64,000 nt of DNA from NCBI RefSeq assembly GCF_000942395.1, contig NZ_LN812103.1, positions 873,394 through 937,393 on the forward strand, written 5' to 3'. Positions 1 through 64,000 of this stretch are shown here, piece after piece. Origin of the DNA: Risungbinella massiliensis (lineage in GTDB: Bacteria; Bacillota; Bacilli; Thermoactinomycetales; Thermoactinomycetaceae). The notes below the pieces were generated by a model. The model saw only the letters and a program-made list of their open reading frames with translations. It was not told where the DNA came from and searched no databases. How positions within the stretch are numbered: the stretch's first letter is position 1; every line of letters starts with the position of its first letter. The translations under genes and the position numbers were made by a program.

Positions 1-35
1 TGATTTCGTCAGTGTGATTAGAAAAGGTTTGGAAA

Positions 36-73
36 CAAAAAACCAGCTTCCAAGTGAGGAGCTGGTTTTTTGC
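36..73 (-). terminator. Terminator of the SpoVB/YtgP-type gene
   Basis: An AACCAGCT / AGCTGGTT stem with a short loop is flanked by A and T runs on both sides, so it can work in both directions. It lies directly after the stop codon of the reverse-strand flippase gene. Bases 1-35 hold no recognisable gene. Confidence 0.75.
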
Positions 74-1791
74 TATGTGCGTTTATTAGGAACAAAGCGT
101 AGTAGACGTGTACCCATCGGTAAAGAGCGTATATCGTCTTCTTTTAGCGTTCTTGTCCATATGAGAGTAAAGAAATAAAGAATAGCTGCTATCATTCCTG
201 CTACTGCTACGACCACAAAATAAAGGATACGAGACGGTTCTTGCAAGAATAGATCAGCAAGTAAATGGTAGGTTCCGTAAATTACAAAACCAAACAAGAC
301 GGCAGATAACACAGGTTTAAAAACATTGTCCTTCCATGCAAATTTGATCTCAGATTTGCGAATAACGGTCCACATATTTAGTATGCAAACTGTAGCAAAG
401 CAGACAACCATGGCAAAGGCTGAACCCTCTAGTCCATACTTTGGAATCAAGAGGAAGTTTCCTGCCACTTTGATCGTAGCACCGATTAGCAGGTGTCTTA
501 CTGGGATGTTGTTATGCCCCATTCCTTGTAAGATACCAGAGCTGGTTACAGCTAATGTGCTAAATACAGCAGAGAAAGCTAAAATAGACATAGTGGATGA
601 TCCAAGTGCATTCTTATTGAATGCGATGTTGATTGGTTCTGCTAATAAAGAAAGAGCCAAACTACATGGCAAACTAATAACCAATGTCATCAACCACGAT
701 TGTTGAATGCGATTTTCTACTTCTTGGAATTCTTTTTTGGCAATATGAGCAGAAATTGCTGGGATCAATACCAAGGTAAGTGAGCTAGAAAAGACTGATA
801 TAACATTGATCAATGGATCTGTTCGATAGTAAATTCCATATTGTCGAGTTGCTTCTGTAGTTGTCATTCCAAGATCTTGTAAAATTCTCGGAACAGTGGC
901 TGCATCAGCTACACCTAAAAGAGGTAGAACTAAAGTAGCCAGCGAAATTGGGATGGCATAAGTAATAATTTTTTTGGAAAGCCCCCAATAACTTTCTTTT
1001 ACTTCGGAGCGTAGTGGAGTCCCTCCATTTATCAAAGGAGAAGAGTGAAGTGGACCCTTTTGCTTTTTGTCGCGTCGGTTATACCAAAGAACTACTAACA
1101 GTCCTCCGATTGCTCCAAAAAAAGCTCCTGAAGTAGCACCTGCGGCAATATCCGCATCGGTAAAACGGGCTTCTCCTTGATTAACCAGTTTATGAATCTC
1201 CGCATCTGTAATTTTGGGATTGTCTGCCTTTAATTGATCAATAAATGGTTGATTAGCATTGACCATATAAAGTGTAATACAAATCAAGACACCTACCCGA
1301 ATCACTTGCTCTACAAACTGGGAGAGACCAGTGGGCATCATTTCTTGATGACCCTGAAAATAGCCTCGAAGAACTCCCATTACTGGGACGATGAGAATAG
1401 AAAGAGCCAGAACTTTGAGGGAAGGAACGGTCACCAAAGCTTTGTCGTCTAAGACCATTCTAGCGATAAATTCCGATCCAAAATACAAAAAAGCAGATGA
1501 GATCAATCCTGTTAAGCTTAACAGGATTGAACCAGTACGAAGCACTTTTCTTGCACCAAGTGTATCGTTCTTGGCTAGTCGCTCTGCAACAAACTTAGAA
1601 ATAGTTATTGGTATACCTGCAGAAGCGATCATTAACAAGATATTGTAAAAGGGAAAGGATTGACGATAGACCCCAATTACATCATCTCCGGCGATATTTT
1701 GAAAGGGAATCCAAAAAAAGAACCCTATCACTTTGGTAAGGAGAACCATCCCACTTAGGACCAGCGTTCCTTTTACTACTTTGTTTGACAT
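73..1791 (-). CDS. SpoVB/YtgP-type polysaccharide or lipid II flippase
   Basis: This 572-residue polytopic membrane protein belongs to the MATE-like MviN/MurJ/SpoVB family, which moves lipid-linked cell-wall or cortex precursors across the membrane. Many hydrophobic helices run along the whole length. The segment GYFQGHQEMMPT at about residues 143-154 matches the conserved loop of YtgP/SpoVB proteins. Two hydrophilic stretches (about 181-215 and 240-266) make it longer than B. subtilis SpoVB (about 518 residues) or YtgP (about 544). The ATG at 1791 follows an AGAAGGTAG ribosome-binding site. It is transcribed away from yicC and ends in its own terminator. Whether it serves vegetative wall or spore cortex synthesis cannot be decided from sequence, so no symbol is given. 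Confidence 0.85.
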   Translation of the reverse strand: MSNKVVKGTLVLSGMVLLTKVIGFFFWIPFQNIAGDDVIGVYRQSFPFYNILLMIASAGIPITISKFVAERLAKNDTLGARKVLRTGSILLSLTGLISSAFLYFGSEFIARMVLDDKALVTVPSLKVLALSILIVPVMGVLRGYFQGHQEMMPTGLSQFVEQVIRVGVLICITLYMVNANQPFIDQLKADNPKITDAEIHKLVNQGEARFTDADIAAGATSGAFFGAIGGLLVVLWYNRRDKKQKGPLHSSPLINGGTPLRSEVKESYWGLSKKIITYAIPISLATLVLPLLGVADAATVPRILQDLGMTTTEATRQYGIYYRTDPLINVISVFSSSLTLVLIPAISAHIAKKEFQEVENRIQQSWLMTLVISLPCSLALSLLAEPINIAFNKNALGSSTMSILAFSAVFSTLAVTSSGILQGMGHNNIPVRHLLIGATIKVAGNFLLIPKYGLEGSAFAMVVCFATVCILNMWTVIRKSEIKFAWKDNVFKPVLSAVLFGFVIYGTYHLLADLFLQEPSRILYFVVVAVAGMIAAILYFFTLIWTRTLKEDDIRSLPMGTRLLRFVPNKRT

Positions 1792-1932
1792 GACGTTATA
1801 CTACCTTCTTATTCGTTCTTTTTTTGACCCTTCTATTTTAGCAGTTTCTTCTAAAAAATCATATGAACACGTGAAGAAGATTCGTTTCTTCTTGGCTTGC
1901 ATTAAGATAGAAGAATAGGATTAAATGAGATT

Positions 1933-2829
1933 ATGAAAACTTATGCGAACATACATAGTATGACAGGTTTTGGACGAGCCCAAAAAGAAAGAGAAGGATG
2001 CATTGCTACTGTAGAGATCCGAAGTGTCAATTCGCGATTCTTGGAGACGATTATCCGTATGCCATCGGGTAGATTACAACTAGAGGAGCAATTGAAAGTG
2101 GAGGTCAAAGCTCATGTAGAGCGTGGTAGGGTTGAGGTATTTGTCACCTACTCCGAAGAGACGAAAAAAGATCAGTGTCAAGTGGTATTGGATGAGGGAT
2201 TGGCAAGCTCCTACCTTCAGGCTGCGAAGATATTCCAAGAACAACATCTTGTACCAGGAGAGTTGACGATTCAAGATCTGCTTTCCGTGCGAGATTTATG
2301 GCAAGTCGAAGAAAGACAGAGTGAAGGAGAAGTAGCTTCTTCTATTATATTAGAAGCTTTTCAAGAAGCGTTGGAGCAGATGATTGAGATGAGAGCTGTG
2401 GAAGGAAAAGCACTTTCAGATGATCTGTTGGGACGTTTACAAGAGCTAGAAAAGACTTTGGGTAAAATTGCAGGGTATACAAGCGAAGTAAGCGAAAAAT
2501 ATCGAGAGCGTTTACAGGCAAGGCTCTCGGAGTGGTTAGCAAATGAGACCATTTCAGAAGAACGAGTTGCAGCAGAGGTGGCGATCTTGGCCGAAAAAGC
2601 TGATATCTCAGAAGAGTTAACTCGTTTGGAAAGTCATTGTCAACAGATGAAAATTCAACTTCAGCAAGCTGGCGTAACTGGACGCAAGCTCGATTTTCTT
2701 ATTCAAGAGATGAACCGGGAAGCCAATACCATCGGTTCCAAAGCAAATCATCAACGAATTGCTTCTCTAGTGGTAGAGAGTAAGAGTATTTTGGAGAAAA
2801 TGAAAGAACAGGTCCAGAATGTAGAATGA
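1933..2829 (+). CDS. yloC: YicC/YloC family endoribonuclease
   Basis: The 298-residue protein carries the family hallmark MTGFGRA at residues 10-16 and the VEIRSVNSRF segment that follows. The C-terminal DUF1732 part (about residues 215-298) contains the conserved EMNREANTIGSKA stretch. YicC-family proteins are RNases that take part in RNA turnover. The first residues MKTYANIHS are longer than the usual MIRSMTGFG start. The ribosome-binding site before 1933 is weak, so a slightly different start is possible. It opens the conserved block yloC-remA-gmk-rpoZ-coaBC-priA known from B. subtilis. Confidence 0.92.
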   Translation: MKTYANIHSMTGFGRAQKEREGCIATVEIRSVNSRFLETIIRMPSGRLQLEEQLKVEVKAHVERGRVEVFVTYSEETKKDQCQVVLDEGLASSYLQAAKIFQEQHLVPGELTIQDLLSVRDLWQVEERQSEGEVASSIILEAFQEALEQMIEMRAVEGKALSDDLLGRLQELEKTLGKIAGYTSEVSEKYRERLQARLSEWLANETISEERVAAEVAILAEKADISEELTRLESHCQQMKIQLQQAGVTGRKLDFLIQEMNREANTIGSKANHQRIASLVVESKSILEKMKEQVQNVE

Positions 2830-3083
2830 CGATTTTGCTTTGTGCTTGCTTACTAGCTTTGGAAACACTAAAATAGCTAAGTAGAATATAGACTATTTCA
2901 AAATGCATAACGTACGAGAATCTTGATCTAGAGATCAGCTAAGTCGGATCCCCATTCTTGTAATAAGTTAGCTCCAAAAAGGAAAGAACAAACATCCTAT
3001 TGTGGTTTTGAAATGGCGTCTAATTATCATCAATGGCAGAACTGCCTTCCAAAATATTAAACATGGGCGAGGAGGCAACTTGT

Positions 3084-3350
3084 ATGGCAACCAGATTTGT
3101 AAATGTGGGCTTTGGAAATATTGTTTCCTCTAATCGAATCGTCTCCATCGTCCACTTTGAAAGCGCCCCGATCCGGCGAATGGTACAAGATGCACGGGAA
3201 CGTGGAACTTGTATCGATGCTACATATGGACGGAGAACGAGAGCCGTCATCATCACAGATACGGATTATGTTATTTTATCTGCTGTACAACCAGAGACAG
3301 TTGCCCATCGCTTGAGCAACAAAGACCAAACGGTCGATCTCGCTGAGTAG
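3084..3350 (+). CDS. remA: RemA (YlzA) DNA-binding regulator, DUF370
   Basis: This 88-residue protein shows the whole RemA signature: NVGFGNIV near the start, [28 protein letters not shown] and the C-terminal [11 protein letters not shown]. In B. subtilis RemA is a ring-forming DNA-binding protein that activates biofilm matrix and osmoprotection genes. The ATG at 3084 is chosen because GGAGG lies about 10 bases upstream and it gives the usual family N-terminus. The frame stays open upstream to 3033, but that extension has no family resemblance. It is followed 13 bases later by gmk. Confidence 0.95.
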
Positions 3351-3363
3351 AAAGGGTTTGTCC

Positions 3364-3969
3364 ATGAAAGCATCTTATGAGCAAAGTGGTCTACTAATCG
3401 TAGTATCTGGACCTTCGGGTGTTGGCAAAGGTACCGTTTGTAACTATTTACGAGGGGTAATGCCAGATTTAGCCTATTCGATCTCTGCTACGACACGAAC
3501 ACCCAGAGTGGGTGAGGAGCATGGAGTCAATTATTTTTTCCAAACCAAAGATGAGTTCCAAGAGATGATCCAGAAGGACGAGTTGATCGAGTGGGCGGAG
3601 TATGTAGGAAATTACTATGGCACCCCTCGCCGTTATGTAGAAGAGACATTAGCAGCAGGTAAAGATGTATTATTGGAGATTGAAGTGCAAGGTGCGATGC
3701 AGGTCAAGAAGCACTTTCCGCAGGGGTTATTTATTTTTCTAGCTCCTCCGAGTTTAGAAGATCTACGTGAACGGATTGTTGGAAGAGGGACGGAAACGCA
3801 GGAGTCACTGACTAACCGATTAGCTGCTGCTAGTGAGGAACTCGCTCAGTTGTCGGAATATGACTATGTAGTGGTGAATGATCAAGTAGAAAAAGCTTCT
3901 GAACGGATCCGAGCCATTTTGACTGCAGAACACTGCAAGACTCATCGCTTTTGGATGAGCGAAGAATAG
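3364..3969 (+). CDS. gmk: Guanylate kinase
   Basis: The 201-residue cytoplasmic enzyme phosphorylates GMP (and dGMP) to GDP with ATP. The P-loop GPSGVGKGT lies at residues 16-24. The GMP-binding region follows, with [17 protein letters not shown] and [13 protein letters not shown], and then LFIFLAPPS. Length and motifs match B. subtilis Gmk (204 residues). ATG 3364 is preferred over TTG 3358 because the AAAGGG site at 3351-3356 is correctly spaced only for the ATG. It sits between remA and rpoZ as in other Bacillales, probably in one operon. Confidence 0.96.
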
Positions 3970-3980
3970 GAGGGAAATAC

Positions 3981-4199
3981 ATGTTATATCCATCAATTGA
4001 TAAGTTAATGGAAAAAGCAGATAGCAAATATTCACTTGTTATCATGGCTTCTAAGCGTGCTCGTTCGTTACTTGAAGGGACAACAGATATCTTGGTAAGA
4101 GCTAAATCTCATAAAAACGTAGGTATTGCGTTAGAAGAGATCCATTCGGGTGTTGTAGTAGGAAAACGACCGGCTAATTACCAACAAGAAAAAGAGTAA
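3981..4199 (+). CDS. rpoZ: RNA polymerase omega subunit
   Basis: The 72-residue protein begins MLYPSIDKLMEKADSKYSLV, with the characteristic ASKRAR segment and a VGIALEEIHSG stretch. Omega helps assemble and stabilise the RNA polymerase core by binding beta-prime. The ATG at 3981 follows AGGAGG at optimal spacing. An upstream in-frame ATG at 3951 lies inside gmk and gives no family similarity, so it was discarded. It is the last gene before a terminator. Confidence 0.95.
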   Translation: MLYPSIDKLMEKADSKYSLVIMASKRARSLLEGTTDILVRAKSHKNVGIALEEIHSGVVVGKRPANYQQEKE

Positions 4200-4297
4200 T
4201 TCTTCTTTTGCCTGAAACAATGGTTTTAAGAAGATCCGAGCCATCCTTTTATTCCGATCGGCTTGGATCTATAAAATCAATTAAACATGTATGGATA

Positions 4298-4330
4298 ACA
4301 ACCTACCACTATTAGGTTGTTCTTTTTTCG
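4298..4330 (+). terminator. Terminator between rpoZ and coaBC
   Basis: An ACAACCTA / TTAGGTTGT hairpin is followed by TCTTTTTT. A second inverted repeat (AGATCC.AGCC / GGCT.GGATCT at 4230-4270) lies upstream but lacks a T run. The hairpin separates rpoZ from coaBC transcription. Confidence 0.7.
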
Positions 4331-4351
4331 TATGGGAGGGGGAAGTGAGTA

Positions 4352-5548
4352 TTGAATAGGAAAAAACGGATTGTATTGGGTGTCTCAGGTGGTATTGCTG
4401 CGTTTAAGGCAGCCTCGATTGCTAGTCAGCTAACGCAGCGTCATTATGAAGTTCGGGTCATTATGACTAAATCGGCAACGGAGTTTATTACTCCGCTTAC
4501 CTTACAGACTCTCTCACGGAACCCTGTTTCCATCGACACCTTTGATGAGCGGAATCCAGAAGTGGTCAATCATATTGATCTGGCCGATTCTGCTGATCTA
4601 TTCCTCATTGCTCCTGCCACTGCAAATCTAATGGGAAAATTAGCGCATGGACTAGCTGATGATATGCTCACAACAACATTGCTGGCAACTCAGGCTCCAG
4701 TTGTATTAGCACCTGCGATGAATGTACATATGTATCAGAATCCAATCGTGGAGGAGAACATGACACGATTGAGAGAGTTAGGTTATTCCTACATCGAACC
4801 TGGTTCTGGGCAATTGGCATGTGGATATGTGGGTAAAGGAAGAATGGCAGAGCCGGAAGAGATTGTAGAATGGGTGGAGAACTTTTTTTTACGTAGGCAA
4901 CCGTTGCGTGGGAAGAAGGTACTCATCACAGCTGGACCTACAGTAGAAGCAGTCGATCCTGTGAGGTATTTTACCAATCATTCTTCTGGAAAAATGGGAT
5001 ATGCGTTGGCACAAGCAGCGCAGGAAGCAGGGGCAAAAGTAACACTCATCAGTGGTCCTGTTGCTTTATCTGTACCTTCAGGGGTAACTCGCTACAGTGT
5101 TCAAACAGCTCACCAGATGCTAGAAAAGGTATTGGAACATCTCCCTGAAATGGACCTTATCATCAAAGCGGCAGCAGTAGCAGATTATCGGCCTAAGGTA
5201 GTATACGATCAGAAGTTGAAAAAAAACGCCGAAGAGATGACCATAACCCTCACCAAAAATCCTGATATTGCATCAGAAGTAGGAAAGCGCAAACGGAGTG
5301 ATCAAGTGCTGGTTGGTTTTGCTGCGGAGACTCAAAATGTTCGAGAGCATGCGCTATCCAAGCTAGAGCGAAAAGAGATGGATTTTATTGTAGCGAATGA
5401 TGTAAGTCTTGAAGGAGCAGGATTTGGAGTCGATACCAATATTGTTACGATCTATGACCGAGCTGGGACAGAACTATCTCTGCCACTACAGTCCAAGCAA
5501 GACTTAGCAAAGCAAATCATTGAGCATGTTGGGGCTTCTTTGATATGA
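4352..5548 (+). CDS. coaBC: Bifunctional phosphopantothenoylcysteine decarboxylase / synthetase
   Basis: The 398-residue enzyme performs two consecutive steps of coenzyme A synthesis. The N-terminal FMN-dependent CoaC domain shows GVSGGIAAFK, NHIDLA with the likely catalytic His, PAMNVHMYQNP and the ACGYVGKGRM flap with its Cys. The C-terminal CoaB domain carries TAGPTVEAVDPVR, NHSSGKMG and KAAAVADYRP. The start is TTG 4352, which is well placed behind GGGAGGGGG; the nearby GTG 4345 runs into a stop. The gene overlaps priA by ATGA. coaD lies at 53.7 kb, so two CoA genes are in this window. Confidence 0.95.
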   Translation: MNRKKRIVLGVSGGIAAFKAASIASQLTQRHYEVRVIMTKSATEFITPLTLQTLSRNPVSIDTFDERNPEVVNHIDLADSADLFLIAPATANLMGKLAHGLADDMLTTTLLATQAPVVLAPAMNVHMYQNPIVEENMTRLRELGYSYIEPGSGQLACGYVGKGRMAEPEEIVEWVENFFLRRQPLRGKKVLITAGPTVEAVDPVRYFTNHSSGKMGYALAQAAQEAGAKVTLISGPVALSVPSGVTRYSVQTAHQMLEKVLEHLPEMDLIIKAAAVADYRPKVVYDQKLKKNAEEMTITLTKNPDIASEVGKRKRSDQVLVGFAAETQNVREHALSKLERKEMDFIVANDVSLEGAGFGVDTNIVTIYDRAGTELSLPLQSKQDLAKQIIEHVGASLI

Positions 5549-7998
5549 GTACCAAGACAATCGCCAAAGTATTGGTCGATGTGCCTGCTAAACAGACAGA
5601 TCGCGCCTTTGATTATCGCGTTCCAGAGATGTTACAAGACGAGGTAGAGATCGGAAGCCGAGTTCAGGTCTCTTTTGGTAATCGAAAATTGATAGGGTAT
5701 GTTATCGGATTTGCTGAGAAAAGTAGTGCCAAACGACTCAAATCGATCGAGGAAGTGTTGGATCATACTGCTCCTTTAACATCGGAGTTGGTGGAGATCG
5801 GACTTAGAATGGCTCAGACTTATTTTTGCCCAGCTATTACGGCACTACAAGCGATGGTGCCTACTGCGTTCAAAGGAAAATACGAAAAAATTCTTCGCCT
5901 TCATCCAGCTGCTACTCAGGATCTTACAAGCATTGACCCGAGTTGGGCTGCGTTACGTTCCCGTTTAGAAGAAAAAGAAAACATTAACTGGGAGGAAGCA
6001 GTAGAATTAGTCGGTAATCGTACTATTCTCCGCAAATTAATCGCGCAGAATCTTCTTATATTAGAGGAATTGGTAGGAGATCGTTCGACACAGCAAAAGG
6101 AAACATGGGTGATTCCGAAAGATCGTGATACGTTGTGGCAAGGATGGGAACGAATTTCTCCTCGTGCTGCGAAGCAAAAGGTGATTCTCCAACAGTTTCT
6201 AGAGTTCCCACAAGAAATGAGGCTTTCCGACCTATTGCGGATTACGCAAAGTAATCGTACCAGTGTGAAACGGTTAGAAGAGCTAGGGTTTCTAACTCTT
6301 CAAGAACGAGAAAAGAGCCGTGACCCCTATGCGAATCGGGAATTTGCTCAGACTGAGCCACTCGTCCTCACCCCTTCTCAACAAATAGCATTTACTAGCA
6401 TACAACAGAGTATTTTGACTGCTCGTGGTGAAACAGTCTTGTTACATGGCGTAACAGGGAGTGGCAAAACGGAAATTTATCTACAGTTGATCGCTACGAT
6501 CCTCGAAAAAGATCAAGAAGCCATTGTCTTGGTTCCAGAGATTTCGTTAACACCTCAGATGGTCGATCGTTTTAAAGGGCGCTTTGGGAATCAAGTAGCG
6601 GTATTGCATAGTCGTTTATCTAGCGGGGAACGATACGACGAATGGCGAAAGATTCGGAATCAGCAATGTCGGGTGGTAGTAGGGGCTCGTTCTGCTATTT
6701 TTGCCCCATTTTCTAACTTAGGATTGATCATCATTGACGAGGAGCATGAGAGTAGCTACCAACAAGAAGATAGCCCTCGCTATCATGCAAGAGAGATCGC
6801 CACTTGGCGTGCAGAACAGACAGGAGCTACGTTGCTTCTAGGATCAGCTACTCCTTCACTCGAAAGTTATGTACGTGCCAAAAAGGGTGAGATTCATTAT
6901 ATTCCATTGCTAGAAAGAGTGGAGGGAAGACCACTCCCCTCTATAAAACTGATCGATATGCGGGAAGAACTGAGATCAGGAAATCGTTCTATGTTTAGTA
7001 AGTCTTTGCGGGAAGCGCTCCAGTCACGTTTAGAAAAAGGAGAACAAAGCATCCTTTTTCTAAATCGTCGTGGTTATGCCTCTTTTGTACTTTGCCGAGA
7101 CTGTGGAGAAAGGCTAACGTGCCCCCACTGTGAAGTCTCGCTCACCTTCCATCAGACAAATCGGACTTGTCGATGCCATTACTGTGGATACACGATCCCC
7201 ATCCCTTCCACTTGTCCTTCGTGTGAAAGCGAACAGATCCGTCAGTTTGGTACAGGGACACAACGTGTAGAAGAAGAGCTCGTTAAGAGATTTCCTGGGA
7301 TACGGATTGTACGGATGGATATTGATACAACAAGCCGAAAAGGGTCGCATGAGAGGTTGTTAACAGAGTTTCGGGAGCGGCGTGCAGATGTGTTATTGGG
7401 AACCCAGATGATCGCCAAAGGTCTCGATTTTCCAGATGTTACGCTTGTAGGAGTGATAACGGCCGATCAAATGCTCTATCTGCCTGATTATCAGGCGTCA
7501 GAGCATGCCTTTCAATTGTTGACCCAAGTGAGTGGAAGGGCAGGGCGGCATACTCAACCTGGAGAAGTTTTAATTCAAACATATACACCGGATCATCCTA
7601 GTGTAGAAATGGCTGCAAATCACCAAATAGAAGAGTTCTATCACAAAGAGGCTACCTCTCGAAAAAGGCACTTCTACCCACCGTTTTGTGGTATGTTTAC
7701 GATGATGTTGAGTCATCCAGATCAATTTGCTCTTATGCAGATATCACAGCAGATCGGAACCTTCCTCCACCAAGAGATTCCACGAGGAATGGCGCAAATT
7801 TTGGGACCTGTCCCGGCTATGATACCCAAAATAAAAGATCGTTATCGTATACAAATCGTACTAAAACATCCACTAAGTCGTGATGTGTACCAAGTGATAC
7901 AGCAAGTTCTATACGAGTCAACTAAACGTTTTCATCAAGATCCAGACTTTCGATTTCAGATTCGTAAAGAAGGAAGTACAAGTGGGAGGGAAATATAG
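5545..7998 (+). CDS. priA: Primosomal protein N', replication restart helicase
   Basis: The 817-residue superfamily 2 DNA helicase reloads the replisome at stalled forks. Visible parts in order are the N-terminal 3'-end-binding domain, a winged helix, Walker A GVTGSGKTE, the DEEH box in IIDEEHESSYQQ, and a zinc module with four CxxC pairs (CRDC, CPHC, CHYC, CPSC). The conserved helicase segment around GTQMIAKGLDFPDV and QVSGRAGR follows. The ATG overlaps the coaBC stop, so the two are translationally coupled. The length is typical. Confidence 0.96.
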   Translation: MSTKTIAKVLVDVPAKQTDRAFDYRVPEMLQDEVEIGSRVQVSFGNRKLIGYVIGFAEKSSAKRLKSIEEVLDHTAPLTSELVEIGLRMAQTYFCPAITALQAMVPTAFKGKYEKILRLHPAATQDLTSIDPSWAALRSRLEEKENINWEEAVELVGNRTILRKLIAQNLLILEELVGDRSTQQKETWVIPKDRDTLWQGWERISPRAAKQKVILQQFLEFPQEMRLSDLLRITQSNRTSVKRLEELGFLTLQEREKSRDPYANREFAQTEPLVLTPSQQIAFTSIQQSILTARGETVLLHGVTGSGKTEIYLQLIATILEKDQEAIVLVPEISLTPQMVDRFKGRFGNQVAVLHSRLSSGERYDEWRKIRNQQCRVVVGARSAIFAPFSNLGLIIIDEEHESSYQQEDSPRYHAREIATWRAEQTGATLLLGSATPSLESYVRAKKGEIHYIPLLERVEGRPLPSIKLIDMREELRSGNRSMFSKSLREALQSRLEKGEQSILFLNRRGYASFVLCRDCGERLTCPHCEVSLTFHQTNRTCRCHYCGYTIPIPSTCPSCESEQIRQFGTGTQRVEEELVKRFPGIRIVRMDIDTTSRKGSHERLLTEFRERRADVLLGTQMIAKGLDFPDVTLVGVITADQMLYLPDYQASEHAFQLLTQVSGRAGRHTQPGEVLIQTYTPDHPSVEMAANHQIEEFYHKEATSRKRHFYPPFCGMFTMMLSHPDQFALMQISQQIGTFLHQEIPRGMAQILGPVPAMIPKIKDRYRIQIVLKHPLSRDVYQVIQQVLYESTKRFHQDPDFRFQIRKEGSTSGREI

Positions 7999-8001
7999 AA
8001 A

Positions 8002-8469
8002 ATGGGAATTCGTCAGATTGTGAAATACCCAGATCCAATTTTGAAGCAAGTAGCAAAACCAGTTACCCGGTTTAATGAAAGATTGCATACTTTACTCGAT
8101 GATATGGCAGATACGATGTATGAGGCGATGGGGGTAGGGCTGGCAGCACCCCAAATAGCGATCTCGAAGCGAATATTGGTTGTTGATATTGGAGAAGGGC
8201 TTCATGAGATTATTAACCCAGAAATAGTGGAGCAATCAGGTGAGCAGATCGAACCATCAGAAGGATGTCTCTCCATTCCTGGATTAGTTGGGGATGTTCG
8301 CCGTGCCAACAAGATTCGGGTGCAAGGACAAGATCGTAATGGCAATCCGATTGAGATCGAAGCAGAAGGCTACTTATCTCGTGCATTCCAACATGAGATT
8401 GATCATCTGAATGGGGTGCTATTTATCGACATCGCAGAGAAAGTATGGCGTCCGAGCGAGGAGGAGTAA
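8002..8469 (+). CDS. def: Peptide deformylase
   Basis: The 155-residue metalloenzyme removes the formyl group from the initiator Met of new proteins. All three motifs are present: GVGLAAPQI, EGCLSIPG (Cys metal ligand) and QHEIDHLNG (HExxH metal ligands). The 155-residue length suggests the shorter PDF type rather than the about 184-residue Gram-positive type. It lies three bases after priA and its end overlaps the fmt ribosome-binding site, so def and fmt, which act on opposite ends of the formyl cycle, are coupled. Confidence 0.95.
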   Translation: MGIRQIVKYPDPILKQVAKPVTRFNERLHTLLDDMADTMYEAMGVGLAAPQIAISKRILVVDIGEGLHEIINPEIVEQSGEQIEPSEGCLSIPGLVGDVRRANKIRVQGQDRNGNPIEIEAEGYLSRAFQHEIDHLNGVLFIDIAEKVWRPSEEE

Positions 8470-8471
8470 GA

Positions 8472-9413
8472 TTGGATTTGCGTATCGTTTTTATGGGCAC
8501 TCCCGATTTTGCAGTGCCAGCTCTTAGAAGATTGATGGAGAAGAAATATCCTGTCGTTGCAGTAGTCACTCAACCAGATCGTCCAAAAGGACGTAAAAGG
8601 GAGTTGCAGCCACCACCTGTCAAGGTAGTAGCAGAAGAATATGGTATACCTGTCGTACAACCAGAAAAAGTGCGCAATCCCGAAGATTTAGCCAAGGTAC
8701 TGGAGCTAAAGCCTGATCTCATTATCACCGCAGCATTTGGCCAGATTCTTCCCAAAGAACTACTCGATGCACCTAAGTATGGTTGTATTAACCTCCATGC
8801 CTCGATCCTGCCCAAATACCGAGGCGGTGCACCGATTCATCATGCGATTATGAATGGTGAGACCGAGACAGGTGTTACCTTGATGTATATGGTAGAGGCA
8901 CTCGATGCAGGTGATATGATCGCGAAAAAGACTATTCCCATCGAGATATCAGACCATGTAGGTACCATGTTTTCGAAGTTGGCAGATGTGGCAGCAGATT
9001 TAATTGAAGAGAGTTTACCAGCATTTTTGGCAGGTGAATTAGAGGCAGTCCCACAAAATCACGAACAAGCCACCTTTTCACCTAATATTAAACGGGAAGA
9101 CGAACAGATCAATTGGTCACGAAGTGCTCGTGATCTCTATAATCAAGTTCGTGGGCTTCATCCATGGCCTGTTGCCTTTACAACATGGAAAGGGCAACCG
9201 TTTAAAGTATGGTGGGCTGAAGTAGCAAATGAAATATCAGATGCACAGCCAGGAACGGTTCTTCGGGTAGAAGAGAATGGTATCGCAGTGCAAACAGGCG
9301 ATGGAGTTCTCCTTTTGACCGATGTTCAACCAGCTGGAAAAAAACGTCTTCCAGTAGCGGAGTTTGTACGAGGAAGACAGATGCAGGTAGGAGAGCGACT
9401 TGGTGAAGCATAA
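8472..9413 (+). CDS. fmt: Methionyl-tRNA formyltransferase
   Basis: The 313-residue enzyme formylates initiator Met-tRNA using 10-formyltetrahydrofolate. Motifs include IVFMGTPDFAVP at the N-terminus, TQPDRPKGR, and the catalytic segment NLHASILPKYRGGAPIHHA. A C-terminal tRNA-binding domain with LHPWPVAFT follows. The start is judged to be TTG 8472: GAGGAG lies 6-8 bases upstream and the product then begins LDLRIVFMGTP like other Fmt proteins. The frame opens earlier at 8445 inside def. The end overlaps rsmB by 14 bases. Confidence 0.94.
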   Translation: MDLRIVFMGTPDFAVPALRRLMEKKYPVVAVVTQPDRPKGRKRELQPPPVKVVAEEYGIPVVQPEKVRNPEDLAKVLELKPDLIITAAFGQILPKELLDAPKYGCINLHASILPKYRGGAPIHHAIMNGETETGVTLMYMVEALDAGDMIAKKTIPIEISDHVGTMFSKLADVAADLIEESLPAFLAGELEAVPQNHEQATFSPNIKREDEQINWSRSARDLYNQVRGLHPWPVAFTTWKGQPFKVWWAEVANEISDAQPGTVLRVEENGIAVQTGDGVLLLTDVQPAGKKRLPVAEFVRGRQMQVGERLGEA

Positions 9414-10770
9414 TCAACCAAAAGGAGCGCGAGATTGGGCGCTTCAGATTTTACTCGATTTAGAAGAAAAAGATTCATACAGTAACTTAGAACTAAACCG
9501 ACAACTTCAAGAAAGTGGATTAGATTCACGAGATCGAGGTTTGGTGACGGAGTTAGTGTATGGAGTGATTGGACGGAAAAACACACTTGATTATTTGGTT
9601 CAGCGACTAACCAAAAATCCAAACCAACTTGCTCCTTGGGTCAAATGGCTGCTTCAGATCGGCATGTATCAACTACTCTATCTTGATCGGATTCCAGAGA
9701 GAGCTGCTGTCCATGAGACTGTACAGATTGCCAAAGAACGTGGGCATAAAGGAATTAGTGGACTTGTAAATGGTGTCCTTCGTTCGTTTCTCCGCCAGCG
9801 TACCGCTTTAATTCCTGCTGAACCCAAGACAACTGTCGAAAAAGCGATTGCTTACGCACATCCGGAATGGATGGTAGATCGTTTGGAAGAGGTATATGGA
9901 GAAGAGACAGCACGAAAGATGATGGATGCACAAAATCAATCTGCTCGTCTATCACTTCGTATCAATCATCTCCGCTGGGACCGTCCGGAATGGATGGAAG
10001 AATGGGAAGAAACGACAGGTACCAAAGCGATTGCCTCTGATATATCGCCAACAGGGGTGATTGTAGAGGGAGTAGGAAATCCAGCCAATCTTCAATCTTT
10101 TGCTGATGGGGAGTTTTCGATTCAGGATGAGAGCTCTATGTTAGTAGGATATGCCTTGTCTCCCGATCCTGGTAGTAGAGTACTCGATATGTGTGCGGCA
10201 CCAGGTGGGAAAACGACTCACCTAGCAGAACTGATGGAAAATCAAGGGGAAATTATCGCAAATGATATACACCCTCACAAACAAGGTCTCATTCGCCAAC
10301 AAGCAGATCGTCTAGGCATTGAGATTATTCGTACTCGAGTAGGGGATGCTAGAAATTTGCGACAAGGGTTTCCAGCAGAGTCTTTTGATGCAATTTTATT
10401 AGATGCCCCTTGTTCTGGTTTAGGGGTCATTCACCGCAAACCCGATATTAAATGGCGCAAAGACAGCCAAGATGTGGAGGCATTAGTTGGGCTACAACGT
10501 GAATTACTTGATACGGCTGCCTCTCTATTAAAACCTGGTGGAGTATTGGTTTATAGTACTTGCACTTGGGAGCCTAAAGAAAACAGCGAACAAATCTCTG
10601 ATTGGCTATCTGCTCATTCTGAGATGGAAGCAGATGAGAGCATTTGGGACAAACTACCTGTTATCGTAAGGGAAAAAGCTCTTATTGGAGATAGTTGGGT
10701 ACAGATTTTACCGCATCATTTCCATTCGGACGGCTTTTTCATCTCCCGTCTTCGTAAAAAAGAAGCCTAG
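9400..10770 (+). CDS. rsmB: 16S rRNA (cytosine-967-C5)-methyltransferase
   Basis: The 456-residue protein joins an N-terminal NusB-like RNA-binding domain (about 1-140) to a SAM-dependent methyltransferase domain. Motifs are LDMCAAPGGKTTHL (SAM binding), LDAPCSGLGV with one catalytic Cys, and VYSTCTWEPKEN with the second Cys. It modifies C967 of 16S rRNA. The start is TTG 9400 or GTG 9403, both behind AGGAG. It closes the coaBC-priA-def-fmt-rsmB operon. In B. subtilis rlmN follows directly; here 6.5 kb of other genes intervene. Confidence 0.94.
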   Translation: MVKHNQPKGARDWALQILLDLEEKDSYSNLELNRQLQESGLDSRDRGLVTELVYGVIGRKNTLDYLVQRLTKNPNQLAPWVKWLLQIGMYQLLYLDRIPERAAVHETVQIAKERGHKGISGLVNGVLRSFLRQRTALIPAEPKTTVEKAIAYAHPEWMVDRLEEVYGEETARKMMDAQNQSARLSLRINHLRWDRPEWMEEWEETTGTKAIASDISPTGVIVEGVGNPANLQSFADGEFSIQDESSMLVGYALSPDPGSRVLDMCAAPGGKTTHLAELMENQGEIIANDIHPHKQGLIRQQADRLGIEIIRTRVGDARNLRQGFPAESFDAILLDAPCSGLGVIHRKPDIKWRKDSQDVEALVGLQRELLDTAASLLKPGGVLVYSTCTWEPKENSEQISDWLSAHSEMEADESIWDKLPVIVREKALIGDSWVQILPHHFHSDGFFISRLRKKEA

Positions 10771-10800
10771 TTCTCGATCATCATGAGAACTAGGCTTCTC
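10761..10800. terminator. Convergent terminator after rsmB and the AEC gene
   Basis: A perfect 15-bp stem, AGAAGCCTAGTTCTC / GAGAACTAGGCTTCT, with a 10-base loop overlaps the rsmB stop codon. It lies between two converging genes and has no strong T run, so its strength is uncertain. Confidence 0.6.
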
Positions 10801-10806
10801 GTTCAA

Positions 10807-11730
10807 CTAAAATAAAATCTTAGATAAATAGACTACAGTAGTTACTGTAATGCTACTAAACAAAGTGGAGAGTAAAACAACTTGGGCTGCGTATTCAGGA
10901 TGATTTCCGTATTCCAATGCAAATAGTGCACTATTGCGTGAAGTGGGAAAAGAACTCGCGATGAATAATGCCTGTGCGGTTATCCCATCTAGTTTTAATA
11001 GAACAATAATAATCAAGGCAATACAAGGGGAAAGGATTAAGCGTCCAATTAGACTGAATACAAGTGGTAGGGAGAAACGACTTATCTTTAGGTTGGCACT
11101 TTGAGCACCAAGTGTAACAAGTGCAATTGCAAGGAAAGCATTTGAAATATTTTCAATGGGATTCCATAAAAAGAACGGGATTTTAATAGTGGAGATATGG
11201 AGTAGGAAACCAAATAAAAAAGCATAAAAAACAGGGTTTTTCAGAAATTCTTTCACAGCTTGAAAACCTTTGGAATGTACAGATACAGAGTTAAACAATC
11301 CATATGTATAAGTGAGAAGGTTTTGATAAATCATTACTACCACTTGGATAGAGGAACCAAGTGGGTTATGTTGAAAAACAAGTTGACTGACTGGTAATCC
11401 AAAGTTACCAGAATTATTTAACACCACACTGTTTTGGAAAGTAGAAGAGAGACTCCGATCAAATTTGGCAAATTTGGATATCCTGGCGGCTAGGATCATA
11501 AGACAGAGACTTTGGATCAATAAGAAACCAAGAATATGAAAAAGGGTTTTCCCTCCAATATTGCTCTGGTAAATATTCACAAAGCTCACAGCTGGCATCA
11601 ACAAGTAGGTATTTAATTTTGATAACGTATTCATATCAAATTCAAATTTTCTATGTAGAAATGCGCCAATCCCTATTAATGAAAACACAGGTAAAATGAC
11701 ATTTACTACGATCATAAATAAAATATCCAT
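10807..11730 (-). CDS. AEC (auxin efflux carrier) family transporter
   Basis: The 307-residue membrane protein has about ten hydrophobic helices with the two-half layout of the AEC/YfdV family. The VVLNNSGNFGLPVSQL segment after the first half and the SSFPTSRNSALFA segment near the end are typical of these carriers. Bacterial members export or exchange small carboxylates such as malate, but no substrate can be read from this sequence. ATG 11730 follows GGGAG. The gene stands alone, convergent to rsmB and divergent from zagA, inside a block missing from the B. subtilis order. Confidence 0.8.
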   Translation of the reverse strand: MDILFMIVVNVILPVFSLIGIGAFLHRKFEFDMNTLSKLNTYLLMPAVSFVNIYQSNIGGKTLFHILGFLLIQSLCLMILAARISKFAKFDRSLSSTFQNSVVLNNSGNFGLPVSQLVFQHNPLGSSIQVVVMIYQNLLTYTYGLFNSVSVHSKGFQAVKEFLKNPVFYAFLFGFLLHISTIKIPFFLWNPIENISNAFLAIALVTLGAQSANLKISRFSLPLVFSLIGRLILSPCIALIIIVLLKLDGITAQALFIASSFPTSRNSALFALEYGNHPEYAAQVVLLSTLFSSITVTTVVYLSKILF

Positions 11731-12010
11731 AATATTCTCCCGTTCCTATGACTAAAGTCTATGATTACAAAAAATGTTGATATAAAATTTGTAACTATTA
11801 TTATATTACTACATTCAAACGATATCATTTCCTAGTTCATTTCTTAGCAGAAACCTGGTACTGATAGAATATATCGATATTGGTGTTAAATATAATAATT
11901 ATGATTTATTTGATCCGATTTCATTTGAATTCTTGGGTGTTGATGAGATTATTATTGATAAATATTAAGTTAATAAGGATTAAAAGGAATAGAGATAAAA
12001 ATATCTCTCC
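11731..12010. other. AT-rich divergent intergenic region
   Basis: This stretch between the AEC gene and the zagA promoter is strongly AT-rich. An ATATCGATAT palindrome lies near 11871. I saw no open frame with a ribosome-binding site and no RNA-like structure. It probably carries the AEC promoter, but no convincing -35/-10 pair stands out. Confidence 0.4.
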
Positions 12011-12039
12011 TTGATAAAACGTAATCATTACGATATAAA
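12011..12039 (+). promoter_or_regulatory. zagA promoter with embedded Zur box
   Basis: TTGATA at 12011-12016 and TATAAA at 12034-12039 are separated by exactly 17 bases. The spacer holds the inverted repeat CGTAATCATTACG (12020-12032), extending to ACGTAATCATTACGA. This fits the 7-1-7 Zur operator known from B. subtilis (TCGTAAT-N-ATTACGA) with one outer mismatch. A bound Zur would cover the promoter, predicting repression when zinc is plentiful. Confidence 0.8.
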
Positions 12040-12077
12040 TAAATAGGAAGCATTGACGGAGAGGGGAAAAGATGTAA

Positions 12078-13283
12078 ATGAAAAAGAAAATACCTGTTAC
12101 GGTATTAAGTGGATATTTAGGAGCAGGCAAAACAACGGTATTAAACCATATTCTTCATAATCGCAATGGGCTGAAAGTAGCAGTTATCGTAAACGATATG
12201 AGTGAGATAAACATAGATGCAGGGGTTATCGAAAGAGAAGCTGGGCTCTCGCGTACAGAGGAAAAGTTAGTAGAGATGTCCAATGGATGCATTTGTTGTA
12301 CTCTTCGGGAAGATTTGCTTCAAGAAGTAGAGAGACTCGCCCAAGAAGGACGATTCGATTATATTTTGATTGAGTCAACGGGAATTAGTGAACCAATTCC
12401 CGTTGCGCAAACTTTTACCTATATAGATGAAGAAGCAGGGATCGACCTATCCTCGCTTTGTAAACTAGATACAATGGTAACAGTAGTCGATGCTAATCGC
12501 TTTTGGGCAGATTATTCATCAGGAGAGTCATTATTAGATCGTGCGCAAAGTTTGGGAGAAGAAGATCAACGAGATGTAGTGGATTTACTCATCGACCAAA
12601 TTGAGTTTTGTGATGTGTTGTTGCTCAATAAGTCTGATATGCTCACCTCAGGTGAATTGGATCGCTTAGAGGCAGTCCTTCGTAAATTACAACCTCAGGC
12701 GAAAATAATTCGTACTATCCATGGGCAAGTAGAACCAATGGAAATACTAAATACAGGCTTGTTTGACTTTGATCGGGCTAGTCAATCAGCTGGTTGGCTA
12801 CAAGAGCTTCAAAAAGAAGAACATACACCTGAAACAGATGAATATGGAATCTCTTCTTTTGTATACCGAAGACAACGTCCGTTTCATCCAGAGCGACTGA
12901 TGAATTGGTTAAATGATTGGCCGGAGGAGATTGTTCGAGCCAAAGGAATGGTTTGGATTGCGACTCGAAATGATCTTGGCTTCCAAATAAGTCAAGCAGG
13001 ACCATCTATTCAACTCGGTGCATCAGGCTATTGGATTGCAACTCTTCCACTAGAAGAGCGTCAACTGTATTTTGATGAAATGCCAGAATTGGAACAAAAT
13101 TGGCATCCTAAATATGGTGATCGAATTAATGAAGTAGTCTTTATTGGGATAGAACTAGAGCCAGATAGGATAGTAGAAGAACTAGATCAACTCTTGTTGA
13201 CAGATCAAGAGTTGAGCATGGATTGGAGCAGTTTTGTCGATCCTCTGCCTAATACAGATCAGACGGTGGAAATGATGAGCTAA
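12078..13283 (+). CDS. zagA: CobW/G3E family zinc metallochaperone GTPase
   Basis: The 401-residue protein closely resembles B. subtilis ZagA (formerly YciC, about 397 residues). It has Walker A GYLGAGKTT (residues 12-20), VIVNDMSEINIDA, the metal-binding CICC (71-74) after EMSNG, ESTGISEP, and NKSD for guanine recognition. A CobW C-terminal domain follows. ZagA delivers zinc to folate synthesis under zinc limitation. The Zur-box promoter 40 bases upstream supports that role independently. ATG 12078 follows GGAGAGGGG; an earlier ATG at 12072 is followed at once by a stop. It is monocistronic. Confidence 0.93.
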   Translation: MKKKIPVTVLSGYLGAGKTTVLNHILHNRNGLKVAVIVNDMSEINIDAGVIEREAGLSRTEEKLVEMSNGCICCTLREDLLQEVERLAQEGRFDYILIESTGISEPIPVAQTFTYIDEEAGIDLSSLCKLDTMVTVVDANRFWADYSSGESLLDRAQSLGEEDQRDVVDLLIDQIEFCDVLLLNKSDMLTSGELDRLEAVLRKLQPQAKIIRTIHGQVEPMEILNTGLFDFDRASQSAGWLQELQKEEHTPETDEYGISSFVYRRQRPFHPERLMNWLNDWPEEIVRAKGMVWIATRNDLGFQISQAGPSIQLGASGYWIATLPLEERQLYFDEMPELEQNWHPKYGDRINEVVFIGIELEPDRIVEELDQLLLTDQELSMDWSSFVDPLPNTDQTVEMMS

Positions 13284-13300
13284 TGATATGGGAAACACAG

Positions 13301-13337
13301 CCTCTTGAAAGAGAATTTCTTTCGAGAGGTTTTTTTA
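13301..13337 (+). terminator. zagA terminator
   Basis: A CCTCTTGAAAG / CTTTCGAGAGG stem (one G-T wobble) with a 7-base loop is followed by seven T. It separates zagA from the germination operon. Confidence 0.85.
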
Positions 13338-13404
13338 TTTCAAATAGTCTCTTTGCATGTTTCCATTCATTTCCGGAAACCTTAAAAGTGGGAGTTGATG
13401 AACG

Positions 13405-14961
13405 ATGCGTAGTAGTCTAACGAAATCGAATCTCAAGCGAGACCGCAAACTAAAGCGAAATACAGATAAAAAAATGGAGAAATACACTGGGATCGACCTC
13501 TCCATCAGTTTGGATCAAAATGTAAAAAATATAAAAGAAGTATTTGGTGGAACAGTTCATCTGATTAACAAGCGATTTAAGTTGAATAGTGATCCAGAAA
13601 AGGAAGTAGCTATTTTTTATTTTGACGATCTAGTAAACAAAGATTATCTCCATCATTTTATTATCAAACCTTTGCTCGAAAAGGAGATTGAGAATCCAGA
13701 TGAACTAGTAGAGGAGATAGTAGAAGAGATCTTGGTCGGGGGTGAAATTAAACAATCCAATCAATTACGTGATGTGATCGATGGGCTTTTAGCCGGGGAT
13801 AGTGTGATTTTGATCGAAGGAGTTCCCAATGCCATTATCATGGGTACTCGAGGATGGCAAACGCGAGGTATAAGTGAACCCCGAACTGAGCAAGTAGTTC
13901 GGGGTCCCAAAGAAGCATTAAGCGATACCTACTTATTTAGTTTGGGACTTATTCGTCGTAGATTACATGATCCTGATATGCGAACTGTGACAAAAACGAT
14001 CGGCCGACGATCCAAGACTGTTGTGGGGATGCTATATATACATGATATAGCTGATCCTAGGATTGTCAAAGAAGTAGAAAAAAGATTGGATCAGATCGAT
14101 ATCGACGCTATTTTGGAATCCAATTACATACAAGAATTGATACAGGATCATCCAATCTCGCCTTTCCCCCAAGTCCAGAATACGGAGCGTCCCGATTCCG
14201 TCTGTGCCCATTTATTAGAGGGAAAAGTAGCGATTTTAGTGGATGGGACACCATTTGCTTTAATCTGTCCTGCTGTTTTTTCCCAGTTTTACAACAGTCC
14301 AGAAGATTACTACCAAGAGACCATCATTGCTACCTTTACTCGTATGGTGCGCTTATTGGGGCTTGTGTTTGCATTGACCTTGCCAGCAATTTATGTAGCA
14401 CTTTTATCATTTCATAACGAAATGATTCCTTTTAAATTGGCGATTAATATTGCGGGTTGGAGAGCTACTGTTCCATTCGCGCCTGTCGTAGAAGCTTTTC
14501 TGATGGAATTGACAGTGGAAGTACTACGAGAAGCTAGTCTACGGTTACCTGGTCCTATTGGACCGACGATTGGAATTGTGGGTGCGTTGGTAATCGGGGA
14601 CGCTGCCGTTTCAGCTGGATTGGTGTCACCGGCAATGGTCATCGTCGTAGGATTGACTACGATTAGCTCCTACGCCAACCCAAATTACAATGCTGCAACT
14701 GCAATCCGTCTACTTCGCTTCCCACTCATTTTCCTTGGTGGAAGTTTTGGCCTGTTTGGAATTGTTTTTGGGATCTTGCTAATTCTGATTCATCTTACCA
14801 ACTTAAGGTCGTTTGGAGTTCCTTATTTGTCACCAATCGTGCCAACTAAACCGTCTGATTGGAAGGACACCGTGATTCGTTCCCCTTGGAGATGGATGCA
14901 GAAACGACCTTTTACTTTCCATACTTATAATATAAGACGACAAAAGGGGGGTAATCAGTGA
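13405..14961 (+). CDS. Spore germinant receptor A subunit (GerA/GerKA family)
   Basis: The 518-residue protein has a large N-terminal soluble part and about five membrane helices after residue 310. The family signature is seen as VILIEGVPNAIIMGTRGW followed by RGISEPRTEQVVRGPKEA. With the B and C subunits it forms the inner-membrane receptor that senses germinants in spores. ATG 13405 follows GGGAG; an upstream ATG at 13399 is stopped after four codons. The ligand cannot be predicted. Operons of this kind are usually read in the forespore by sigma-G, but I could not identify a clear promoter. Confidence 0.92.
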   Translation: MRSSLTKSNLKRDRKLKRNTDKKMEKYTGIDLSISLDQNVKNIKEVFGGTVHLINKRFKLNSDPEKEVAIFYFDDLVNKDYLHHFIIKPLLEKEIENPDELVEEIVEEILVGGEIKQSNQLRDVIDGLLAGDSVILIEGVPNAIIMGTRGWQTRGISEPRTEQVVRGPKEALSDTYLFSLGLIRRRLHDPDMRTVTKTIGRRSKTVVGMLYIHDIADPRIVKEVEKRLDQIDIDAILESNYIQELIQDHPISPFPQVQNTERPDSVCAHLLEGKVAILVDGTPFALICPAVFSQFYNSPEDYYQETIIATFTRMVRLLGLVFALTLPAIYVALLSFHNEMIPFKLAINIAGWRATVPFAPVVEAFLMELTVEVLREASLRLPGPIGPTIGIVGALVIGDAAVSAGLVSPAMVIVVGLTTISSYANPNYNAATAIRLLRFPLIFLGGSFGLFGIVFGILLILIHLTNLRSFGVPYLSPIVPTKPSDWKDTVIRSPWRWMQKRPFTFHTYNIRRQKGGNQ

Positions 14962-16121
14962 AGGTTCGGTACCCTGAAGATTATCGAAAAGGCACGATTG
15001 GTCCTTTACAAGCCTTTTCTATTTCCTATCAGAATGTATTAGGAGTAGGGGTTTTATTTATGCCAGCAACGGTAGCTGCTAGTACCCAACGCTCCGGTAT
15101 TTTTTCCATTTTACTCATGGGATTTTTTTGTTGGATTATTGTTTCTGTGGTGACATGGGGGATCAAACGTTATCCACAAATGTCTCTATGGGAAATAGGA
15201 ACCCAAGTTTTTGGAACTCGAAAGAATCCTAAAGTAGGAAAATGGCTCTTTGCCCCTATTTTTATCCTACTTATGGTGAATTGGCTCATGTATATAGCCG
15301 TAGAGATTAGTCTTTTCGTCACCACACTGAAAATTGAGTATTTTACCCAGACGCCTAACTCTGTTTTGATAGTGCTCTCGCTCTTGCTATCTATGTATGC
15401 AGCCAAACAAGGACCCGCTACTATTGCAAGATTAAATGTCCTATTACTGCCTGTAACAGTAATTCCATTGTTGTTATTTTTGTTCTCAACGTTTGAGGGC
15501 GGAGAGTTGATAAATATCATCCCTACTTTGCCGGATGATTGGGGTGCTTTTTTCTCAGGATCACTTAACACCTTATTTTCATTTGCTGGGTTTACTATTT
15601 TTCTAGGTTATATCGGATTTTATCGTCGACCAGATAAATCAGGTAAGGCACATTCATGGGCAGTTTGGGCGATTACCTTCTGGTACGTTCTTACCTATAT
15701 ATTCTGTCTTAGTGTTTTTGGACCTGAGGACATATCAAATTATTTAACACCTGTTTTATCGCTTGTAACGGAGTCGCAATCAGATCAATTTTTAATAGAA
15801 CGACTTGATCCAGCCTTTTTGCCTGCTTGGATGGTCATGGTTTTTACCACGACATCTAACTCACTGTTTGCAGTTTCTTACGCTATGAAAGAATTTCTAG
15901 GAGTAAAAGAGGAGACCAGAGGAACCATCATTTTTATTCTGTCTAGTATTGCTTTTGTCATTGCTATGTTGCCGACGGATCTCTCTACTTTTAATGAAGT
16001 GCTTAAACAATATCAAATGATCACTTGGTCTATCTCAATCCCATTTACATTAATTTGTGCTCTCTTCGCAGTCATTCGAAAGAGAGGAAGAAAGGGGGAG
16101 CATGATGCGCCGGTCTCTTAG
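14958..16121 (+). CDS. Spore germinant receptor B subunit (GerB/GerKB family)
   Basis: The 387-residue protein is made of about ten membrane helices and belongs to the spore-germination branch of the APC transporter superfamily. Typical segments are GTIGPLQAFSISYQNVLGVG near the start and the SFAGFTIFLGYIGF region. This subunit is thought to hold the germinant site. The GTG start at 14958 overlaps the A-subunit stop by four bases and has a GGGGGG ribosome-binding site. The 3' end overlaps the C subunit by 20 bases, so all three proteins are made together. Confidence 0.92.
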   Translation: MKVRYPEDYRKGTIGPLQAFSISYQNVLGVGVLFMPATVAASTQRSGIFSILLMGFFCWIIVSVVTWGIKRYPQMSLWEIGTQVFGTRKNPKVGKWLFAPIFILLMVNWLMYIAVEISLFVTTLKIEYFTQTPNSVLIVLSLLLSMYAAKQGPATIARLNVLLLPVTVIPLLLFLFSTFEGGELINIIPTLPDDWGAFFSGSLNTLFSFAGFTIFLGYIGFYRRPDKSGKAHSWAVWAITFWYVLTYIFCLSVFGPEDISNYLTPVLSLVTESQSDQFLIERLDPAFLPAWMVMVFTTTSNSLFAVSYAMKEFLGVKEETRGTIIFILSSIAFVIAMLPTDLSTFNEVLKQYQMITWSISIPFTLICALFAVIRKRGRKGEHDAPVS

Positions 16122-17241
16122 TATCATAATAAGTGTTAGTCTCTTTTTTCTTTGCACTGGTTGTTGGGATGCAGTCTCCATAGAGGCGCGTGCATCTGCA
16201 GTAGCCTTGTCTTTTGATTGGAGCGAGGGACAATATGAAGTGGGCGTTTCTGTTCCTATCCCCTATAAATTAGGAAGTAGTGGAGTAGGAGCAGATTCAG
16301 CTCAACCAGAAGATGGAGTGGAAGATCAACCTCGATATGTTAATAGTGTTCAAGCTGGTTCTCTGAATGAGGCAATTGACCGTCTCTCCACGATTTTACA
16401 ACGTCGTATTTATTTTGGGCAGACTGTAATATTGATCTTTAGTCGAGAAGTAGCAGAAAGAGGTTTGGATCCGATTACTGATTATATTCGTCGAAATGAA
16501 GAGATTCGGATCCATGCGCGTATGGTCGTAGTAGAAGGAAAAGCAATCGAGTTTATGAAGAATCAGTCTCAATTTTTCAATTTAGCAATGGAAGAGTTGC
16601 GAGGTGATTTAGAGAATGGGGAAAAAATCGGCTATGCTTTTCGTGAGAAGTTAGGGAAATATTTAATGAAAAAGAATACCATAGCGAAGGGTGTTCCGAT
16701 TCTGAATATGGTTCAATATGAGAAGGATGAATTTATGTGGGAAGGTGCTGCTGTTTTTAATCGAGATAAGATGGTGTATAAGATAACAGATCCAATGCAA
16801 ACTTCCATCTTAAATCAAATTAGAAATAGCTTAAAAGGCTTTTCTGTGCGAATTCCATGTGAAAAAGGCGTTATTGCTTATCTGCCTATAGGTGTCAAAT
16901 CAGAAGTTCAAATAGATACAGACCGTCCTATTCCCAAGATTATCGTAAATGTGTATGTAGACGGATATGTAGAGGAAAAAACATGCCCAATCAAATTACA
17001 GGATGTAAAAAACATGCGTAAAGTATCAAGACAAATAGCTAGTGAGTACGAAAAAGGTGCATATGATGTGATACAACTTGGGAAACAACTTGGGGTGGAT
17101 CTATTAGAACTTCAATACCATATGCGTATGAATCATCCTGAACTTTGGAAGAAATATCAGGATGTGAAAGAGTTTCAGAAACTTCCCGTGGAAATTCACT
17201 ATGATGTTAAGGTTCGTCATTATGGTGTTAACAATGTTTAA
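16102..17241 (+). CDS. Spore germinant receptor C subunit, lipoprotein (GerC/GerKC family)
   Basis: The 379-residue protein starts with an export signal ending in FFLCTGCWD, where the Cys after TG is the likely lipidation site. CWD followed by IEARASAVALSFDW is typical of GerC proteins. The mature part carries the family's three-domain lipoprotein fold. The start is set at ATG 16102 because AAAGGGGGAG lies directly upstream; the open frame reaches back to 16057 without similarity. It overlaps the B subunit and completes the operon. Confidence 0.92.
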   Translation: MMRRSLSIIISVSLFFLCTGCWDAVSIEARASAVALSFDWSEGQYEVGVSVPIPYKLGSSGVGADSAQPEDGVEDQPRYVNSVQAGSLNEAIDRLSTILQRRIYFGQTVILIFSREVAERGLDPITDYIRRNEEIRIHARMVVVEGKAIEFMKNQSQFFNLAMEELRGDLENGEKIGYAFREKLGKYLMKKNTIAKGVPILNMVQYEKDEFMWEGAAVFNRDKMVYKITDPMQTSILNQIRNSLKGFSVRIPCEKGVIAYLPIGVKSEVQIDTDRPIPKIIVNVYVDGYVEEKTCPIKLQDVKNMRKVSRQIASEYEKGAYDVIQLGKQLGVDLLELQYHMRMNHPELWKKYQDVKEFQKLPVEIHYDVKVRHYGVNNV

Positions 17242-17258
17242 GTGAATGCTGTTTGAAA

Positions 17259-17291
17259 CCTCCCGTTCTTCCCTTTCTTTTGAACGGGGGG
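17259..17291 (+). terminator. Weak hairpin after the germination operon
   Basis: A CCTCCCGTTC / GAACGGGGGG stem with a 13-base loop lies 18 bases after the C-subunit stop. There is no T run after it, so it may stabilise the 3' end more than terminate. Confidence 0.4.
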
Positions 17292-17349
17292 ACTGATATA
17301 ATAAATGAAGTTTTTTGGACTGTAATTTGGCTAGTAGACTTGGAGATAG

Positions 17350-18420
17350 ATGAATTTTATGAAACCATTTGCATATGATTTTACCTTAGAAAACTGGAAA
17401 GACTGGCTACAGGAAAAGAATCAGCCGCCTTTTCGTGCGAAACAAGTGATGAATTGGTTATACGAAAAGCGAGTCACTTCGTTTGAAGAGATGACAAATC
17501 TGCCGAAAGAACTACGAATCGTATTGGCAGACTCTTTTCAGCTACAACCAATGAAAATAATCACTCAGCAAACTTCACAAGATGGTACGGTGAAGATCTT
17601 GTTTGGCTTACATGATGATCATGCCATTGAGACCGTGATCATGCGACATGATTATGGTGTGAGTGTTTGCGTGACGACGCAGGTAGGTTGCCGTATTGGC
17701 TGTACCTTCTGCGCTTCTACATTAGGGGGGTTAAAACGAAATCTCTCTGCTGGAGAAATTGTAGCGCAAGTATTGATGGCACAACAGATTTTAGATAAGA
17801 CGGATGAACGTGTTCGCTCTGTCGTGATCATGGGCTCGGGAGAACCATTCGAAAACTATGATCCAACGATCCAATTTGTTCGGATTATCAATTCGCCAGA
17901 TGGCCTGCACATTGGACAACGCCATATTACGGTTTCGACTAGTGGAGTAGTGCCGAATATTTATCGATTTGCTGATGAGGGTTGGCAAGTGGGACTAGCT
18001 ATCTCTCTTCATGCCCCAAATCAAGATTTACGTTCCAAACTGATGCCGATTAATCGTCGTTTTCCTCTCGCAGATCTTCTAGAGGCTTGTTGGTACTATA
18101 TAGAAAAAACAGGTCGACGTCTTACGTTTGAATACGCTCTGATCGGCGGTAAAAATGATCAGCTGGAACAAGCTCATGAATTAGGGAAATTGCTACAAGG
18201 AATGAATTGTTTGGTCAATTTGATTCCGGTTAACTATGTACCAGAGCGAGATTATGAACGAACTCCGAGAAATCAAATCTTTGAATTTGAGAAAGTGTTG
18301 AAATCATATCGAATCAATACTACCATTCGTAGGGAGCAAGGTCATGATATCGATGCGGCGTGTGGACAATTGAGAGCAAAACACAATCAACAAGTTTCCG
18401 TTGAGCAAAAAAACCAGTAA
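17350..18420 (+). CDS. rlmN: Dual-specificity 23S rRNA / tRNA adenine-C2 methyltransferase
   Basis: The 356-residue radical-SAM enzyme methylates A2503 of 23S rRNA and A37 of some tRNAs. The cluster motif CRIGCTFC is at residues 114-121. [10 protein letters not shown], the glycine-rich SAM site, and [11 protein letters not shown] follow. The methyl-carrying Cys is in DAACGQLR near the end. Length and layout match B. subtilis RlmN (YloN). It starts the conserved run rlmN-prpC-prkC-rsgA-rpe-thiN-spoVM. An alternative in-frame ATG lies three codons downstream. Confidence 0.95.
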
Positions 18421-18529
18421 AATATGCTTAGAAGGATACCGGATAAGTGAGTACTATCACAATTCCGATATTTCACTTACCATCTCATACGCATGTATTG
18501 CGATAGATAGAGGGAAAGGGGTAACCGGT

Positions 18530-19270
18530 ATGGAATTGGCTCAACGCACTGATGTTGGTCGCGTACGTGACCTGAATGAAGACAGCTTGGGGTCTTTTCG
18601 AGCCAAATGCGGAACACTGATCGTGGTCGTCGCAGATGGTATGGGGGGCCACCAGGCAGGGGAAATTGCGAGCAAAAAGACACTGGATGTGATTCAAGAA
18701 GATCTATCACGCCAGTACGTAGATGTAATGACAGATGAGAAGAGCAATCGGCTGCTCGTCTCTGTCGGAAAAGCGAATGAGCGTGTCTTTCGCATGGCAA
18801 ATGAAAACGAGCAATATAAAGGAATGGGTACCACAGTTCTAGCCTCTATCGTAGATGAAGAAGAAGTAGTGATTGCACACGTGGGGGATAGTCGTGCCTA
18901 TATGCTACACAAGGGTGGACTCTATCAACTGACAGAGGATCATTCTTATGTCAACTTACTACTTCGTCATGAACAAATTACCAAAGAAGAAGCCAAAAAC
19001 CATCCACAAGGTAACATCATCATGCGTGCAGTAGGCACTAGTGCTGAAGTAGAAGTAGATTTGATCAACACCCCATGGAAGAAGAATGATATCTTCTTGT
19101 TATGCTCAGACGGTCTTACTGATATGATCTCCGAACGAGAGATTGGATTGGTATTGACCGATGACAAATTAACCCTGGATGAGAAAGCAGACCGCTTGGT
19201 GAATTTAGCATTAGAAGCTGGTGGCAAAGATAATATTTCTCTTATCCTACTGAAAAATACAGGGAAATAA
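18530..19270 (+). CDS. prpC: PP2C-type Ser/Thr protein phosphatase
   Basis: The 246-residue phosphatase has the PPM motifs: RDLNED near the start, VVADGMGGHQAGE (metal-binding Asp and Gly), GMGTTVLAS, HVGDSRAY, LLCSDGLTD and GGKDNIS. It removes phosphates placed by PrkC. ATG 18530 is chosen because AAAGGGG lies eight bases upstream and the product begins MELAQRTDVGRVRD, like other PrpC. The open frame extends to 18401 into rlmN without similarity. prkC begins 37 bases after its stop. Confidence 0.95.
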   Translation: MELAQRTDVGRVRDLNEDSLGSFRAKCGTLIVVVADGMGGHQAGEIASKKTLDVIQEDLSRQYVDVMTDEKSNRLLVSVGKANERVFRMANENEQYKGMGTTVLASIVDEEEVVIAHVGDSRAYMLHKGGLYQLTEDHSYVNLLLRHEQITKEEAKNHPQGNIIMRAVGTSAEVEVDLINTPWKKNDIFLLCSDGLTDMISEREIGLVLTDDKLTLDEKADRLVNLALEAGGKDNISLILLKNTGK

Positions 19271-19307
19271 CCAGGCCTTTTTAGGGTTGAGGAGGAACTG
19301 ATTTATT

Positions 19308-20882
19308 ATGCAATTAGAAGGGAAGAAACTGGGGGGGCGCTACGAGATTATCAGCCGTTTAGGCGGCGGTGGTATGGCAGTCGTATACAAAGCACTAGAC
19401 CATAGTTTGGGACGATACGTAGCGTTAAAAATTCTCAGTGAGTCCCTCAGCAATGATAACGAGTTTGTTCGTCGGTTTAGTCGGGAAGCACAAGCAGCTG
19501 CAAGTCTCTCTCATCCAAACGTAGTCAATGTCTATGATGTTGGGAAAGATGGCTATACTTACTATATTGTAATGGAGATCGTAGAAGGTCCTACTCTAAA
19601 GCAATATATTCAACAAAAAGGGGTAGTTCCTACTGATGAAGCAGCGCTGATTGCGATTCGGATCTGCGATGGCCTTGCCCATGCTCATGAGAATCAAATT
19701 ATTCACCGTGATATCAAACCCCACAATATTTTATTAGACCAAAAAGGCGGTCGGGTGAAAGTAACCGACTTCGGGATTGCACGGGCGGCGAGCTCTTCGA
19801 CCATTACCCAAAAAGGTGCTGTCATGGGGTCTGTACACTATTTCTCCCCAGAACAAGCACGTGGTGGGTTAACTGGAGAGAAATCGGACATCTACTCCCT
19901 TGGGATCGTGATGTACGAAATGCTTACTGGTCAATTACCGTTTGACGGAGATCAAGCGATTAGTATTGCTCTGATGCACCTGCAAAATCCGGTTACGGAC
20001 CCACGCCAGATCAATCCAAATATTCCAGATAACTTTGCCAAGATCTTGTTACGGGCACTCGAGAAAGATCCGGAAATGCGCTACACCTCGGTACGGGCGA
20101 TGATGAAAGATATCCAAAGTGCACTGCGAATGCTTCCACGCAATCAAGCGGTAAATACGGATGATCTTTTTATGACTGTTCCGATGTTGGATGAGGATGA
20201 TACCTCATACTCTCCACAACCAACTCCTAATACTTCTGGATCTGCGAGTGCTGCGGCAAGTGAAGAACGTTCTTCATTTCCATCCAAAGAGGCAGATCCT
20301 TGGAACCAACGTAACCAAGCTCCACCACGCCATTTCCAGACCCCGCCAAGTCGTTCGAATGGAGGGGCAAGCAGTTTTCCGGAAGACTCGAAGGATTTGA
20401 CTATTTTCCAAAAAACTGCGATCTGGTTTGACAATGCCCAAGAAAAGCTATCTGTATGGCAGAAGATCCTATTCGGTGCCATCACAGTAGTTCTTATTCT
20501 TGGTCTTACCGTATTTGGTTTTGATAAATTGATGGGATTGTTCTCTGGCTCTGATGATGCTCCAGAGACATCGACCAAGCCGAAGACGGAGCAGACCACT
20601 GGTCAGAAGGAAGAGGACGCGGAAATGGTTCCGGTAAAGAACTATGTTGGAGAGTGGCAATCCAGAGTGGAAAATTATGCGTCTGGATCTCTAGAGGAGA
20701 ATGGTTATAAGATTTTAGTCTCCAATAGTCTTTGTTACAACAAAGATTTAACAGGATCAGGGCTTGCAGAAGGAAAAATTGTAGCCCAAATACCAGAAGC
20801 AAATTCCCAGATAAAAAAAGGGGATACGGTGAAGGTATGGGTATATGTTAATAAGTCTACTTGTAACAAAGCACCTCAATAA
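19308..20882 (+). CDS. prkC: Membrane Ser/Thr protein kinase with a single PASTA domain
   Basis: The 524-residue protein has an intracellular Hanks-type kinase domain (about 10-275): the glycine loop at 18-23, Lys41, HRDIKPHN with catalytic Asp135, and DFG at 154-156. A proline- and serine-rich linker follows, then one membrane helix (about 387-408) and one extracellular PASTA repeat (about 440-517). B. subtilis PrkC is about 648 residues with three PASTA repeats, so the outer part here is much shorter. PASTA domains bind muropeptides and beta-lactams, and PrkC triggers spore germination by muropeptides in B. subtilis. Two Cys in the outer domain might form a disulfide. Confidence 0.94.
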   Translation: MQLEGKKLGGRYEIISRLGGGGMAVVYKALDHSLGRYVALKILSESLSNDNEFVRRFSREAQAAASLSHPNVVNVYDVGKDGYTYYIVMEIVEGPTLKQYIQQKGVVPTDEAALIAIRICDGLAHAHENQIIHRDIKPHNILLDQKGGRVKVTDFGIARAASSSTITQKGAVMGSVHYFSPEQARGGLTGEKSDIYSLGIVMYEMLTGQLPFDGDQAISIALMHLQNPVTDPRQINPNIPDNFAKILLRALEKDPEMRYTSVRAMMKDIQSALRMLPRNQAVNTDDLFMTVPMLDEDDTSYSPQPTPNTSGSASAAASEERSSFPSKEADPWNQRNQAPPRHFQTPPSRSNGGASSFPEDSKDLTIFQKTAIWFDNAQEKLSVWQKILFGAITVVLILGLTVFGFDKLMGLFSGSDDAPETSTKPKTEQTTGQKEEDAEMVPVKNYVGEWQSRVENYASGSLEENGYKILVSNSLCYNKDLTGSGLAEGKIVAQIPEANSQIKKGDTVKVWVYVNKSTCNKAPQ

Positions 20883-20892
20883 TGCATTTCCC

Positions 20893-20920
20893 ACCGCCGT
20901 CTATATTGGACGGCGGTTTA
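20893..20920 (+). terminator. Hairpin after prkC
   Basis: An ACCGCCGTC / GACGGCGGT stem with a 7-base loop is followed by only TTA. It is a plausible terminator or attenuator between prkC and rsgA. Confidence 0.55.
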
Positions 20921-20972
20921 TCTGCATCTATACTACCAAAAAATAGCTAATCTGAGAAAAGCGAGGGATGTT

Positions 20973-21863
20973 ATGCCGTCCGGGCAAATTGTTCGAGCAT
21001 TAAGTGGATTTTATTATGTAACATTAGAATCAGGCGAAGTTGTGGAGTGTAAGGCTCGTGGAGTTTTTAAATTTGAAAAGAAAAAGACCAAACCTCTGGT
21101 TGGGGATTATGTGGAGATTGAGATCGATCAAGCAGGGAAAGGCTGGATTTATCAGGTAAAAAAACGTACCACAGAGCTAATTCGTCCCGCAATCGCTAAT
21201 GTAGATCAGGCGATTATTGTCTGTGCCCTGCGAGAGCCAGACTTCCAACAGATGCCACTGGATCGCTTATTAGTCCATGCTGAAAGAGAAAACCTACGGA
21301 TCGTCATCTGTCTAACAAAATCAGATTTGGTGGAAGATGATACCGAGATTCGAGAAATCCGTCATACATATGAGCAAGCAGGGTATGTAGTATTAGAGAC
21401 TAGCTCCAAGCGACCATCGGGAATAGATTTGGTAGCCAAAGAACTGCAAGGGAGAATCTCTGTCTTTGCTGGTCAGTCTGGTGTAGGAAAGTCGACGCTG
21501 TTGAATCAGATTATGCCAGATCAAGATCTAGAAACCGGAGAAGTGAGCCGCAAGATCGGACGTGGGAAGCATACCACTCGTACAGTAGAGTTAATCCCAT
21601 TACCTGATGGTGGTCAAGTAGCAGATACACCAGGATTCTCGCAACTTTCGTTTGATGGGATGGAACCTGAGGAACTAAGTGATCTGTTTGCCGATTTTCG
21701 ACCTTATCAACATGATTGTCGTTTTCGAGGTTGTCTCCATCGCAAAGAGCCCGGATGTGCCGTGAAGGAAGCGGTAAAAGATAGCAAGATTACTCAGACG
21801 CGTTACCATCACTACCTTTTGTTTTTAGAAGAAATAGAACAATGGCAGCAAAGGAGATACTAA
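20973..21863 (+). CDS. rsgA: Ribosome small-subunit biogenesis GTPase RsgA
   Basis: The 296-residue circularly permuted GTPase helps mature the 30S subunit. An N-terminal OB fold is followed by the permuted GTP motifs: TKSD (G4) comes before GQSGVGKSTL (G1), then DTPGFSQL (G3). The C-terminal zinc-binding region is DCRFRGCLHRKEPGC. In B. subtilis the same gene (cpgA/yloQ) lies directly after prkC, and RsgA is a PrkC substrate. rpe begins one base after its stop. Confidence 0.95.
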   Translation: MPSGQIVRALSGFYYVTLESGEVVECKARGVFKFEKKKTKPLVGDYVEIEIDQAGKGWIYQVKKRTTELIRPAIANVDQAIIVCALREPDFQQMPLDRLLVHAERENLRIVICLTKSDLVEDDTEIREIRHTYEQAGYVVLETSSKRPSGIDLVAKELQGRISVFAGQSGVGKSTLLNQIMPDQDLETGEVSRKIGRGKHTTRTVELIPLPDGGQVADTPGFSQLSFDGMEPEELSDLFADFRPYQHDCRFRGCLHRKEPGCAVKEAVKDSKITQTRYHHYLLFLEEIEQWQQRRY

Positions 21864-21864
21864 T

Positions 21865-22545
21865 ATGATTCAAATCGCACCATCACTCCTCGCAGCAAAC
21901 TTTGCTCGACTTCAAGAAGAAGTAGTGGAGATCGAACAAGCAGGAGCTGATTTATTACATCTAGACGTGATGGACGGAAGGTTTGTGCCCAATATTTCGT
22001 TTGGTCCCCTTGTAATTGACGCGATCCGTCCGCATACGAAACTACCGTTTGATGTTCATTTGATGATCGAAGAGCCGGAGAAATATATTGGCGATTTTCA
22101 TAAAGCAGGAGCAAATTCTATCTCTGTCCATCAAGAAGCATGTCGTCATTTACATCGGACGATCTATCAGATCAAAGAATTGGGGATTCGTGCTGGTGTA
22201 GTGTTAAATCCATCGACTTCAATTGAAACGATTCGACCTGTTCTAACTGACCTTGATTATGTCTTAATTATGACGATCAATCCGGGGTTTGGTGGTCAAA
22301 AACTTATCCCCTCGATGCTACAAAAGATTACAAGCTTTGCCCATATGATTCAAGAAGCAGGTCAAAATATCAAGATTCAAGTAGATGGTGGAGTAAACAC
22401 CCATACAGTAGCAGAAGTAGCGAGATCAGGGGCGACAAATTTGGTAGCGGGGTCTGCTGTTTTTGGCCGTGAAGACCGAGCTGCTGCGATTTCAGAATTA
22501 CGAGCTGCTGCTGAAACAGGATACAAGAAGAGGCTAGTGAAATGA
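21865..22545 (+). CDS. rpe: Ribulose-phosphate 3-epimerase
   Basis: The 226-residue TIM-barrel enzyme interconverts ribulose-5-phosphate and xylulose-5-phosphate in the pentose phosphate pathway. Motifs are IAPSLLAANF, HLDVMDGRFVPNISFG with metal and catalytic residues, HLMIEEPEKYI, INPGFGGQ and VDGGVN. ATG 21865 has GGAG upstream. The stop overlaps the thiT start as ATGA, so rsgA, rpe and thiT are tightly coupled. Confidence 0.95.
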   Translation: MIQIAPSLLAANFARLQEEVVEIEQAGADLLHLDVMDGRFVPNISFGPLVIDAIRPHTKLPFDVHLMIEEPEKYIGDFHKAGANSISVHQEACRHLHRTIYQIKELGIRAGVVLNPSTSIETIRPVLTDLDYVLIMTINPGFGGQKLIPSMLQKITSFAHMIQEAGQNIKIQVDGGVNTHTVAEVARSGATNLVAGSAVFGREDRAAAISELRAAAETGYKKRLVK

Positions 22546-23111
22546 ACACTTCTACTAGATTGATTACCTTTTTAGAAGTGGCGATTTTTGCAGCTATTGC
22601 GGTCGTGTTTAATGAATTTATTAGTCCTTTTCAAATCTGGCCCAATGGGGGCAGTATCACCTTAGTGATGATCCCCATTGCCCTCATTGCTTTTCGTAGA
22701 GGATTGGTAGCTGGGATTTTAACTGGTCTGATCATGGGACTAGTTTTAACCATTATGCCTAGTGCTTTTCGAGTCAACCCGATCCAAGTACTACTAGATT
22801 ATCCGTTGGCTTTTGCCTCATTGGGGGTAGCTGGATGGGTTCATCTCACAAAATACTCCAATCCGTCCCAAAGAGCTCTGTGGGCAGGAATCGGGCTGCT
22901 TACAGCGGGTATTTTACGTTTTGTTATGCATTATTTATCTGGCGTTATTTTCTTTGCGGAATTTGCTCCCGAAGGACAATCGGTCTACTTATATTCTCTC
23001 TTCTATAATGCCACTTATATTTTGCCAGAGATAATATTGGCGACGATCGTTTTGGCCATTTTACTTTACTCTGCACCTCAACTTATTCAACCAAACTATC
23101 AGAGAAGATAG
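22542..23111 (+). CDS. thiT: Thiamine-specific ECF transporter S component
   Basis: The 189-residue membrane protein has about six helices and the ThiT fingerprint: GGSITLVMIPIALIAFRRG, then VNPIQVLLDYPLAF, and an aromatic-rich end segment. ThiT captures thiamine and works with a shared EcfAA'T energising module, which is not in this window. It overlaps rpe by four bases. There is no TPP riboswitch before it, unlike many stand-alone thiT genes. The next gene, thiN, turns imported thiamine into the cofactor. Confidence 0.88.
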   Translation: MNTSTRLITFLEVAIFAAIAVVFNEFISPFQIWPNGGSITLVMIPIALIAFRRGLVAGILTGLIMGLVLTIMPSAFRVNPIQVLLDYPLAFASLGVAGWVHLTKYSNPSQRALWAGIGLLTAGILRFVMHYLSGVIFFAEFAPEGQSVYLYSLFYNATYILPEIILATIVLAILLYSAPQLIQPNYQRR

Positions 23112-23128
23112 AGAGCTAATTACTTTAC

Positions 23129-23189
23129 AAATCTGGATCTCTTGTTGACGTTGCTATTGACGTAGTCACTCCTTAGATCCAGATTTTTG
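23129..23189 (+). terminator. Long-loop terminator after thiT
   Basis: A perfect 12-bp stem, AAATCTGGATCT / AGATCCAGATTT, is followed by TTT. The 34-base loop holds TTGACGT twice. It separates thiT from thiN. Confidence 0.7.
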
Positions 23190-23232
23190 TGTTTAGGGTT
23201 ATGGATTAGGAATGTCAGAAAGGCAGTGAATC

Positions 23233-23907
23233 ATGAATCATACCGAGCGAACGATTATTGTTGCGGGTGGAGAACTAGATCGCCAGTCGCTACTAGAGAT
23301 ATATCAAGAGGATGATTTGCTCCTTGCAGCTGATGCAGGAGTACTCTCTTTGTTGGAGATCGGGCTGATCCCCGATATTGCCATTGGTGATTTTGATACA
23401 ACAGGGAAAGAAAGCTTCTCGAAATGGCAGGAGTTAGGAATTCATATACAAGTTTTATCACCGGAAAAGAACGAGACAGATACACATGCAGCTCTCGAAT
23501 ATGCAATTCGTCAAGGTGCCAAAGAAGTGGCGTTGTTTGGAACGCTTGGCGGGGCTAGATTTGACCATGCGATCGCCAATGTCCAACTATTGGAATGGTG
23601 TTTAGAGAAAGGGGTAAAAGTGGTAATCTATCATCCGCACAATCGGTTACGACTCATTCAAGGACCAGAGAATGTGGAGATTGCCAAGACAAGCTATCAG
23701 TATCTCTCATTGCTCCCGATCAGCAAAGATGTTCGAGGAATTCATACAAGGGGACTATCTTATCCTCTCCATAACGGACACCTAATGCGTGGCTATACTT
23801 TAGGAATTAGCAATGAATGGGCAGAGCCTATCGCAACCATCTCTATTCAAGAGGGAATTTGTCTCATATGTGAATCGGATGATGGAAAAAATGTTTCGCT
23901 GTTCTAG
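23233..23907 (+). CDS. thiN: Thiamine pyrophosphokinase
   Basis: The 224-residue enzyme transfers pyrophosphate from ATP to thiamine, giving TPP. Motifs are IIVAGGELDR at the start, LAADAGVLSLLEIGLIPD, IGDFDT, the EKNETDTHAALEYA segment with acidic metal ligands, and LGGARFDHAIANV. B. subtilis ThiN (YloS) is of similar length and lies at the same place. The terminator upstream suggests it has its own promoter, although I could not identify one. Confidence 0.94.
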   Translation: MNHTERTIIVAGGELDRQSLLEIYQEDDLLLAADAGVLSLLEIGLIPDIAIGDFDTTGKESFSKWQELGIHIQVLSPEKNETDTHAALEYAIRQGAKEVALFGTLGGARFDHAIANVQLLEWCLEKGVKVVIYHPHNRLRLIQGPENVEIAKTSYQYLSLLPISKDVRGIHTRGLSYPLHNGHLMRGYTLGISNEWAEPIATISIQEGICLICESDDGKNVSLF

Positions 23908-23982
23908 GTACAAGTAGGAAACTATAGAATATAAATAACAAAGGGGAGGATCAGGTACCTCGTAGACTAAGGAGGAGAACTA

Positions 23983-24069
23983 GTGAAATTCTATACGTTG
24001 AAATTGCCTAAGTTTTTAGGTGGTGTGGTCAAAGTATTTTTAAATATGTTTCAAAAGAAAGATATTTAA
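23983..24069 (+). CDS. spoVM: Stage V sporulation protein M, membrane-curvature peptide
   Basis: A 28-residue peptide starting with GTG reads MKFYTLKLPKFLGGVVKVFL and then NMFQKKDI. B. subtilis SpoVM (26 residues) shares MKFYT-KLPKFLGG at the N-terminus, including the Pro needed for its shape. The peptide is an amphipathic helix that marks the convex forespore membrane and recruits SpoIVA for coat assembly. AAGGAGGAG lies just before the start. The place between thiN and rpmB is the same as in B. subtilis. Confidence 0.95.
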   Translation: MKFYTLKLPKFLGGVVKVFLNMFQKKDI

Positions 24070-24074
24070 ATAAG

Positions 24075-24099
24075 GGCACCTATTTGATGGTGCTTTTTT
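24075..24099 (+). terminator. spoVM terminator
   Basis: A GGCACC / GGTGC hairpin with an 8-base loop is followed by six T, just after the spoVM stop. Confidence 0.8.
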
Positions 24100-24175
24100 G
24101 TTTTGAGCAAAAAGAGTTCCGGATCAGGAGTACATATTGATAGAAATTACTTGTATAGAACGTAGTCCTACCATA

Positions 24176-24206
24176 AAAAAACTTGGTTTTGATCAACCAA
24201 GTTTTT
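24176..24206. terminator. Bidirectional terminator
   Basis: A perfect AAAAACTTGGTT / AACCAAGTTTTT stem with a 6-base loop overlaps the stop codon of the small reverse gene at 24193. The flanking A and T runs allow function on both strands. Confidence 0.75.
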
Positions 24207-24423
24207 GACGGTATTGATAAACATACACTTTGTCAGTGAAATAACTAATAAAGAAGCCGATTATGAGAGGAAGCACAGAGCTAGATGTAATGAAATAGTT
24301 CTGTGAATGGTATTGATGATAGAACATAAGCCAAGAAATAGTAAAGGTATGACCTATTAGATACAACAGACTTGTTATGAAAGCAAATGTTGTGAAGTAA
24401 ATGGAAAATCTCTTGAAATTCAT
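24193..24423 (-). CDS. Small membrane protein of unknown function
   Basis: The 76-residue protein starts MNFKRFSIYFTTFAFITSLL and appears to have two membrane helices (about 8-30 and 45-63) with a short basic tail. I do not recognise a family. Support for a real gene comes from an AGGTG ribosome-binding site six bases before the ATG and a terminator at its 3' end. It lies between spoVM and rpmB and is read in the same direction as rpmB. It is more AT-rich than the neighbouring housekeeping genes. Confidence 0.5.
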   Translation of the reverse strand: MNFKRFSIYFTTFAFITSLLYLIGHTFTISWLMFYHQYHSQNYFITSSSVLPLIIGFFISYFTDKVYVYQYRQKLG

Positions 24424-24523
24424 TTAAACACCTACTTGAGTACATGATGGTATTGATCTGATATTTATATACTATATAATTTATATAATTTTCTCTACTT
24501 TGGCTAAAAAAAAGAACCCGCAA

Positions 24524-24712
24524 TTACACGCGGGTTACTTTTCCGGACTTCAGAGCACGTGTGCTGACGTAAACACGTTTTGGTTTACCATCCACCATGA
24601 TACGTACTTTTTGTACGTTCGCGCCCCATTTTTTACGGGATTTACGGTTCGAGTGGCTAACTTTATTTCCAGTGGAACCTTGCTTTCCAGTTATAAAGCA
24701 ACGACGGGCCAT
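24524..24712 (-). CDS. rpmB: 50S ribosomal protein L28
   Basis: The 62-residue basic protein reads [22 protein letters not shown] and ends in a lysine- and arginine-rich tail with [14 protein letters not shown]. The ATG at 24712 has a strong AGGAGG upstream. The open frame runs 17 codons further upstream, but those residues are not part of L28. The Cys at residue 5 is retained, but the other Cys of the zinc-type L28 are absent. It is read opposite to yloU-fakA as in B. subtilis. Confidence 0.95.
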
Positions 24713-24874
24713 ATATAGCACCTCCTGGCATTGCATTCTCACGTTCAAGTCACTAAGTGACACCCAAGTATTTTAGCACAATAGGGCAAAAACAAGCAAG
24801 AAGAAAGGAAAAAGCATTCTGGGGATAAATATGGAAGTAGCTAATTTCACCAGAAAGGTACGGTGCCCTCTTTT

Positions 24875-24902
24875 TTGATTGTATTTTCCTTATTGTTATA
24901 AT
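24875..24902 (+). promoter_or_regulatory. Promoter of the Crp/Fnr-type gene
   Basis: TTGATT (24875-24880) and TATAAT (24897-24902) are 16 bases apart, about 60 bases before the start codon at 24960. Confidence 0.5.
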
Positions 24903-24959
24903 GAACAAGCATAGGTCTTTTCGAGATCAGAACCTCATTTTTTAAGAAACAAGGGGACT

Positions 24960-25469
24960 ATGATGATACTACACAAAGGAGATACCCTATTTCGCCAAGG
25001 GGAGACAGGACCGCTTTATGAGCTGAAAAGCGGGCTATTGAAAATTGTACGTATTCATGAAGATGGAAGACCAACTTTAGTCAATATTATCGTGCCGAAA
25101 GAGATGATCCCGCACCATTCATTAATTTCTCCCAATCCGTACTATGGTAGTGCGATTGCCCTGATGACAAGTGAGGTGGAGGTCATACCTTCAAATCAGT
25201 GGTATCACAAGTTGGAACAGGATCCTTTTTTGTGCCGCGAGATCGCTCTACAGCTACAAGAGAAACTAAGGATGATGCAACAACGGATTGACCAATTAAC
25301 CGAAGTTTCTCCTGCTGACAAGTTACGTAAGCTCCAAAGCTGGTTTCATTCCTATATAGCACCTGCATCGTTAACTGACATACTCACACAGGATGAAATA
25401 GGTCAATTCATCGGTCTTCGCCGTGAAACAGTGAATAGATTATTGCGTGCGGAGGTTATCTCTAAGTAG
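24960..25469 (+). CDS. Short Crp/Fnr-family regulator
   Basis: The 169-residue protein has a cyclic-nucleotide-binding-type beta barrel (about 4-85: KGDTLFRQGETG and LYELKSGLLKIVRIHEDGR), a dimerisation helix (about 90-115) and a C-terminal helix-turn-helix, LTQDEIGQFIGLRRETVNRLLR. It ends six residues after the recognition helix, so the wing is missing. The N-terminus is also shorter than in the usual about 230-residue family members. Only one Cys is present, so an Fnr-type iron-sulfur cluster bound by this protein alone is unlikely. It converges with hmp, 11 bases apart, and an Fnr/Crp-type site sits in the hmp promoter. A functional link is likely but unproven. Confidence 0.8.
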   Translation: MMILHKGDTLFRQGETGPLYELKSGLLKIVRIHEDGRPTLVNIIVPKEMIPHHSLISPNPYYGSAIALMTSEVEVIPSNQWYHKLEQDPFLCREIALQLQEKLRMMQQRIDQLTEVSPADKLRKLQSWFHSYIAPASLTDILTQDEIGQFIGLRRETVNRLLRAEVISK

Positions 25470-25480
25470 ATTTACATGGG

Positions 25481-26737
25481 CTAATTGGTGACTTTTTCCA
25501 AAGGGGTTGTCGAATCAGACTCCAGACTACCAGACGGACCGAAAAATTCGTAATGAATATCTTCCACTGGGATATTCATCGTTTTTAATGCATTATACAG
25601 CATTCTCATGAATGGAATGGGACCGCAAAAATAAAAGCTAGCCTCTTTTGTTGGAATGATAGTTTGTAACCAAGGTAGATCAATATATCCTTCTTTATGA
25701 AAAGCTTTGGTCGCTCTATCATGATTTGTTGGCGTTTGGTAGCACCAATAAACACTGACCTGTTGATATTTGGTGGCTATCTTTTCAACATGCTCTCTCA
25801 TTGCGTGCGCCTTTCCGTTTTGAGCAGCATGAATGAATGTTACAGGGCGTGATGGATTCGTTTCTACTAATGTATTTAGCATACTGATCATGGGCGTCAG
25901 TCCAACCCCGCCACTTAGCAATACCACTGGACGAGAGTCTTGTTGATCCAAGACGAAATCGCCTGCAGGTGCTGAGAGCAAGAGAACATCGCCTTCTTTG
26001 ATTTGATTGTGCAGATAGTTTGATACTCTACCGGCTGGTACGGATCCTGCTGCTCCATCTTCTCGTTTTATGGTAATTCGGTAATAGGATTTTCCTGGAG
26101 CATCGGAAAGACTGTATTGACGAATATGTGTGTACGTATCCTCTGGAATATCGACTTTTAAGCTGATATATTGCCCAGGTTCAAAGGAGGCTATTGCTTT
26201 TCCATCGTTTGGAACTAAATAAAAGGAAGTGATTACGTCACTCTCTTTTACTTTCTTCTGTATTCGAAATTTCCTAAAACCAATCCAACCACCAATCTTT
26301 CGCTCTGTTTGTTCATATAATTCGGCTTCTACGTCGATAAATGCATCTGCTATTACACCATAGGCTTCCTCCCAAGCTTGCAGGATTTCCACTGTGGCGG
26401 CACTACCAAGTACGTCTTTGATCGCAGCCAGTAGATTTTCTCCTACAATTGGATAATGTTCCGGTTTTATTCCTAGGCTACGATGTTTGTGGGCAATCTG
26501 CTTGACTACTGGTAGGATACTCTCCAACTTGTCAATATTCTTCGCTGCAGCATATACTGCATTGGCTAGTGCAGTCTGTTGGCGACCCTGTTTTTGATTG
26601 GCATGATTAAATATATTTAGTAATTCTGGATGGTTAGCAAATAGCATTTGGTAAAAACGCGTTGTGATTGCTGTTCCGTGTATTTCTAAAACGGGTACCG
26701 TAGATTTGATAATTTGAATCGTTTTTTCACTAAGCAT
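25481..26737 (-). CDS. hmp: Flavohaemoglobin, nitric oxide dioxygenase
   Basis: The 418-residue protein converts NO to nitrate using O2 and NAD(P)H. The globin domain (about 1-140) has IKSTVPVLEIHG and the haem-ligand region HKHRSLGIKPEHYPIVG. The FAD domain carries RQYSLSD, and the NAD domain carries LSGGVGLTPMISML and FYFCGP. It is close to B. subtilis Hmp (399 residues) with about 20 extra residues. ATG 26737 is chosen since AGGAAGCGGGG precedes it and it gives the standard MLSEKTIQIIKSTVPV start. The frame is open to 26815, but that extension crosses the promoter and Fnr site. Confidence 0.95.
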   Translation of the reverse strand: MLSEKTIQIIKSTVPVLEIHGTAITTRFYQMLFANHPELLNIFNHANQKQGRQQTALANAVYAAAKNIDKLESILPVVKQIAHKHRSLGIKPEHYPIVGENLLAAIKDVLGSAATVEILQAWEEAYGVIADAFIDVEAELYEQTERKIGGWIGFRKFRIQKKVKESDVITSFYLVPNDGKAIASFEPGQYISLKVDIPEDTYTHIRQYSLSDAPGKSYYRITIKREDGAAGSVPAGRVSNYLHNQIKEGDVLLLSAPAGDFVLDQQDSRPVVLLSGGVGLTPMISMLNTLVETNPSRPVTFIHAAQNGKAHAMREHVEKIATKYQQVSVYWCYQTPTNHDRATKAFHKEGYIDLPWLQTIIPTKEASFYFCGPIPFMRMLYNALKTMNIPVEDIHYEFFGPSGSLESDSTTPLEKVTN

Positions 26738-26773
26738 GCTGATTACCCCGCTTCCTATTTTCAATACAATTTC

Positions 26774-26816
26774 AGTATATGCGAAAAAAATGGGTGTCAT
26801 TGTGATTTGAATCACA
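26774..26816 (-). promoter_or_regulatory. hmp promoter with Fnr/Crp-type site
   Basis: TGTGATTTGAATCACA at 26801-26816 is a perfect TGTGA-N6-TCACA palindrome. On the reverse strand the next -10 like hexamer is TATACT (26779-26774). With a start point near 26767 the palindrome is centred at about -41.5, the classical position for Fnr/Crp activators. No good -35 hexamer is present, as expected for an activated promoter. Confidence 0.7.
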
Positions 26817-26906
26817 ATCTAAAATGATTTTTTATATGGAGTCAATATAATGAAAAGAGCTGTTTATACTTAATTGTAAGACAAATTAAGAGTCATGTTA
26901 GATTGA

Positions 26907-26920
26907 TTGATTTTAATCAA
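26907..26920. promoter_or_regulatory. Second Fnr-like palindrome TTGAT-N4-ATCAA
   Basis: TTGATTTTAATCAA fits the E. coli FNR consensus exactly. It lies about 140 bases upstream of the presumed hmp start point and about 320 bases before the lipoprotein gene, so its target is unclear. Chance occurrence in AT-rich DNA is possible. Confidence 0.35.
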
Positions 26921-27237
26921 AATTCAAGGTTTCAAGTGCAATTTATCACAAAATAGCTTAGTAATATGAACTTTCGACTAAAAGCCTAGGGGTATCTAAT
27001 CCCTAGGCTAAGTATATGAACCAAAAAAAAACTAAGTAAATAGTAGATCCCATTTATCGACATTGGAAAAATTGCTTGTCCAACAAAGTATCAATAAGAT
27101 TGCCCTGACACTAGCATTATACTTGTTTGAAGAAATAACATTTCTTAGATTATTGCTTAAAAATTCTTTATAGAAAAATGCAACAAAATCACTCTGATAT
27201 ACGTCTAAAAAATAAAGAAGAAAAAAGGGGAGATCTT
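26921..27237. other. Intergenic region with an unexplained palindrome
   Basis: A perfect 9-bp stem, AGCCTAGGG / CCCTAGGCT with a 9-base loop, lies at 26983-27009 without a T run. It is flanked by two similar segments (TTAGTAATATGAAC and TAAGTATATGAAC). The rest is AT-rich and presumably holds the promoter of the lipoprotein gene. No protein-coding frame is convincing. Confidence 0.45.
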
Positions 27238-27801
27238 ATGCGCTTCATGAACCTCTTGCCCATAATTGTATTGCTTTTTCTTTTAGCGGGGTGTAGGAGT
27301 GATATCTTAGCAATAGTAAGTACCAGCAATACTGGCCAATCCTCTAGCAGTTTTAATTCCGACTCTCAAAAAAATTCGAACTCTGATCCCAATTCTCAAA
27401 GTGTCTCAATCCCAGTAAATCAAAAGCCAATTCTGGCTGATGCAAAAGAAATAGACTTTATAAAAAATCACAAGCCTATCATTGTTGGAACCATAACAAA
27501 AGCGAACTTTACCAGTACTTCAGCCAATAATTCAGATGGTAGGGAAATCGCAAAAATTGATTTAACATCGATTTTCATTGAAGAAGTCCCTAATAAACCG
27601 GATTCTGGGAAAAAGGGAACTATTCATACAAATAGAGAGACGAAATATTTTGTCGAGAAAAATGGCAAGTTATATGTTGGTATTCCATTTGAGCTTCAAG
27701 AAGGCCAAAAAGTATCAGTTTGGTCTACACAGGAAGTAATGACTGCTATATACCCTTTGGAAACTGATGGGAAATATATTGTTTATGAGGTCAGTAATTA
27801 A
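27238..27801 (+). CDS. Lipoprotein of unknown function
   Basis: The 187-residue protein has a signal peptide ending in LFLLAGC, with Cys as the lipid anchor, then a Ser/Asn-rich linker (about 28-65). A compact domain follows (about 75-187) with IIVGTITKANF, a Thr-rich strand pattern and KVSVWSTQEVMTAIYPLE. The pattern of a G-x-I strand, a central FVEKNGK turn and a late GQKV...YP segment recalls DUF3221-like secreted domains, but I cannot confirm this. ATG 27238 follows AAGGGGAGAT; the frame is open to 27178 without a ribosome-binding site. It stands alone. Confidence 0.75.
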   Translation: MRFMNLLPIIVLLFLLAGCRSDILAIVSTSNTGQSSSSFNSDSQKNSNSDPNSQSVSIPVNQKPILADAKEIDFIKNHKPIIVGTITKANFTSTSANNSDGREIAKIDLTSIFIEEVPNKPDSGKKGTIHTNRETKYFVEKNGKLYVGIPFELQEGQKVSVWSTQEVMTAIYPLETDGKYIVYEVSN

Positions 27802-28180
27802 GTGTGGTAAGGAGTTAAGTATTTGTATAGTATGGGGAATCCAGAAGAAATTATGACTGAATTCTCTAAAAGAACATATGAGCAAAAAATTTTAAGTTAT
27901 GGTCTTTGAGGGTTGTAGCTTAGAATTTTTTGCTTATTTACATCGATTCTTACGAAAATCAAGTGATAAGAATTATGTTAAATGTCATTGTTTTTGCCAC
28001 GCACCAGAGTCTGCTGGGAGTAGTTAATGCATGATCTTTGCTAAATAACAAAAGCTAGATTTGACAGTGAAACCAAAACAAGCTCTTCCTTGCTTTCTCC
28101 CTTTCCATATGGTTAGGGTTATTGTACAATTGTGCTATCATGCAATCATAACGTCTAAGAACCTCTCAAGGAGGATGAAC
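27802..28180. other. Intergenic region, no gene seen
   Basis: Apart from the hairpin at 27881-27934, I find no coding frame with a start signal and no known RNA. The promoter of yloU must lie here, but no clear -35/-10 pair can be picked out. Confidence 0.4.
27881..27934. terminator. AT-rich terminator-like hairpin after the lipoprotein gene
   Basis: A 16-bp stem, AGCAAAAAATTTTAAG / CTTAGAATTTTTTGCT (one G-T wobble), encloses a 22-base loop, 79 bases after the lipoprotein stop. The T run lies inside the right arm. Confidence 0.45.
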
Positions 28181-28546
28181 ATGAGCTTAGAAGTATCTAC
28201 CAATCTCGGACAACTAGAAGTAGCCAATGATGTGATTGCCACGATCGCAGGAGTTGCTGCGATGGATTGCTATGGTTTAGTAGGAATGGCTTCCCAGAGT
28301 CAATTAAAAGATGGCATCACCGAACTATTAGGTCGAGAAAATCTTGCCAAAGGAATTCAAGTTCGTACGGAACCATCTGGTATCATCATTGATATGTACA
28401 TAATTGTAGGATACGGTACCAAAATCTCAGAAGTAGCGCATAACGTACAGTCCAAAGTTAGATATACCCTGGATCAAATGGTGGGTTTAAAAGTCCAGCA
28501 AGTCAACATCTATGTACAGGGTGTACGTCTGGTCAACGAAGAGTAA
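28181..28546 (+). CDS. yloU: Asp23/Gls24 family envelope-stress protein YloU
   Basis: The 121-residue protein belongs to the Asp23 family (DUF322). Features are LGQLEVANDVIATIAGVAAMDCYGLVGM at residues 8-35, a beta-rich middle IVGYGTKISEVAHNVQSKV, and VQQVNIYVQGVRL at the end. It is cytoplasmic and associated with envelope homeostasis. The start is ATG 28181, six bases after AGGAGG; ATG 28175 is too close to that site. It immediately precedes fakA, as in B. subtilis yloU-yloV. Confidence 0.93.
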   Translation: MSLEVSTNLGQLEVANDVIATIAGVAAMDCYGLVGMASQSQLKDGITELLGRENLAKGIQVRTEPSGIIIDMYIIVGYGTKISEVAHNVQSKVRYTLDQMVGLKVQQVNIYVQGVRLVNEE

Positions 28547-28558
28547 GGAGGAGCAGTT

Positions 28559-30256
28559 TTGGCACACCATACGATTGACGCATCACTCTTCTTGCATATG
28601 ATGAGGGCTGGTGCAAAACGCTTGACAAGTCATGTTGAAAAAGTAAATGCATTAAATGTTTTTCCCGTTCCTGATGGAGATACCGGGACCAATATGAACC
28701 TAACCATCACTTCTGGAGTTGCGGAAATGGAAAAACGAGCTAGCGAAACCACTGTAGGGAAGCTAGCGGAAGCGCTTTCAAAGGGCCTTCTAATGGGAGC
28801 GCGTGGAAATTCCGGTGTTATTCTTTCACAATTGTTTCGCGGTTTTGCCAAAGCGGTTTTGGACAAAGAGGTTCTAAATGCCCGTCAATTTGCCGATGCT
28901 TTTCAACAGGGAGTAGAGACCGCATATAAAGCAGTCATGAAGCCTGTCGAAGGTACGATTTTAACAGTAGCAAGAGAAGCTGCGGACGCAGGTATGAAGC
29001 GCTCTTGGTCTACTGAAGATCCAGTGGTTGTTTTGACTGCGGTGTTAGATGAAGCAAAGCGGACACTTGCTCGTACGCCTGATATGCTACCAGTATTGAA
29101 ACAGACAGGTGTGGTGGATGCTGGTGGACAAGGTTTGGTTTATGTGTATGAAGGTATGTTGAGTGTCATGACTGGAGAGCAAGAGATGGAAGTTGAATTT
29201 GATGTTCCAACTCCTGCTATGACTTCTTTGGATGAGTTAGCAGAAGTAGCACATGCACATAATGCCCAATCGATGATTGATCCAGCAGAGATTGAGTATG
29301 GCTACTGCACCGAGTTTATTGTAAAGCTAAACATAGATCGCCGCCCAACAGAGAAATTTGATGAGACACGTTTCCGTCAAGATATCTCTCGGTTTGGAGA
29401 TTCTCTTTTAGTAGTAGCAGATGATGATTTGGTCAAAATTCATATTCATGCAGAGTATCCAGGAGATGCGATGACCTACGCGCAAAAATACGGAGATTTG
29501 ATTCGGATCAAAATAGAGAATATGCGTGAACAGTATGAAAATGTAACAAGTTCACCTAAGCCAGTTGCCGAAGTAGTACCAGATGAACTAGAACCCGAAA
29601 AAGAATTTGGGATTGTAGCAGTGGCTACTGGAGATGGAATCGCCAAGATCTTCACCAGCGTGGGAGTAGATCAAGTGATCGAGGGCGGGCAATCGATGAA
29701 TCCTTCGACCGAAGATATTGTGAAGGCGATCGAAAAGGTTCATGCAAAACATGTTATTGTTTTACCAAATAATAAAAATATCATCTTGGCAGCAGAACAG
29801 GCGCAAGAGTTGGTAGAAAAGGACGTTACGGTAATACCAACCAAAACCATCCCTCAAGGATTAGCTGCCTTGTTAGCCTTTGAAGAATCATATACAGCAG
29901 ATAAGAACGAAAACAAAATGAAAGAAGCGATCGCCTCCATCCAATCCGGTGAGGTCACGTTCGCGGTACGGGACACCAATATTGATGGTCTCGAGATTCA
30001 AAAGGATGACTTCCTAGGAATTCGCGAAGGGAAGATCGTGCTAACTGGAACGGACATGCTTGATACATCTTATCAATTAGTTGAGAAGATGGCAGAAGAC
30101 GGTGCAGAGATCCTAACCATTCTGTATGGTGCAGAGGTTACCGAAGATCAAGTGAACGACCTAACCAATCGCCTAGAAAATCGCTTCCCAGAGTTAGAAT
30201 GTGAAGTGTACTACGGTGGTCAGCCATTATATTACTTTTTGTTCTCAGTTGAGTAG
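28559..30256 (+). CDS. fakA: Fatty acid kinase catalytic subunit (YloV)
   Basis: The 565-residue kinase has an N-terminal DhaL/DAK2 nucleotide domain with NVFPVPDGDTGTNMNLT (Asp residues bind Mg-ATP) and LMGARGNSGVILSQLFRGF. A central domain follows, then a C-terminal DegV-like domain. With a FakB lipid-binding partner it phosphorylates free fatty acids for membrane lipid synthesis. The start is TTG 28559 behind AAGGAGGAG. A DegV-family protein 0.2 kb downstream is a possible FakB partner. plsX, which uses related acyl-phosphates, lies at 62 kb. Confidence 0.93.
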   Translation: MAHHTIDASLFLHMMRAGAKRLTSHVEKVNALNVFPVPDGDTGTNMNLTITSGVAEMEKRASETTVGKLAEALSKGLLMGARGNSGVILSQLFRGFAKAVLDKEVLNARQFADAFQQGVETAYKAVMKPVEGTILTVAREAADAGMKRSWSTEDPVVVLTAVLDEAKRTLARTPDMLPVLKQTGVVDAGGQGLVYVYEGMLSVMTGEQEMEVEFDVPTPAMTSLDELAEVAHAHNAQSMIDPAEIEYGYCTEFIVKLNIDRRPTEKFDETRFRQDISRFGDSLLVVADDDLVKIHIHAEYPGDAMTYAQKYGDLIRIKIENMREQYENVTSSPKPVAEVVPDELEPEKEFGIVAVATGDGIAKIFTSVGVDQVIEGGQSMNPSTEDIVKAIEKVHAKHVIVLPNNKNIILAAEQAQELVEKDVTVIPTKTIPQGLAALLAFEESYTADKNENKMKEAIASIQSGEVTFAVRDTNIDGLEIQKDDFLGIREGKIVLTGTDMLDTSYQLVEKMAEDGAEILTILYGAEVTEDQVNDLTNRLENRFPELECEVYYGGQPLYYFLFSVE

Positions 30257-30381
30257 AGCCTCTACACAAAATATAACGGAGAGTATCTTGAGCTAGAGAG
30301 CGACTTTGTCAAAAATAATGGAGCGAGTTTGATCAAGATGCTCGGAGTTAGTGTAATGGATTCAAGACTTTTATCTATTTC

Positions 30382-30420
30382 AAAAGCCGTCTGTTGGTTC
30401 AGCCCGATAGGCGGCTTTTG
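30382..30420 (+). terminator. fakA terminator
   Basis: AAAAGCCG..CT and AG.CGGCTTTT form a stem around a loop of about 17 bases, ending in TTTTG. It separates fakA from degV. Confidence 0.65.
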
Positions 30421-30455
30421 CCCCATCTAGATCAGAAAAGAGGAGAAAGAGACTG

Positions 30456-31322
30456 ATGACCAAAGTGAAGATTGTAACAGATAGTGCGGCGGACATCCCA
30501 GCATCTTTGGTAGAAGAACTTAACATTCAGGTTATTCCGATGCGAGTTCAATTAGAGGGTAAGACTTATACACCTGGTGAAGATCTGACAACGGAGGAAT
30601 TCTATCGTTTGTTGAAGTCGGCAAAAGAATTGCCTACCACTTCACAACCTAGCCCGATGGAGATTCAGCTAGCCTATGAACAAGCGATAGCGGATGGTGC
30701 CACTCATATTCTTGCTATTCATCTCTCCTCTGCGATGAGTGGAACATATCAATCTGCTGCACTTGCAAAATCGATGATAGAAAATCCCTCTGCGGAGATT
30801 GTAGTCTATGATTCACGTTCTGCTTCTTATGGTAGTGGGCTCATTGTAGTGGCAGCAGCTCGTGCTGCTAAAGAAGGAAAAAGTTTGGAAGAGTGCTTAG
30901 AAATAGTAGAACACTATTCCAAGACTCAAGAAATATTTGTCTTAGTCGACACTTTGGAGTACCTTCAAAAAGGTGGCCGGATCGGGAAAGCATCTGCAAT
31001 GGTAGGCTCTTTGCTCAATATTAAACCTATTTTGGGGATTAACCGTGAAGGGGAGATCTACCCTCGGGATAAGGTAAGAGGACGAAATAAAGCACAACAA
31101 AAGATCTTTCAACTCATCCGAGAAGAAATTCCAGCAGGACCTGTCTCAGTTGGGATCATTCACTCCGAAAGCCCAGCAGAAGCAGAAGCATTCCTAGAGT
31201 CCATTCGTGCTCTTGATGGATATGATATACAAGATGCGGTTATTTCTGAAATCGGTCCAGTGGTAGGAACGCATACTGGTGCTGGTACAGTAGCTGCAGT
31301 TTTGGTACCTCATACGAAGTAA
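30456..31322 (+). CDS. DegV family fatty-acid-binding protein (FakB-type)
   Basis: The 288-residue protein has the DegV fold: IVTDSAADIP at residues 5-14, TTSQPSPME, ILAIHLSSAMSGTYQSA, VYDSRSASYGSGLIV, and LEYLQKGGRIGKASAMVGSLLNIKPIL. These are the residues that hold a fatty-acid carboxylate in FakB proteins. It probably feeds fatty acids to FakA just upstream. It lies 18 bases before sdaAB, so it may share a transcript with serine dehydratase. Which fatty acid it prefers cannot be seen. Confidence 0.9.
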   Translation: MTKVKIVTDSAADIPASLVEELNIQVIPMRVQLEGKTYTPGEDLTTEEFYRLLKSAKELPTTSQPSPMEIQLAYEQAIADGATHILAIHLSSAMSGTYQSAALAKSMIENPSAEIVVYDSRSASYGSGLIVVAAARAAKEGKSLEECLEIVEHYSKTQEIFVLVDTLEYLQKGGRIGKASAMVGSLLNIKPILGINREGEIYPRDKVRGRNKAQQKIFQLIREEIPAGPVSVGIIHSESPAEAEAFLESIRALDGYDIQDAVISEIGPVVGTHTGAGTVAAVLVPHTK

Positions 31323-31340
31323 TTTCGGGGGGATAGAAAG

Positions 31341-32000
31341 ATGAAGTACCGTACCGTTTTTGATATTATTGGACCTGTTATGATAGGTCCTTCTAGTTCT
31401 CATACAGCAGGAGCAGCGAGAATCGGTCGAGCTGCTCGTACCATTTTTGGACGAGAGCCACAAAAGGTGACGATTACGCTATATGGTTCATTTGCCAAAA
31501 CGTATCGTGGACATGGGACGGATATTGCTTTAGCAGGTGGGCTAATGGATTTTGATACCTTTGATCAACGCATTCCTCAAGCTTTGGAAATTGCCGAGGA
31601 AAAAGGGATTGAAATCCAATTTGTAGAATCAGATGAGGAAGCTGATCATCCCAATACAGCACGTCTACGTTTAGAAGATGAAAAAGGTAGTGTAGAAGTG
31701 GTGGGGATCTCGATCGGTGGCGGTAAAATGGAGATCGTAGAGTTAAATCAGTTTGAACTGAAACTATCAGGCAATGATCCAGCTCTCTTGGTATTACATG
31801 AAGACCGCTTTGGAGCCATTGCGCAAGTAGCTACGATTCTCGCACATCATGAGATCAATATTGGATTTATGCAAGTATCTCGTAAAGAAAAAGGGTCTAC
31901 TGCCCTTATGTCCATCGAGACGGATCAGCAGGTAGGAACCAAAATACAAGAAGAGATCCGAAAGCTATCAGGGATGTTAGCTGTGACGGTGCTTCATTAA
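31341..32000 (+). CDS. sdaAB: L-serine dehydratase beta subunit, iron-sulfur type
   Basis: The 219-residue protein has the N-terminal SDH beta domain with DIIGPVMIGPSSSHTAGAARIG and HGTDIALAGGLM. A C-terminal ACT domain (about 148-219: LLVLHEDRFGAIAQVATILAHHEINIGFM) may sense an amino acid. With SdaAA it converts serine to pyruvate and ammonia using a [4Fe-4S] cluster. The GGGGGG ribosome-binding site precedes ATG 31341. The gap to sdaAA (69 bases) holds a GAAAAGGCCG / CGGTCTTTTC inverted repeat. Confidence 0.94.
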   Translation: MKYRTVFDIIGPVMIGPSSSHTAGAARIGRAARTIFGREPQKVTITLYGSFAKTYRGHGTDIALAGGLMDFDTFDQRIPQALEIAEEKGIEIQFVESDEEADHPNTARLRLEDEKGSVEVVGISIGGGKMEIVELNQFELKLSGNDPALLVLHEDRFGAIAQVATILAHHEINIGFMQVSRKEKGSTALMSIETDQQVGTKIQEEIRKLSGMLAVTVLH

Positions 32001-32069
32001 TATAAATTCGAAAAGGGAAAAGGCCGTCCGCCATTAGGTCGGTCTTTTCCGCCATGGGAGGGATAACGG

Positions 32070-32957
32070 ATGAAGTTTAAAAATGTAGCAGAATTAGTGG
32101 CCTTAGCAGAAGCAGAAGGAATCTCGATTTCGGATGTAATGTTGGAACAAGAAAGTATTGTAATGAATCGATCAAAAGAAGAGATTTTTGAAGAGATGCG
32201 GCACAATCTACAAGTAATGGAAGATGCTGTACAGCGTGGATTAACGGAGGAAATTCGTTCGCAAAGCGGACTATCTGGTGGGGATGCAAGGAAAGTAAAC
32301 GACTATCGGCAAAATGCACCAGTACTCCTATCAGGAGATACGGTACTAAGAGCAGTTTCTAGAGCGACAGCAGTATCGGAAGTCAACGCTGCAATGGGGA
32401 TTATTGTGGCAACCCCGACAGCAGGAGCATGTGGAATCTTACCAGGGACGATTTCTGCAGCAGGAGAAAAACTGCAATCCTCAGAAGAGAGCAAGGTGCG
32501 TGCGTTGTTTACAGCAGGTGCGATCGGCTACACTATTGCCAATAATGCCTGTATCTCTGGTGCAGCAGGTGGGTGTCAAGCAGAAGTAGGCTCGGCAACA
32601 GCGATGGCAGCAGCAGCGGTTGTAGAGATGGCAGGTGGCACACCATCTCAATCAGCTCAAGCGGTGGCTATTGCTCTCAAAAATATGTTAGGTCTGGTCT
32701 GTGATCCAGTGGCGGGTTTGGTAGAAGCTCCTTGTGTCAAACGAAATGCTATGGGAGCTGCGATTGCGATGGTGGCAGCAGATATGGCGATGGCAGGAGT
32801 ACAGAGTGTGATCCCAACAGATGAAGTGATTAGTGCCATGTACAAAATTGGACGTGATATGCCTGTATCTCTGCGTGAGACAGCTCTTGGAGGCTTAGCA
32901 GATACAGAGACTGGGAGAGCATTGGAGCGGAAGATTTTTGGCAACACCAATAAATAA
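32070..32957 (+). CDS. sdaAA: L-serine dehydratase alpha subunit, iron-sulfur type
   Basis: The 295-residue catalytic subunit shows the cluster-binding Cys in PTAGACGILPGT and NNACISGAAGGCQAEVG. The DPVAGLVEAPCVKRN segment comes before the C-terminal domain. It dehydrates L-serine together with SdaAB. The GGGAGGG ribosome-binding site precedes ATG 32070. The last 20 bases overlap the start of recG, as in other Bacillales. Confidence 0.95.
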   Translation: MKFKNVAELVALAEAEGISISDVMLEQESIVMNRSKEEIFEEMRHNLQVMEDAVQRGLTEEIRSQSGLSGGDARKVNDYRQNAPVLLSGDTVLRAVSRATAVSEVNAAMGIIVATPTAGACGILPGTISAAGEKLQSSEESKVRALFTAGAIGYTIANNACISGAAGGCQAEVGSATAMAAAAVVEMAGGTPSQSAQAVAIALKNMLGLVCDPVAGLVEAPCVKRNAMGAAIAMVAADMAMAGVQSVIPTDEVISAMYKIGRDMPVSLRETALGGLADTETGRALERKIFGNTNK

Positions 32958-35007
32958 TTTGTCGTTAAACGAGATTTATGTCGATAAGCTGCCAGGTGTA
33001 GGTCCGCAAAAGAAAGAGTATCTAGCGGAACTGGGAATCCACACAGTTGAAGATTTGTTAGGCTATTTTCCATTTCGTTATGAAGATTATCAAGTTACAG
33101 ACCTTGCCACTGCTGAACATGAATCGAAAGTCACAGTGTTAGGCGAGATCTATGGTGCTACTAGTATGCGATGGTACGGAAAACAACGCTCCCGACTATT
33201 TGCGCGCATTCAAGTGGCAGGCGCTTTTGTTTCCGTAGTATGGTTCAATCAAGCATATCTAAAAGAGAAACTTCAAGCAGGTACCAAAATCTTAGTTACA
33301 GGAAAATGGGATCGGCATAAGCTAGAAATATTAGCAGATAAGACAGTTTTAGGAGAGAAAGAACAACAAAAGCGCATTGGTCAGTTAGAACCAATTTACT
33401 CGATAAATTCTCATATCAAAATGTATTGGCTGCGAAATTTGATCTACCAAGCATTTGTCACATATGGGAAAGAAATAGCAGAAAATCTTCCTGAAGAGTT
33501 GGTTTCCAAGTATCGATTAGCTACCCGGGCGAAAGCAATGTACAAGTACCATTTTCCTAAAAATGTCTCAGAAGGGATGGTAGCGAGACGTCGGCTAGTC
33601 TATGAAGAATTATTTTTGTATGAATTACAGTTGATGTGGCTACGCCATACTAGTCGAACGGAAGCAAAAGGAATTGAGCGTGAGTTGGATCGTGTGCGGA
33701 TTGACCAATGGATTGCAGCACTACCTTACCCACTTACTGGCGCCCAACAAAGAGTGGTTGAAGAAATTCTTGTAGATATGGAGAAGCCAGTACAGATGAA
33801 TCGCTTGGTGCAAGGAGATGTAGGATCAGGGAAAACAGTAGTAGCTGCGATCGCACTCTATGCCAATTATCTAGCTGGTTACCAAGGCGCTTTGATGGTT
33901 CCAACCGAGATTCTCGCAGAACAACATGCGGATTCACTTCAGTCCTTGCTTTCACCATATGGCGTTAAAGTGGTCTCACTCACTGGTAACATGACCGCAC
34001 GCAATCGAAGAGATACATTGGCAGAGATCCAGATGGGCTTGGCAGATATCGTAGTGGGGACGCATGCTTTAATTCAAGAAGGAGTACATTACCGCCAACT
34101 AGGGCTCGCAATTACCGATGAACAGCACCGCTTTGGGGTAAAACAACGTGCCACATTACGGGAAAAAGGGCTTCATCCCGATATTTTATCGATGACAGCT
34201 ACTCCCATCCCACGGACACTTGCGATCACCGCTTTTGGGGAGATGGACGTATCGACAATCGATGAGATGCCAGCGGGAAGAGAGCCAATTAGTACCTATT
34301 GGGTCAAAAAAGATGCATTCCCACGAGTACTGGAGTTTGTTCAAAAGGAATGTCAGTCTGGTCGACAAGCTTATGTGATTTGTCCACTCATTCAGGAATC
34401 GGAGAAACTAGATCTGCAAAATGCACAAGAGCTTTTTGAACAACTAACGGTTGAATTATCTCCCCTTCGTGTTGGTCTCCTTCATGGCAAAATGAATGCT
34501 ACTGAAAAAGAAGAGGTAATGCGTGCGTTCTCTGACAATGAAGTACAGATTCTGGTTTCCACAACCGTAGTAGAGGTAGGGGTAAATGTGCCCAACGCTA
34601 CCGCTATTGTGATTTATGACGCGGATCGATTCGGGCTCGCTCAGCTCCATCAGCTCAGAGGACGGGTAGGCCGTGGTGGTGGTGCTTCCTCTTGTATCCT
34701 AGTCGCAGATCCGAAATCGGAGACAGGAGTGGAACGGATGCGAGTTATGACGGAAACGACAGATGGATTTGTAATTTCACAACGTGATTTAGAGATACGG
34801 GGACCTGGAGATTTTCTTGGAGTGAAGCAAAGTGGATTGCCTCATTTCCGAGTCGCGGACTTAGAGCAAGACCTAAAAGTATTGGAAGTAGCGAGACATG
34901 ATGCGATGGAAATGGTAGAACGAAAAGATTTTCTACAAAATCCGGAGTTTAGCAGATTGGTTGAGTACCTTCAGGAAAAAAATATACAAGTAATTACATT
35001 TGATTAA
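32938..35007 (+). CDS. recG: ATP-dependent DNA helicase RecG
   Basis: The 689-residue helicase remodels stalled replication forks. In order: a helix-hairpin region with LPGVGPQKKEYLAELGI, a wedge/OB domain with YGKQRSRLFARIQVAGA, Walker A GDVGSGKTV, the DEQH box in ITDEQHRFG, TATPIPRTLA, and helicase motifs through QLRGRVGRG. A C-terminal ISQRDLEIRGPGDFLGVKQSG segment follows. The start is TTG 32938, seven bases after GGAGCGG, inside sdaAA. Length matches B. subtilis RecG (682). Confidence 0.95.
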   Translation: MATPINNLSLNEIYVDKLPGVGPQKKEYLAELGIHTVEDLLGYFPFRYEDYQVTDLATAEHESKVTVLGEIYGATSMRWYGKQRSRLFARIQVAGAFVSVVWFNQAYLKEKLQAGTKILVTGKWDRHKLEILADKTVLGEKEQQKRIGQLEPIYSINSHIKMYWLRNLIYQAFVTYGKEIAENLPEELVSKYRLATRAKAMYKYHFPKNVSEGMVARRRLVYEELFLYELQLMWLRHTSRTEAKGIERELDRVRIDQWIAALPYPLTGAQQRVVEEILVDMEKPVQMNRLVQGDVGSGKTVVAAIALYANYLAGYQGALMVPTEILAEQHADSLQSLLSPYGVKVVSLTGNMTARNRRDTLAEIQMGLADIVVGTHALIQEGVHYRQLGLAITDEQHRFGVKQRATLREKGLHPDILSMTATPIPRTLAITAFGEMDVSTIDEMPAGREPISTYWVKKDAFPRVLEFVQKECQSGRQAYVICPLIQESEKLDLQNAQELFEQLTVELSPLRVGLLHGKMNATEKEEVMRAFSDNEVQILVSTTVVEVGVNVPNATAIVIYDADRFGLAQLHQLRGRVGRGGGASSCILVADPKSETGVERMRVMTETTDGFVISQRDLEIRGPGDFLGVKQSGLPHFRVADLEQDLKVLEVARHDAMEMVERKDFLQNPEFSRLVEYLQEKNIQVITFD

Positions 35008-35011
35008 AAAG

Positions 35012-35038
35012 AAAAAGGCATGATGGGGTGAGCTACCA
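35012..35038 (+). repeat. 27-bp duplicated segment, left copy
   Basis: This stretch of the recG terminator (beginning AAAAAGGCATGATGGGG and ending TACCA) matches 40004-40030 at 24 of 27 positions in the same orientation. The two copies bracket the ansR-ansA-ansB-mleN module. Confidence 0.7.
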
Positions 35039-35052
35039 TCTGCCTTTTTTTT
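35012..35052 (+). terminator. recG terminator
   Basis: An AAAAAGGCA / TGCCTTTTT stem encloses a loop that contains GATGG / CCATC pairing and is followed by a T run. The left arm and loop are repeated almost exactly at 40004-40030. Confidence 0.8.
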
Positions 35053-35337
35053 ATTAGAAGCAGTAGGAGATAGTTTAAAACAGTAGATAGGGCATTTGCA
35101 AGAGAAAGTAGCCAAGGCAAGAATGATCAAACCAAACAAGTAAAATATGTACTGAATCATAGATGACATGGAGCTAGCACCAAAATAATATGTTTCAACT
35201 GTTACGGTTATGTTTATATGATTAGGATTTTAATTTTTGGAAGTAGAGACACTTTTCTTAATTCTCGTAATGATCTAAGCGAAATAAAGACCGCTAAGGA
35301 TGCAAACAATTGGATTATGGATCAGTTTTCTCCCAAC
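35053..35337. other. Intergenic region between recG and ansR
   Basis: No gene is convincing here. A reverse open frame (to 35169) starting MIQYIFYLFGLIILAL looks like a small membrane peptide but has no ribosome-binding site and runs into the recG terminator. The rest is AT-rich. Confidence 0.4.
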
Positions 35338-35679
35338 TTAGTCAAGCTCTTTTTTGACCTTGATAAACGCTACCATCTGTTTGATTTCTTCTTTTGAAAG
35401 AAGCGCCCCGTCGACCATCAGTTTGAGTTTATCCCATTCCATCAGTTCAATGGAATCGCTTTTTTCCTTCCCAATAGTGGGATCGTCGACTCTACCAAGC
35501 AAATAATCGGTGGAGGTATTGAATAAATCAGCGATTTCGATCAGCGCCTCTAAAGAAGGGCGACGATAGCCTGATTCATAGCCTGCATAAGTACTTTTCG
35601 CAATACCAAGGCGGTCGGCTGTATATTGCAATGACCATTTTTTCTTTTTTCTTAGTGTAGTTAATCGGTCTAAATTCAT
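35338..35679 (-). CDS. ansR: XRE-family repressor of the asparaginase operon
   Basis: The 113-residue protein has an N-terminal helix-turn-helix (about 1-60): LRKKKKWSLQYTADRLGIAK, then STYAGYESGYRRPSLEAL. A C-terminal part ending in SKEEIKQMVAFIKVKKELD follows. This is closely like B. subtilis AnsR, which represses ansAB until aspartate is present. It is divergent from ansA, as in B. subtilis. ATG 35679 is preferred because AAGGAT lies just before it and MNLDRLT is the usual beginning; the frame is open eight codons further upstream. Confidence 0.88.
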   Translation of the reverse strand: MNLDRLTTLRKKKKWSLQYTADRLGIAKSTYAGYESGYRRPSLEALIEIADLFNTSTDYLLGRVDDPTIGKEKSDSIELMEWDKLKLMVDGALLSKEEIKQMVAFIKVKKELD

Positions 35680-35748
35680 ATCCTTACGCTCCTTTTGATT
35701 CACAGAGATTATAGCATATAAAATTGTACGCGATTTGAATAATATTTC

Positions 35749-35803
35749 TTGGTTATTTCACATTTTAAGACTATAATTGTATTGGAGGTACGCATAAAGC
35801 GTA
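35749..35803 (+). promoter_or_regulatory. ansA promoter and candidate AnsR operator
   Basis: TTGGTT (35749-35754) and TATAAT (35772-35777) are 17 bases apart. Just downstream of the expected start point lies TACGC-ATAAA-GCGTA (35789-35803), a perfect inverted repeat. A partial GTACGC occurs again at 35726 near the ansR start. Operator assignment is inference from position and symmetry. Confidence 0.55.
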
Positions 35804-35885
35804 TGGAATGCCTATATATGCCTTACTGATCAAATGATTATACTTTGGACAGCATAAAAACTACTTCTTAGAAGAGGTGTAGCAC

Positions 35886-36875
35886 ATGAAAAAGTTATTG
35901 CTGTTAACCACCGGTGGGACGATTGCTTCAATAGAAGGGGAAAACGGATTGGGTCCGGGGCTTAAAGCGGAAGAGCTTCTCAGGTATTTATCTAATGACC
36001 ACTCAAATTATACGATTGATTGGCAATCTTTAATGGATATAGACAGTACCAATATGCAGCCGGAACATTGGACGGAAATCGCAGTAGCGGTTTATGAGAA
36101 TTACAGTCAGTATGATGGGTTTGTGATCACACACGGTACCGATACAATGGCCTATACTTCGGCAGCGCTTTCATACATGCTGCAGAATGTTGATAAGCCT
36201 GTCGTGATTACGGGTTCTCAGGTTCCGATCACATTTAAGAAAACGGATGCAAAAAAGAATATTCAGGATGCAGTCCGTTTTGCCTGCGATGGAATTGGCG
36301 GAGTGTATGTCGTTTTTGACAGACGTGTCATTTTGGGAACGAGAGCGATCAAGTTAAGAACAAAAAGCTACGATGCGTTTGAAAGCATCAATTATCCTTA
36401 TGTCGCTTTCATCCATGATATGGAAATCGAATATAAAAAACGGGTTCCCGAAGCAAAGCCTGGAACATTGAAGCTCGATACTTCCTTGAACACAGATGTT
36501 TGTCTTTTGAAGTTGCATCCTGGAATAAAGCCTGAGTTTCTGGATAGTCTGAAAGGTTCATATAAAGGTGTTGTTATTGAGAGTTATGGAAGTGGCGGTA
36601 TTCCTTTTGAGAAAAGAAACCTTTTGGAAAAAGTAAATGAGCTGATCGATGCCGGAATTGTCGTTGTTATTACGACACAATGCCTTGAAGAAGGAGAAGA
36701 TATAAGCGTTTATGAGGTCGGCCGAAAGGTTAATCAGAAAGCAATTATCCGCTCCAGAAATATGAACACCGAAGCAATCGTTCCTAAGCTTATGTGGGCA
36801 TTGGGTAAAACTGAAGATCCTAGCGAGGTTAAAAAAATCATGGAAATGCCAATTGCAGACGATATCAATATTTAA
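35886..36875 (+). CDS. ansA: L-asparaginase, cytoplasmic type I
   Basis: The 329-residue enzyme hydrolyses asparagine to aspartate and ammonia. Active-site motifs are [10 protein letters not shown] (residues 7-16, nucleophilic Thr), [14 protein letters not shown] (Thr-Asp pair), and the Lys in KKTDAKKNI. No signal peptide is visible, fitting the cytoplasmic enzyme. It is strikingly similar in wording to B. subtilis AnsA along its whole length. It heads the ansA-ansB-mleN transcript and lies within a segment whose codon use looks more Bacillus-like than its neighbours. Confidence 0.95.
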
Positions 36876-36896
36876 AAAAGAAAGCGGGGTTATCAA

Positions 36897-38324
36897 ATGA
36901 AAGCTGAAATAACATACCGCACGGAAAAGGATTTTCTTGGAGAAAAGAACATCCCAACCAATGCCTACTATGGTATTCAAACATTGCGGGCAGTAGAGAA
37001 CTTTCCGATCACAGGATATAAAATCCACGAAGAAATGATCAAAGCATTGGCTGTGGTGAAAAAAGCGGCAGCACTCGCCAACATGGAGACAAAACACCTC
37101 TATAAAGGTCTTGGCGAAGCGATCGTCCAAGCGGCCGATGAGATTCTCGAAGGCAAGCTTCATGATCAATTTATTGTTGATCCAATTCAGGGCGGAGCCG
37201 GGACTTCGATGAATATGAATGCAAACGAAGTCATCGGAAACCGTGCACTGGAACTGCTTGGCCACCGTAAAGGGGAGTATAATCATTTAAGCCCAAATAC
37301 GCACGTAAACATGTCGCAATCGACAAACGATGTATTCCCGACGGCCATCCACATTTCGACACTCAAGCTGCTGGAAAAGCTGCTGGAGACGATGAATTAC
37401 ATGCTGGAAGCCTTTAAGAAAAAAGCAAGCGACTTCGACCATGTCATTAAAATGGGACGCACTCATCTCCAGGATGCTGTTCCGATTCGACTTGGCCAGG
37501 AGTTTGAAGCATACAGCCGTGTCATAGAGCGCGACATAAAGCGGATTAAACAGTCACGTCAGCATATATATGAAGTCAATATGGGCGCCACCGCAGTGGG
37601 AACGGGATTGAATGCAGATCCTCGCTATATCGAAAATGTCGTCAAACAATTGGCAGATATCAGTGGCCTTCCGCTCGTCGGCGCTGACCACCTTGTGGAT
37701 GCGACTCAAAATACAGATGCTTACACAGAAGTATCAGCGGCATTGAAAGTCTGCATGATGAACATGTCCAAAATCGCGAATGACCTTAGGCTGATGGCAT
37801 CAGGGCCGCGAGCGGGACTGGCTGAAATTTCTTTGCCGGCAAGACAGCCAGGATCGTCGATCATGCCTGGAAAAGTCAATCCTGTCATGGCAGAGATGAT
37901 CAACCAAATTGCGTTCCAGGTGATTGGAAACGATCATACGATCTGTCTGGCTTCTGAAGCAGGTCAGCTCGAACTGAATGTCATGGAACCTGTGCTCGTC
38001 TTTAACCTTCTTCAATCCATCAGCATCATGAACAATGGATTCTGTTCCTTTACGGATTATTGTCTGGTTGGCATTGAAGCAAATGAACAACGTTTAAAAG
38101 CCTATGTAGAAAAAAGCGCGGGCATCATAACGGCTGTAAACCCGCATCTCGGGTATGAAGTAGCCGCCAGAATTGCGAGAGAAGCAATTCTGACAGGTCA
38201 ATCGATCCGTGATTTATGTCTGCAAAATGATGTATTGACAGAAGAAGAACTCGATCTCATTTTAAATCCTTTTGAAATGACAAAACCGGGTATTGCCGGA
38301 GCTGAACTTTTAAATCGGGATTAG
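36897..38324 (+). CDS. ansB: Aspartate ammonia-lyase
   Basis: The 475-residue fumarase-superfamily enzyme converts aspartate to fumarate and ammonia. Motifs are GAGTSMNMNANEV, SQSTNDVFPTA, MGRTHLQDAVP and the signature GSSIMPGKVNPVMAEM with the catalytic Ser loop. It uses the aspartate made by AnsA, so asparagine becomes fumarate in two steps. The third base of codons is visibly richer in G and C than in the flanking recG or nad genes. It starts 21 bases after ansA behind AAGCGGGG. Confidence 0.95.
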   Translation: MKAEITYRTEKDFLGEKNIPTNAYYGIQTLRAVENFPITGYKIHEEMIKALAVVKKAAALANMETKHLYKGLGEAIVQAADEILEGKLHDQFIVDPIQGGAGTSMNMNANEVIGNRALELLGHRKGEYNHLSPNTHVNMSQSTNDVFPTAIHISTLKLLEKLLETMNYMLEAFKKKASDFDHVIKMGRTHLQDAVPIRLGQEFEAYSRVIERDIKRIKQSRQHIYEVNMGATAVGTGLNADPRYIENVVKQLADISGLPLVGADHLVDATQNTDAYTEVSAALKVCMMNMSKIANDLRLMASGPRAGLAEISLPARQPGSSIMPGKVNPVMAEMINQIAFQVIGNDHTICLASEAGQLELNVMEPVLVFNLLQSISIMNNGFCSFTDYCLVGIEANEQRLKAYVEKSAGIITAVNPHLGYEVAARIAREAILTGQSIRDLCLQNDVLTEEELDLILNPFEMTKPGIAGAELLNRD

Positions 38325-38494
38325 TTGAAAGACAGCCGGATCGCTTTGAAGCACTTTAATCAGAAATAATAGGCTGAGTTATTTCGTTACCTTTTAAAAA
38401 TGGTAAAAAAGTACCTTTTTAGGACATAATGCTTCATGTTATTTAAAATTTTTAATAGATACTTGAAAATAAACTGCTGTTTTTATTCATTTTT

Positions 38495-38509
38495 TTGTAA
38501 GCGTTTCAT
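38495..38509 (+). promoter_or_regulatory. Possible cre-like site before mleN
   Basis: TTGTAAGCGTTTCAT differs from the CcpA cre consensus at one position. It lies 25 bases before the mleN start. The site is weakly symmetric, so this is only a suggestion. Confidence 0.3.
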
Positions 38510-38533
38510 TTAATTAAAGGGGGATCATAGGAG

Positions 38534-39931
38534 ATGAAAAATATACGGTTACCGTCCATGTTGGAAATTATTTGTGTTTTAGGTGCATTCTTAGCAATTG
38601 TTTGTTCCTTTACAGTTATGTTTGATTTGCCAATACAGCTAGCATTGTTCATTTCATGGTTTTTAGTGATTTTGCTCGGACTGCGTCTTGGGCATCGTTA
38701 TGAGGATTTGCAAAAATCGATTACAAAAGGAATATCCAATGGACTGGAAGCGATACTTATCCTGATTGCTGTCGGTGCCCTGATCGGCACATGGATAGCC
38801 GGTGGGGTGGTGCCGACTTTGATTTATTACGGTCTTGAATTTATTCATCCGAGCATATTTCTGCTCGCCACACTCTTTATTTGTTCGATTACTTCTATCG
38901 CAACAGGGACGTCTTGGGGAACGGTCGGGACAGCCGGAATCGCTATGATGGCAATTGGGGAAGGGCTAGGACTTCCTCTTCCGCTTGTCGCTGGGGCTGT
39001 TTTGTCAGGTGCCTATTTTGGTGATAAGCTATCACCGCTTTCCGACAGCACAGTGCTTGCTTCTTCTTTATCAAAGGTCGAAGTCATCACACATGTCAGA
39101 TCGATGCTGTATTTGTCCGTTCCTGCATATGTGATCACGGCGGTGTTGTTTACTATCACAGGGTTTACTTATGGAACAAAGAACGTAGATTTGGACAAAG
39201 TTGAATTTTTGAAAACATCTTTGCAGAACACGTTTGATATTCACATTTGGATGCTGGTTCCAGCCATCGTTGTCATTGTACTGTTGGCGATGAGAAAGCC
39301 GTCGGTGCCAACGATTGCGATCGGTGCTCTCTTAGGTGCCATTTGGGCTGCGGCATTCCAAGGGATGAATTTTGCCGATGCAATTGGAACAGCTTACAAC
39401 GGTTTCTCAATCGATACAGGGATTGAATTTTTGGACAAGCTGTTAAACCGAGGCGGAATTGAGGGAATGCTCGGATCTGTCGTTGTCATTATTCTTGGAC
39501 TTGGCTTTGGTGGACTACTGGAGCATTTAGGAGTTCTGAAAGTGATTGTCTCGAAGTTTGAGAAAAAGCTGACTTCTGCAGGAAATGTGACGTTCTCCAC
39601 GATTATTGTTGCCTTCTTGGCGAATGTATTTGGGTGTGCGATGTATGTCTCGTTGATTTTAACTCCGAAAATCATGGAAAGAAGCTACGACAAGCTGAAT
39701 CTTGACCGGAGAGTGCTGTCAAGAAATGCTGAAGTTGGGGGGACGATGACATCAGGAATGGTTCCATGGTCAGATAACGGGATCTATATGGCCAGTATAC
39801 TTGGCGTCTCGACTTTCTCTTACCTGCCGTTCATGTGGCTGAGCTTTGTTTCCATTGGAATTGCTATTCTGTATGGATACACGGGGAAATTTATCTGGTA
39901 CACGGACAAAAAGGATTCCCCAGTGCAGTAG
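38534..39931 (+). CDS. mleN: NhaC-family antiporter, malate-2H+/Na+-lactate type
   Basis: The 465-residue membrane protein has about eleven helices. It closely follows B. subtilis MleN (YqkI, 468 residues), with SNGLEAILILIAVGALIGTW, IATGTSWGTVGTAG, SGAYFGDKLSPLSDSTVLASS and GGTMTSGMVPWSDNGIYMA. MleN exchanges malate and protons for sodium and lactate. In B. subtilis it follows ansAB and is itself followed by mleA (malic enzyme). Here mleA is missing, so the transporter may serve export or uptake of C4 acids linked to the fumarate made by AnsB. Confidence 0.88.
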   Translation: MKNIRLPSMLEIICVLGAFLAIVCSFTVMFDLPIQLALFISWFLVILLGLRLGHRYEDLQKSITKGISNGLEAILILIAVGALIGTWIAGGVVPTLIYYGLEFIHPSIFLLATLFICSITSIATGTSWGTVGTAGIAMMAIGEGLGLPLPLVAGAVLSGAYFGDKLSPLSDSTVLASSLSKVEVITHVRSMLYLSVPAYVITAVLFTITGFTYGTKNVDLDKVEFLKTSLQNTFDIHIWMLVPAIVVIVLLAMRKPSVPTIAIGALLGAIWAAAFQGMNFADAIGTAYNGFSIDTGIEFLDKLLNRGGIEGMLGSVVVIILGLGFGGLLEHLGVLKVIVSKFEKKLTSAGNVTFSTIIVAFLANVFGCAMYVSLILTPKIMERSYDKLNLDRRVLSRNAEVGGTMTSGMVPWSDNGIYMASILGVSTFSYLPFMWLSFVSIGIAILYGYTGKFIWYTDKKDSPVQ

Positions 39932-39963
39932 TTGACTTTCAACAAATTATTGAAGGTACTTTG

Positions 39964-40137
39964 TTATGAATGGCAATAAAGAAGGGCTCTCTTTTGGTTA
40001 ATAAAAAAGGCATGATGGGGCGAATTACCAATTTTAACCACCTTGGATACGTTTTTCAAACCAGATAAAAAACGGAATAGCAAGAAAGGCACATAGAAAA
40101 GTAAAAATCCATAATAGTTCCTGGATTCGTCCTGCAT
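39964..40137 (-). CDS. Doubtful small membrane ORF or gene remnant
   Basis: A 57-codon reverse frame begins at ATG 40137 with AGGAG four bases upstream. It has one hydrophobic stretch and ends through the right copy of the 27-bp duplication. An overlapping reverse frame reads LLWIFTFLCAFLAIPFFIWF followed by EKRIQGG and a stop, which looks more like a genuine small membrane protein but has no start codon. This may be a frameshifted remnant. I do not recognise either frame. Confidence 0.25.
   Translation of the reverse strand: MQDESRNYYGFLLFYVPFLLFRFLSGLKNVSKVVKIGNSPHHAFFINQKRALLYCHS
40004..40030 (+). repeat. 27-bp duplicated segment, right copy
   Basis: This matches the recG terminator arm at 35012-35038 at 24 of 27 positions. 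Here the right arm of the terminator is missing, so it no longer forms the same hairpin. Confidence 0.7.
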
Positions 40138-40228
40138 TGTTCTCCTCTTTTTAACTGATTTTTCCTAATCTTAATTGAAAGAATACAGAATTTAAAAATC
40201 ATAATAATATATGTTGCTGTATCTGATA

Positions 40229-40333
40229 TATAATAAATTTACTCTCTACTCCTTTTCTGAACTACAACGATCTAGACATTTCGCATGGTGTCTAACTCGT
40301 TGTAGTTCAAAATTTATTAAAGGAGTGGTGAGA
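40229..40333 (+). promoter_or_regulatory. Structured leader that can mask the ribosome-binding site
   Basis: TATAAT at 40229-40234 suggests a transcript starting near 40241. The leader then has a perfect 12-bp stem, GAACTACAACGA (40259-40270) / TCGTTGTAGTTC (40297-40308), with an inner TAGACA / TGTCTA stem. Outside this, ACTCCTTT (40248-40255) is complementary to AAAGGAGT (about 40319-40326), which is the Shine-Dalgarno of the next gene. No good -35 hexamer is seen. Confidence 0.6.
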
Positions 40334-40714
40334 ATGTCTTCTCGAAGTAGTATCAATGGAAGCAAGCATGAACAAGAAAAAGATAAAAAATTTGCTCTCC
40401 GTTTCTGGTTTTGTATTTTAGCAATTATGTTTTGTTTTGTAGCGTATATATCTGGAACAAATACAGGAGCTAAAAAAGCTGAGATCGATGTAGTAGAAGA
40501 ACAAGTGTTGGCAGTAAAAAAACGATTTGAACAATTGGATTGTAAGGTACAAACGATCGAAGATGTGGACTCAGAATACAAAATCATAATGAACCTAGAT
40601 TGTTCAGAGACGGAGAAAGAGCACTTAACAGAGATTAAAAACATAGAAAAAAACATCGAAAAATTAACAAACAGACTAAAAATCGTGTTCGATTCCATGA
40701 TTACAATCGATTAG
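40334..40714 (+). CDS. Small single-pass membrane protein with coiled coil, unknown function
   Basis: The 126-residue protein has a polar, lysine-rich N-terminus (1-24), one membrane helix (about 25-45, FWFCILAIMFCFVAYISG) and an outer region rich in Glu and Lys (about 55-126). The outer region has heptad-like spacing that suggests coiled coil, and two Cys (CKVQ and DCSE). ATG 40334 follows AAAGGAGTGG. I do not recognise a family. The strong leader hairpin and solitary position between the ans island and nifS suggest its own regulation. Confidence 0.7.
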   Translation: MSSRSSINGSKHEQEKDKKFALRFWFCILAIMFCFVAYISGTNTGAKKAEIDVVEEQVLAVKKRFEQLDCKVQTIEDVDSEYKIIMNLDCSETEKEHLTEIKNIEKNIEKLTNRLKIVFDSMITID

Positions 40715-40848
40715 TCGAGAAGATGAGACAGATATGTATCACATATCTGTCTTTTTCATAAAAAAGGCAGAGATATTAGAATCCCTACCTTTTAAAAAGT
40801 TCAAACCTCTGTCTAGGGGTTTCTTTAAGTAACGCACTCTAAAACTGT

Positions 40849-41997
40849 TTAAATTAACATCCGTAAATAATGAAGCGCCTGTTTTAAAACATCGATAAAA
40901 CGGTCAATTTGTGTTTGATCCGTCTCTTTCCCCAATGTAATTCGTACACTTTGATATGCTATTTCTTCCCTTTTCCCCATCGCTTGGAGAACATGAGAAG
41001 CACGATGTTTACCTGCACTACATGCAGAACCACTGGATACATAAATTTGCTCACGATTTAACTCTAACAGAATCGCTTGTCCTTCGACTCGTTGAAAACT
41101 GAGATTCAGGTTATTTGGTAAACGATTAGTTGGATGTCCATTTAATTCGACATCACCAATTTCTTGTCGGATTCGATACCATGTGTATTCCCTTAGCTTT
41201 GTTAATCGTTTGGCTTCTTCTTTTACTTCTTCAGCCACTAACTGAGCAGCGACCCCAAAGCTAACAATGGCAGGAGTATTTAGTGTGCTGGGACGAATGG
41301 CGCGTTCTTGTCCACCTCCATGTAAGAGGGGCTCTATTCGTACTCCCTTACGGATGTACAAAGCCCCGACTCCTTTGGGACCATATATTTTATGACTTCC
41401 AATCGATAAGAGATCTACGCCGAGCTCTTTCACGCAAACAGGAATCTTACCAAAAAATTGTATAGCATCAGTATGGAAATAAGCTTGATGGTTTTTTAAC
41501 ACTTTTCCAATTTCAGAAATAGGTTGAATCGTTCCTACTTCATTGTTTGCTGCCATAATACTGACAAGAATGGTCTGATCTGTTAAAGCATTTTGCACCT
41601 CTTGAACAGTAACCATCCCTGTAGAGTCGACAGGAAGATATGTAACAGTGAAACCTTCCTTTTCTAAAAAATGGCAAGCTTCCAGTATGGAAGGATGTTC
41701 GATTTGTGTTGTAATGATATGTGTTCCTTTTTGCCTGTGCTTTCTTGCGAATCCAAGAATGGCAAGATTATTTGCTTCTGTTCCACTGCTGGTAAAAACG
41801 ATTTCACGTGGTGTTTCTGCTCCCAGTGCGTGCATAATTTGCGAACGAGCCATTTGAATTGCATCATTGGCACGTTGTCCCAAATCGTGAATACTACCGG
41901 AATTACCAAATTCTGATTTTAAAAAAGGTATCATGGCCTCGATTGCTTCGGATCGCATAGGGCTGGTTGCACCATAGTCCAAATAAATTCGTTCCAT
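40849..41997 (-). CDS. nifS: Cysteine desulfurase for NadA cluster assembly (NifS type)
   Basis: The 382-residue PLP enzyme takes sulfur from cysteine. Motifs are TSSGTEANNLAI, the His in TQIEHPSILE, AANNEVGTIQPI, FHTDAIQ, the PLP Lys in SIGSHKIYGPKG, and the persulfide Cys in SSGSACSAG. The N-terminal LDYGATSP has Gly where LDYAAT is usual. It is divergent from nadB, as in B. subtilis, where this NifS supplies the iron-sulfur cluster of NadA. GGAGG lies before ATG 41997. The NiaR/YrxA repressor gene that often accompanies it is not in the window. Confidence 0.92.
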   Translation of the reverse strand: MERIYLDYGATSPMRSEAIEAMIPFLKSEFGNSGSIHDLGQRANDAIQMARSQIMHALGAETPREIVFTSSGTEANNLAILGFARKHRQKGTHIITTQIEHPSILEACHFLEKEGFTVTYLPVDSTGMVTVQEVQNALTDQTILVSIMAANNEVGTIQPISEIGKVLKNHQAYFHTDAIQFFGKIPVCVKELGVDLLSIGSHKIYGPKGVGALYIRKGVRIEPLLHGGGQERAIRPSTLNTPAIVSFGVAAQLVAEEVKEEAKRLTKLREYTWYRIRQEIGDVELNGHPTNRLPNNLNLSFQRVEGQAILLELNREQIYVSSGSACSAGKHRASHVLQAMGKREEIAYQSVRITLGKETDQTQIDRFIDVLKQALHYLRMLI

Positions 41998-42304
41998 CGT
42001 CCTGCCTCCGATTGAACAGTTTTTTACGGATAATTATAACGAAATTATTTATTTATGTCGGGAATTATCAGGAATATTAATTTTCCAAAGATAGGCAAGA
42101 GATATAGGGATTGCTTTGGGGATAAGAGACTTATGATCCCACTTAGGGGTTAATATTTTATTCTATTTCCTGTGATTCATTTGCATTAGTAGCGTTATTT
42201 AGTTTAAATGTTTCCTTTTGGGAAATTAATTGTTGACATCAATTCATTTATTGAGAAAATGGTATTGAATCAAATGTTAACATTCTGTGAAGGGGTGCCG
42301 AAAA
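41998..42304. promoter_or_regulatory. nifS-nadB divergent regulatory region
   Basis: A TTGACA at 42233-42238 lies within an imperfect inverted repeat, AATTGTTGACATCAATT (42228-42244). A second repeat, TTTCC-N5-GGAAA, is at 42211-42225. On the reverse strand a TTATAAT near 42038 could be the nifS -10. No good -10 follows the TTGACA, so promoter assignment is tentative. The repeats are candidates for a niacin-responsive operator. Confidence 0.35.
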
Positions 42305-43822
42305 ATGGCACGAGTTGAAACCCATTTTTTAGTGGTCGGTAGCGGTATTGCTGGACTTACAACGGCGCTTTCTCTTGCCGAATACGGTTCTGTGATTGTC
42401 CTCACAAAAGCGAGAGAAGAAGAGAGCAACTCATTTCATGCACAGGGAGGGATTGCGGCAGCCATCGGCGAGGATGATTCACCAGAATTACATCGCCAAG
42501 ACACACTTCGTACAGGTGTTAATCTTTGCAATCCTGCTTCAGTCGATGTATTAGTCAATACGGGTCCTCGTGCGATTCAAAAATTGGCTGATTGGGGTAC
42601 CGATTTTGATGTTGATGGAGAGCAGTGGGCTTTAGGAAAAGAAGGTTCACACAGTGTATCGCGCATCTTACATGTAAATGGAGATGCCACAGGGGCGGGG
42701 ATCACTTCCAACCTATTGAGGCGAGCAATGCTTCATTCCAATATTCAACTGATTACACATACGATGGTGACAGATCTTATCATGCACCAAGAAGTTTGTC
42801 GAGGTGCAACTGCAGTAGATGAACAAGGGGAAACTGTCCGTTATTTTGCTAAACAAGCAGTAATTTTGGCAACAGGCGGATGTGGGCAGATCTATCAATA
42901 TACAACAAATGACCCTGTGTCTACTGGTGACGGAATTGCAATGGCCTATCGGGCAGGTGCGAAATTATCAGATATGGAATTTGTTCAGTTTCACCCCACT
43001 GCTTTGGCAGTAGAGCAAAATCCGATGTTTCTTATATCAGAAGCAGTCCGTGGCGAGGGAGCATTTTTAGTTAATGACTGTGGGGAAGCATTTATGGAAC
43101 GATATCACAGTTGGAAAGATCTTGCTCCAAGAGATGTCGTTTCTCGTGCGATCTTTCAAGAGATGGAACAAGGACGCAAAGTTTATCTGAATGCTATTCA
43201 CTTAGGAAAACGTTTCCGAAATAGATTTCCCAAAATATATAAAGCGCTATGCAAATTTGGTATGGATCCTTCTAAAGATTGGATTCCTGTCACCCCGGCC
43301 GCTCATTTTATTATGGGAGGCATTTATACAGATATATACGGCCAAACCACCATCTCGAGACTATTTGCTTGTGGAGAAGTAGCTTGTACAGGTGTACATG
43401 GAGCGAATCGACTCGCGAGCAATTCTTTGTTGGAGGGTACTGTTTTTGCTCAGCGTGTTGCCGAGAAATGTATAGAACTTGTAGAACTGGAAACGGATTT
43501 TCTGGAGCTCAATCGGATTACTTTGTGCAAAAACAAACATAAAGAGACAGAATGGAAACAAACCATCCGTCAGGTGATGTGGAAATACGCTGGGATTGTA
43601 CGAACGGAAGAAGGTCTATCCAAAGGAATTTCTCAGTTGAAACAATTGGAAACAGAGATCCCGCAAGGTTATTTCGAATGTAGAAATATGTTAATGATTG
43701 CACAAGTAGTGATGGAATTAGCTTTGTCTAGAAGGGAAAGCAGAGGCAGTCATTATCGATCTGATTATCCAAAACCACAGAAAAGCTTGGAAAATAAGCA
43801 TCAGATAATTCAGGAGGAGTAA
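42305..43822 (+). CDS. nadB: L-aspartate oxidase
   Basis: The 505-residue FAD enzyme oxidises aspartate to iminoaspartate, the first step of NAD synthesis. Motifs are VVGSGIAGLTTALSLAEYG (FAD site), FHAQGGIAAAIG, QFHPTAL, SEAVRGEGAFLVN, and GVHGANRLASNSLLEG. The C-terminus resembles succinate dehydrogenase flavoproteins. ATG 42305 follows GAAGGGGTG; the frame is open to 42287 without family residues. It heads the nadB-nadC-nadA operon; nadC starts one base after its stop. Confidence 0.95.
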   Translation: MARVETHFLVVGSGIAGLTTALSLAEYGSVIVLTKAREEESNSFHAQGGIAAAIGEDDSPELHRQDTLRTGVNLCNPASVDVLVNTGPRAIQKLADWGTDFDVDGEQWALGKEGSHSVSRILHVNGDATGAGITSNLLRRAMLHSNIQLITHTMVTDLIMHQEVCRGATAVDEQGETVRYFAKQAVILATGGCGQIYQYTTNDPVSTGDGIAMAYRAGAKLSDMEFVQFHPTALAVEQNPMFLISEAVRGEGAFLVNDCGEAFMERYHSWKDLAPRDVVSRAIFQEMEQGRKVYLNAIHLGKRFRNRFPKIYKALCKFGMDPSKDWIPVTPAAHFIMGGIYTDIYGQTTISRLFACGEVACTGVHGANRLASNSLLEGTVFAQRVAEKCIELVELETDFLELNRITLCKNKHKETEWKQTIRQVMWKYAGIVRTEEGLSKGISQLKQLETEIPQGYFECRNMLMIAQVVMELALSRRESRGSHYRSDYPKPQKSLENKHQIIQEE

Positions 43823-43823
43823 G

Positions 43824-44672
43824 ATGAATCAGGTTGAATTGCGTAGGTTCATTCGTGAGGCATTGAACGAAGATATCGGAGCAGGAGATCTTACTACTGA
43901 ATGCTTAGTACCAGCTAATCATCAAAGTTCTGCTTATCTCATGGTCAAACAAGATGGAGTGATCGCTGGTTTGTCTGTAGTTGCCCAAGTGTTTCAAGAG
44001 TTGGATACCCAAGTAGTCTGTACGCCATTAGTAACAGAAGGTCAAAAAGTGTCGAAAGGTATGATCATTGCTCAAATCATCGGGTCAACACAAGCGATTC
44101 TAACAGCAGAACGAGTCGCTCTTAATCTGCTTCAGCGGATGTCAGGAATTGCAACTTTGACAAGAGATTTGGTAGATCAGATAGAAGGAAGTAATTGTCA
44201 TATTTTAGATACCAGAAAGACAACTCCGGGATTGCGTCAGTTAGAAAAATATGCAGTTCGTATGGGAGGAGGAACCAATCATCGCTTTGGTCTAAGCCAT
44301 GGTGTGATGCTCAAAGACAATCACATTGCATTTGCTGGCAATTTATCGAAAGCAGTAGAAAAAGTTCGGCAGCAAGTAGGTCACATGGTACAAATCGAAG
44401 TAGAGGTTGATACTTTAGAGCAATTGTCAGAAGTACTCAAGCTAGATGTTAATGCGATTCTCTTAGATAACATGGAACCTGACATATTAAAGAAAGCAGT
44501 AAAAATGATAAACGGAAAAGTATGGGTAGAAGCATCAGGTGGGATTACCCCTGAAACCATTCGTTCAGTTGCAGAAACAGGAGTTAATGCGATTTCGCTT
44601 GGTTGGTTGACTCATTCTGCAAAAGCGCTTGATATTAGCTTAGATTTCGAAATGGAAATGGGAGATAAATAA
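43824..44672 (+). CDS. nadC: Nicotinate-nucleotide pyrophosphorylase (carboxylating)
   Basis: The 282-residue enzyme makes nicotinate mononucleotide from quinolinate and PRPP. Motifs are NEDIGAGDLTT near the start, TAERVALNLLQRMSGIAT, DTRKTTPGLR, and GGGTNHRFGLSHGVMLKDNHI, with EASGGI near the C-terminus. AGGAGG precedes ATG 43824. Its stop overlaps the nadA start by one base (TAATG). Confidence 0.95.
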   Translation: MNQVELRRFIREALNEDIGAGDLTTECLVPANHQSSAYLMVKQDGVIAGLSVVAQVFQELDTQVVCTPLVTEGQKVSKGMIIAQIIGSTQAILTAERVALNLLQRMSGIATLTRDLVDQIEGSNCHILDTRKTTPGLRQLEKYAVRMGGGTNHRFGLSHGVMLKDNHIAFAGNLSKAVEKVRQQVGHMVQIEVEVDTLEQLSEVLKLDVNAILLDNMEPDILKKAVKMINGKVWVEASGGITPETIRSVAETGVNAISLGWLTHSAKALDISLDFEMEMGDK

Positions 44673-45778
44673 TGGCCATTGATATTTTTAGCCAAATGCC
44701 AAGCCAGTTACCAGAACAATACCGTATTTTATCAAGTGAAGAGTTGGATGAGCGGATTGTTCGTGCCAAAGAAATCCTGGGTAAAGATTTGGTGATTTTG
44801 GGTCACCATTATCAGCGAGATGATGTGATTCAATATGCTGATTTCCGTGGGGATTCACTAAAGCTTTCTCGCGTTGGAGCAGAACAAAAAGAAGCGAAAT
44901 ATATTATATTTTGTGGAGTTCATTTCATGGCGGAAACTGCTGATACACTGGCTCAAAAGGAGCAAATTGTGATTTTGCCAGACTTAAAAGCAGGGTGTTC
45001 CATGGCGGATATGGCGGACATTGAAGATGTAGAAGAGTCTTGGGAAGTGTTACAAGACGAATTTGGCGATACGATCATTCCTGTCACTTATGTGAACTCT
45101 ACTGCAGCAATCAAAGCATTTGTCGGTCGTCACGGCGGTACTACCTGTACTTCTTCCAATGCTAGAGAAGTGTTGGCATGGGCATTTCAACAGAAGAAGC
45201 GAATCCTTTTTCTACCTGATCAGCATTTAGGGAGAAATACCGCTTATAAAATGGGAATTCCTCTTGAGCAGATGGTCATCTGGAGCCCAGGGAGCGGAGA
45301 ATTGGAAGAGGTAAACTGTGAACTAGGAGAAGTACAGATGATTCTCTGGAAAGGGTATTGCAGTGTCCATCAAAAGTTTACTCCTGAACAAGTGTATCGT
45401 GTGCGTGAGCGTGACCCAGAGATGAAAGTGATTGTTCATCCAGAATGTTCACATGAAGTAGTACGTTTAGCAGATTGTGATGGTTCTACTGATTATATTA
45501 TCAAAATGATTGCGGCTGCTCCTGCTGGGAGCAAATGGGCAGTTGGCACAGAAGTAAACCTAGTACAACGTTTAGCACAAGAACATCCAGAGCAACATAT
45601 CGAACTATTGAGCACCACCATGTGCCCCTGTCTCACCATGAATCGTATTGATCGTCCTCATTTACTGTGGACTCTTGAAAGTATCCTAGATGGGAACCCA
45701 ATTAACCAAATTGAAGTGAATGATGAAACGATATACTGGTCGAAAAAGGCACTGGATCGTATGATGGCTGTTTCATAA
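44672..45778 (+). CDS. nadA: Quinolinate synthase
   Basis: The 368-residue iron-sulfur enzyme condenses iminoaspartate with dihydroxyacetone phosphate to quinolinate. Motifs are LGHHYQRDDV, CGVHFMAETAD (cluster Cys), YVNSTAAIKA, HPECSHEV (Cys) and TMCPCLTMN (Cys). Length equals B. subtilis NadA (368). The three-Cys cluster explains the neighbouring nifS. It is the last gene of the operon; a mobile repeat copy and a terminator follow. Confidence 0.95.
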   Translation: MAIDIFSQMPSQLPEQYRILSSEELDERIVRAKEILGKDLVILGHHYQRDDVIQYADFRGDSLKLSRVGAEQKEAKYIIFCGVHFMAETADTLAQKEQIVILPDLKAGCSMADMADIEDVEESWEVLQDEFGDTIIPVTYVNSTAAIKAFVGRHGGTTCTSSNAREVLAWAFQQKKRILFLPDQHLGRNTAYKMGIPLEQMVIWSPGSGELEEVNCELGEVQMILWKGYCSVHQKFTPEQVYRVRERDPEMKVIVHPECSHEVVRLADCDGSTDYIIKMIAAAPAGSKWAVGTEVNLVQRLAQEHPEQHIELLSTTMCPCLTMNRIDRPHLLWTLESILDGNPINQIEVNDETIYWSKKALDRMMAVS

Positions 45779-45800
45779 AGAAAAAACTGTATTTATAAAA

Positions 45801-45968
45801 AGCATGTTGCATATTAGCCCAAAGCCAGAGGTATTCTCCTTTTGAGATGCGACTATGAGTGATAGGGAGCTGGAGCAGATCCCTCAGGACAAGCAGGATA
45901 AGCAGGGCAAGCGGAAGTGGGAAAACCGGTGGCGCGCCTACTTTTAATTTAGATTAATGCAACAAGCT
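45801..45968. mobile_element. MITE-like repeat, copy 1 (168 bp)
   Basis: The ends AGCATGTTGCAT and, inverted, AGCTTGTTGCAT match at 11 of 12 positions. The interior is closely like copy 2 at 59018-59155, including a conserved GGCGCGCC palindrome near the right end. Copy 1 has about 30 extra bases with short CAAGCAGG-type repeats near 45890-45912. The flanks both contain ATAAAA, a possible worn target duplication. There is no coding frame, so it would need a transposase in trans. Confidence 0.75.
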
Positions 45969-45990
45969 AATAAAAATAAACACAGGTCGA

Positions 45991-46037
45991 GGCTGCTGAC
46001 ACTGCTTGAAAAAAGCAGATTAGTAGCCATTTTTTTA
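45991..46037 (+). terminator. nadBCA terminator downstream of the repeat
   Basis: An outer GGCTGCT / AGTAGCC stem (one G-U) encloses an inner CTGCTT / AAGCAG stem and is followed by seven T. The region 46038-46250 holds no convincing gene; a proline-rich reverse frame (46072-46281) lacks a ribosome-binding site. Confidence 0.7.
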
Positions 46038-46250
46038 TGAAGAAAATTATTATTTGTAGAATCGGTCATTGTTAGGTTTTGAAAGTGGGATGTGGGAGTA
46101 AATTTGGTTGTGGTGACTTCATTACTACAAGTTTTAGACTAGTGTATCTAGGTGACTTTGGATAATCCATTAGAGCAGTAGCACTTATTTTTTGGGGACT
46201 CAGTGGAGTTGGTAATGGCATAGGATAAGAATAGAAAGGATGGATGTGTG

Positions 46251-46556
46251 ATGAATGAGCAGATCTACAAAGATACTGCAAAAGCGATTAACCAAGAATT
46301 AGGTAGGAAAGCGGTGAGTGTGGAGTACTTAATGAAGCTAGTTCAGGAAGCTAAAAAAGTACGAAGAACGAGAGGGACACAAGGACTAATTGAGTTTGGA
46401 TCAAAGTTACCAACAAAGCTTTTTTCAGAAAATGAAATAAACAAGTTACAACGATCCCCCCAATACCGGTCTACCATGTCCAAAATGGTGGATCTCTTGG
46501 TATATGAAAGTGTAATCAATCCTTTTGAAGCGATGCTTCTCAAACGGTATATATAA
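46251..46556 (+). CDS. Hypothetical protein
   Basis: The 101-residue protein is mostly helical and polar with no signal peptide or membrane helix. It contains RKAVSVEYLMKLVQEAKKVRRTRG, then GLIEFGSKLPTKLFSENEI, and ends NPFEAMLLKRYI. I do not recognise it. The start is ATG 46251 (or GTG 46248), about ten bases after AAAGGA. Its basic, helical make-up could suit nucleic-acid binding, but that is a guess. It stands alone between the nad and bgl operons. Confidence 0.6.
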   Translation: MNEQIYKDTAKAINQELGRKAVSVEYLMKLVQEAKKVRRTRGTQGLIEFGSKLPTKLFSENEINKLQRSPQYRSTMSKMVDLLVYESVINPFEAMLLKRYI

Positions 46557-46643
46557 AATGGGTTAGTTTTAGGTAAACATATATTGTCTAATATGATGGT
46601 ACCTATCCAATTCATTTGTCTTTAAAATAGAAAGAAATCTACT

Positions 46644-46691
46644 TTGACAAGTATAAAATCATATGTTACGATCGTCACAGTAAACGTTTAC
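46644..46691 (+). promoter_or_regulatory. licT promoter with cre-type CcpA site
   Basis: TTGACA (46644-46649) and TACGAT (46667-46672) are 17 bases apart. The palindrome GTAAACGTTTAC (46680-46691) lies over the expected start point. This fits a CcpA cre site and predicts glucose repression of the beta-glucoside operon. Confidence 0.7.
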
Positions 46692-46709
46692 AACCAAATA
46701 AAATCAATA

Positions 46710-46740
46710 GGATTGTTACTGGTCAGCAGGCAAAACCTAA
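46710..46740 (+). promoter_or_regulatory. RAT antiterminator site 1 (licT leader)
   Basis: GGATTGTTACTGGTCAGCAG followed by GCAAAACCTAA is a classical ribonucleic antiterminator for LicT/BglG proteins. Its last bases overlap the left arm of the terminator at 46733-46800, so LicT binding prevents termination. Confidence 0.9.
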
Positions 46741-46800
46741 GTTTGTTACGATCACAAGATCTATATATCTTGTTGATCTCTAACAGATTTAGGTTTTTTT
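46733..46800 (+). terminator. Leader terminator before licT
   Basis: AAACCTAA pairs with the TTTAGGTTT at 46788-46796, with further TTGTTA / TAACA and GATCACAAGAT / ATCTTGTTGATC pairing inside, then a T run. It makes licT subject to its own antitermination. Confidence 0.85.
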
Positions 46801-46831
46801 TATGAAATCCTGTAGCGAGAAAGAGTTGATA

Positions 46832-47707
46832 ATGGACATTAAAAAGGTATTTAATAACAATGTCGTCCTAACTGAAAATCAGCAAGGTCAGGAACTCGTT
46901 GTCATGGGAAGAGGGCTAGCCTTCCAAAAGAGACCAGGTGACTCTATTGACGAACGGGTGATCGAGAAGACATTCGTTCTTGAAAACCAAGACGTGTCCG
47001 ACAAACTTGGTGAGCTTTTAAGAGATGTCGATGAGAGATATTTAGAGTTTGCTGATCGAATCATTTCCGATGCTCGTCGGAAGTTACAACATAAGCTTGA
47101 TGATTATTTGTATGTGGCGCTTGCTGATCATATTAGTTTTGCGATCAATCGCCATAAGCAAGGTTTACATCTACACAATGCCTTGACTTGGGATATTCGC
47201 AAGTTTTATAAACAGGAGTATCAAATTGGTTTGAAGGCTTTGGATATGATGGAAGACGAGATGGGTGTTCGCTTGCCAGAAGATGAAGCAGCATCGATTG
47301 CCTTACATTTGGTTAATAGTCAAACATCTGGTGAGAATCTTGAGTCGATTACGAAGGTCACCAAGATTGTCAACGATATATTAAGTATTGTCACGTTTCA
47401 TTATCAAATGGAGCTAGATGATTCCTCAATTAGCTATGAGCGATTTGTTACACACCTACGCTTTTTTGTCTTTCGCTTGTTACGAGAGGAAATACATGAA
47501 GGTGACCTCGATGTCTTTTTGTATGAACAAGTACAAAAACAATATAAAACGGCATTTGAATGTAGTGAACGTATCGCTTCTTATATTCAGAAAGCACATG
47601 GGTGGAGTATCACACCTGATGAAAAGGTATATTTAACGCTTCACATTCAACGAGTGACCAAACGCCAACAACTTTATAATGATTCAACATCCAACAAAGG
47701 ATTGTGA
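46832..47707 (+). CDS. licT: LicT/BglG-family transcription antiterminator
   Basis: The 291-residue protein starts with the RNA-binding CAT domain (about 1-56: MDIKKVFNNNVVLTEN, then VVMGRGLAFQKRPGD), followed by two PTS-regulation domains. Their conserved His appear in ALADHISFAINRH and ALHLVNSQ, then VTHLRFF and LTLHIQR. It binds the RAT sites at 46710 and 47699 when beta-glucosides are present and HPr allows. ATG 46832 has AAAGAG upstream and gives the normal start; ATG 46802 sits on the terminator T run. Its last codons are part of the second RAT. Confidence 0.93.
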   Translation: MDIKKVFNNNVVLTENQQGQELVVMGRGLAFQKRPGDSIDERVIEKTFVLENQDVSDKLGELLRDVDERYLEFADRIISDARRKLQHKLDDYLYVALADHISFAINRHKQGLHLHNALTWDIRKFYKQEYQIGLKALDMMEDEMGVRLPEDEAASIALHLVNSQTSGENLESITKVTKIVNDILSIVTFHYQMELDDSSISYERFVTHLRFFVFRLLREEIHEGDLDVFLYEQVQKQYKTAFECSERIASYIQKAHGWSITPDEKVYLTLHIQRVTKRQQLYNDSTSNKGL

Positions 47708-47730
47708 CTGTTCGGCAGGCAAAACCTAGG
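47699..47730 (+). promoter_or_regulatory. RAT antiterminator site 2 (before bglP)
   Basis: GGATTGTGACTGTTCGGCAG then GCAAAACCTAGG matches the RAT pattern. It begins inside licT and includes its TGA stop, so translation of licT could interfere with folding. Confidence 0.9.
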
Positions 47731-47795
47731 TTGATCGAATGAACTATACCTGTGTAGTGATTACATGGTATAGACGATCAATTTAGGTTTTTTTC
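47721..47795 (+). terminator. Leader terminator before bglP
   Basis: AAAACCTA / TTAGGTTTT with inner TTGATCG / CGATCAA and CTATACC / GGTATAG stems ends in a T run. It is the partner of RAT site 2. Confidence 0.85.
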
Positions 47796-47869
47796 ATGCA
47801 ATAAGCCTGATACAAGCAAAACGAATCGATTAATAAACTACCAGATGAAGTGTGAAAGGAGTTAATAAT

Positions 47870-49735
47870 ATGAACTACGATCAACTTGGTAAGCAGATTT
47901 TGGAGAAAGTCGGTGGCGAAAAGAATGTCAACTCGCTCGTACACTGCGCAACTCGTCTTCGATTTAAATTGAAAGACCCAACGAAAGCTAATAAAGAGGA
48001 GCTAACAAGTCTAGATGGTGTCATTCAAGTGGTGACGACGAGTGGTCAATTTCAAGTTGTCATTGGAAATGAAGTGAGTGATGTTTATAACTCGATTATG
48101 AAGGTCAGTGATTGGGAATCAGGAAGCGATTCATCTGATAACTCATCAGACGAGAAAACGGGTATTGTTACCAAGGCAGTAGATATGATTTCTGGTATTT
48201 TTGCTCCTATTTTAGGAGCTCTTGCCGGAGCAGGGATGCTCAAGGGATTACTGGCAATTGCCATTGCCACGAACCTGCTGGATAAAGAAGGCGGAACGTA
48301 TTTTCTGTTAAATATTGCAGCGGATAGTATGTTTTACTTTTTACCAATGCTGCTAGCAGTGACAGCTGCGAAAAAGTTTAAGACAGACGTCAGTGTGGCC
48401 CTCATTATTGCCGGGGCACTGCTGTATCCGGCAATTGTAGAAGCTTACAAATCGGGTGAAACGATTACATTCCTTGGGATTCCTGTAATCTTAATGAGCT
48501 ATAGTTCGTCTGTGATTCCGATTATCTTGGCGATTTATGTGCAGTCACTACTCGAAAAACCGCTTCGTAAATGGGTTCATTCATCTGTTCGTACATTTGT
48601 AGTTCCGATGGTCTTGATCGTCGTGGTCGTTCCATTAACTTTGATGGCATTTGGTCCATTTGGCGTATATGTAGGACAGATGCTTGCCAATGGCTATCAA
48701 TCTCTTGCAGACACGAATATTATCATCGCAGGGATTATTATGGGGGCAGCTTGGCAGTTGCTTGTTATGTTTGGTCTTCATTGGGCGTTCATTCCATTAA
48801 TCTTGCAAAATATTAGTACGTTCGGTTATGACACGATTGGAGCACTTATCATAAGCAGTATTTTCGCGATTGCTGGAGCGACCTTTGGTGTTTGGCTCAA
48901 GTCCAAGAAAACAGAAGTAAAAGCAATTGCTGGTCCTGCCTTCATTTCTGCTTTGTGTGGAATTACCGAACCGGCAATCTATGGGGTGACGCTTCGTTAT
49001 AAACGACCATTCATTATTGCGATTATATGTGCAGCCATCGGTGGAGCAATTGGTGGTCTGTCTGGGGCAACAAGACCAGCAAGTGCACCATCTGGAATTA
49101 CGACGCTACCGATTTTCTATGGGGAAGGATTTGGGTTATTAGTAGTCGCTATTTCGGTTACATTTCTGTTGGCAGCCATTTTAACCTACTTCTTTGGTTA
49201 TAGCGATGATGCTGTAGAAGAAGGAAATAAGAAAGCAGCAATCGATCCAGAAGAGAAAAAAGCTAACACAAAAAAAGATGCTAATATTGTTAGCCCTCTA
49301 ACAGGCGAAGTGTTACCACTCGATCAAGTACAAGATCCAGTGTTTCGTTCCGAAGCAATGGGCAAAGGATGCGCAATCATCCCAACAGTAGGTCAGCTTT
49401 TCTCTCCAATAGATGGACAGGTGGTGACTGTGTTCCCTACAGGACATGCAATTGGTTTGAAATCGAGTGATGGTACAGAGATTTTAGTGCATGTTGGGAT
49501 TGATACGGTTCAATTGGAAGGAAAGTTTTATACAAAACTTGTCAAGCCAGGTGACCAAGTAACTAAAGGACAGCTTTTGATTGAATTTGATATCGATGGG
49601 ATTCAAGAAGCTGGTTACGATGTGACAACCCCAATCGTTGTAACGAATACAAATGATTATTTAGATATTGTGGCAAAAAATGAAGGTGCTGTGGAGCATG
49701 GGGAATCGTTAATTAGCATTGCCAAAAACGCGTAA
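47870..49735 (+). CDS. bglP: Beta-glucoside-specific PTS enzyme IIBCA
   Basis: The 621-residue permease takes up and phosphorylates aryl-beta-glucosides or cellobiose-like sugars. The IIB domain comes first with its phospho-Cys (C26 in LVHCATRLRF). The IIC membrane domain (about 100-450) has SALCGITEPAIYGVTLRYKRPF. The IIA domain (about 480-621) has the phospho-His in ILVHVGIDTVQLEG. ATG 47870 follows AAAGGAG. It lies directly behind the second RAT/terminator and before two phospho-glucosidases. Confidence 0.94.
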   Translation: MNYDQLGKQILEKVGGEKNVNSLVHCATRLRFKLKDPTKANKEELTSLDGVIQVVTTSGQFQVVIGNEVSDVYNSIMKVSDWESGSDSSDNSSDEKTGIVTKAVDMISGIFAPILGALAGAGMLKGLLAIAIATNLLDKEGGTYFLLNIAADSMFYFLPMLLAVTAAKKFKTDVSVALIIAGALLYPAIVEAYKSGETITFLGIPVILMSYSSSVIPIILAIYVQSLLEKPLRKWVHSSVRTFVVPMVLIVVVVPLTLMAFGPFGVYVGQMLANGYQSLADTNIIIAGIIMGAAWQLLVMFGLHWAFIPLILQNISTFGYDTIGALIISSIFAIAGATFGVWLKSKKTEVKAIAGPAFISALCGITEPAIYGVTLRYKRPFIIAIICAAIGGAIGGLSGATRPASAPSGITTLPIFYGEGFGLLVVAISVTFLLAAILTYFFGYSDDAVEEGNKKAAIDPEEKKANTKKDANIVSPLTGEVLPLDQVQDPVFRSEAMGKGCAIIPTVGQLFSPIDGQVVTVFPTGHAIGLKSSDGTEILVHVGIDTVQLEGKFYTKLVKPGDQVTKGQLLIEFDIDGIQEAGYDVTTPIVVTNTNDYLDIVAKNEGAVEHGESLISIAKNA

Positions 49736-51223
<1,488 letters not shown>

Positions 51224-51241
51224 AGAAAGGATGGGATTGCG

Positions 51242-52648
51242 ATGAAACACGAAAAGTTAGCGCCTTTTCCAAAGGATTTTCTTTGGGGGGCATCTACTTC
51301 CGCATATCAAACAGAAGGTGCATGGAACAAAGATGGGAAAGGCCCAACGGTGATTGATGTTCGACCAAAGAAAGAACATATTACAGATTACACTGTGGCT
51401 AGTGGTCACTATGATTACTACAAAGAAGACATTGCCAAAATGGCGGAAATGGGACTAAAAGCATATCGTTTTTCTATTTCATGGGCACGAATTTTTCCCA
51501 AAGGAGTGGGTGAGGTCAATCAAGCGGGTATTGACCATTATCAAAATGTGATTGCGGAGCTAAAAAAATACAACATAGAACCGATTGTGACGTTGTACCA
51601 TTTTGACTTACCATATGATTTGGAAGAAACAGGCGGTTGGGATAACCGAGATACAATTGATGCATTCGAACAATATGCTGTGACCTTGTTTCATGCATTA
51701 GGGGACTCAGTAAAATATTGGTTAACGATTAATGAGCAGAACATGATGATCATGCATGGCAATACGATTGGCACTGGTAAGCAAAGCACGGAAAAAGAGT
51801 TGTATCAACAAAATCACCATATGATGGTGGCACAAGCAAAAGCGATTATTCGTTTCCGTGAGATCTTACCAGATGCGAAAATCGGTCCAGCTCCTAATAT
51901 ATCCAATGTTTATCCAGCGTCATCCAAGCCTGCCGATGTACTTGCGGCGCAAAATTACAATGCGATTCGCAACTGGATGTACTTAGATATTCCTTGTTTT
52001 GGCCGCTACAATCATATTGCCTGGGCGTTCTTAAAAGAAAAAGGCTATGAGCCAGAAATCGCAAAAGGGGATATGGAACTAATCGCACAAGCAAAGCCAG
52101 ATTTTATTGCCTTTAACTACTATTCCTCGAAAACAGTAGAAGCAAGCAAAAATGATGGTCAGGACCGTAGCGGCAATGGCGATCAGGAAATTGTTATTGG
52201 GGAAGAGGGAGTGTACAGAGGGAAGAAAAATGAACATCTGGAGAAGACCGACTTTGGATGGGAAATTGATCCAACTGGCTTGCGCTCTACATTGAATGCA
52301 ATCTATGACCGTTATCATCTTCCGCTGATTATTACGGAAAATGGCTTAGGAGCATATGATAAGTTAGAGGAAGATGGGACGATCGATGACCCATATCGGA
52401 TCGAGTACTTCCAAAAACACTTTGAACAGGCACAGCTTGCCATTACAGATGGCGTAGAGCTATTTGGATATTGTCCTTGGTCAGCGATTGACTTAGTTAG
52501 TACACATCAAGGGATGCAAAAACGTTATGGTTTTATCTACATTAACCGTGAGGAATTTGATCTAAAAGATATGCGTCGTATCCGAAAAAACAGCTCTTAT
52601 TGGTATGAAGAGGTTATTCGTACTAATGGAGAAAGCTTAAGAAAATAA
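51242..52648 (+). CDS. 6-phospho-beta-glucosidase, GH1 (second copy)
   Basis: The 468-residue GH1 enzyme has [20 protein letters not shown] at the start, the acid/base Glu in WLTINEQNMM, the nucleophile Glu in IITENGLGAYD, and the phosphate loop DLVSTHQGMQKRYGFIYIN. It differs clearly from the first copy (for example THQGM instead of SSSTSEM), so it is not a recent duplication and may handle another linkage or aglycone. AAAGGATGGG precedes ATG 51242. It is the last gene of the bgl operon. Confidence 0.92.
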   Translation: MKHEKLAPFPKDFLWGASTSAYQTEGAWNKDGKGPTVIDVRPKKEHITDYTVASGHYDYYKEDIAKMAEMGLKAYRFSISWARIFPKGVGEVNQAGIDHYQNVIAELKKYNIEPIVTLYHFDLPYDLEETGGWDNRDTIDAFEQYAVTLFHALGDSVKYWLTINEQNMMIMHGNTIGTGKQSTEKELYQQNHHMMVAQAKAIIRFREILPDAKIGPAPNISNVYPASSKPADVLAAQNYNAIRNWMYLDIPCFGRYNHIAWAFLKEKGYEPEIAKGDMELIAQAKPDFIAFNYYSSKTVEASKNDGQDRSGNGDQEIVIGEEGVYRGKKNEHLEKTDFGWEIDPTGLRSTLNAIYDRYHLPLIITENGLGAYDKLEEDGTIDDPYRIEYFQKHFEQAQLAITDGVELFGYCPWSAIDLVSTHQGMQKRYGFIYINREEFDLKDMRRIRKNSSYWYEEVIRTNGESLRK

Positions 52649-52657
52649 GCATAGAAA

Positions 52658-52690
52658 CAACAGGAACTTGTATACAGGTTCCTGTTTTTG
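52658..52690 (+). terminator. bgl operon terminator
   Basis: An AACAGGAACTT / AGGTTCCTGTT stem is followed by TTT. It lies ten bases after the last bgl gene. Confidence 0.8.
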
Positions 52691-52716
52691 TTACGTATAC
52701 AGATGAGAATTTTAAC

Positions 52717-52945
52717 AAAAAAGAACCCACACCTGTTAGTGTGAGTTAAGTGGTATCATCCACAAACCATGTGAAAGATACTAATGGGAGAGGAGAAACC
52801 GGAGGAAGAGCTTATGGGGAAACGTAAGTCTTCTCCGCGGTTAGACAGATCATTTCCGATACTGTCTTTATCATTATGGTTCAGGGTTATCATTCTTATA
52901 CATCCTAAGAGAAAATATTTTGCAAGAATCAGGTACTTGGATTGA
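52717..52945 (-). ncRNA. csfG: Candidate CsfG-type sporulation small RNA
   Basis: The intergenic region next to rsmD (ylbH) has three hairpins: 52752-52782, a strong one at 52797-52842 (AACC, GGAG, AAGA, CTTA pairing with TAAG, TCTT, CTCC, GGTT) and 52843-52867. A terminator ends the array on the reverse strand: stem 52724-52747, whose one non-Watson-Crick position is a U-G wobble only in the reverse-strand RNA, then a T run. A forespore-type promoter lies at 52983-52953. The RNA holds two pyrimidine-rich copies of a CUCCCAU(A/U)AG-like motif (complements at 52781-52792 and 52811-52823), both unpaired. From memory, B. subtilis CsfG lies between ylbG and ylbH, is about 200 nt and is made under sigma-F/G. 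Identity is inference. Confidence 0.55.
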
Positions 52946-52952
52946 GAAATTT

Positions 52953-52983
52953 TCCTATGGTAGGATAGGGAAGGCTATATTCA
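52953..52983 (-). promoter_or_regulatory. Forespore (sigma-F/G-like) promoter for the small RNA
   Basis: On the reverse strand TGAATA (52983-52978) and CATAGGA (52959-52953) are 18 bases apart, close to the sigma-G pattern TGAATA-N17/18-CATACTA. A competing vegetative-type pair, TTGCAA (52925-52920) and TGTATA (52902-52897) with a 17-base spacer, lies inside the predicted RNA. Confidence 0.5.
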
Positions 52984-53140
52984 TCTTTTATCCCGTTCTA
53001 ATGGGCAGTAAGGTCCCTACTCCAAGCATGGGAATAGTGTCTTTAAGAAAAGAACTGATAAGGTCAACTAACGTTCAGTGGGGGATGAAAAAAGCACTGA
53101 ATGAAGTGTTACTTTACTCTATATCCTGCAGGTGAGAAGA

Positions 53141-53734
53141 TTGAGGATTATTTCGGGAAAAGCAAGAGGCACGAAGCTGGCAATGGTGCCAGGTAAGCAT
53201 GTTCGACCAACCTCAGATCGGGTAAAAGAATCGTTATTCAATGTACTCGGACCATATTTTGATGGTGGGAAAGTCTTAGATTTATTCGCTGGAACAGGCA
53301 ATTTGGGGTTGGAGGCTCTTAGTAGAGGGATGGAACAGGCTGTTTTTGTGGATTCGTCCTATCAGAGTATCCAGACAGTCCAGCAAAATATCAAAAAAAC
53401 GCACTTGTTCCCTCAATCTATTGTTTGGAAAAAAGATGCAAAACGAGCAGTAGCGGATTGTGCTGATCGTGGTTGGGTCTTTGACCTTATTTTCATAGAT
53501 CCTCCATATCATTTGGATCTATATCTTCCTATTCTCAACGAGATAGAAAAAAGTAAGCTCTTGGCAGAAGAAGGATTGATTGTGGCGGAGCACGCAAAAG
53601 AGGTTGTCTTACCAGATGAGGTAGGATCACTATATGCAATACGAGATTTATCGTACGGTGAGACACATATTCGTCTATATGAACTAGTAGAACAAGGAGA
53701 TCAACTCAATGAAAGTAGCAGTCTATCCAGGTAG
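53141..53734 (+). CDS. rsmD: 16S rRNA (guanine-966-N2)-methyltransferase
   Basis: The 197-residue SAM methyltransferase acts on G966 of 16S rRNA. Motifs are RIISGKARGTKL, RPTSDRVKESLFNVLGPY, VLDLFAGTGNLGLEALSRG and the catalytic FIDPPYHL. TTG 53141 gives the usual M-RIISG start with AGGTGAG five bases upstream; GTG 53132 in the same frame is an alternative. The end overlaps coaD by 26 bases. It opens the ylbH-coaD-ylbJ-ylbK-ylbL-ylbN-rpmF block. Confidence 0.92.
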   Translation: MRIISGKARGTKLAMVPGKHVRPTSDRVKESLFNVLGPYFDGGKVLDLFAGTGNLGLEALSRGMEQAVFVDSSYQSIQTVQQNIKKTHLFPQSIVWKKDAKRAVADCADRGWVFDLIFIDPPYHLDLYLPILNEIEKSKLLAEEGLIVAEHAKEVVLPDEVGSLYAIRDLSYGETHIRLYELVEQGDQLNESSSLSR

Positions 53735-54191
53735 TTTTGATCCTATTACGTTTGGACATCTTGATATCATTCAACGTGGGGCAAAAGTTTTTGACAAGAT
53801 TATTGTTGCAATTTTAATTAACTCATCCAAACAACCACTCTTTACCATGGAAGAACGAAAACAAATGATTTTGGAATCAGTCAAAGGAATGGGTCTCGAC
53901 ATAGAAGTGGACAGCTTTGAAGGGCTATTGATGGATTATGTTCAAAAGCGTGAAGTTCATGGTGTCTTGCGAGGTTTACGAGCTATCTCTGATTTTGAGT
54001 ATGAGCTACAGATCGCCTCGATCAACCGGAAGTTATATGACAAGGTAGAGACTTTATTCCTTATGTCGAATAATCAGCATTCCTTTATCTCTTCTCAGAT
54101 GGTCAAGGAAGTGGCCAAATATGGAGCAGATGTATCCGAGCTGGTACCCGTCCATGTTGCTCAAGCGCTTGCTGTCAAATATCATAAATAA
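53709..54191 (+). CDS. coaD: Phosphopantetheine adenylyltransferase
   Basis: The 160-residue enzyme adenylates 4'-phosphopantetheine, the next-to-last CoA step. Motifs are YPGSFDPITFGHLDII (with TFGH), LLMDYV, LRGLRAISDFEYELQ and SFISSQMVKEVA. Length equals B. subtilis CoaD (161). AAGGAG lies inside rsmD before ATG 53709. It converges with ylbJ across a shared hairpin. Confidence 0.95.
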   Translation: MKVAVYPGSFDPITFGHLDIIQRGAKVFDKIIVAILINSSKQPLFTMEERKQMILESVKGMGLDIEVDSFEGLLMDYVQKREVHGVLRGLRAISDFEYELQIASINRKLYDKVETLFLMSNNQHSFISSQMVKEVAKYGADVSELVPVHVAQALAVKYHK

Positions 54192-54194
54192 GAA

Positions 54195-54232
54195 GAGCCC
54201 GCTAGACATATATGTCAGCGGGTTGTCGTTTT
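54195..54232. terminator. Convergent terminator between coaD and ylbJ
   Basis: AGCCCGCTAGACATA / TATGTCAGCGGGTT pair with one bulged A. The hairpin overlaps the last codons of ylbJ and serves both genes. Confidence 0.65.
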
Positions 54233-55441
54233 CTGATATCCTTTTGATGTGAAGAAGCGGTAAAATATACCCAACAAGAAGACAATCAAACAGAGATATT
54301 GATATGTTCTCCACTCTGTTGAGGTTTCTCCTGTCGTATTCCAAAATACTGTAATGGAAGTTGGCTTTTCGGTTACAAGATGATCTAGTATTGGCCAGAG
54401 TAAAAAAGTAAAGGCGATGGCAAAGCAGACATGTAGTATACGTGCAAAGAGGTAAGGTTTGTAACGAATATCTGATTTAGCCAAGACACTGGCAACTTGA
54501 GCATGGATCGAGAACCCATTCCAAGCTAGAAAGGCACTGACCAAGACTATTTTGGCAAAAATACTAGCCTGCACATCTGGTTCACTTACAACTTGAGATC
54601 CGAGTGTCATTTCAAAAATTCCTGCTATGGATGGGTCTGCCAAGGTGGCAGGAATGGAAAAAGTTTGAAAGAGAAAAGCTAAAAAGATAGAGAATAGTTT
54701 AGTGATGCCTACATATGTAAGAAGATGGACAAATACAGAAAAAATGATGATAAAACCACCTATCATCAGTAGCGTTTGTACAGCGGAGGTAACGGCTTCT
54801 CCCAACAACTGTCCGATGGGTCTTCCGTCTTTGATCCGTGCTCTGTGCATCGCACGCATAGCTCGAATGAAGAGATTTTCCCGACGTGAACCAATCTGTG
54901 GGGAGGGAGGATCGTCGCTACGATAAAATCTCATACACAATCCTACGGTAATAGTACTGATGTAATGAATAGTAGCCAATACAAGGCCTAGCTTGGCATT
55001 TTCAAAAAATCCGACTGCTACTGCTCCAAAGATAAAGAGGGGTCCAGAAGTACTCGTAAAGCAAACGAGTCGCTCTCCCTCAGCTTGGGTCAGTAATTTC
55101 TGCTCACGAAGTCTAGTAGAAAGTTTAGAACCCATGGGGTTGCCTGAGATCAGTGCTACTGCGACGACAAAAGCCCCTGCTCCGGGAACTCGAAATAAAG
55201 GTCGCATCAGCGGCTCTAGGAGAACACCCATCAAATGAACCACTCCAAATCCCATGAGTAGTTCTGCCGTGATAAAGAAGGGGAGTAAAGAGGGAAAGAC
55301 TACATCCCACCAGATTTTCAGTCCTCTTACTGAAGATCGAAATCCCTCTTCGGGGTAAAGCACCAAGACAAGGGCAAGAAAAATTCCTACCCCAGCCAAA
55401 AGAATCGTTTTCCATTTGCTTTGATCTAGTATTCGTTCCAT
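54215..55441 (-). CDS. ylbJ: Sporulation integral membrane protein YlbJ
   Basis: The 408-residue membrane protein (same length as B. subtilis YlbJ) has about nine to ten helices. It shows nucleoside-recognition (Gate) type segments such as VVFPSLLPFFITAELLMGFG, ALISGNPMGSKLSTRL and FLAWNGFSIHAQVASVL. YlbJ is made in the mother cell and is needed for heat-resistant spores. ATG 55441 follows AAGGAGAG. The upstream open frame to 55588 covers the divergent promoter region with ylbK and is discarded. A CATACGTAT at about 55478 resembles a sigma-E -10, without a clear -35. Confidence 0.92.
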   Translation of the reverse strand: MERILDQSKWKTILLAGVGIFLALVLVLYPEEGFRSSVRGLKIWWDVVFPSLLPFFITAELLMGFGVVHLMGVLLEPLMRPLFRVPGAGAFVVAVALISGNPMGSKLSTRLREQKLLTQAEGERLVCFTSTSGPLFIFGAVAVGFFENAKLGLVLATIHYISTITVGLCMRFYRSDDPPSPQIGSRRENLFIRAMRAMHRARIKDGRPIGQLLGEAVTSAVQTLLMIGGFIIIFSVFVHLLTYVGITKLFSIFLAFLFQTFSIPATLADPSIAGIFEMTLGSQVVSEPDVQASIFAKIVLVSAFLAWNGFSIHAQVASVLAKSDIRYKPYLFARILHVCFAIAFTFLLWPILDHLVTEKPTSITVFWNTTGETSTEWRTYQYLCLIVFLLGIFYRFFTSKGYQKTTTR

Positions 55442-55525
55442 CCGGTTCTCTCCTTCAGGACAAGTTCCTGGTGTAATACATACGTATGAAACTCCAGAAA
55501 TAGACCGAAGAAAAGGGGGATCTCT

Positions 55526-56320
55526 GTGGAACAAAGGCCTAAAGTTGGAATTGCACTTGGAGCAGGTGCTGCTAGAGGATATGCCCATATTGGAGTCCTA
55601 AAAGTTCTGAAAAAGGAAGGGATTCCAATTGATTATATAGCTGGTACCAGTATGGGAAGCCTAATTGGTGCGGTATATGCAAATGGAATAGACTTAGATA
55701 TGATGGAACAATTAGCTATTCATCTCAAGCGAAACACTTGGTTGGACTTCACTATTCCCAAAATGGGGTTTTTAGTAGGGAAAAAGGCGCAAGAACTGGT
55801 TTTGCTTCTAACACACCGGAAAAAAATAGAGGAACTAGCCATTCCACTAGCGGTTGTAGCTACCGATTTACATACGGGAGAACGAGTAGTTTTTACAGAA
55901 GGACCGACCGATTTGGCAGTTCGAGCCAGTATCTCGATTCCAGGTATCTTTGAACCCGTTTCGTGGAATGGAAAATTGTTGGTAGATGGTGGAGTGGTGG
56001 ATCGAGTCCCAATCTCAACGGTGCGTAAGATGGGAGCAGATGTGGTAATTGCGGTTGATGTTTTATCTAGATCTAAGCATGTCCCTATCCACAACATCTT
56101 TGAAGTGATTTCTCAAACTCTCTTAATTATGGAAAGAGAAATCCTCAATCAGAAGTTACTCTATGCAGATGTGATGATCCATCCTGAGGTCTCAGATATT
56201 AGTCTAAGTGCCTTCACCCAAATCGATGAATGTATTCAACGTGGGGAGATTGCGGCTGAGCAAATGCTTCCTCAAATACACGAATGTATTACCAACTGGC
56301 GAGGAGAGACAAAAGAATGA
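55526..56320 (+). CDS. ylbK: Patatin-like phospholipase family protein YlbK (RssA type)
   Basis: The 264-residue protein has the patatin hydrolase layout: oxyanion loop LGAGAARGYAHIGVL, nucleophile Ser in IAGTSMGSLIGA, and catalytic Asp in LLVDGGVVDRVP. It probably hydrolyses membrane lipids or related esters. The start is GTG 55526 behind AAAAGGGGG. The stop overlaps ylbL as ATGA. The same pair ylbK-ylbL occurs in B. subtilis. Confidence 0.92.
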   Translation: MEQRPKVGIALGAGAARGYAHIGVLKVLKKEGIPIDYIAGTSMGSLIGAVYANGIDLDMMEQLAIHLKRNTWLDFTIPKMGFLVGKKAQELVLLLTHRKKIEELAIPLAVVATDLHTGERVVFTEGPTDLAVRASISIPGIFEPVSWNGKLLVDGGVVDRVPISTVRKMGADVVIAVDVLSRSKHVPIHNIFEVISQTLLIMEREILNQKLLYADVMIHPEVSDISLSAFTQIDECIQRGEIAAEQMLPQIHECITNWRGETKE

Positions 56321-57372
56321 CCCAAGCCTTATCAAAGCGTAGAATTATTAGTTTTTCGATTTTATTTATTCTATTCATCTTGATCGGGATCGGTTTCCTT
56401 GTGCCAATCCCTTACTATGTGATGAAACCTGGTTCAGCGATGGATGTAGAACCTTATGTACAAGTAGAAGTCCCACAAAAAGATGAAAATGGGAAATTTT
56501 ATCTCACTACTATTTCCCTTCAAGAAGGAAGTGTAATCGATTATTTGATCGACCGCTTTTCGGATCAAATAGAGTTAATACCTAATGAGCAGCTACTTGC
56601 ACCTGGTGAAACAGATGAAGAATATGAGCGAGAGCAAAGGGAGAACATGGAAGAATCCCAACATTTCGCGTTGATCTCTGCCTTTCAATACACGAAGCAG
56701 CCTATTCGCGTTGAAAAGATAGGATTAGAAGTTTTTCGAATTTTAGAAGGGGTTCGTACAGGACTTCAACCTAGGGATCTAATTCAGAAAGTGGATAACC
56801 AAGCAGTCACTTCGGTTGAGGGTTTGTCCAAAATCTTGCAAGGAAAGCAAGTAGGAGAAAAAGTTCCTGTTACCCTTGTTCGTAAAGGGAAATCTATTAC
56901 GGTCGAAGTTCCTGTTATTGAATTACCTGGTAAACCAAACGAACCAAAACGTCATGGTTTTGGATTTACCGCTTTTGTGAAAACAAGTGTAACCACCACT
57001 CCAAAAGCGAAGATTCAGACAGAGAATATTGGAGGTCCTTCGGCCGGCTTGATGTTTACGTTGGAGACAATTGATCAGCTACTCCCCGAAAACTTGACGA
57101 ATGGATATCAGGTATCAGGAACTGGGACCATAGATGATAAAGGAAATGTAGGACAAATTGGGGGAATTCAATACAAAGTAATGGCGGCAGATCGGCAAGG
57201 TGCCCATATATTTTTCACACCAAAAGACATACAACCACATGATAACAATGAAAAAATAGCGAAAGAGACAGCCAAGAAAATTGGTACCAAGATGGAGATT
57301 GTGCCAGTAGCAAATGTGCAAGAGGCAATCGAGTATCTCAAGAAAAAACCATATTATCCTGCTGTGTCCTAA
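56317..57372 (+). CDS. ylbL: Membrane-anchored PDZ / Lon-type protease YlbL
   Basis: The 351-residue protein has one N-terminal membrane helix (about 10-32), a PDZ domain (about 125-205: VRTGLQPRDLIQKVDNQAVTSVEGL) and a Lon-like proteolytic domain. The catalytic Ser is in NIGGPSAGLMFTLE and the Lys in GGIQYKVMAA. YlbL is known in B. subtilis as a protease that removes the SOS division inhibitor YneA. ATG 56317 overlaps the ylbK stop and has GAGGAGAG upstream. The family also occurs as SdrC/VlpA-like proteins. Confidence 0.92.
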   Translation: MTQALSKRRIISFSILFILFILIGIGFLVPIPYYVMKPGSAMDVEPYVQVEVPQKDENGKFYLTTISLQEGSVIDYLIDRFSDQIELIPNEQLLAPGETDEEYEREQRENMEESQHFALISAFQYTKQPIRVEKIGLEVFRILEGVRTGLQPRDLIQKVDNQAVTSVEGLSKILQGKQVGEKVPVTLVRKGKSITVEVPVIELPGKPNEPKRHGFGFTAFVKTSVTTTPKAKIQTENIGGPSAGLMFTLETIDQLLPENLTNGYQVSGTGTIDDKGNVGQIGGIQYKVMAADRQGAHIFFTPKDIQPHDNNEKIAKETAKKIGTKMEIVPVANVQEAIEYLKKKPYYPAVS

Positions 57373-57437
57373 CATTAGACAAAAGAACATTCGTTCTGTA
57401 TAATGGATCTGTTTTTACACCGAGGAGTGTTTTTAGC

Positions 57438-57950
57438 ATGAAGATTACCATGCACCAGATAAACCAACAACAAAACCATCTTTTATCTGTAACATCCGAG
57501 ATTTCATTTGACGAAGTAGTTCGTTCCGTACGAAATTTAGCCGGACTTAGTCCGATACATGTAGATCTTCAACTTCAAAAGGTTTCAGACAATCGTGTAG
57601 AGGTAACAGGACGTCTATCAGGTGAGATGACGTTGATCTGCTCCCGTTGTCTTAAACGGTTTCCGCAGAAATTTATAGTAGAATTAGAGGAAACGTTCAC
57701 TAGTGCACCGATAGATGATGAATCCGATGATTATGCTATTGAACAAGGGGAGTTAGACCTAACGGAGATGCTACGAGAGAATCTGGTTCTCGCAATTCCG
57801 TTTGCCCCAGTTTGCGAAGAGGATTGCAAAGGCATCTGTGCTGTCTGTGGAAATAACCGAAATGAACAGCACTGTACTTGTGAACAGGAACAGGTAGATC
57901 CTCGTTTTGAAAAATTACAATCGCTATTTGGTGGCAAGAACCAGAAATAA
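57438..57950 (+). CDS. ylbN: DUF177/YceD family protein YlbN
   Basis: The 170-residue protein has the Cys pair CSRCLKRF at about 71-78, followed by an acidic stretch. Further Cys are in CEEDCKGICAVCGNN, which may bind zinc. DUF177 proteins are found directly before rpmF in many bacteria and have been linked to 23S rRNA or L32 supply. GAGGAG lies before ATG 57438. B. subtilis has ylbM (tmcAL) near this point; it is missing here. Confidence 0.9.
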   Translation: MKITMHQINQQQNHLLSVTSEISFDEVVRSVRNLAGLSPIHVDLQLQKVSDNRVEVTGRLSGEMTLICSRCLKRFPQKFIVELEETFTSAPIDDESDDYAIEQGELDLTEMLRENLVLAIPFAPVCEEDCKGICAVCGNNRNEQHCTCEQEQVDPRFEKLQSLFGGKNQK

Positions 57951-58046
57951 GCGAAGGGTTTCTTTCCATCTGCGAGATTTTGTTGTATAATCGTTCAAGT
58001 TGAGATGGATTTCGATTAACGGAAGTTGATCTAGGAGGTGAAGATG

Positions 58047-58229
58047 ATGGCAGTACCTTTTCGTCGTACTTCCAAAACACGTAAGCGCAAACGCCGCACT
58101 CACTTTAAACTGAGTGTACCAGGTTTGGTGAACTGCCCACAGTGTGGAGAACCAAAACTTTCTCACCGTGTATGTAAACAATGTGGACATTACAAAGGTG
58201 AAGTAGTAGAAGGCGTTGTGAACGAGTAG
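58047..58229 (+). CDS. rpmF: 50S ribosomal protein L32
   Basis: The 60-residue protein reads [20 protein letters not shown] and then KLSVPG. The zinc ribbon is formed by CPQC and CKQC. AGGAGGTG lies before ATG 58047 (ATG 58044 just precedes it). The Cys-containing form, not a Cys-free paralogue, is encoded. It ends at a strong terminator. Confidence 0.95.
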
Positions 58230-58253
58230 TTTTGATATGTATTTGAAATAACA

Positions 58254-58297
58254 AAACCACCACTTTCTCTAGTTTGATAGAGAAGTGGTGGTTTTTC
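58254..58297. terminator. rpmF terminator, bidirectional
   Basis: A long perfect stem, AAAACCACCACTTTCTC / GAGAAGTGGTGGTTTT, is flanked by A and T runs. It lies between rpmF and the convergent membrane protein gene. Confidence 0.85.
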
Positions 58298-58305
58298 GTT
58301 ATTTG

Positions 58306-59022
58306 TTAATCCTGAATCTCTGCATAGAACCAATGGTCATCTGTTTTTTGCAGTTTGTGATAATGATTCATTGGGCTACTGCCATCATAACGATAAATAT
58401 AATATTCAAATAAAAAAATTCCAGCTCCTAGCTGTTCAAAACGTATTTGATTGGGACTCACATCTACCATACCGCTAGAACTTAGATGACGGTATTTTTC
58501 TGGTAAATGAACGCGAAAGCTTTGCTCTATAGATTTTTCAGGGGAATTTTTTGTGTGGATTACCAAGTCAGCTACTTTTTTGTTTTTCATTAAAATGGTG
58601 ACCACTTCTTTACGTAGTTCTTCTGTTCTATGAACTTCCCATTTTGCTAGAAAATATGGGGCAGGTGTAAGTAAATAGAGCAATATGGATAGAGCTATTG
58701 GGGCAATAAACGTAGTTTTTCCATGAGATTTATATTGACGGAAAAGCAGAAAAGGTAGTGCAATTAGATAAGGAAGTGTTAGCAAAAGGAGTAGACCTTG
58801 GATGATATCGATCAAAAAGTCAGTTTCATACCCCAATTCAAGATAAATGATAGCTAACAGTGGAATAAATAATGCAATACAATAACGAAGCAAAATGTTT
58901 GACCTGAGTTGTATCTTTTTGAATACAGAGACAAGTACATAGACTGTGAAAGCCAGATATACTGCAAATCCTAAATAGAGAAAAATAGAAATAATGATCA
59001 CACCTTTATATTTATTGAGCAT
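58306..59022 (-). CDS. Membrane protein of unknown function; start inside a mobile repeat
   Basis: The 238-residue protein has about four N-terminal helices (within 5-125) and a C-terminal outer domain (about 130-238) with repeated strand patterns. I do not recognise a family. The only in-frame ATG near the start, 59022-59020, lies within the terminal repeat of the mobile element copy at 59018-59155, and no good ribosome-binding site precedes it. The original 5' end was probably altered by the insertion, so the gene may be silent or use another start. Confidence 0.6.
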   Translation of the reverse strand: MLNKYKGVIIISIFLYLGFAVYLAFTVYVLVSVFKKIQLRSNILLRYCIALFIPLLAIIYLELGYETDFLIDIIQGLLLLLTLPYLIALPFLLFRQYKSHGKTTFIAPIALSILLYLLTPAPYFLAKWEVHRTEELRKEVVTILMKNKKVADLVIHTKNSPEKSIEQSFRVHLPEKYRHLSSSGMVDVSPNQIRFEQLGAGIFLFEYYIYRYDGSSPMNHYHKLQKTDDHWFYAEIQD

Positions 59023-59155
59023 GTTGCATAATTAGCCCTAAGCCAGAGGTTTTCCCCTTTTGAGATGCGACTATCAGCGATAGGGAGCCGGAGCAGATCA
59101 TATGCGGGAAAACCAGCGGCGCGCCTACGTTTAACTTGGATTAATGCAACAAGCT
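59018..59155. mobile_element. MITE-like repeat, copy 2 (138 bp) with 8-bp target duplication
   Basis: The ends AGCATGTTGCAT and inverted AGCTTGTTGCAT match copy 1. The perfect direct repeat ATTTATTG flanks it on both sides (59010-59017 and 59156-59163), which is the mark of transposition. Inside, GGTTTTCCC pairs with GGGAAAACC and CTATC with GATAG, so the transcript would fold strongly. The ends resemble the GGC.CTGTTGCA type of IS6/IS5-like elements, and 8-bp duplications fit IS6; this assignment is inference. Confidence 0.85.
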
Positions 59156-59194
59156 ATTTATTGAATGTTGAATATAATGTGAAATTATTCCAAA

Positions 59195-59249
59195 ATCATT
59201 GGCTCGCCTATGTTTAACTTGTGTTTAACTTGTGTTTAACCAACGAGCT
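59195..59249. repeat. Degenerate third piece of the MITE-like repeat
   Basis: GGCTCGCCTATGTTTAACTTG corresponds to GGCGCGCCTACGTTTAACTTG of copy 2. It is followed by two more TGTTTAAC units and CAACGAGCT, like the element end CAACAAGCT. It is an old right-end fragment with a tandem expansion, 40 bases from copy 2. The rest of 59156-59345 shows only the ribosome-binding site of the next gene. Confidence 0.6.
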
Positions 59250-59345
59250 CGAATATTAGGAAAAATACCATTATAGCGTGTCGTATTCCTTTTTAGGAAA
59301 AGATACTAGAATGATTCCACTAGGCTTTCGTAAAAAGGAGTAAAT

Positions 59346-59654
59346 ATGAATCCAAAAGCTATAAAGATCCTCATTCATGCTAGTACCTGGTTTGCCCCTG
59401 TGTTGGTACCCTTAGTCGTATATTTTTTGACGCCTAACAGCGAGCTAAAGAGCCTATCTTTGCAAGCGATCATCTTTCATTTTGTCATCTGGTTGCTCGT
59501 TTCGATCTCGATCTTCTTCTCGTTCCTCCTCATTGGAATCCCATTTCTTATTGTATTTGGTTTAATGGGTTTGATTATCCCGATAAAAGGGATACTACGT
59601 GCCTTGCAAGAGAGACCTTTTCGTTATCCAATTGTGGGAGCTTGGTTTGCATAA
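59346..59654 (+). CDS. DUF4870-type small membrane protein
   Basis: The 102-residue protein has three hydrophobic helices with the DUF4870 pattern: an ASTWFAPVLVPLVVYFL start, a middle HFVIWLLVSISIFFSFLLIG, and GILRALQERPFRYPIVG at the end. Members are common in Bacillales and Paenibacillus, with no defined function. AAAGGAG precedes ATG 59346. It is monocistronic. Confidence 0.75.
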   Translation: MNPKAIKILIHASTWFAPVLVPLVVYFLTPNSELKSLSLQAIIFHFVIWLLVSISIFFSFLLIGIPFLIVFGLMGLIIPIKGILRALQERPFRYPIVGAWFA

Positions 59655-59694
59655 TAAGCCAAATTCATTTTGTTAGTAGGTTGCTATTAGAGAG

Positions 59695-59729
59695 AAGCCG
59701 TTCTCGTCCATATAAGAGAGGACGGCTTT
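59695..59729. terminator. Convergent terminator
   Basis: AAGCCGTTCTC / GAG..GACGGCTT pair around a short loop between the DUF4870 gene and the reverse-strand ABC permease, followed by TTGTT. Confidence 0.6.
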
Positions 59730-59737
59730 GTTCTGGA

Positions 59738-60661
59738 CTATCTAAGAGACCCATACATCTGTTGTTCTTTTGCCTTTAAACGAACTTCCAACCCTTTTTG
59801 AAGGAAAAAGAGGGTAGTAGATAACAAGAGATAGCTGACCACTGGTACGATGACCGTTTCTGGCTTGATGATAAACCAGTCTCGATTTTGCCCAATGAGT
59901 CCCAACCACTCAAAGCTGATCGATAGGAATTCATTACCTTCCGGTATATATTTAGTTCCCCCGATAAAAAGATAGAAAAGGGAAAGTTGTCCCACCAATT
60001 GGAGCACGAGTAGCATCTCCGAAAGGCAGTTTAGCCAAAATGAGTCCCGGATAGCAGGGGAAATATGGCGGCGGAATACCCCAAAACGGCTTGCTCCTAA
60101 CATTTTGGAGGCCTCTACATAAGGTTGAGAACAGATCTGATAGGTCTGGATCTGAGCTCGGGCAGCGATTGGGGCAATCCCAAATAAAGAGAGTATCAAT
60201 ACTTGAATGAAGAATATGGTCCAGATATAGGGGGCTATCTCTCGTTCTTCCCCAATAAACCCTAGTAATGAACAATAAGTAATGAGAAATGCGGGAAGTA
60301 AACCTAGAAAACCAAAAGTACTAGATCCTGTCTGAATGATAGGAGACTTTGGCTTTTTCGACATCCCGACGATGATCCCAAGAGCAGAACCTAGTACTTG
60401 GCGCAGGATCCCTATGATGGCGACGGTGAGCAAGGTGAATTTTAAACCTAACAACATTAAAGTCAACTGATTGCGCCCGCGAATGTCCCGACCAAACCAA
60501 TACTCTTCCGTTGGTCCGATGGGAGCTACATCTGTTTGTCCGTCGATCTGTAAGATGATATTTTCACTAGTCACTGGTTCCGGCAAATACCAAGGACCAA
60601 TTATGGCTAACAATACCCAACCAATTGTGGAAGAGATTCCGATTCGGAGATATTTGTTCAT
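59738..60661 (-). CDS. ABC transporter permease, peptide/nickel (DppC-like)
   Basis: The 307-residue protein has an N-terminal helix, a short extracellular segment with PTEEYWFGRDIRGRNQLTLML, which resembles the DppC/OppC signature, and about five further helices. The coupling EAA-like loop reads YVEASKMLGASRFGVFRRHI then SPAIRDS. It overlaps the partner permease by four bases (ATGA). No ATPase or binding protein gene is present next to it. The substrate is unknown. Confidence 0.82.
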   Translation of the reverse strand: MNKYLRIGISSTIGWVLLAIIGPWYLPEPVTSENIILQIDGQTDVAPIGPTEEYWFGRDIRGRNQLTLMLLGLKFTLLTVAIIGILRQVLGSALGIIVGMSKKPKSPIIQTGSSTFGFLGLLPAFLITYCSLLGFIGEEREIAPYIWTIFFIQVLILSLFGIAPIAARAQIQTYQICSQPYVEASKMLGASRFGVFRRHISPAIRDSFWLNCLSEMLLVLQLVGQLSLFYLFIGGTKYIPEGNEFLSISFEWLGLIGQNRDWFIIKPETVIVPVVSYLLLSTTLFFLQKGLEVRLKAKEQQMYGSLR

Positions 60662-61545
60662 AGTAGCCTCCCTAATCTGGTCAGAAGGTAAAGAAACAGA
60701 CTATTAAGTGCATACAAAAGGAGAAAGATCAGGGTTAATACAAATAAGCCGTTGACTGTTGCGGCATAGTTCCAAGAAAATTTTATAAGGAACGAAGTGG
60801 CTCCATATATATTAAAGAGAATTTCAATAATAAAGAGACTTCCCACGAGAATGGACGAGATAGTAAAAAGATCTGCTTGGACACGAGCCGAGATATTGGG
60901 TAGAACCTGATGAGTATAGATTCGCATACGAGTTAGTCCTTTTGCTTTGGCGAACAAGACATAATCTTTGCTCATCTCTGTTTGTACATAGATCCGGACA
61001 TTCCGTGTGATAAAGATTAGTGGAACATAACTTAGGGTCACAATAGGTAATAGATAGGCAGGATCATCATTAATATTGATTACAGTAGCTAGCAAAATAT
61101 TGGTGTTTTTAAAGATCCAGATGACCAAAGCTTGTAACAAGATAATTAAGATAAAATCAGGAATGGTAGAAAACCACTCCAGCCAGATTCCGCTTGACAG
61201 CTTTCGATAGGTGAGAAATCCCAAGATCATCCCAACTAATAATGCGATAAAACCAGCTATCACAATGTAGATAAGAGAAACCCAAAAAGCCTGTTCGATC
61301 TCGGTGAAAAACGAAGTAGGAGGGAAAAATTCACCAACCTTGATGAGAAAAGATTCTCCTGTCCAGAGCTGGGTCACATACAAATATATGGTCTTTCCGC
61401 TAGATTGAATGGCCATAACTAGATTGGAAAGGTTAGGATCAGGGAAAAAAGCATAAATAAATCTTGGGATCAGAGGGAGTAGCAATAGTACAGATAAGAG
61501 AAGAAAAGCTCTAGAGATCCAGCGATAGATACAAAACACTCCCAT
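60658..61545 (-). CDS. ABC transporter permease, peptide/nickel (DppB-like)
   Basis: The 295-residue protein has an N-terminal helix, a long outer loop and about five more helices. The coupling loop is DYVLFAKAKGLTRMRIYTHQ then VLPNI, and LVGSLFIIEILFNIYG is typical of DppB/OppB. It comes first in the reverse-strand pair and is followed by the DppC-like gene. It reads away from fapR. The pair would need an ATPase and a solute-binding protein encoded elsewhere. Confidence 0.82.
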   Translation of the reverse strand: MGVFCIYRWISRAFLLLSVLLLLPLIPRFIYAFFPDPNLSNLVMAIQSSGKTIYLYVTQLWTGESFLIKVGEFFPPTSFFTEIEQAFWVSLIYIVIAGFIALLVGMILGFLTYRKLSSGIWLEWFSTIPDFILIILLQALVIWIFKNTNILLATVININDDPAYLLPIVTLSYVPLIFITRNVRIYVQTEMSKDYVLFAKAKGLTRMRIYTHQVLPNISARVQADLFTISSILVGSLFIIEILFNIYGATSFLIKFSWNYAATVNGLFVLTLIFLLLYALNSLFLYLLTRLGRLL

Positions 61546-61595
61546 CTAGGTATGTAAGTTCCAAATTTTATTATACTATTTCAAGATTGAGAGAG

Positions 61596-61644
61596 TTGCC
61601 AAGGAACATATTTTTTACTATACTGATTTAGTACTTGGTTCTAA
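61596..61644 (+). promoter_or_regulatory. fapR promoter with FapR operator
   Basis: TTGCCA (61596-61601) and TATACT (61619-61624) are 17 bases apart. TTAGTACTTGGTTCTAA (61628-61644) follows the -10 and matches the FapR box pattern TTAGTACC-N-GGTACTAA closely. It predicts autoregulation released by malonyl-CoA. Confidence 0.8.
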
Positions 61645-61673
61645 AACATGGTCACAAAAGGGGTGGCTCCTCT

Positions 61674-62228
61674 ATGCGCCTTACCAAAAAAGAACGTCAA
61701 CAACAACTTGTTCAATTTTTGGAACAAGATCCATTTATTAATGACGAAGAGATGGCAAAACGGTTAGAGGTCAGCATTCAGACGATTCGCTTGGATCGCA
61801 TGGAACTGGGTATTCCGGAACTGCGAGAACGGATGAAAAATATAGCAGAAGAGAGATATGATTCCGTACGTTCTCTGACTCTGGATGAAGTAATCGGAGA
61901 AATGATTGAGCTAAGACTGGATGAAGTAGCGACTTCATTGTTGGAGATTCGGATGGAGCATGTCTTCTCGCGTACTCGAATCGCGCGAGGACATCATCTA
62001 TTCGCACAAGCCAATTCCTTAGCTGTAGCGCTTGCTGATGCCAAAGTAGCTCTGACAGGAGGAGCAGAAGTCCGATTTGTGCGTCCTGTTCGATTAGGCG
62101 AACGTTGCATCGCTCGTGCGGAAGTGATACATAAAGATGGAAATCGATTACAAGTAGAAGTAAAGACTCGTGTGAAAGATGAGATTGTCTTTCAAGGAAA
62201 GTTTGATGTACACCGTGCCAATGCATAA
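61674..62228 (+). CDS. fapR: Fatty acid biosynthesis repressor FapR
   Basis: The 184-residue protein has an N-terminal DeoR-like helix-turn-helix (about 8-55: NDEEMAKRLEVSIQTIRLDR, then MELGIPELRERMK) and a C-terminal hot-dog domain with ARGHHLFAQANSLAVALADA that binds malonyl-CoA. It represses lipid synthesis genes and itself. ATG 61674 follows AAAGGGGTGG; the frame is open to 61635 across the operator. It overlaps no neighbour and lies 13 bases before plsX. Confidence 0.94.
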   Translation: MRLTKKERQQQLVQFLEQDPFINDEEMAKRLEVSIQTIRLDRMELGIPELRERMKNIAEERYDSVRSLTLDEVIGEMIELRLDEVATSLLEIRMEHVFSRTRIARGHHLFAQANSLAVALADAKVALTGGAEVRFVRPVRLGERCIARAEVIHKDGNRLQVEVKTRVKDEIVFQGKFDVHRANA

Positions 62229-62241
62229 GGAGGAAAACGGA

Positions 62242-63219
62242 ATGCGGATCGCTTTGGATATTCATGGGGGAGATCATGCGCCCCACGCGGTCTTGGAAGG
62301 AGTAGCCTTGGCGGCGAAGGAATGGACAGATACAACTTGGGTTCTACTTACTCAAGATGAGGCACTTATTCCTAAAGATCTTCCGAATGTAGAGGTTCGA
62401 CAAGTGACCGAAACGATTACAGCGGAAGATGAACCTGTCAAAGCCGTTCGCCGAAAAAAAGATTCCTCTATGGTGGTCGGCGCTGGTTTAGTAAAAAAAG
62501 GAGAAGTAGACGCCTTTATCAGTGCTGGGAATACCGGTGCTTTGATGGCAGCTGGACTTTTCTATACTGGTCGGATGAAAGGCGTCGATCGTCCTGCGTT
62601 AGCAGCATTTTTTCCTAGTCTGGATGGCAAAGGAACGTTGATATTGGATGTAGGTGCCAATCCAGAAGCGAAAGCGGAGCATCTTCGCCAGTATGCGGTG
62701 ATGGGGAGTTTTTACGCACAAAAAGTGTTAGGAAGAACGAATGCAAGAGTAGGACTCTTGAACATTGGGACAGAGGACAGTAAAGGTACCAATTTGACCA
62801 AAGAAGCATTTGATTTACTTAGTGTAGAACAGAGCATTCACTTTGTTGGTAATGTAGAGGCACGGGATATTCTCTACGGTGTATGCGATGTATTGGTGAC
62901 GGATGGTTTTACTGGCAATGTTCTTTTGAAAAACACAGAAGGTGTAGCTAAAGCTCTATTTGATCGGTTGAAACAAGAATTCACCAAAAGTTGGATCACG
63001 AAGATATCAGCAGCGATCTTAGCACCTGGACTTCGTAGTTTTAAGCAGGAGATGGATTATAAACATCATGGTGGAGCACCTCTGCTCGGACTGGCTGGAC
63101 CTATATTTAAAGCACATGGTTCTTCTGATGCTACAGCCTTTTTCCATGCTATTCGTCAAGCGCGTCAATTTGTAGAACTACAAGTTTTGGATAGTATTGC
63201 GAGCGAGTTGGGGAATTAG
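62242..63219 (+). CDS. plsX: Phosphate acyltransferase PlsX
   Basis: The 325-residue enzyme makes acyl-phosphate from acyl-ACP for phospholipid synthesis. Motifs are IALDIHGGDHAPHAVLEG at the start, RRKKDSSMVVGAGLVKKGEVDA, ISAGNTGALMAAG, LDVGANPEAKAEHLRQYA and VTDGFTGNVLLKNTEG. AAGGAGG precedes ATG 62242. It is the second gene of the FapR operon and connects with FakA, which makes the same kind of acyl-phosphate from free fatty acids. Confidence 0.95.
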   Translation: MRIALDIHGGDHAPHAVLEGVALAAKEWTDTTWVLLTQDEALIPKDLPNVEVRQVTETITAEDEPVKAVRRKKDSSMVVGAGLVKKGEVDAFISAGNTGALMAAGLFYTGRMKGVDRPALAAFFPSLDGKGTLILDVGANPEAKAEHLRQYAVMGSFYAQKVLGRTNARVGLLNIGTEDSKGTNLTKEAFDLLSVEQSIHFVGNVEARDILYGVCDVLVTDGFTGNVLLKNTEGVAKALFDRLKQEFTKSWITKISAAILAPGLRSFKQEMDYKHHGGAPLLGLAGPIFKAHGSSDATAFFHAIRQARQFVELQVLDSIASELGN

Positions 63220-63234
63220 AAGGAGGATATAAAG

Positions 63235-64000
63235 GTGAGATCAGTAGGAATATTAGGCACAGGTGTCTATCTACCAGAAAAAGTCTTGACCAATGCGGAT
63301 TTGGAAAAGATGGTAGATACGAATGACGAGTGGATCGTGAGTCGCACAGGAATTCGAGAACGCCGTATTGCAGCAGATCATGAGGCTTCATCTGATCTGT
63401 CTATTAAAGCAGCAGAGATGGCACTGAAAAATGCAAATCTCACTGCAGATCAAATCGATTTAATTATCGTAGCTACAGTAACTCCAGACATGTCATTTCC
63501 GGCAACTGCCTGTCTCGTACAAGATCAGCTAGGTGCTTCCAAAGCAGCAACATTTGATTTATCTGCTGCATGTACTGGCTTTATCTATGGAGTTTCGGCG
63601 GCATCCCAGTTTATCGCCACGGGCGTTTATCGATATGCATTGGTAATTGGAGTAGAATGTCTCTCGCGGATTGTTGACTGGGAAGATCGTAACACTTGTA
63701 TTCTATTTGGAGATGGAGCAGGAGCAGCAGTACTTGGACCGGTAGAGGAAGGTTATGGATTTTTGTCTTATGAGTTAGGTGGGGATGGTTCTGGTGGTGA
63801 ACTGCTCAAAATTGAAGCAGGTGGTTCCCGTTGTCCAGCCACAGCCGCAACGGTAGAAGAAAAATTACATAGTCTGTCCATGAGTGGTCGTGAAGTCTTT
63901 AAGTTTGCGGTTCGTGTGATGAATAATGCAACAGAAGGTGCTCTTGCCAAAGCAGGTTTAGAAAAAGAAGAGATGGATTTAATGGTTCCGCACCAAGCTA
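63235..64000 (+). CDS. fabH: Beta-ketoacyl-ACP synthase III (5' part, cut by window end)
   Basis: About 255 codons of a usual 310-330 are present. The enzyme condenses acyl-CoA with malonyl-ACP to start fatty-acid chains. Seen are [33 protein letters not shown], the catalytic Cys113 in [24 protein letters not shown], and the catalytic His in MVPHQA at the very end. The final Asn of the triad lies beyond 64000. GTG 63235 follows AGGAGG. It probably starts branched chains from isobutyryl- or isovaleryl-CoA in this kind of bacterium, by family knowledge. Confidence 0.94.

Follow-up and report, generated by a model that had tools for sequence, protein, structure and literature searches.

Bacterial MITEs such as Correia, RUP, ERIC, CIR and others have been reviewed (PMC2229807), and MITEAba12 of the Moraxellaceae is among the described systems closest to the locus reported here. 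MITEAba12 is a 113-bp non-coding element with 16-bp terminal inverted repeats (TIRs; GGCTTTGTTGCACAAA/GGCTTTGTTGCATAAA) and 9-bp target duplications, which is moved in trans by the co-resident insertion sequence (IS) ISAba12, the identity between the two elements being restricted to the TIRs (PMC6382973). In this study, we analyzed a stretch of 64,000 nucleotides from the genome of Risungbinella massiliensis (the window) and followed up a short repeat found in it. We conclude that this repeat is very probably a MITE mobilized in trans by an IS with which it has its ends in common, and that this type of IS persists in sister genera. Direct observations are the number of copies, their ends and 6-bp duplications, their bias toward intergenic sites, the agreement with the IS in ends and in duplication length, and a remnant of that IS.

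The Element in the Window

The element spans positions 59017–59156 of the window on the forward strand and consists of a 138-bp core (59018–59155) framed by two single outer bases, G at 59017 and A at 59156, which were assigned from the flank statistics of 46 copies and from the GAGSNTGTTGCATWA ends found in sister genera. The first-pass annotation had described a 138-bp element with near-identical TIRs, and both the coordinates and the sequence of this core are borne out. The 14-bp TIRs are AGCATGTTGCATAA on the left (59018–59031, forward strand) and AGCTTGTTGCATTA, read on the reverse strand, on the right (59142–59155), and the arms AGCATGTTGCAT and ATGCAACAAGCT of this copy are complementary at 11 of 12 positions. 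An inner inverted repeat (59048–59114, forward strand), formed by GGTTTTCCC (59048–59056) and GGGAAAACC (59106–59114), encloses a central block of approximately 70 bp, which is absent from most short forms of the family. There is no open reading frame (ORF) of 100 or more amino acids inside the MITE. The octamer ATTTATTG stands on both sides of the core (59010–59017 and 59156–59163), as had been reported, and contains the target duplication TTTATT, the left copy at 59011–59016 and the right copy at 59157–59162 (both forward strand).

The surroundings of this copy show several further features. The ATG (59020–59022) of an ORF encoding a membrane protein of 238 amino acids (58306–59022, reverse strand) falls within the left MITE end. 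Just upstream, the inferred empty site shows no in-frame ATG, GTG or TTG, and the start of the gene may have been altered by the insertion. Directly adjoining the element, 59192–59249 (forward strand) is probably what is left of the 3′ part of an older copy after decay; 30 nt matching the MITE at 83% identity are followed there by an 11-bp TTGTGTTTAAC-type tandem repeat and by AACGAGCT. Elsewhere in the window, a ylbH leader RNA (RF00516, 69 bits) is located at 52715–52840, upstream of rsmD/coaD.

A second copy of 168 bp is present at 45801–45968 (forward strand), flanked by the hexamer ATAAAA at 45795–45800 and 45970–45975, which agrees with the longer relative already placed after nadA, about 13 kb away. 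Its main difference from the 138-bp copy is an extra CCCTCAGGACAAGCAGGATAAGCAGGGCAAGCG-type stretch, and the other long forms (145–163 bp) carry similar, mostly shorter inserts. In the longer forms, GCAGATC is followed by a CCYCAGGACAGGCAGGACAAGCAG-type repeat whose length varies (loci L023, L028 and L051, and 45883–45915 in the window).

Copy Number, Variation and Genomic Setting

A search of the whole genome (3.42 Mb in seven contigs) with the 138-bp sequence, proposed earlier as a check, returned at least 40 matches among those listed, at identities from 100% to 74% and down to an E value of 4e-29, which makes the element multicopy far beyond chance. A hidden Markov model (HMM) built from 31 copies was run on genome stretches fetched around matches to the end motif and revealed at least 46 near-full-length copies of 124–168 bp at unrelated loci; these numbers are lower bounds, as the stretches rather than the whole genome were read. 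In addition, there are about nine internally deleted short forms of 52–84 bp, which have lost most of the central block, and several truncated copies. The median pairwise identity among 36 aligned copies is 88%, and the family is therefore not the product of a very recent burst.

The copies lie almost exclusively between genes, which flank them in all orientations: 43 of the 46 overlap no ORF of at least 90 amino acids, although such ORFs span 77% of the same stretches, and of the remaining three, two touch only short ORFs of 91–93 amino acids and one extends across the start of an ORF of 364 amino acids. Variation within the MITE is lowest at its outermost ends (0.02 substitutions per site vs. 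up to 0.15 inside). Positions 25–60 of the consensus are almost as invariant, with 0.03 substitutions per site in the block GCCAGAGGTTTTCCCCTTTTGAGATGCGACTATGAG, which may reflect the source element; the short forms lack the greater part of this stretch. The interior palindrome GGCGCGCC, which had been called conserved, occurs exactly in only 18 of the 46 copies and is thus not strictly conserved.

The low variation of the block GCCAGAGGTTTTCCCCTTTTGAGATGCGACTATGAG and the nearly exclusive intergenic position, together with an RNA fold of the 138 nt that is mildly better than that of shuffled sequences (z −2.05), would also suit a dispersed element with a function as RNA or DNA, such as a small RNA, an attenuator or a protein-binding repeat, that is kept under selection and for which transposition is merely the means of spread. 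We regard this explanation as improbable. Across 36 copies, neither the TIR stem nor the inner stem displays compensatory changes, deviations in the inner stem being single-sided or pair-breaking, and the covariation term of RNAalifold amounts to just −0.38. Moreover, short forms without the central block exist, at least one of which has its own 6-bp duplication (AATATT; contig C6, 1511091), no Rfam family matches at the MITE, and the orientation relative to neighboring genes is mixed. There is no evidence of a conserved RNA fold, and a separate function of the element is not claimed.

Length of the Target Duplication

The perfect octamer repeat around the window copy had been taken as an 8-bp target duplication. 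When the flanks of the 46 copies are compared at an offset of eight, the six central positions (1–6) agree in 31–35 copies each, whereas the outer positions 0 and 7 agree in just 9 and 19 copies, respectively. All six central bases match in 21 of 46 copies (shuffled flank pairings: mean 0.8, maximum 4), and at least five of six match in 25 (shuffled: mean 3.2, maximum 10). The base left of AGC is G in 33 of 46 copies and the base right of GCT is A in 42, a constancy which indicates that these outer bases most likely belong to the ends of the element. The duplication of the family is hence 6 bp, with a range of 5–7 bp, and the apparent 8 bp of the window copy are TTTATT plus one element-end base per side, matching by chance; judged from one perfect flank repeat alone, duplication length can be misread. 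The target sites resemble TAWWTA. About half of the copies have no perfect 6-bp flank match, which is what old insertions would be expected to show, albeit unproven. That copies throughout the genome lack target duplications is excluded by the 21 exact matches against a shuffled mean of 0.8.

These statistics also bear on the proposal that the MITE was moved by a transposase of the IS6/IS26 type with a true 8-bp duplication. IS6 elements generate 8-bp duplications and have 5 nt between the tip of their ends and TGTTGCA, a spacing that the MITE has as well, the window copy has a perfect 8-bp flank repeat, and the genome contains matches to PF13610. Nevertheless, the flanks of the family fall off at positions 0 and 7, no PF13610 or rve locus of the genome bears the ends at full match, and the IS that does have these ends is of the DUF772/DDE_Tnp_1 type and makes 6-bp duplications, so that we consider an IS6-type origin very unlikely. 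Palindromes of the REP/BIME type moved by a Y1 (RAYT) transposase would likewise be numerous, intergenic and palindromic, but the family has TIRs at either end and target duplications of 6 bp, both marks of DDE transposition, which leave this origin hardly credible.

A Candidate Parent Insertion Sequence in Sister Genera

Two genomes of sister genera (G005 and G010) contain an IS with GAGGTTGTTGCATWA ends and a DUF772 + DDE_Tnp_1 transposase of approximately 300–350 amino acids. In both, copies of the end motif mostly lie no more than a few hundred bases from a contig end, which is expected where repeated IS copies break the assembly. At the contig ends of G005, two constant IS ends can be recognized, and left and right ends can be paired through identical 6-bp flanks, namely TGTTAT (L135 with L130), TAGATA (L137 with L131) and TATATA (L132 or L134 with L133). 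The reading frames beside the IS ends start with MSLARLSPRNHPLYQ... and finish with ...KAPWNR*, and the transposase fragments of G010 as well as a longer copy in that genome match both domains. The candidate transposase scores above the gathering cut-off for PF05598 (40 bits; cut-off 23) and PF01609 (54 bits; cut-off 23), while it resembles the NCBIfam models for IS982 (73, the best; cut-off 130), IS1182 (63; cut-off 270) and IS5_2 (62 bits; cut-off 140) at scores below all curated cut-offs. A distant relative with 44% identity is encoded on a plasmid of a Clostridiaceae bacterium, between the ends TAGGTTGTTGAATAA and TAGCTTGTTGAATAA and within a span of 1163 bp. The placement of the partner transposase in an IS5/IS1182/IS982-like DDE group is thus broadly supported by sequence similarity. 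Of the earlier suggestion of an IS6/IS5-like transposase, the IS5-like part stands in this broad sense (DUF772 + DDE_Tnp_1, below family cut-offs), and the IS6 part does not, given that no IS6/IS240-domain locus of this genome carries the ends.

In the mechanism that we propose, the MITE, a non-coding DNA transposon that is not autonomous, would have been moved in trans by the transposase of the IS. The transposase would recognize ends of approximately 15 bp, [G/T]AGC[A/T]TGTTGCATWA, and would insert the element at AT-rich sites such as (c)TAWWTA(g), leaving a 6-bp duplication. The MITE's partner is likely to be the IS type that has GAGGTTGTTGCATWA ends, makes 6-bp duplications, encodes a DUF772 + DDE_Tnp_1 transposase and survives in the sister genera. 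As no intact transposase of this kind was found in the genome that harbors the MITE, we infer from end sequence and duplication length that the transposase of the GAGGTTGTTGCATWA-end IS moved this MITE. Against the assignment it must be said that the likeness of MITE and IS is confined to the ends, about 15–20 bp, and that the MITE itself has unlike bases at its two tips (G on the left; T, read on the other strand, on the right).

A Remnant of the Probable Parent in the Genome of the MITE

A search of the own genome with the transposase gave no match. A decayed right IS end is present on contig C6, finishing at about position 387051 inside the reading frame of a serine recombinase; it preserves ...CDTKKAPWNR*, has TTAGCGGTTCCAAGGCGC on the other strand and ends in GAGCTTGTTGCATTA. 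This remnant implies that an IS of the GAGGTTGTTGCATWA-end type was once present here. As partners we further considered an IS982-type IS of this genome (at 389 kb of contig C6 and also at the start of that contig), whose ACCCGTGGTGCTAGT ends differ, and the transposases with rve/IS240 domains, none of which carries the MITE ends. Because nothing of the IS beyond this decayed right end was found here, the MITE family is probably immobile now and stranded, and transposition appears to have stopped.

Distribution and Related MITEs

No copy of the MITE was found in 60 related genomes, 22 of them from other genera of the same family; this pattern of many copies in its own genome and none in these relatives excludes that the MITE is a single-copy orthologue shared with distant ones. 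Contigs of GTDB genomes and viral contigs gave no exact match to the core, and plasmids and phages no blastn match to the MITE, near-identical genomes possibly being left out in both cases. The end motif is strongly enriched in one sister genome (G022), with 19 exact matches, and bounds a different interior of approximately 110–190 bp there; written as GAGSNTGTTGCANWA, it is present in 12 of 20 sister genomes. The MITEs of the sister genera have GAGSNTGTTGCATWA ends, unrelated interiors and lengths of 128–257 bp, and their flank repeats are mostly 4–7 bp long, e.g., TATTTA and TTTAAT, the duplications mostly measuring 5–7 bp.

The loci L092–L109 of G022 represent a separate MITE family (interior ...CGAATCGTTTTTGTGTAGGATCGACTTTTGCGCC...) that has its ends in common with the window MITE; at L092, two copies, approximately 1.85 kb from each other, enclose one gene for an alpha/beta-hydrolase-like protein and another for a small, secreted-looking protein. 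In the own genome, a 63-bp element on contig C7 (749963–750025; L045) has the same TIRs and a different interior (ATTCGCGAACCAAGGTG...), which resembles the parent IS at its right end; this element may represent a further MITE family derived from that parent. In our judgment, it is as likely as not that one unnamed IS group (DUF772/DDE_Tnp_1, GAGGTTGTTGCATWA ends, TAWWTA sites duplicated over 6 bp) gave rise to MITE families with unrelated interiors several times over, independently, in different genera of one bacterial family. Among the papers covered by a literature search, none joins such MITEs with Thermoactinomyces, and a search on the end sequences returned MITEAba12 as the sole mobile element among the matches listed; the MITE family is apparently undescribed so far.

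Comparison With Known Systems

On every feature tested the element is a MITE, as the first-pass annotation had proposed: it is repeated many times, ends in TIRs, is flanked by target duplications, lacks coding capacity and has an autonomous relative in sister genera. It constitutes a clean MITE family with a traceable parent IS, present in sister genera and decayed in this genome, and thereby offers an example from nature of a parasite's parasite that has survived its helper element. The GAGGTTGTTGCATWA-end IS of G005 and G010 has the same ends as the window MITE, AT-rich targets and 6-bp duplications (the latter shown in G005), but differs from it by a transposase gene and an unrelated interior. 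Transposases annotated as ISNCY on plasmids of Geobacillus and Parageobacillus (WP_041269328, WP_011886641) share approximately 35% identity with the C-terminal part of the candidate transposase, and the ends of the Parageobacillus element contain GTGTTGCAAAAC; however, the ends of these elements are longer and start with GATC. With Correia, RUP, ERIC and CIR, compared by description, the window MITE shares the character of a small non-autonomous intergenic repeat, while hosts and partners are others (PMC2229807). A close parallel is MITEAba12, in which the motif TGTTGCAYAA likewise lies 5 nt from the tip (PMC6382973). The two differ in duplication length (9 bp vs. 6 bp in the window MITE), in the tip (GGCTT vs. 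GAGC/TAGC) and in the host (Moraxellaceae vs. Bacillota), and while the partner IS of MITEAba12 is co-resident, the genome of the window MITE keeps only a remnant. By analogy, the window MITE would work in the same way as the pair of MITEAba12 and ISAba12.
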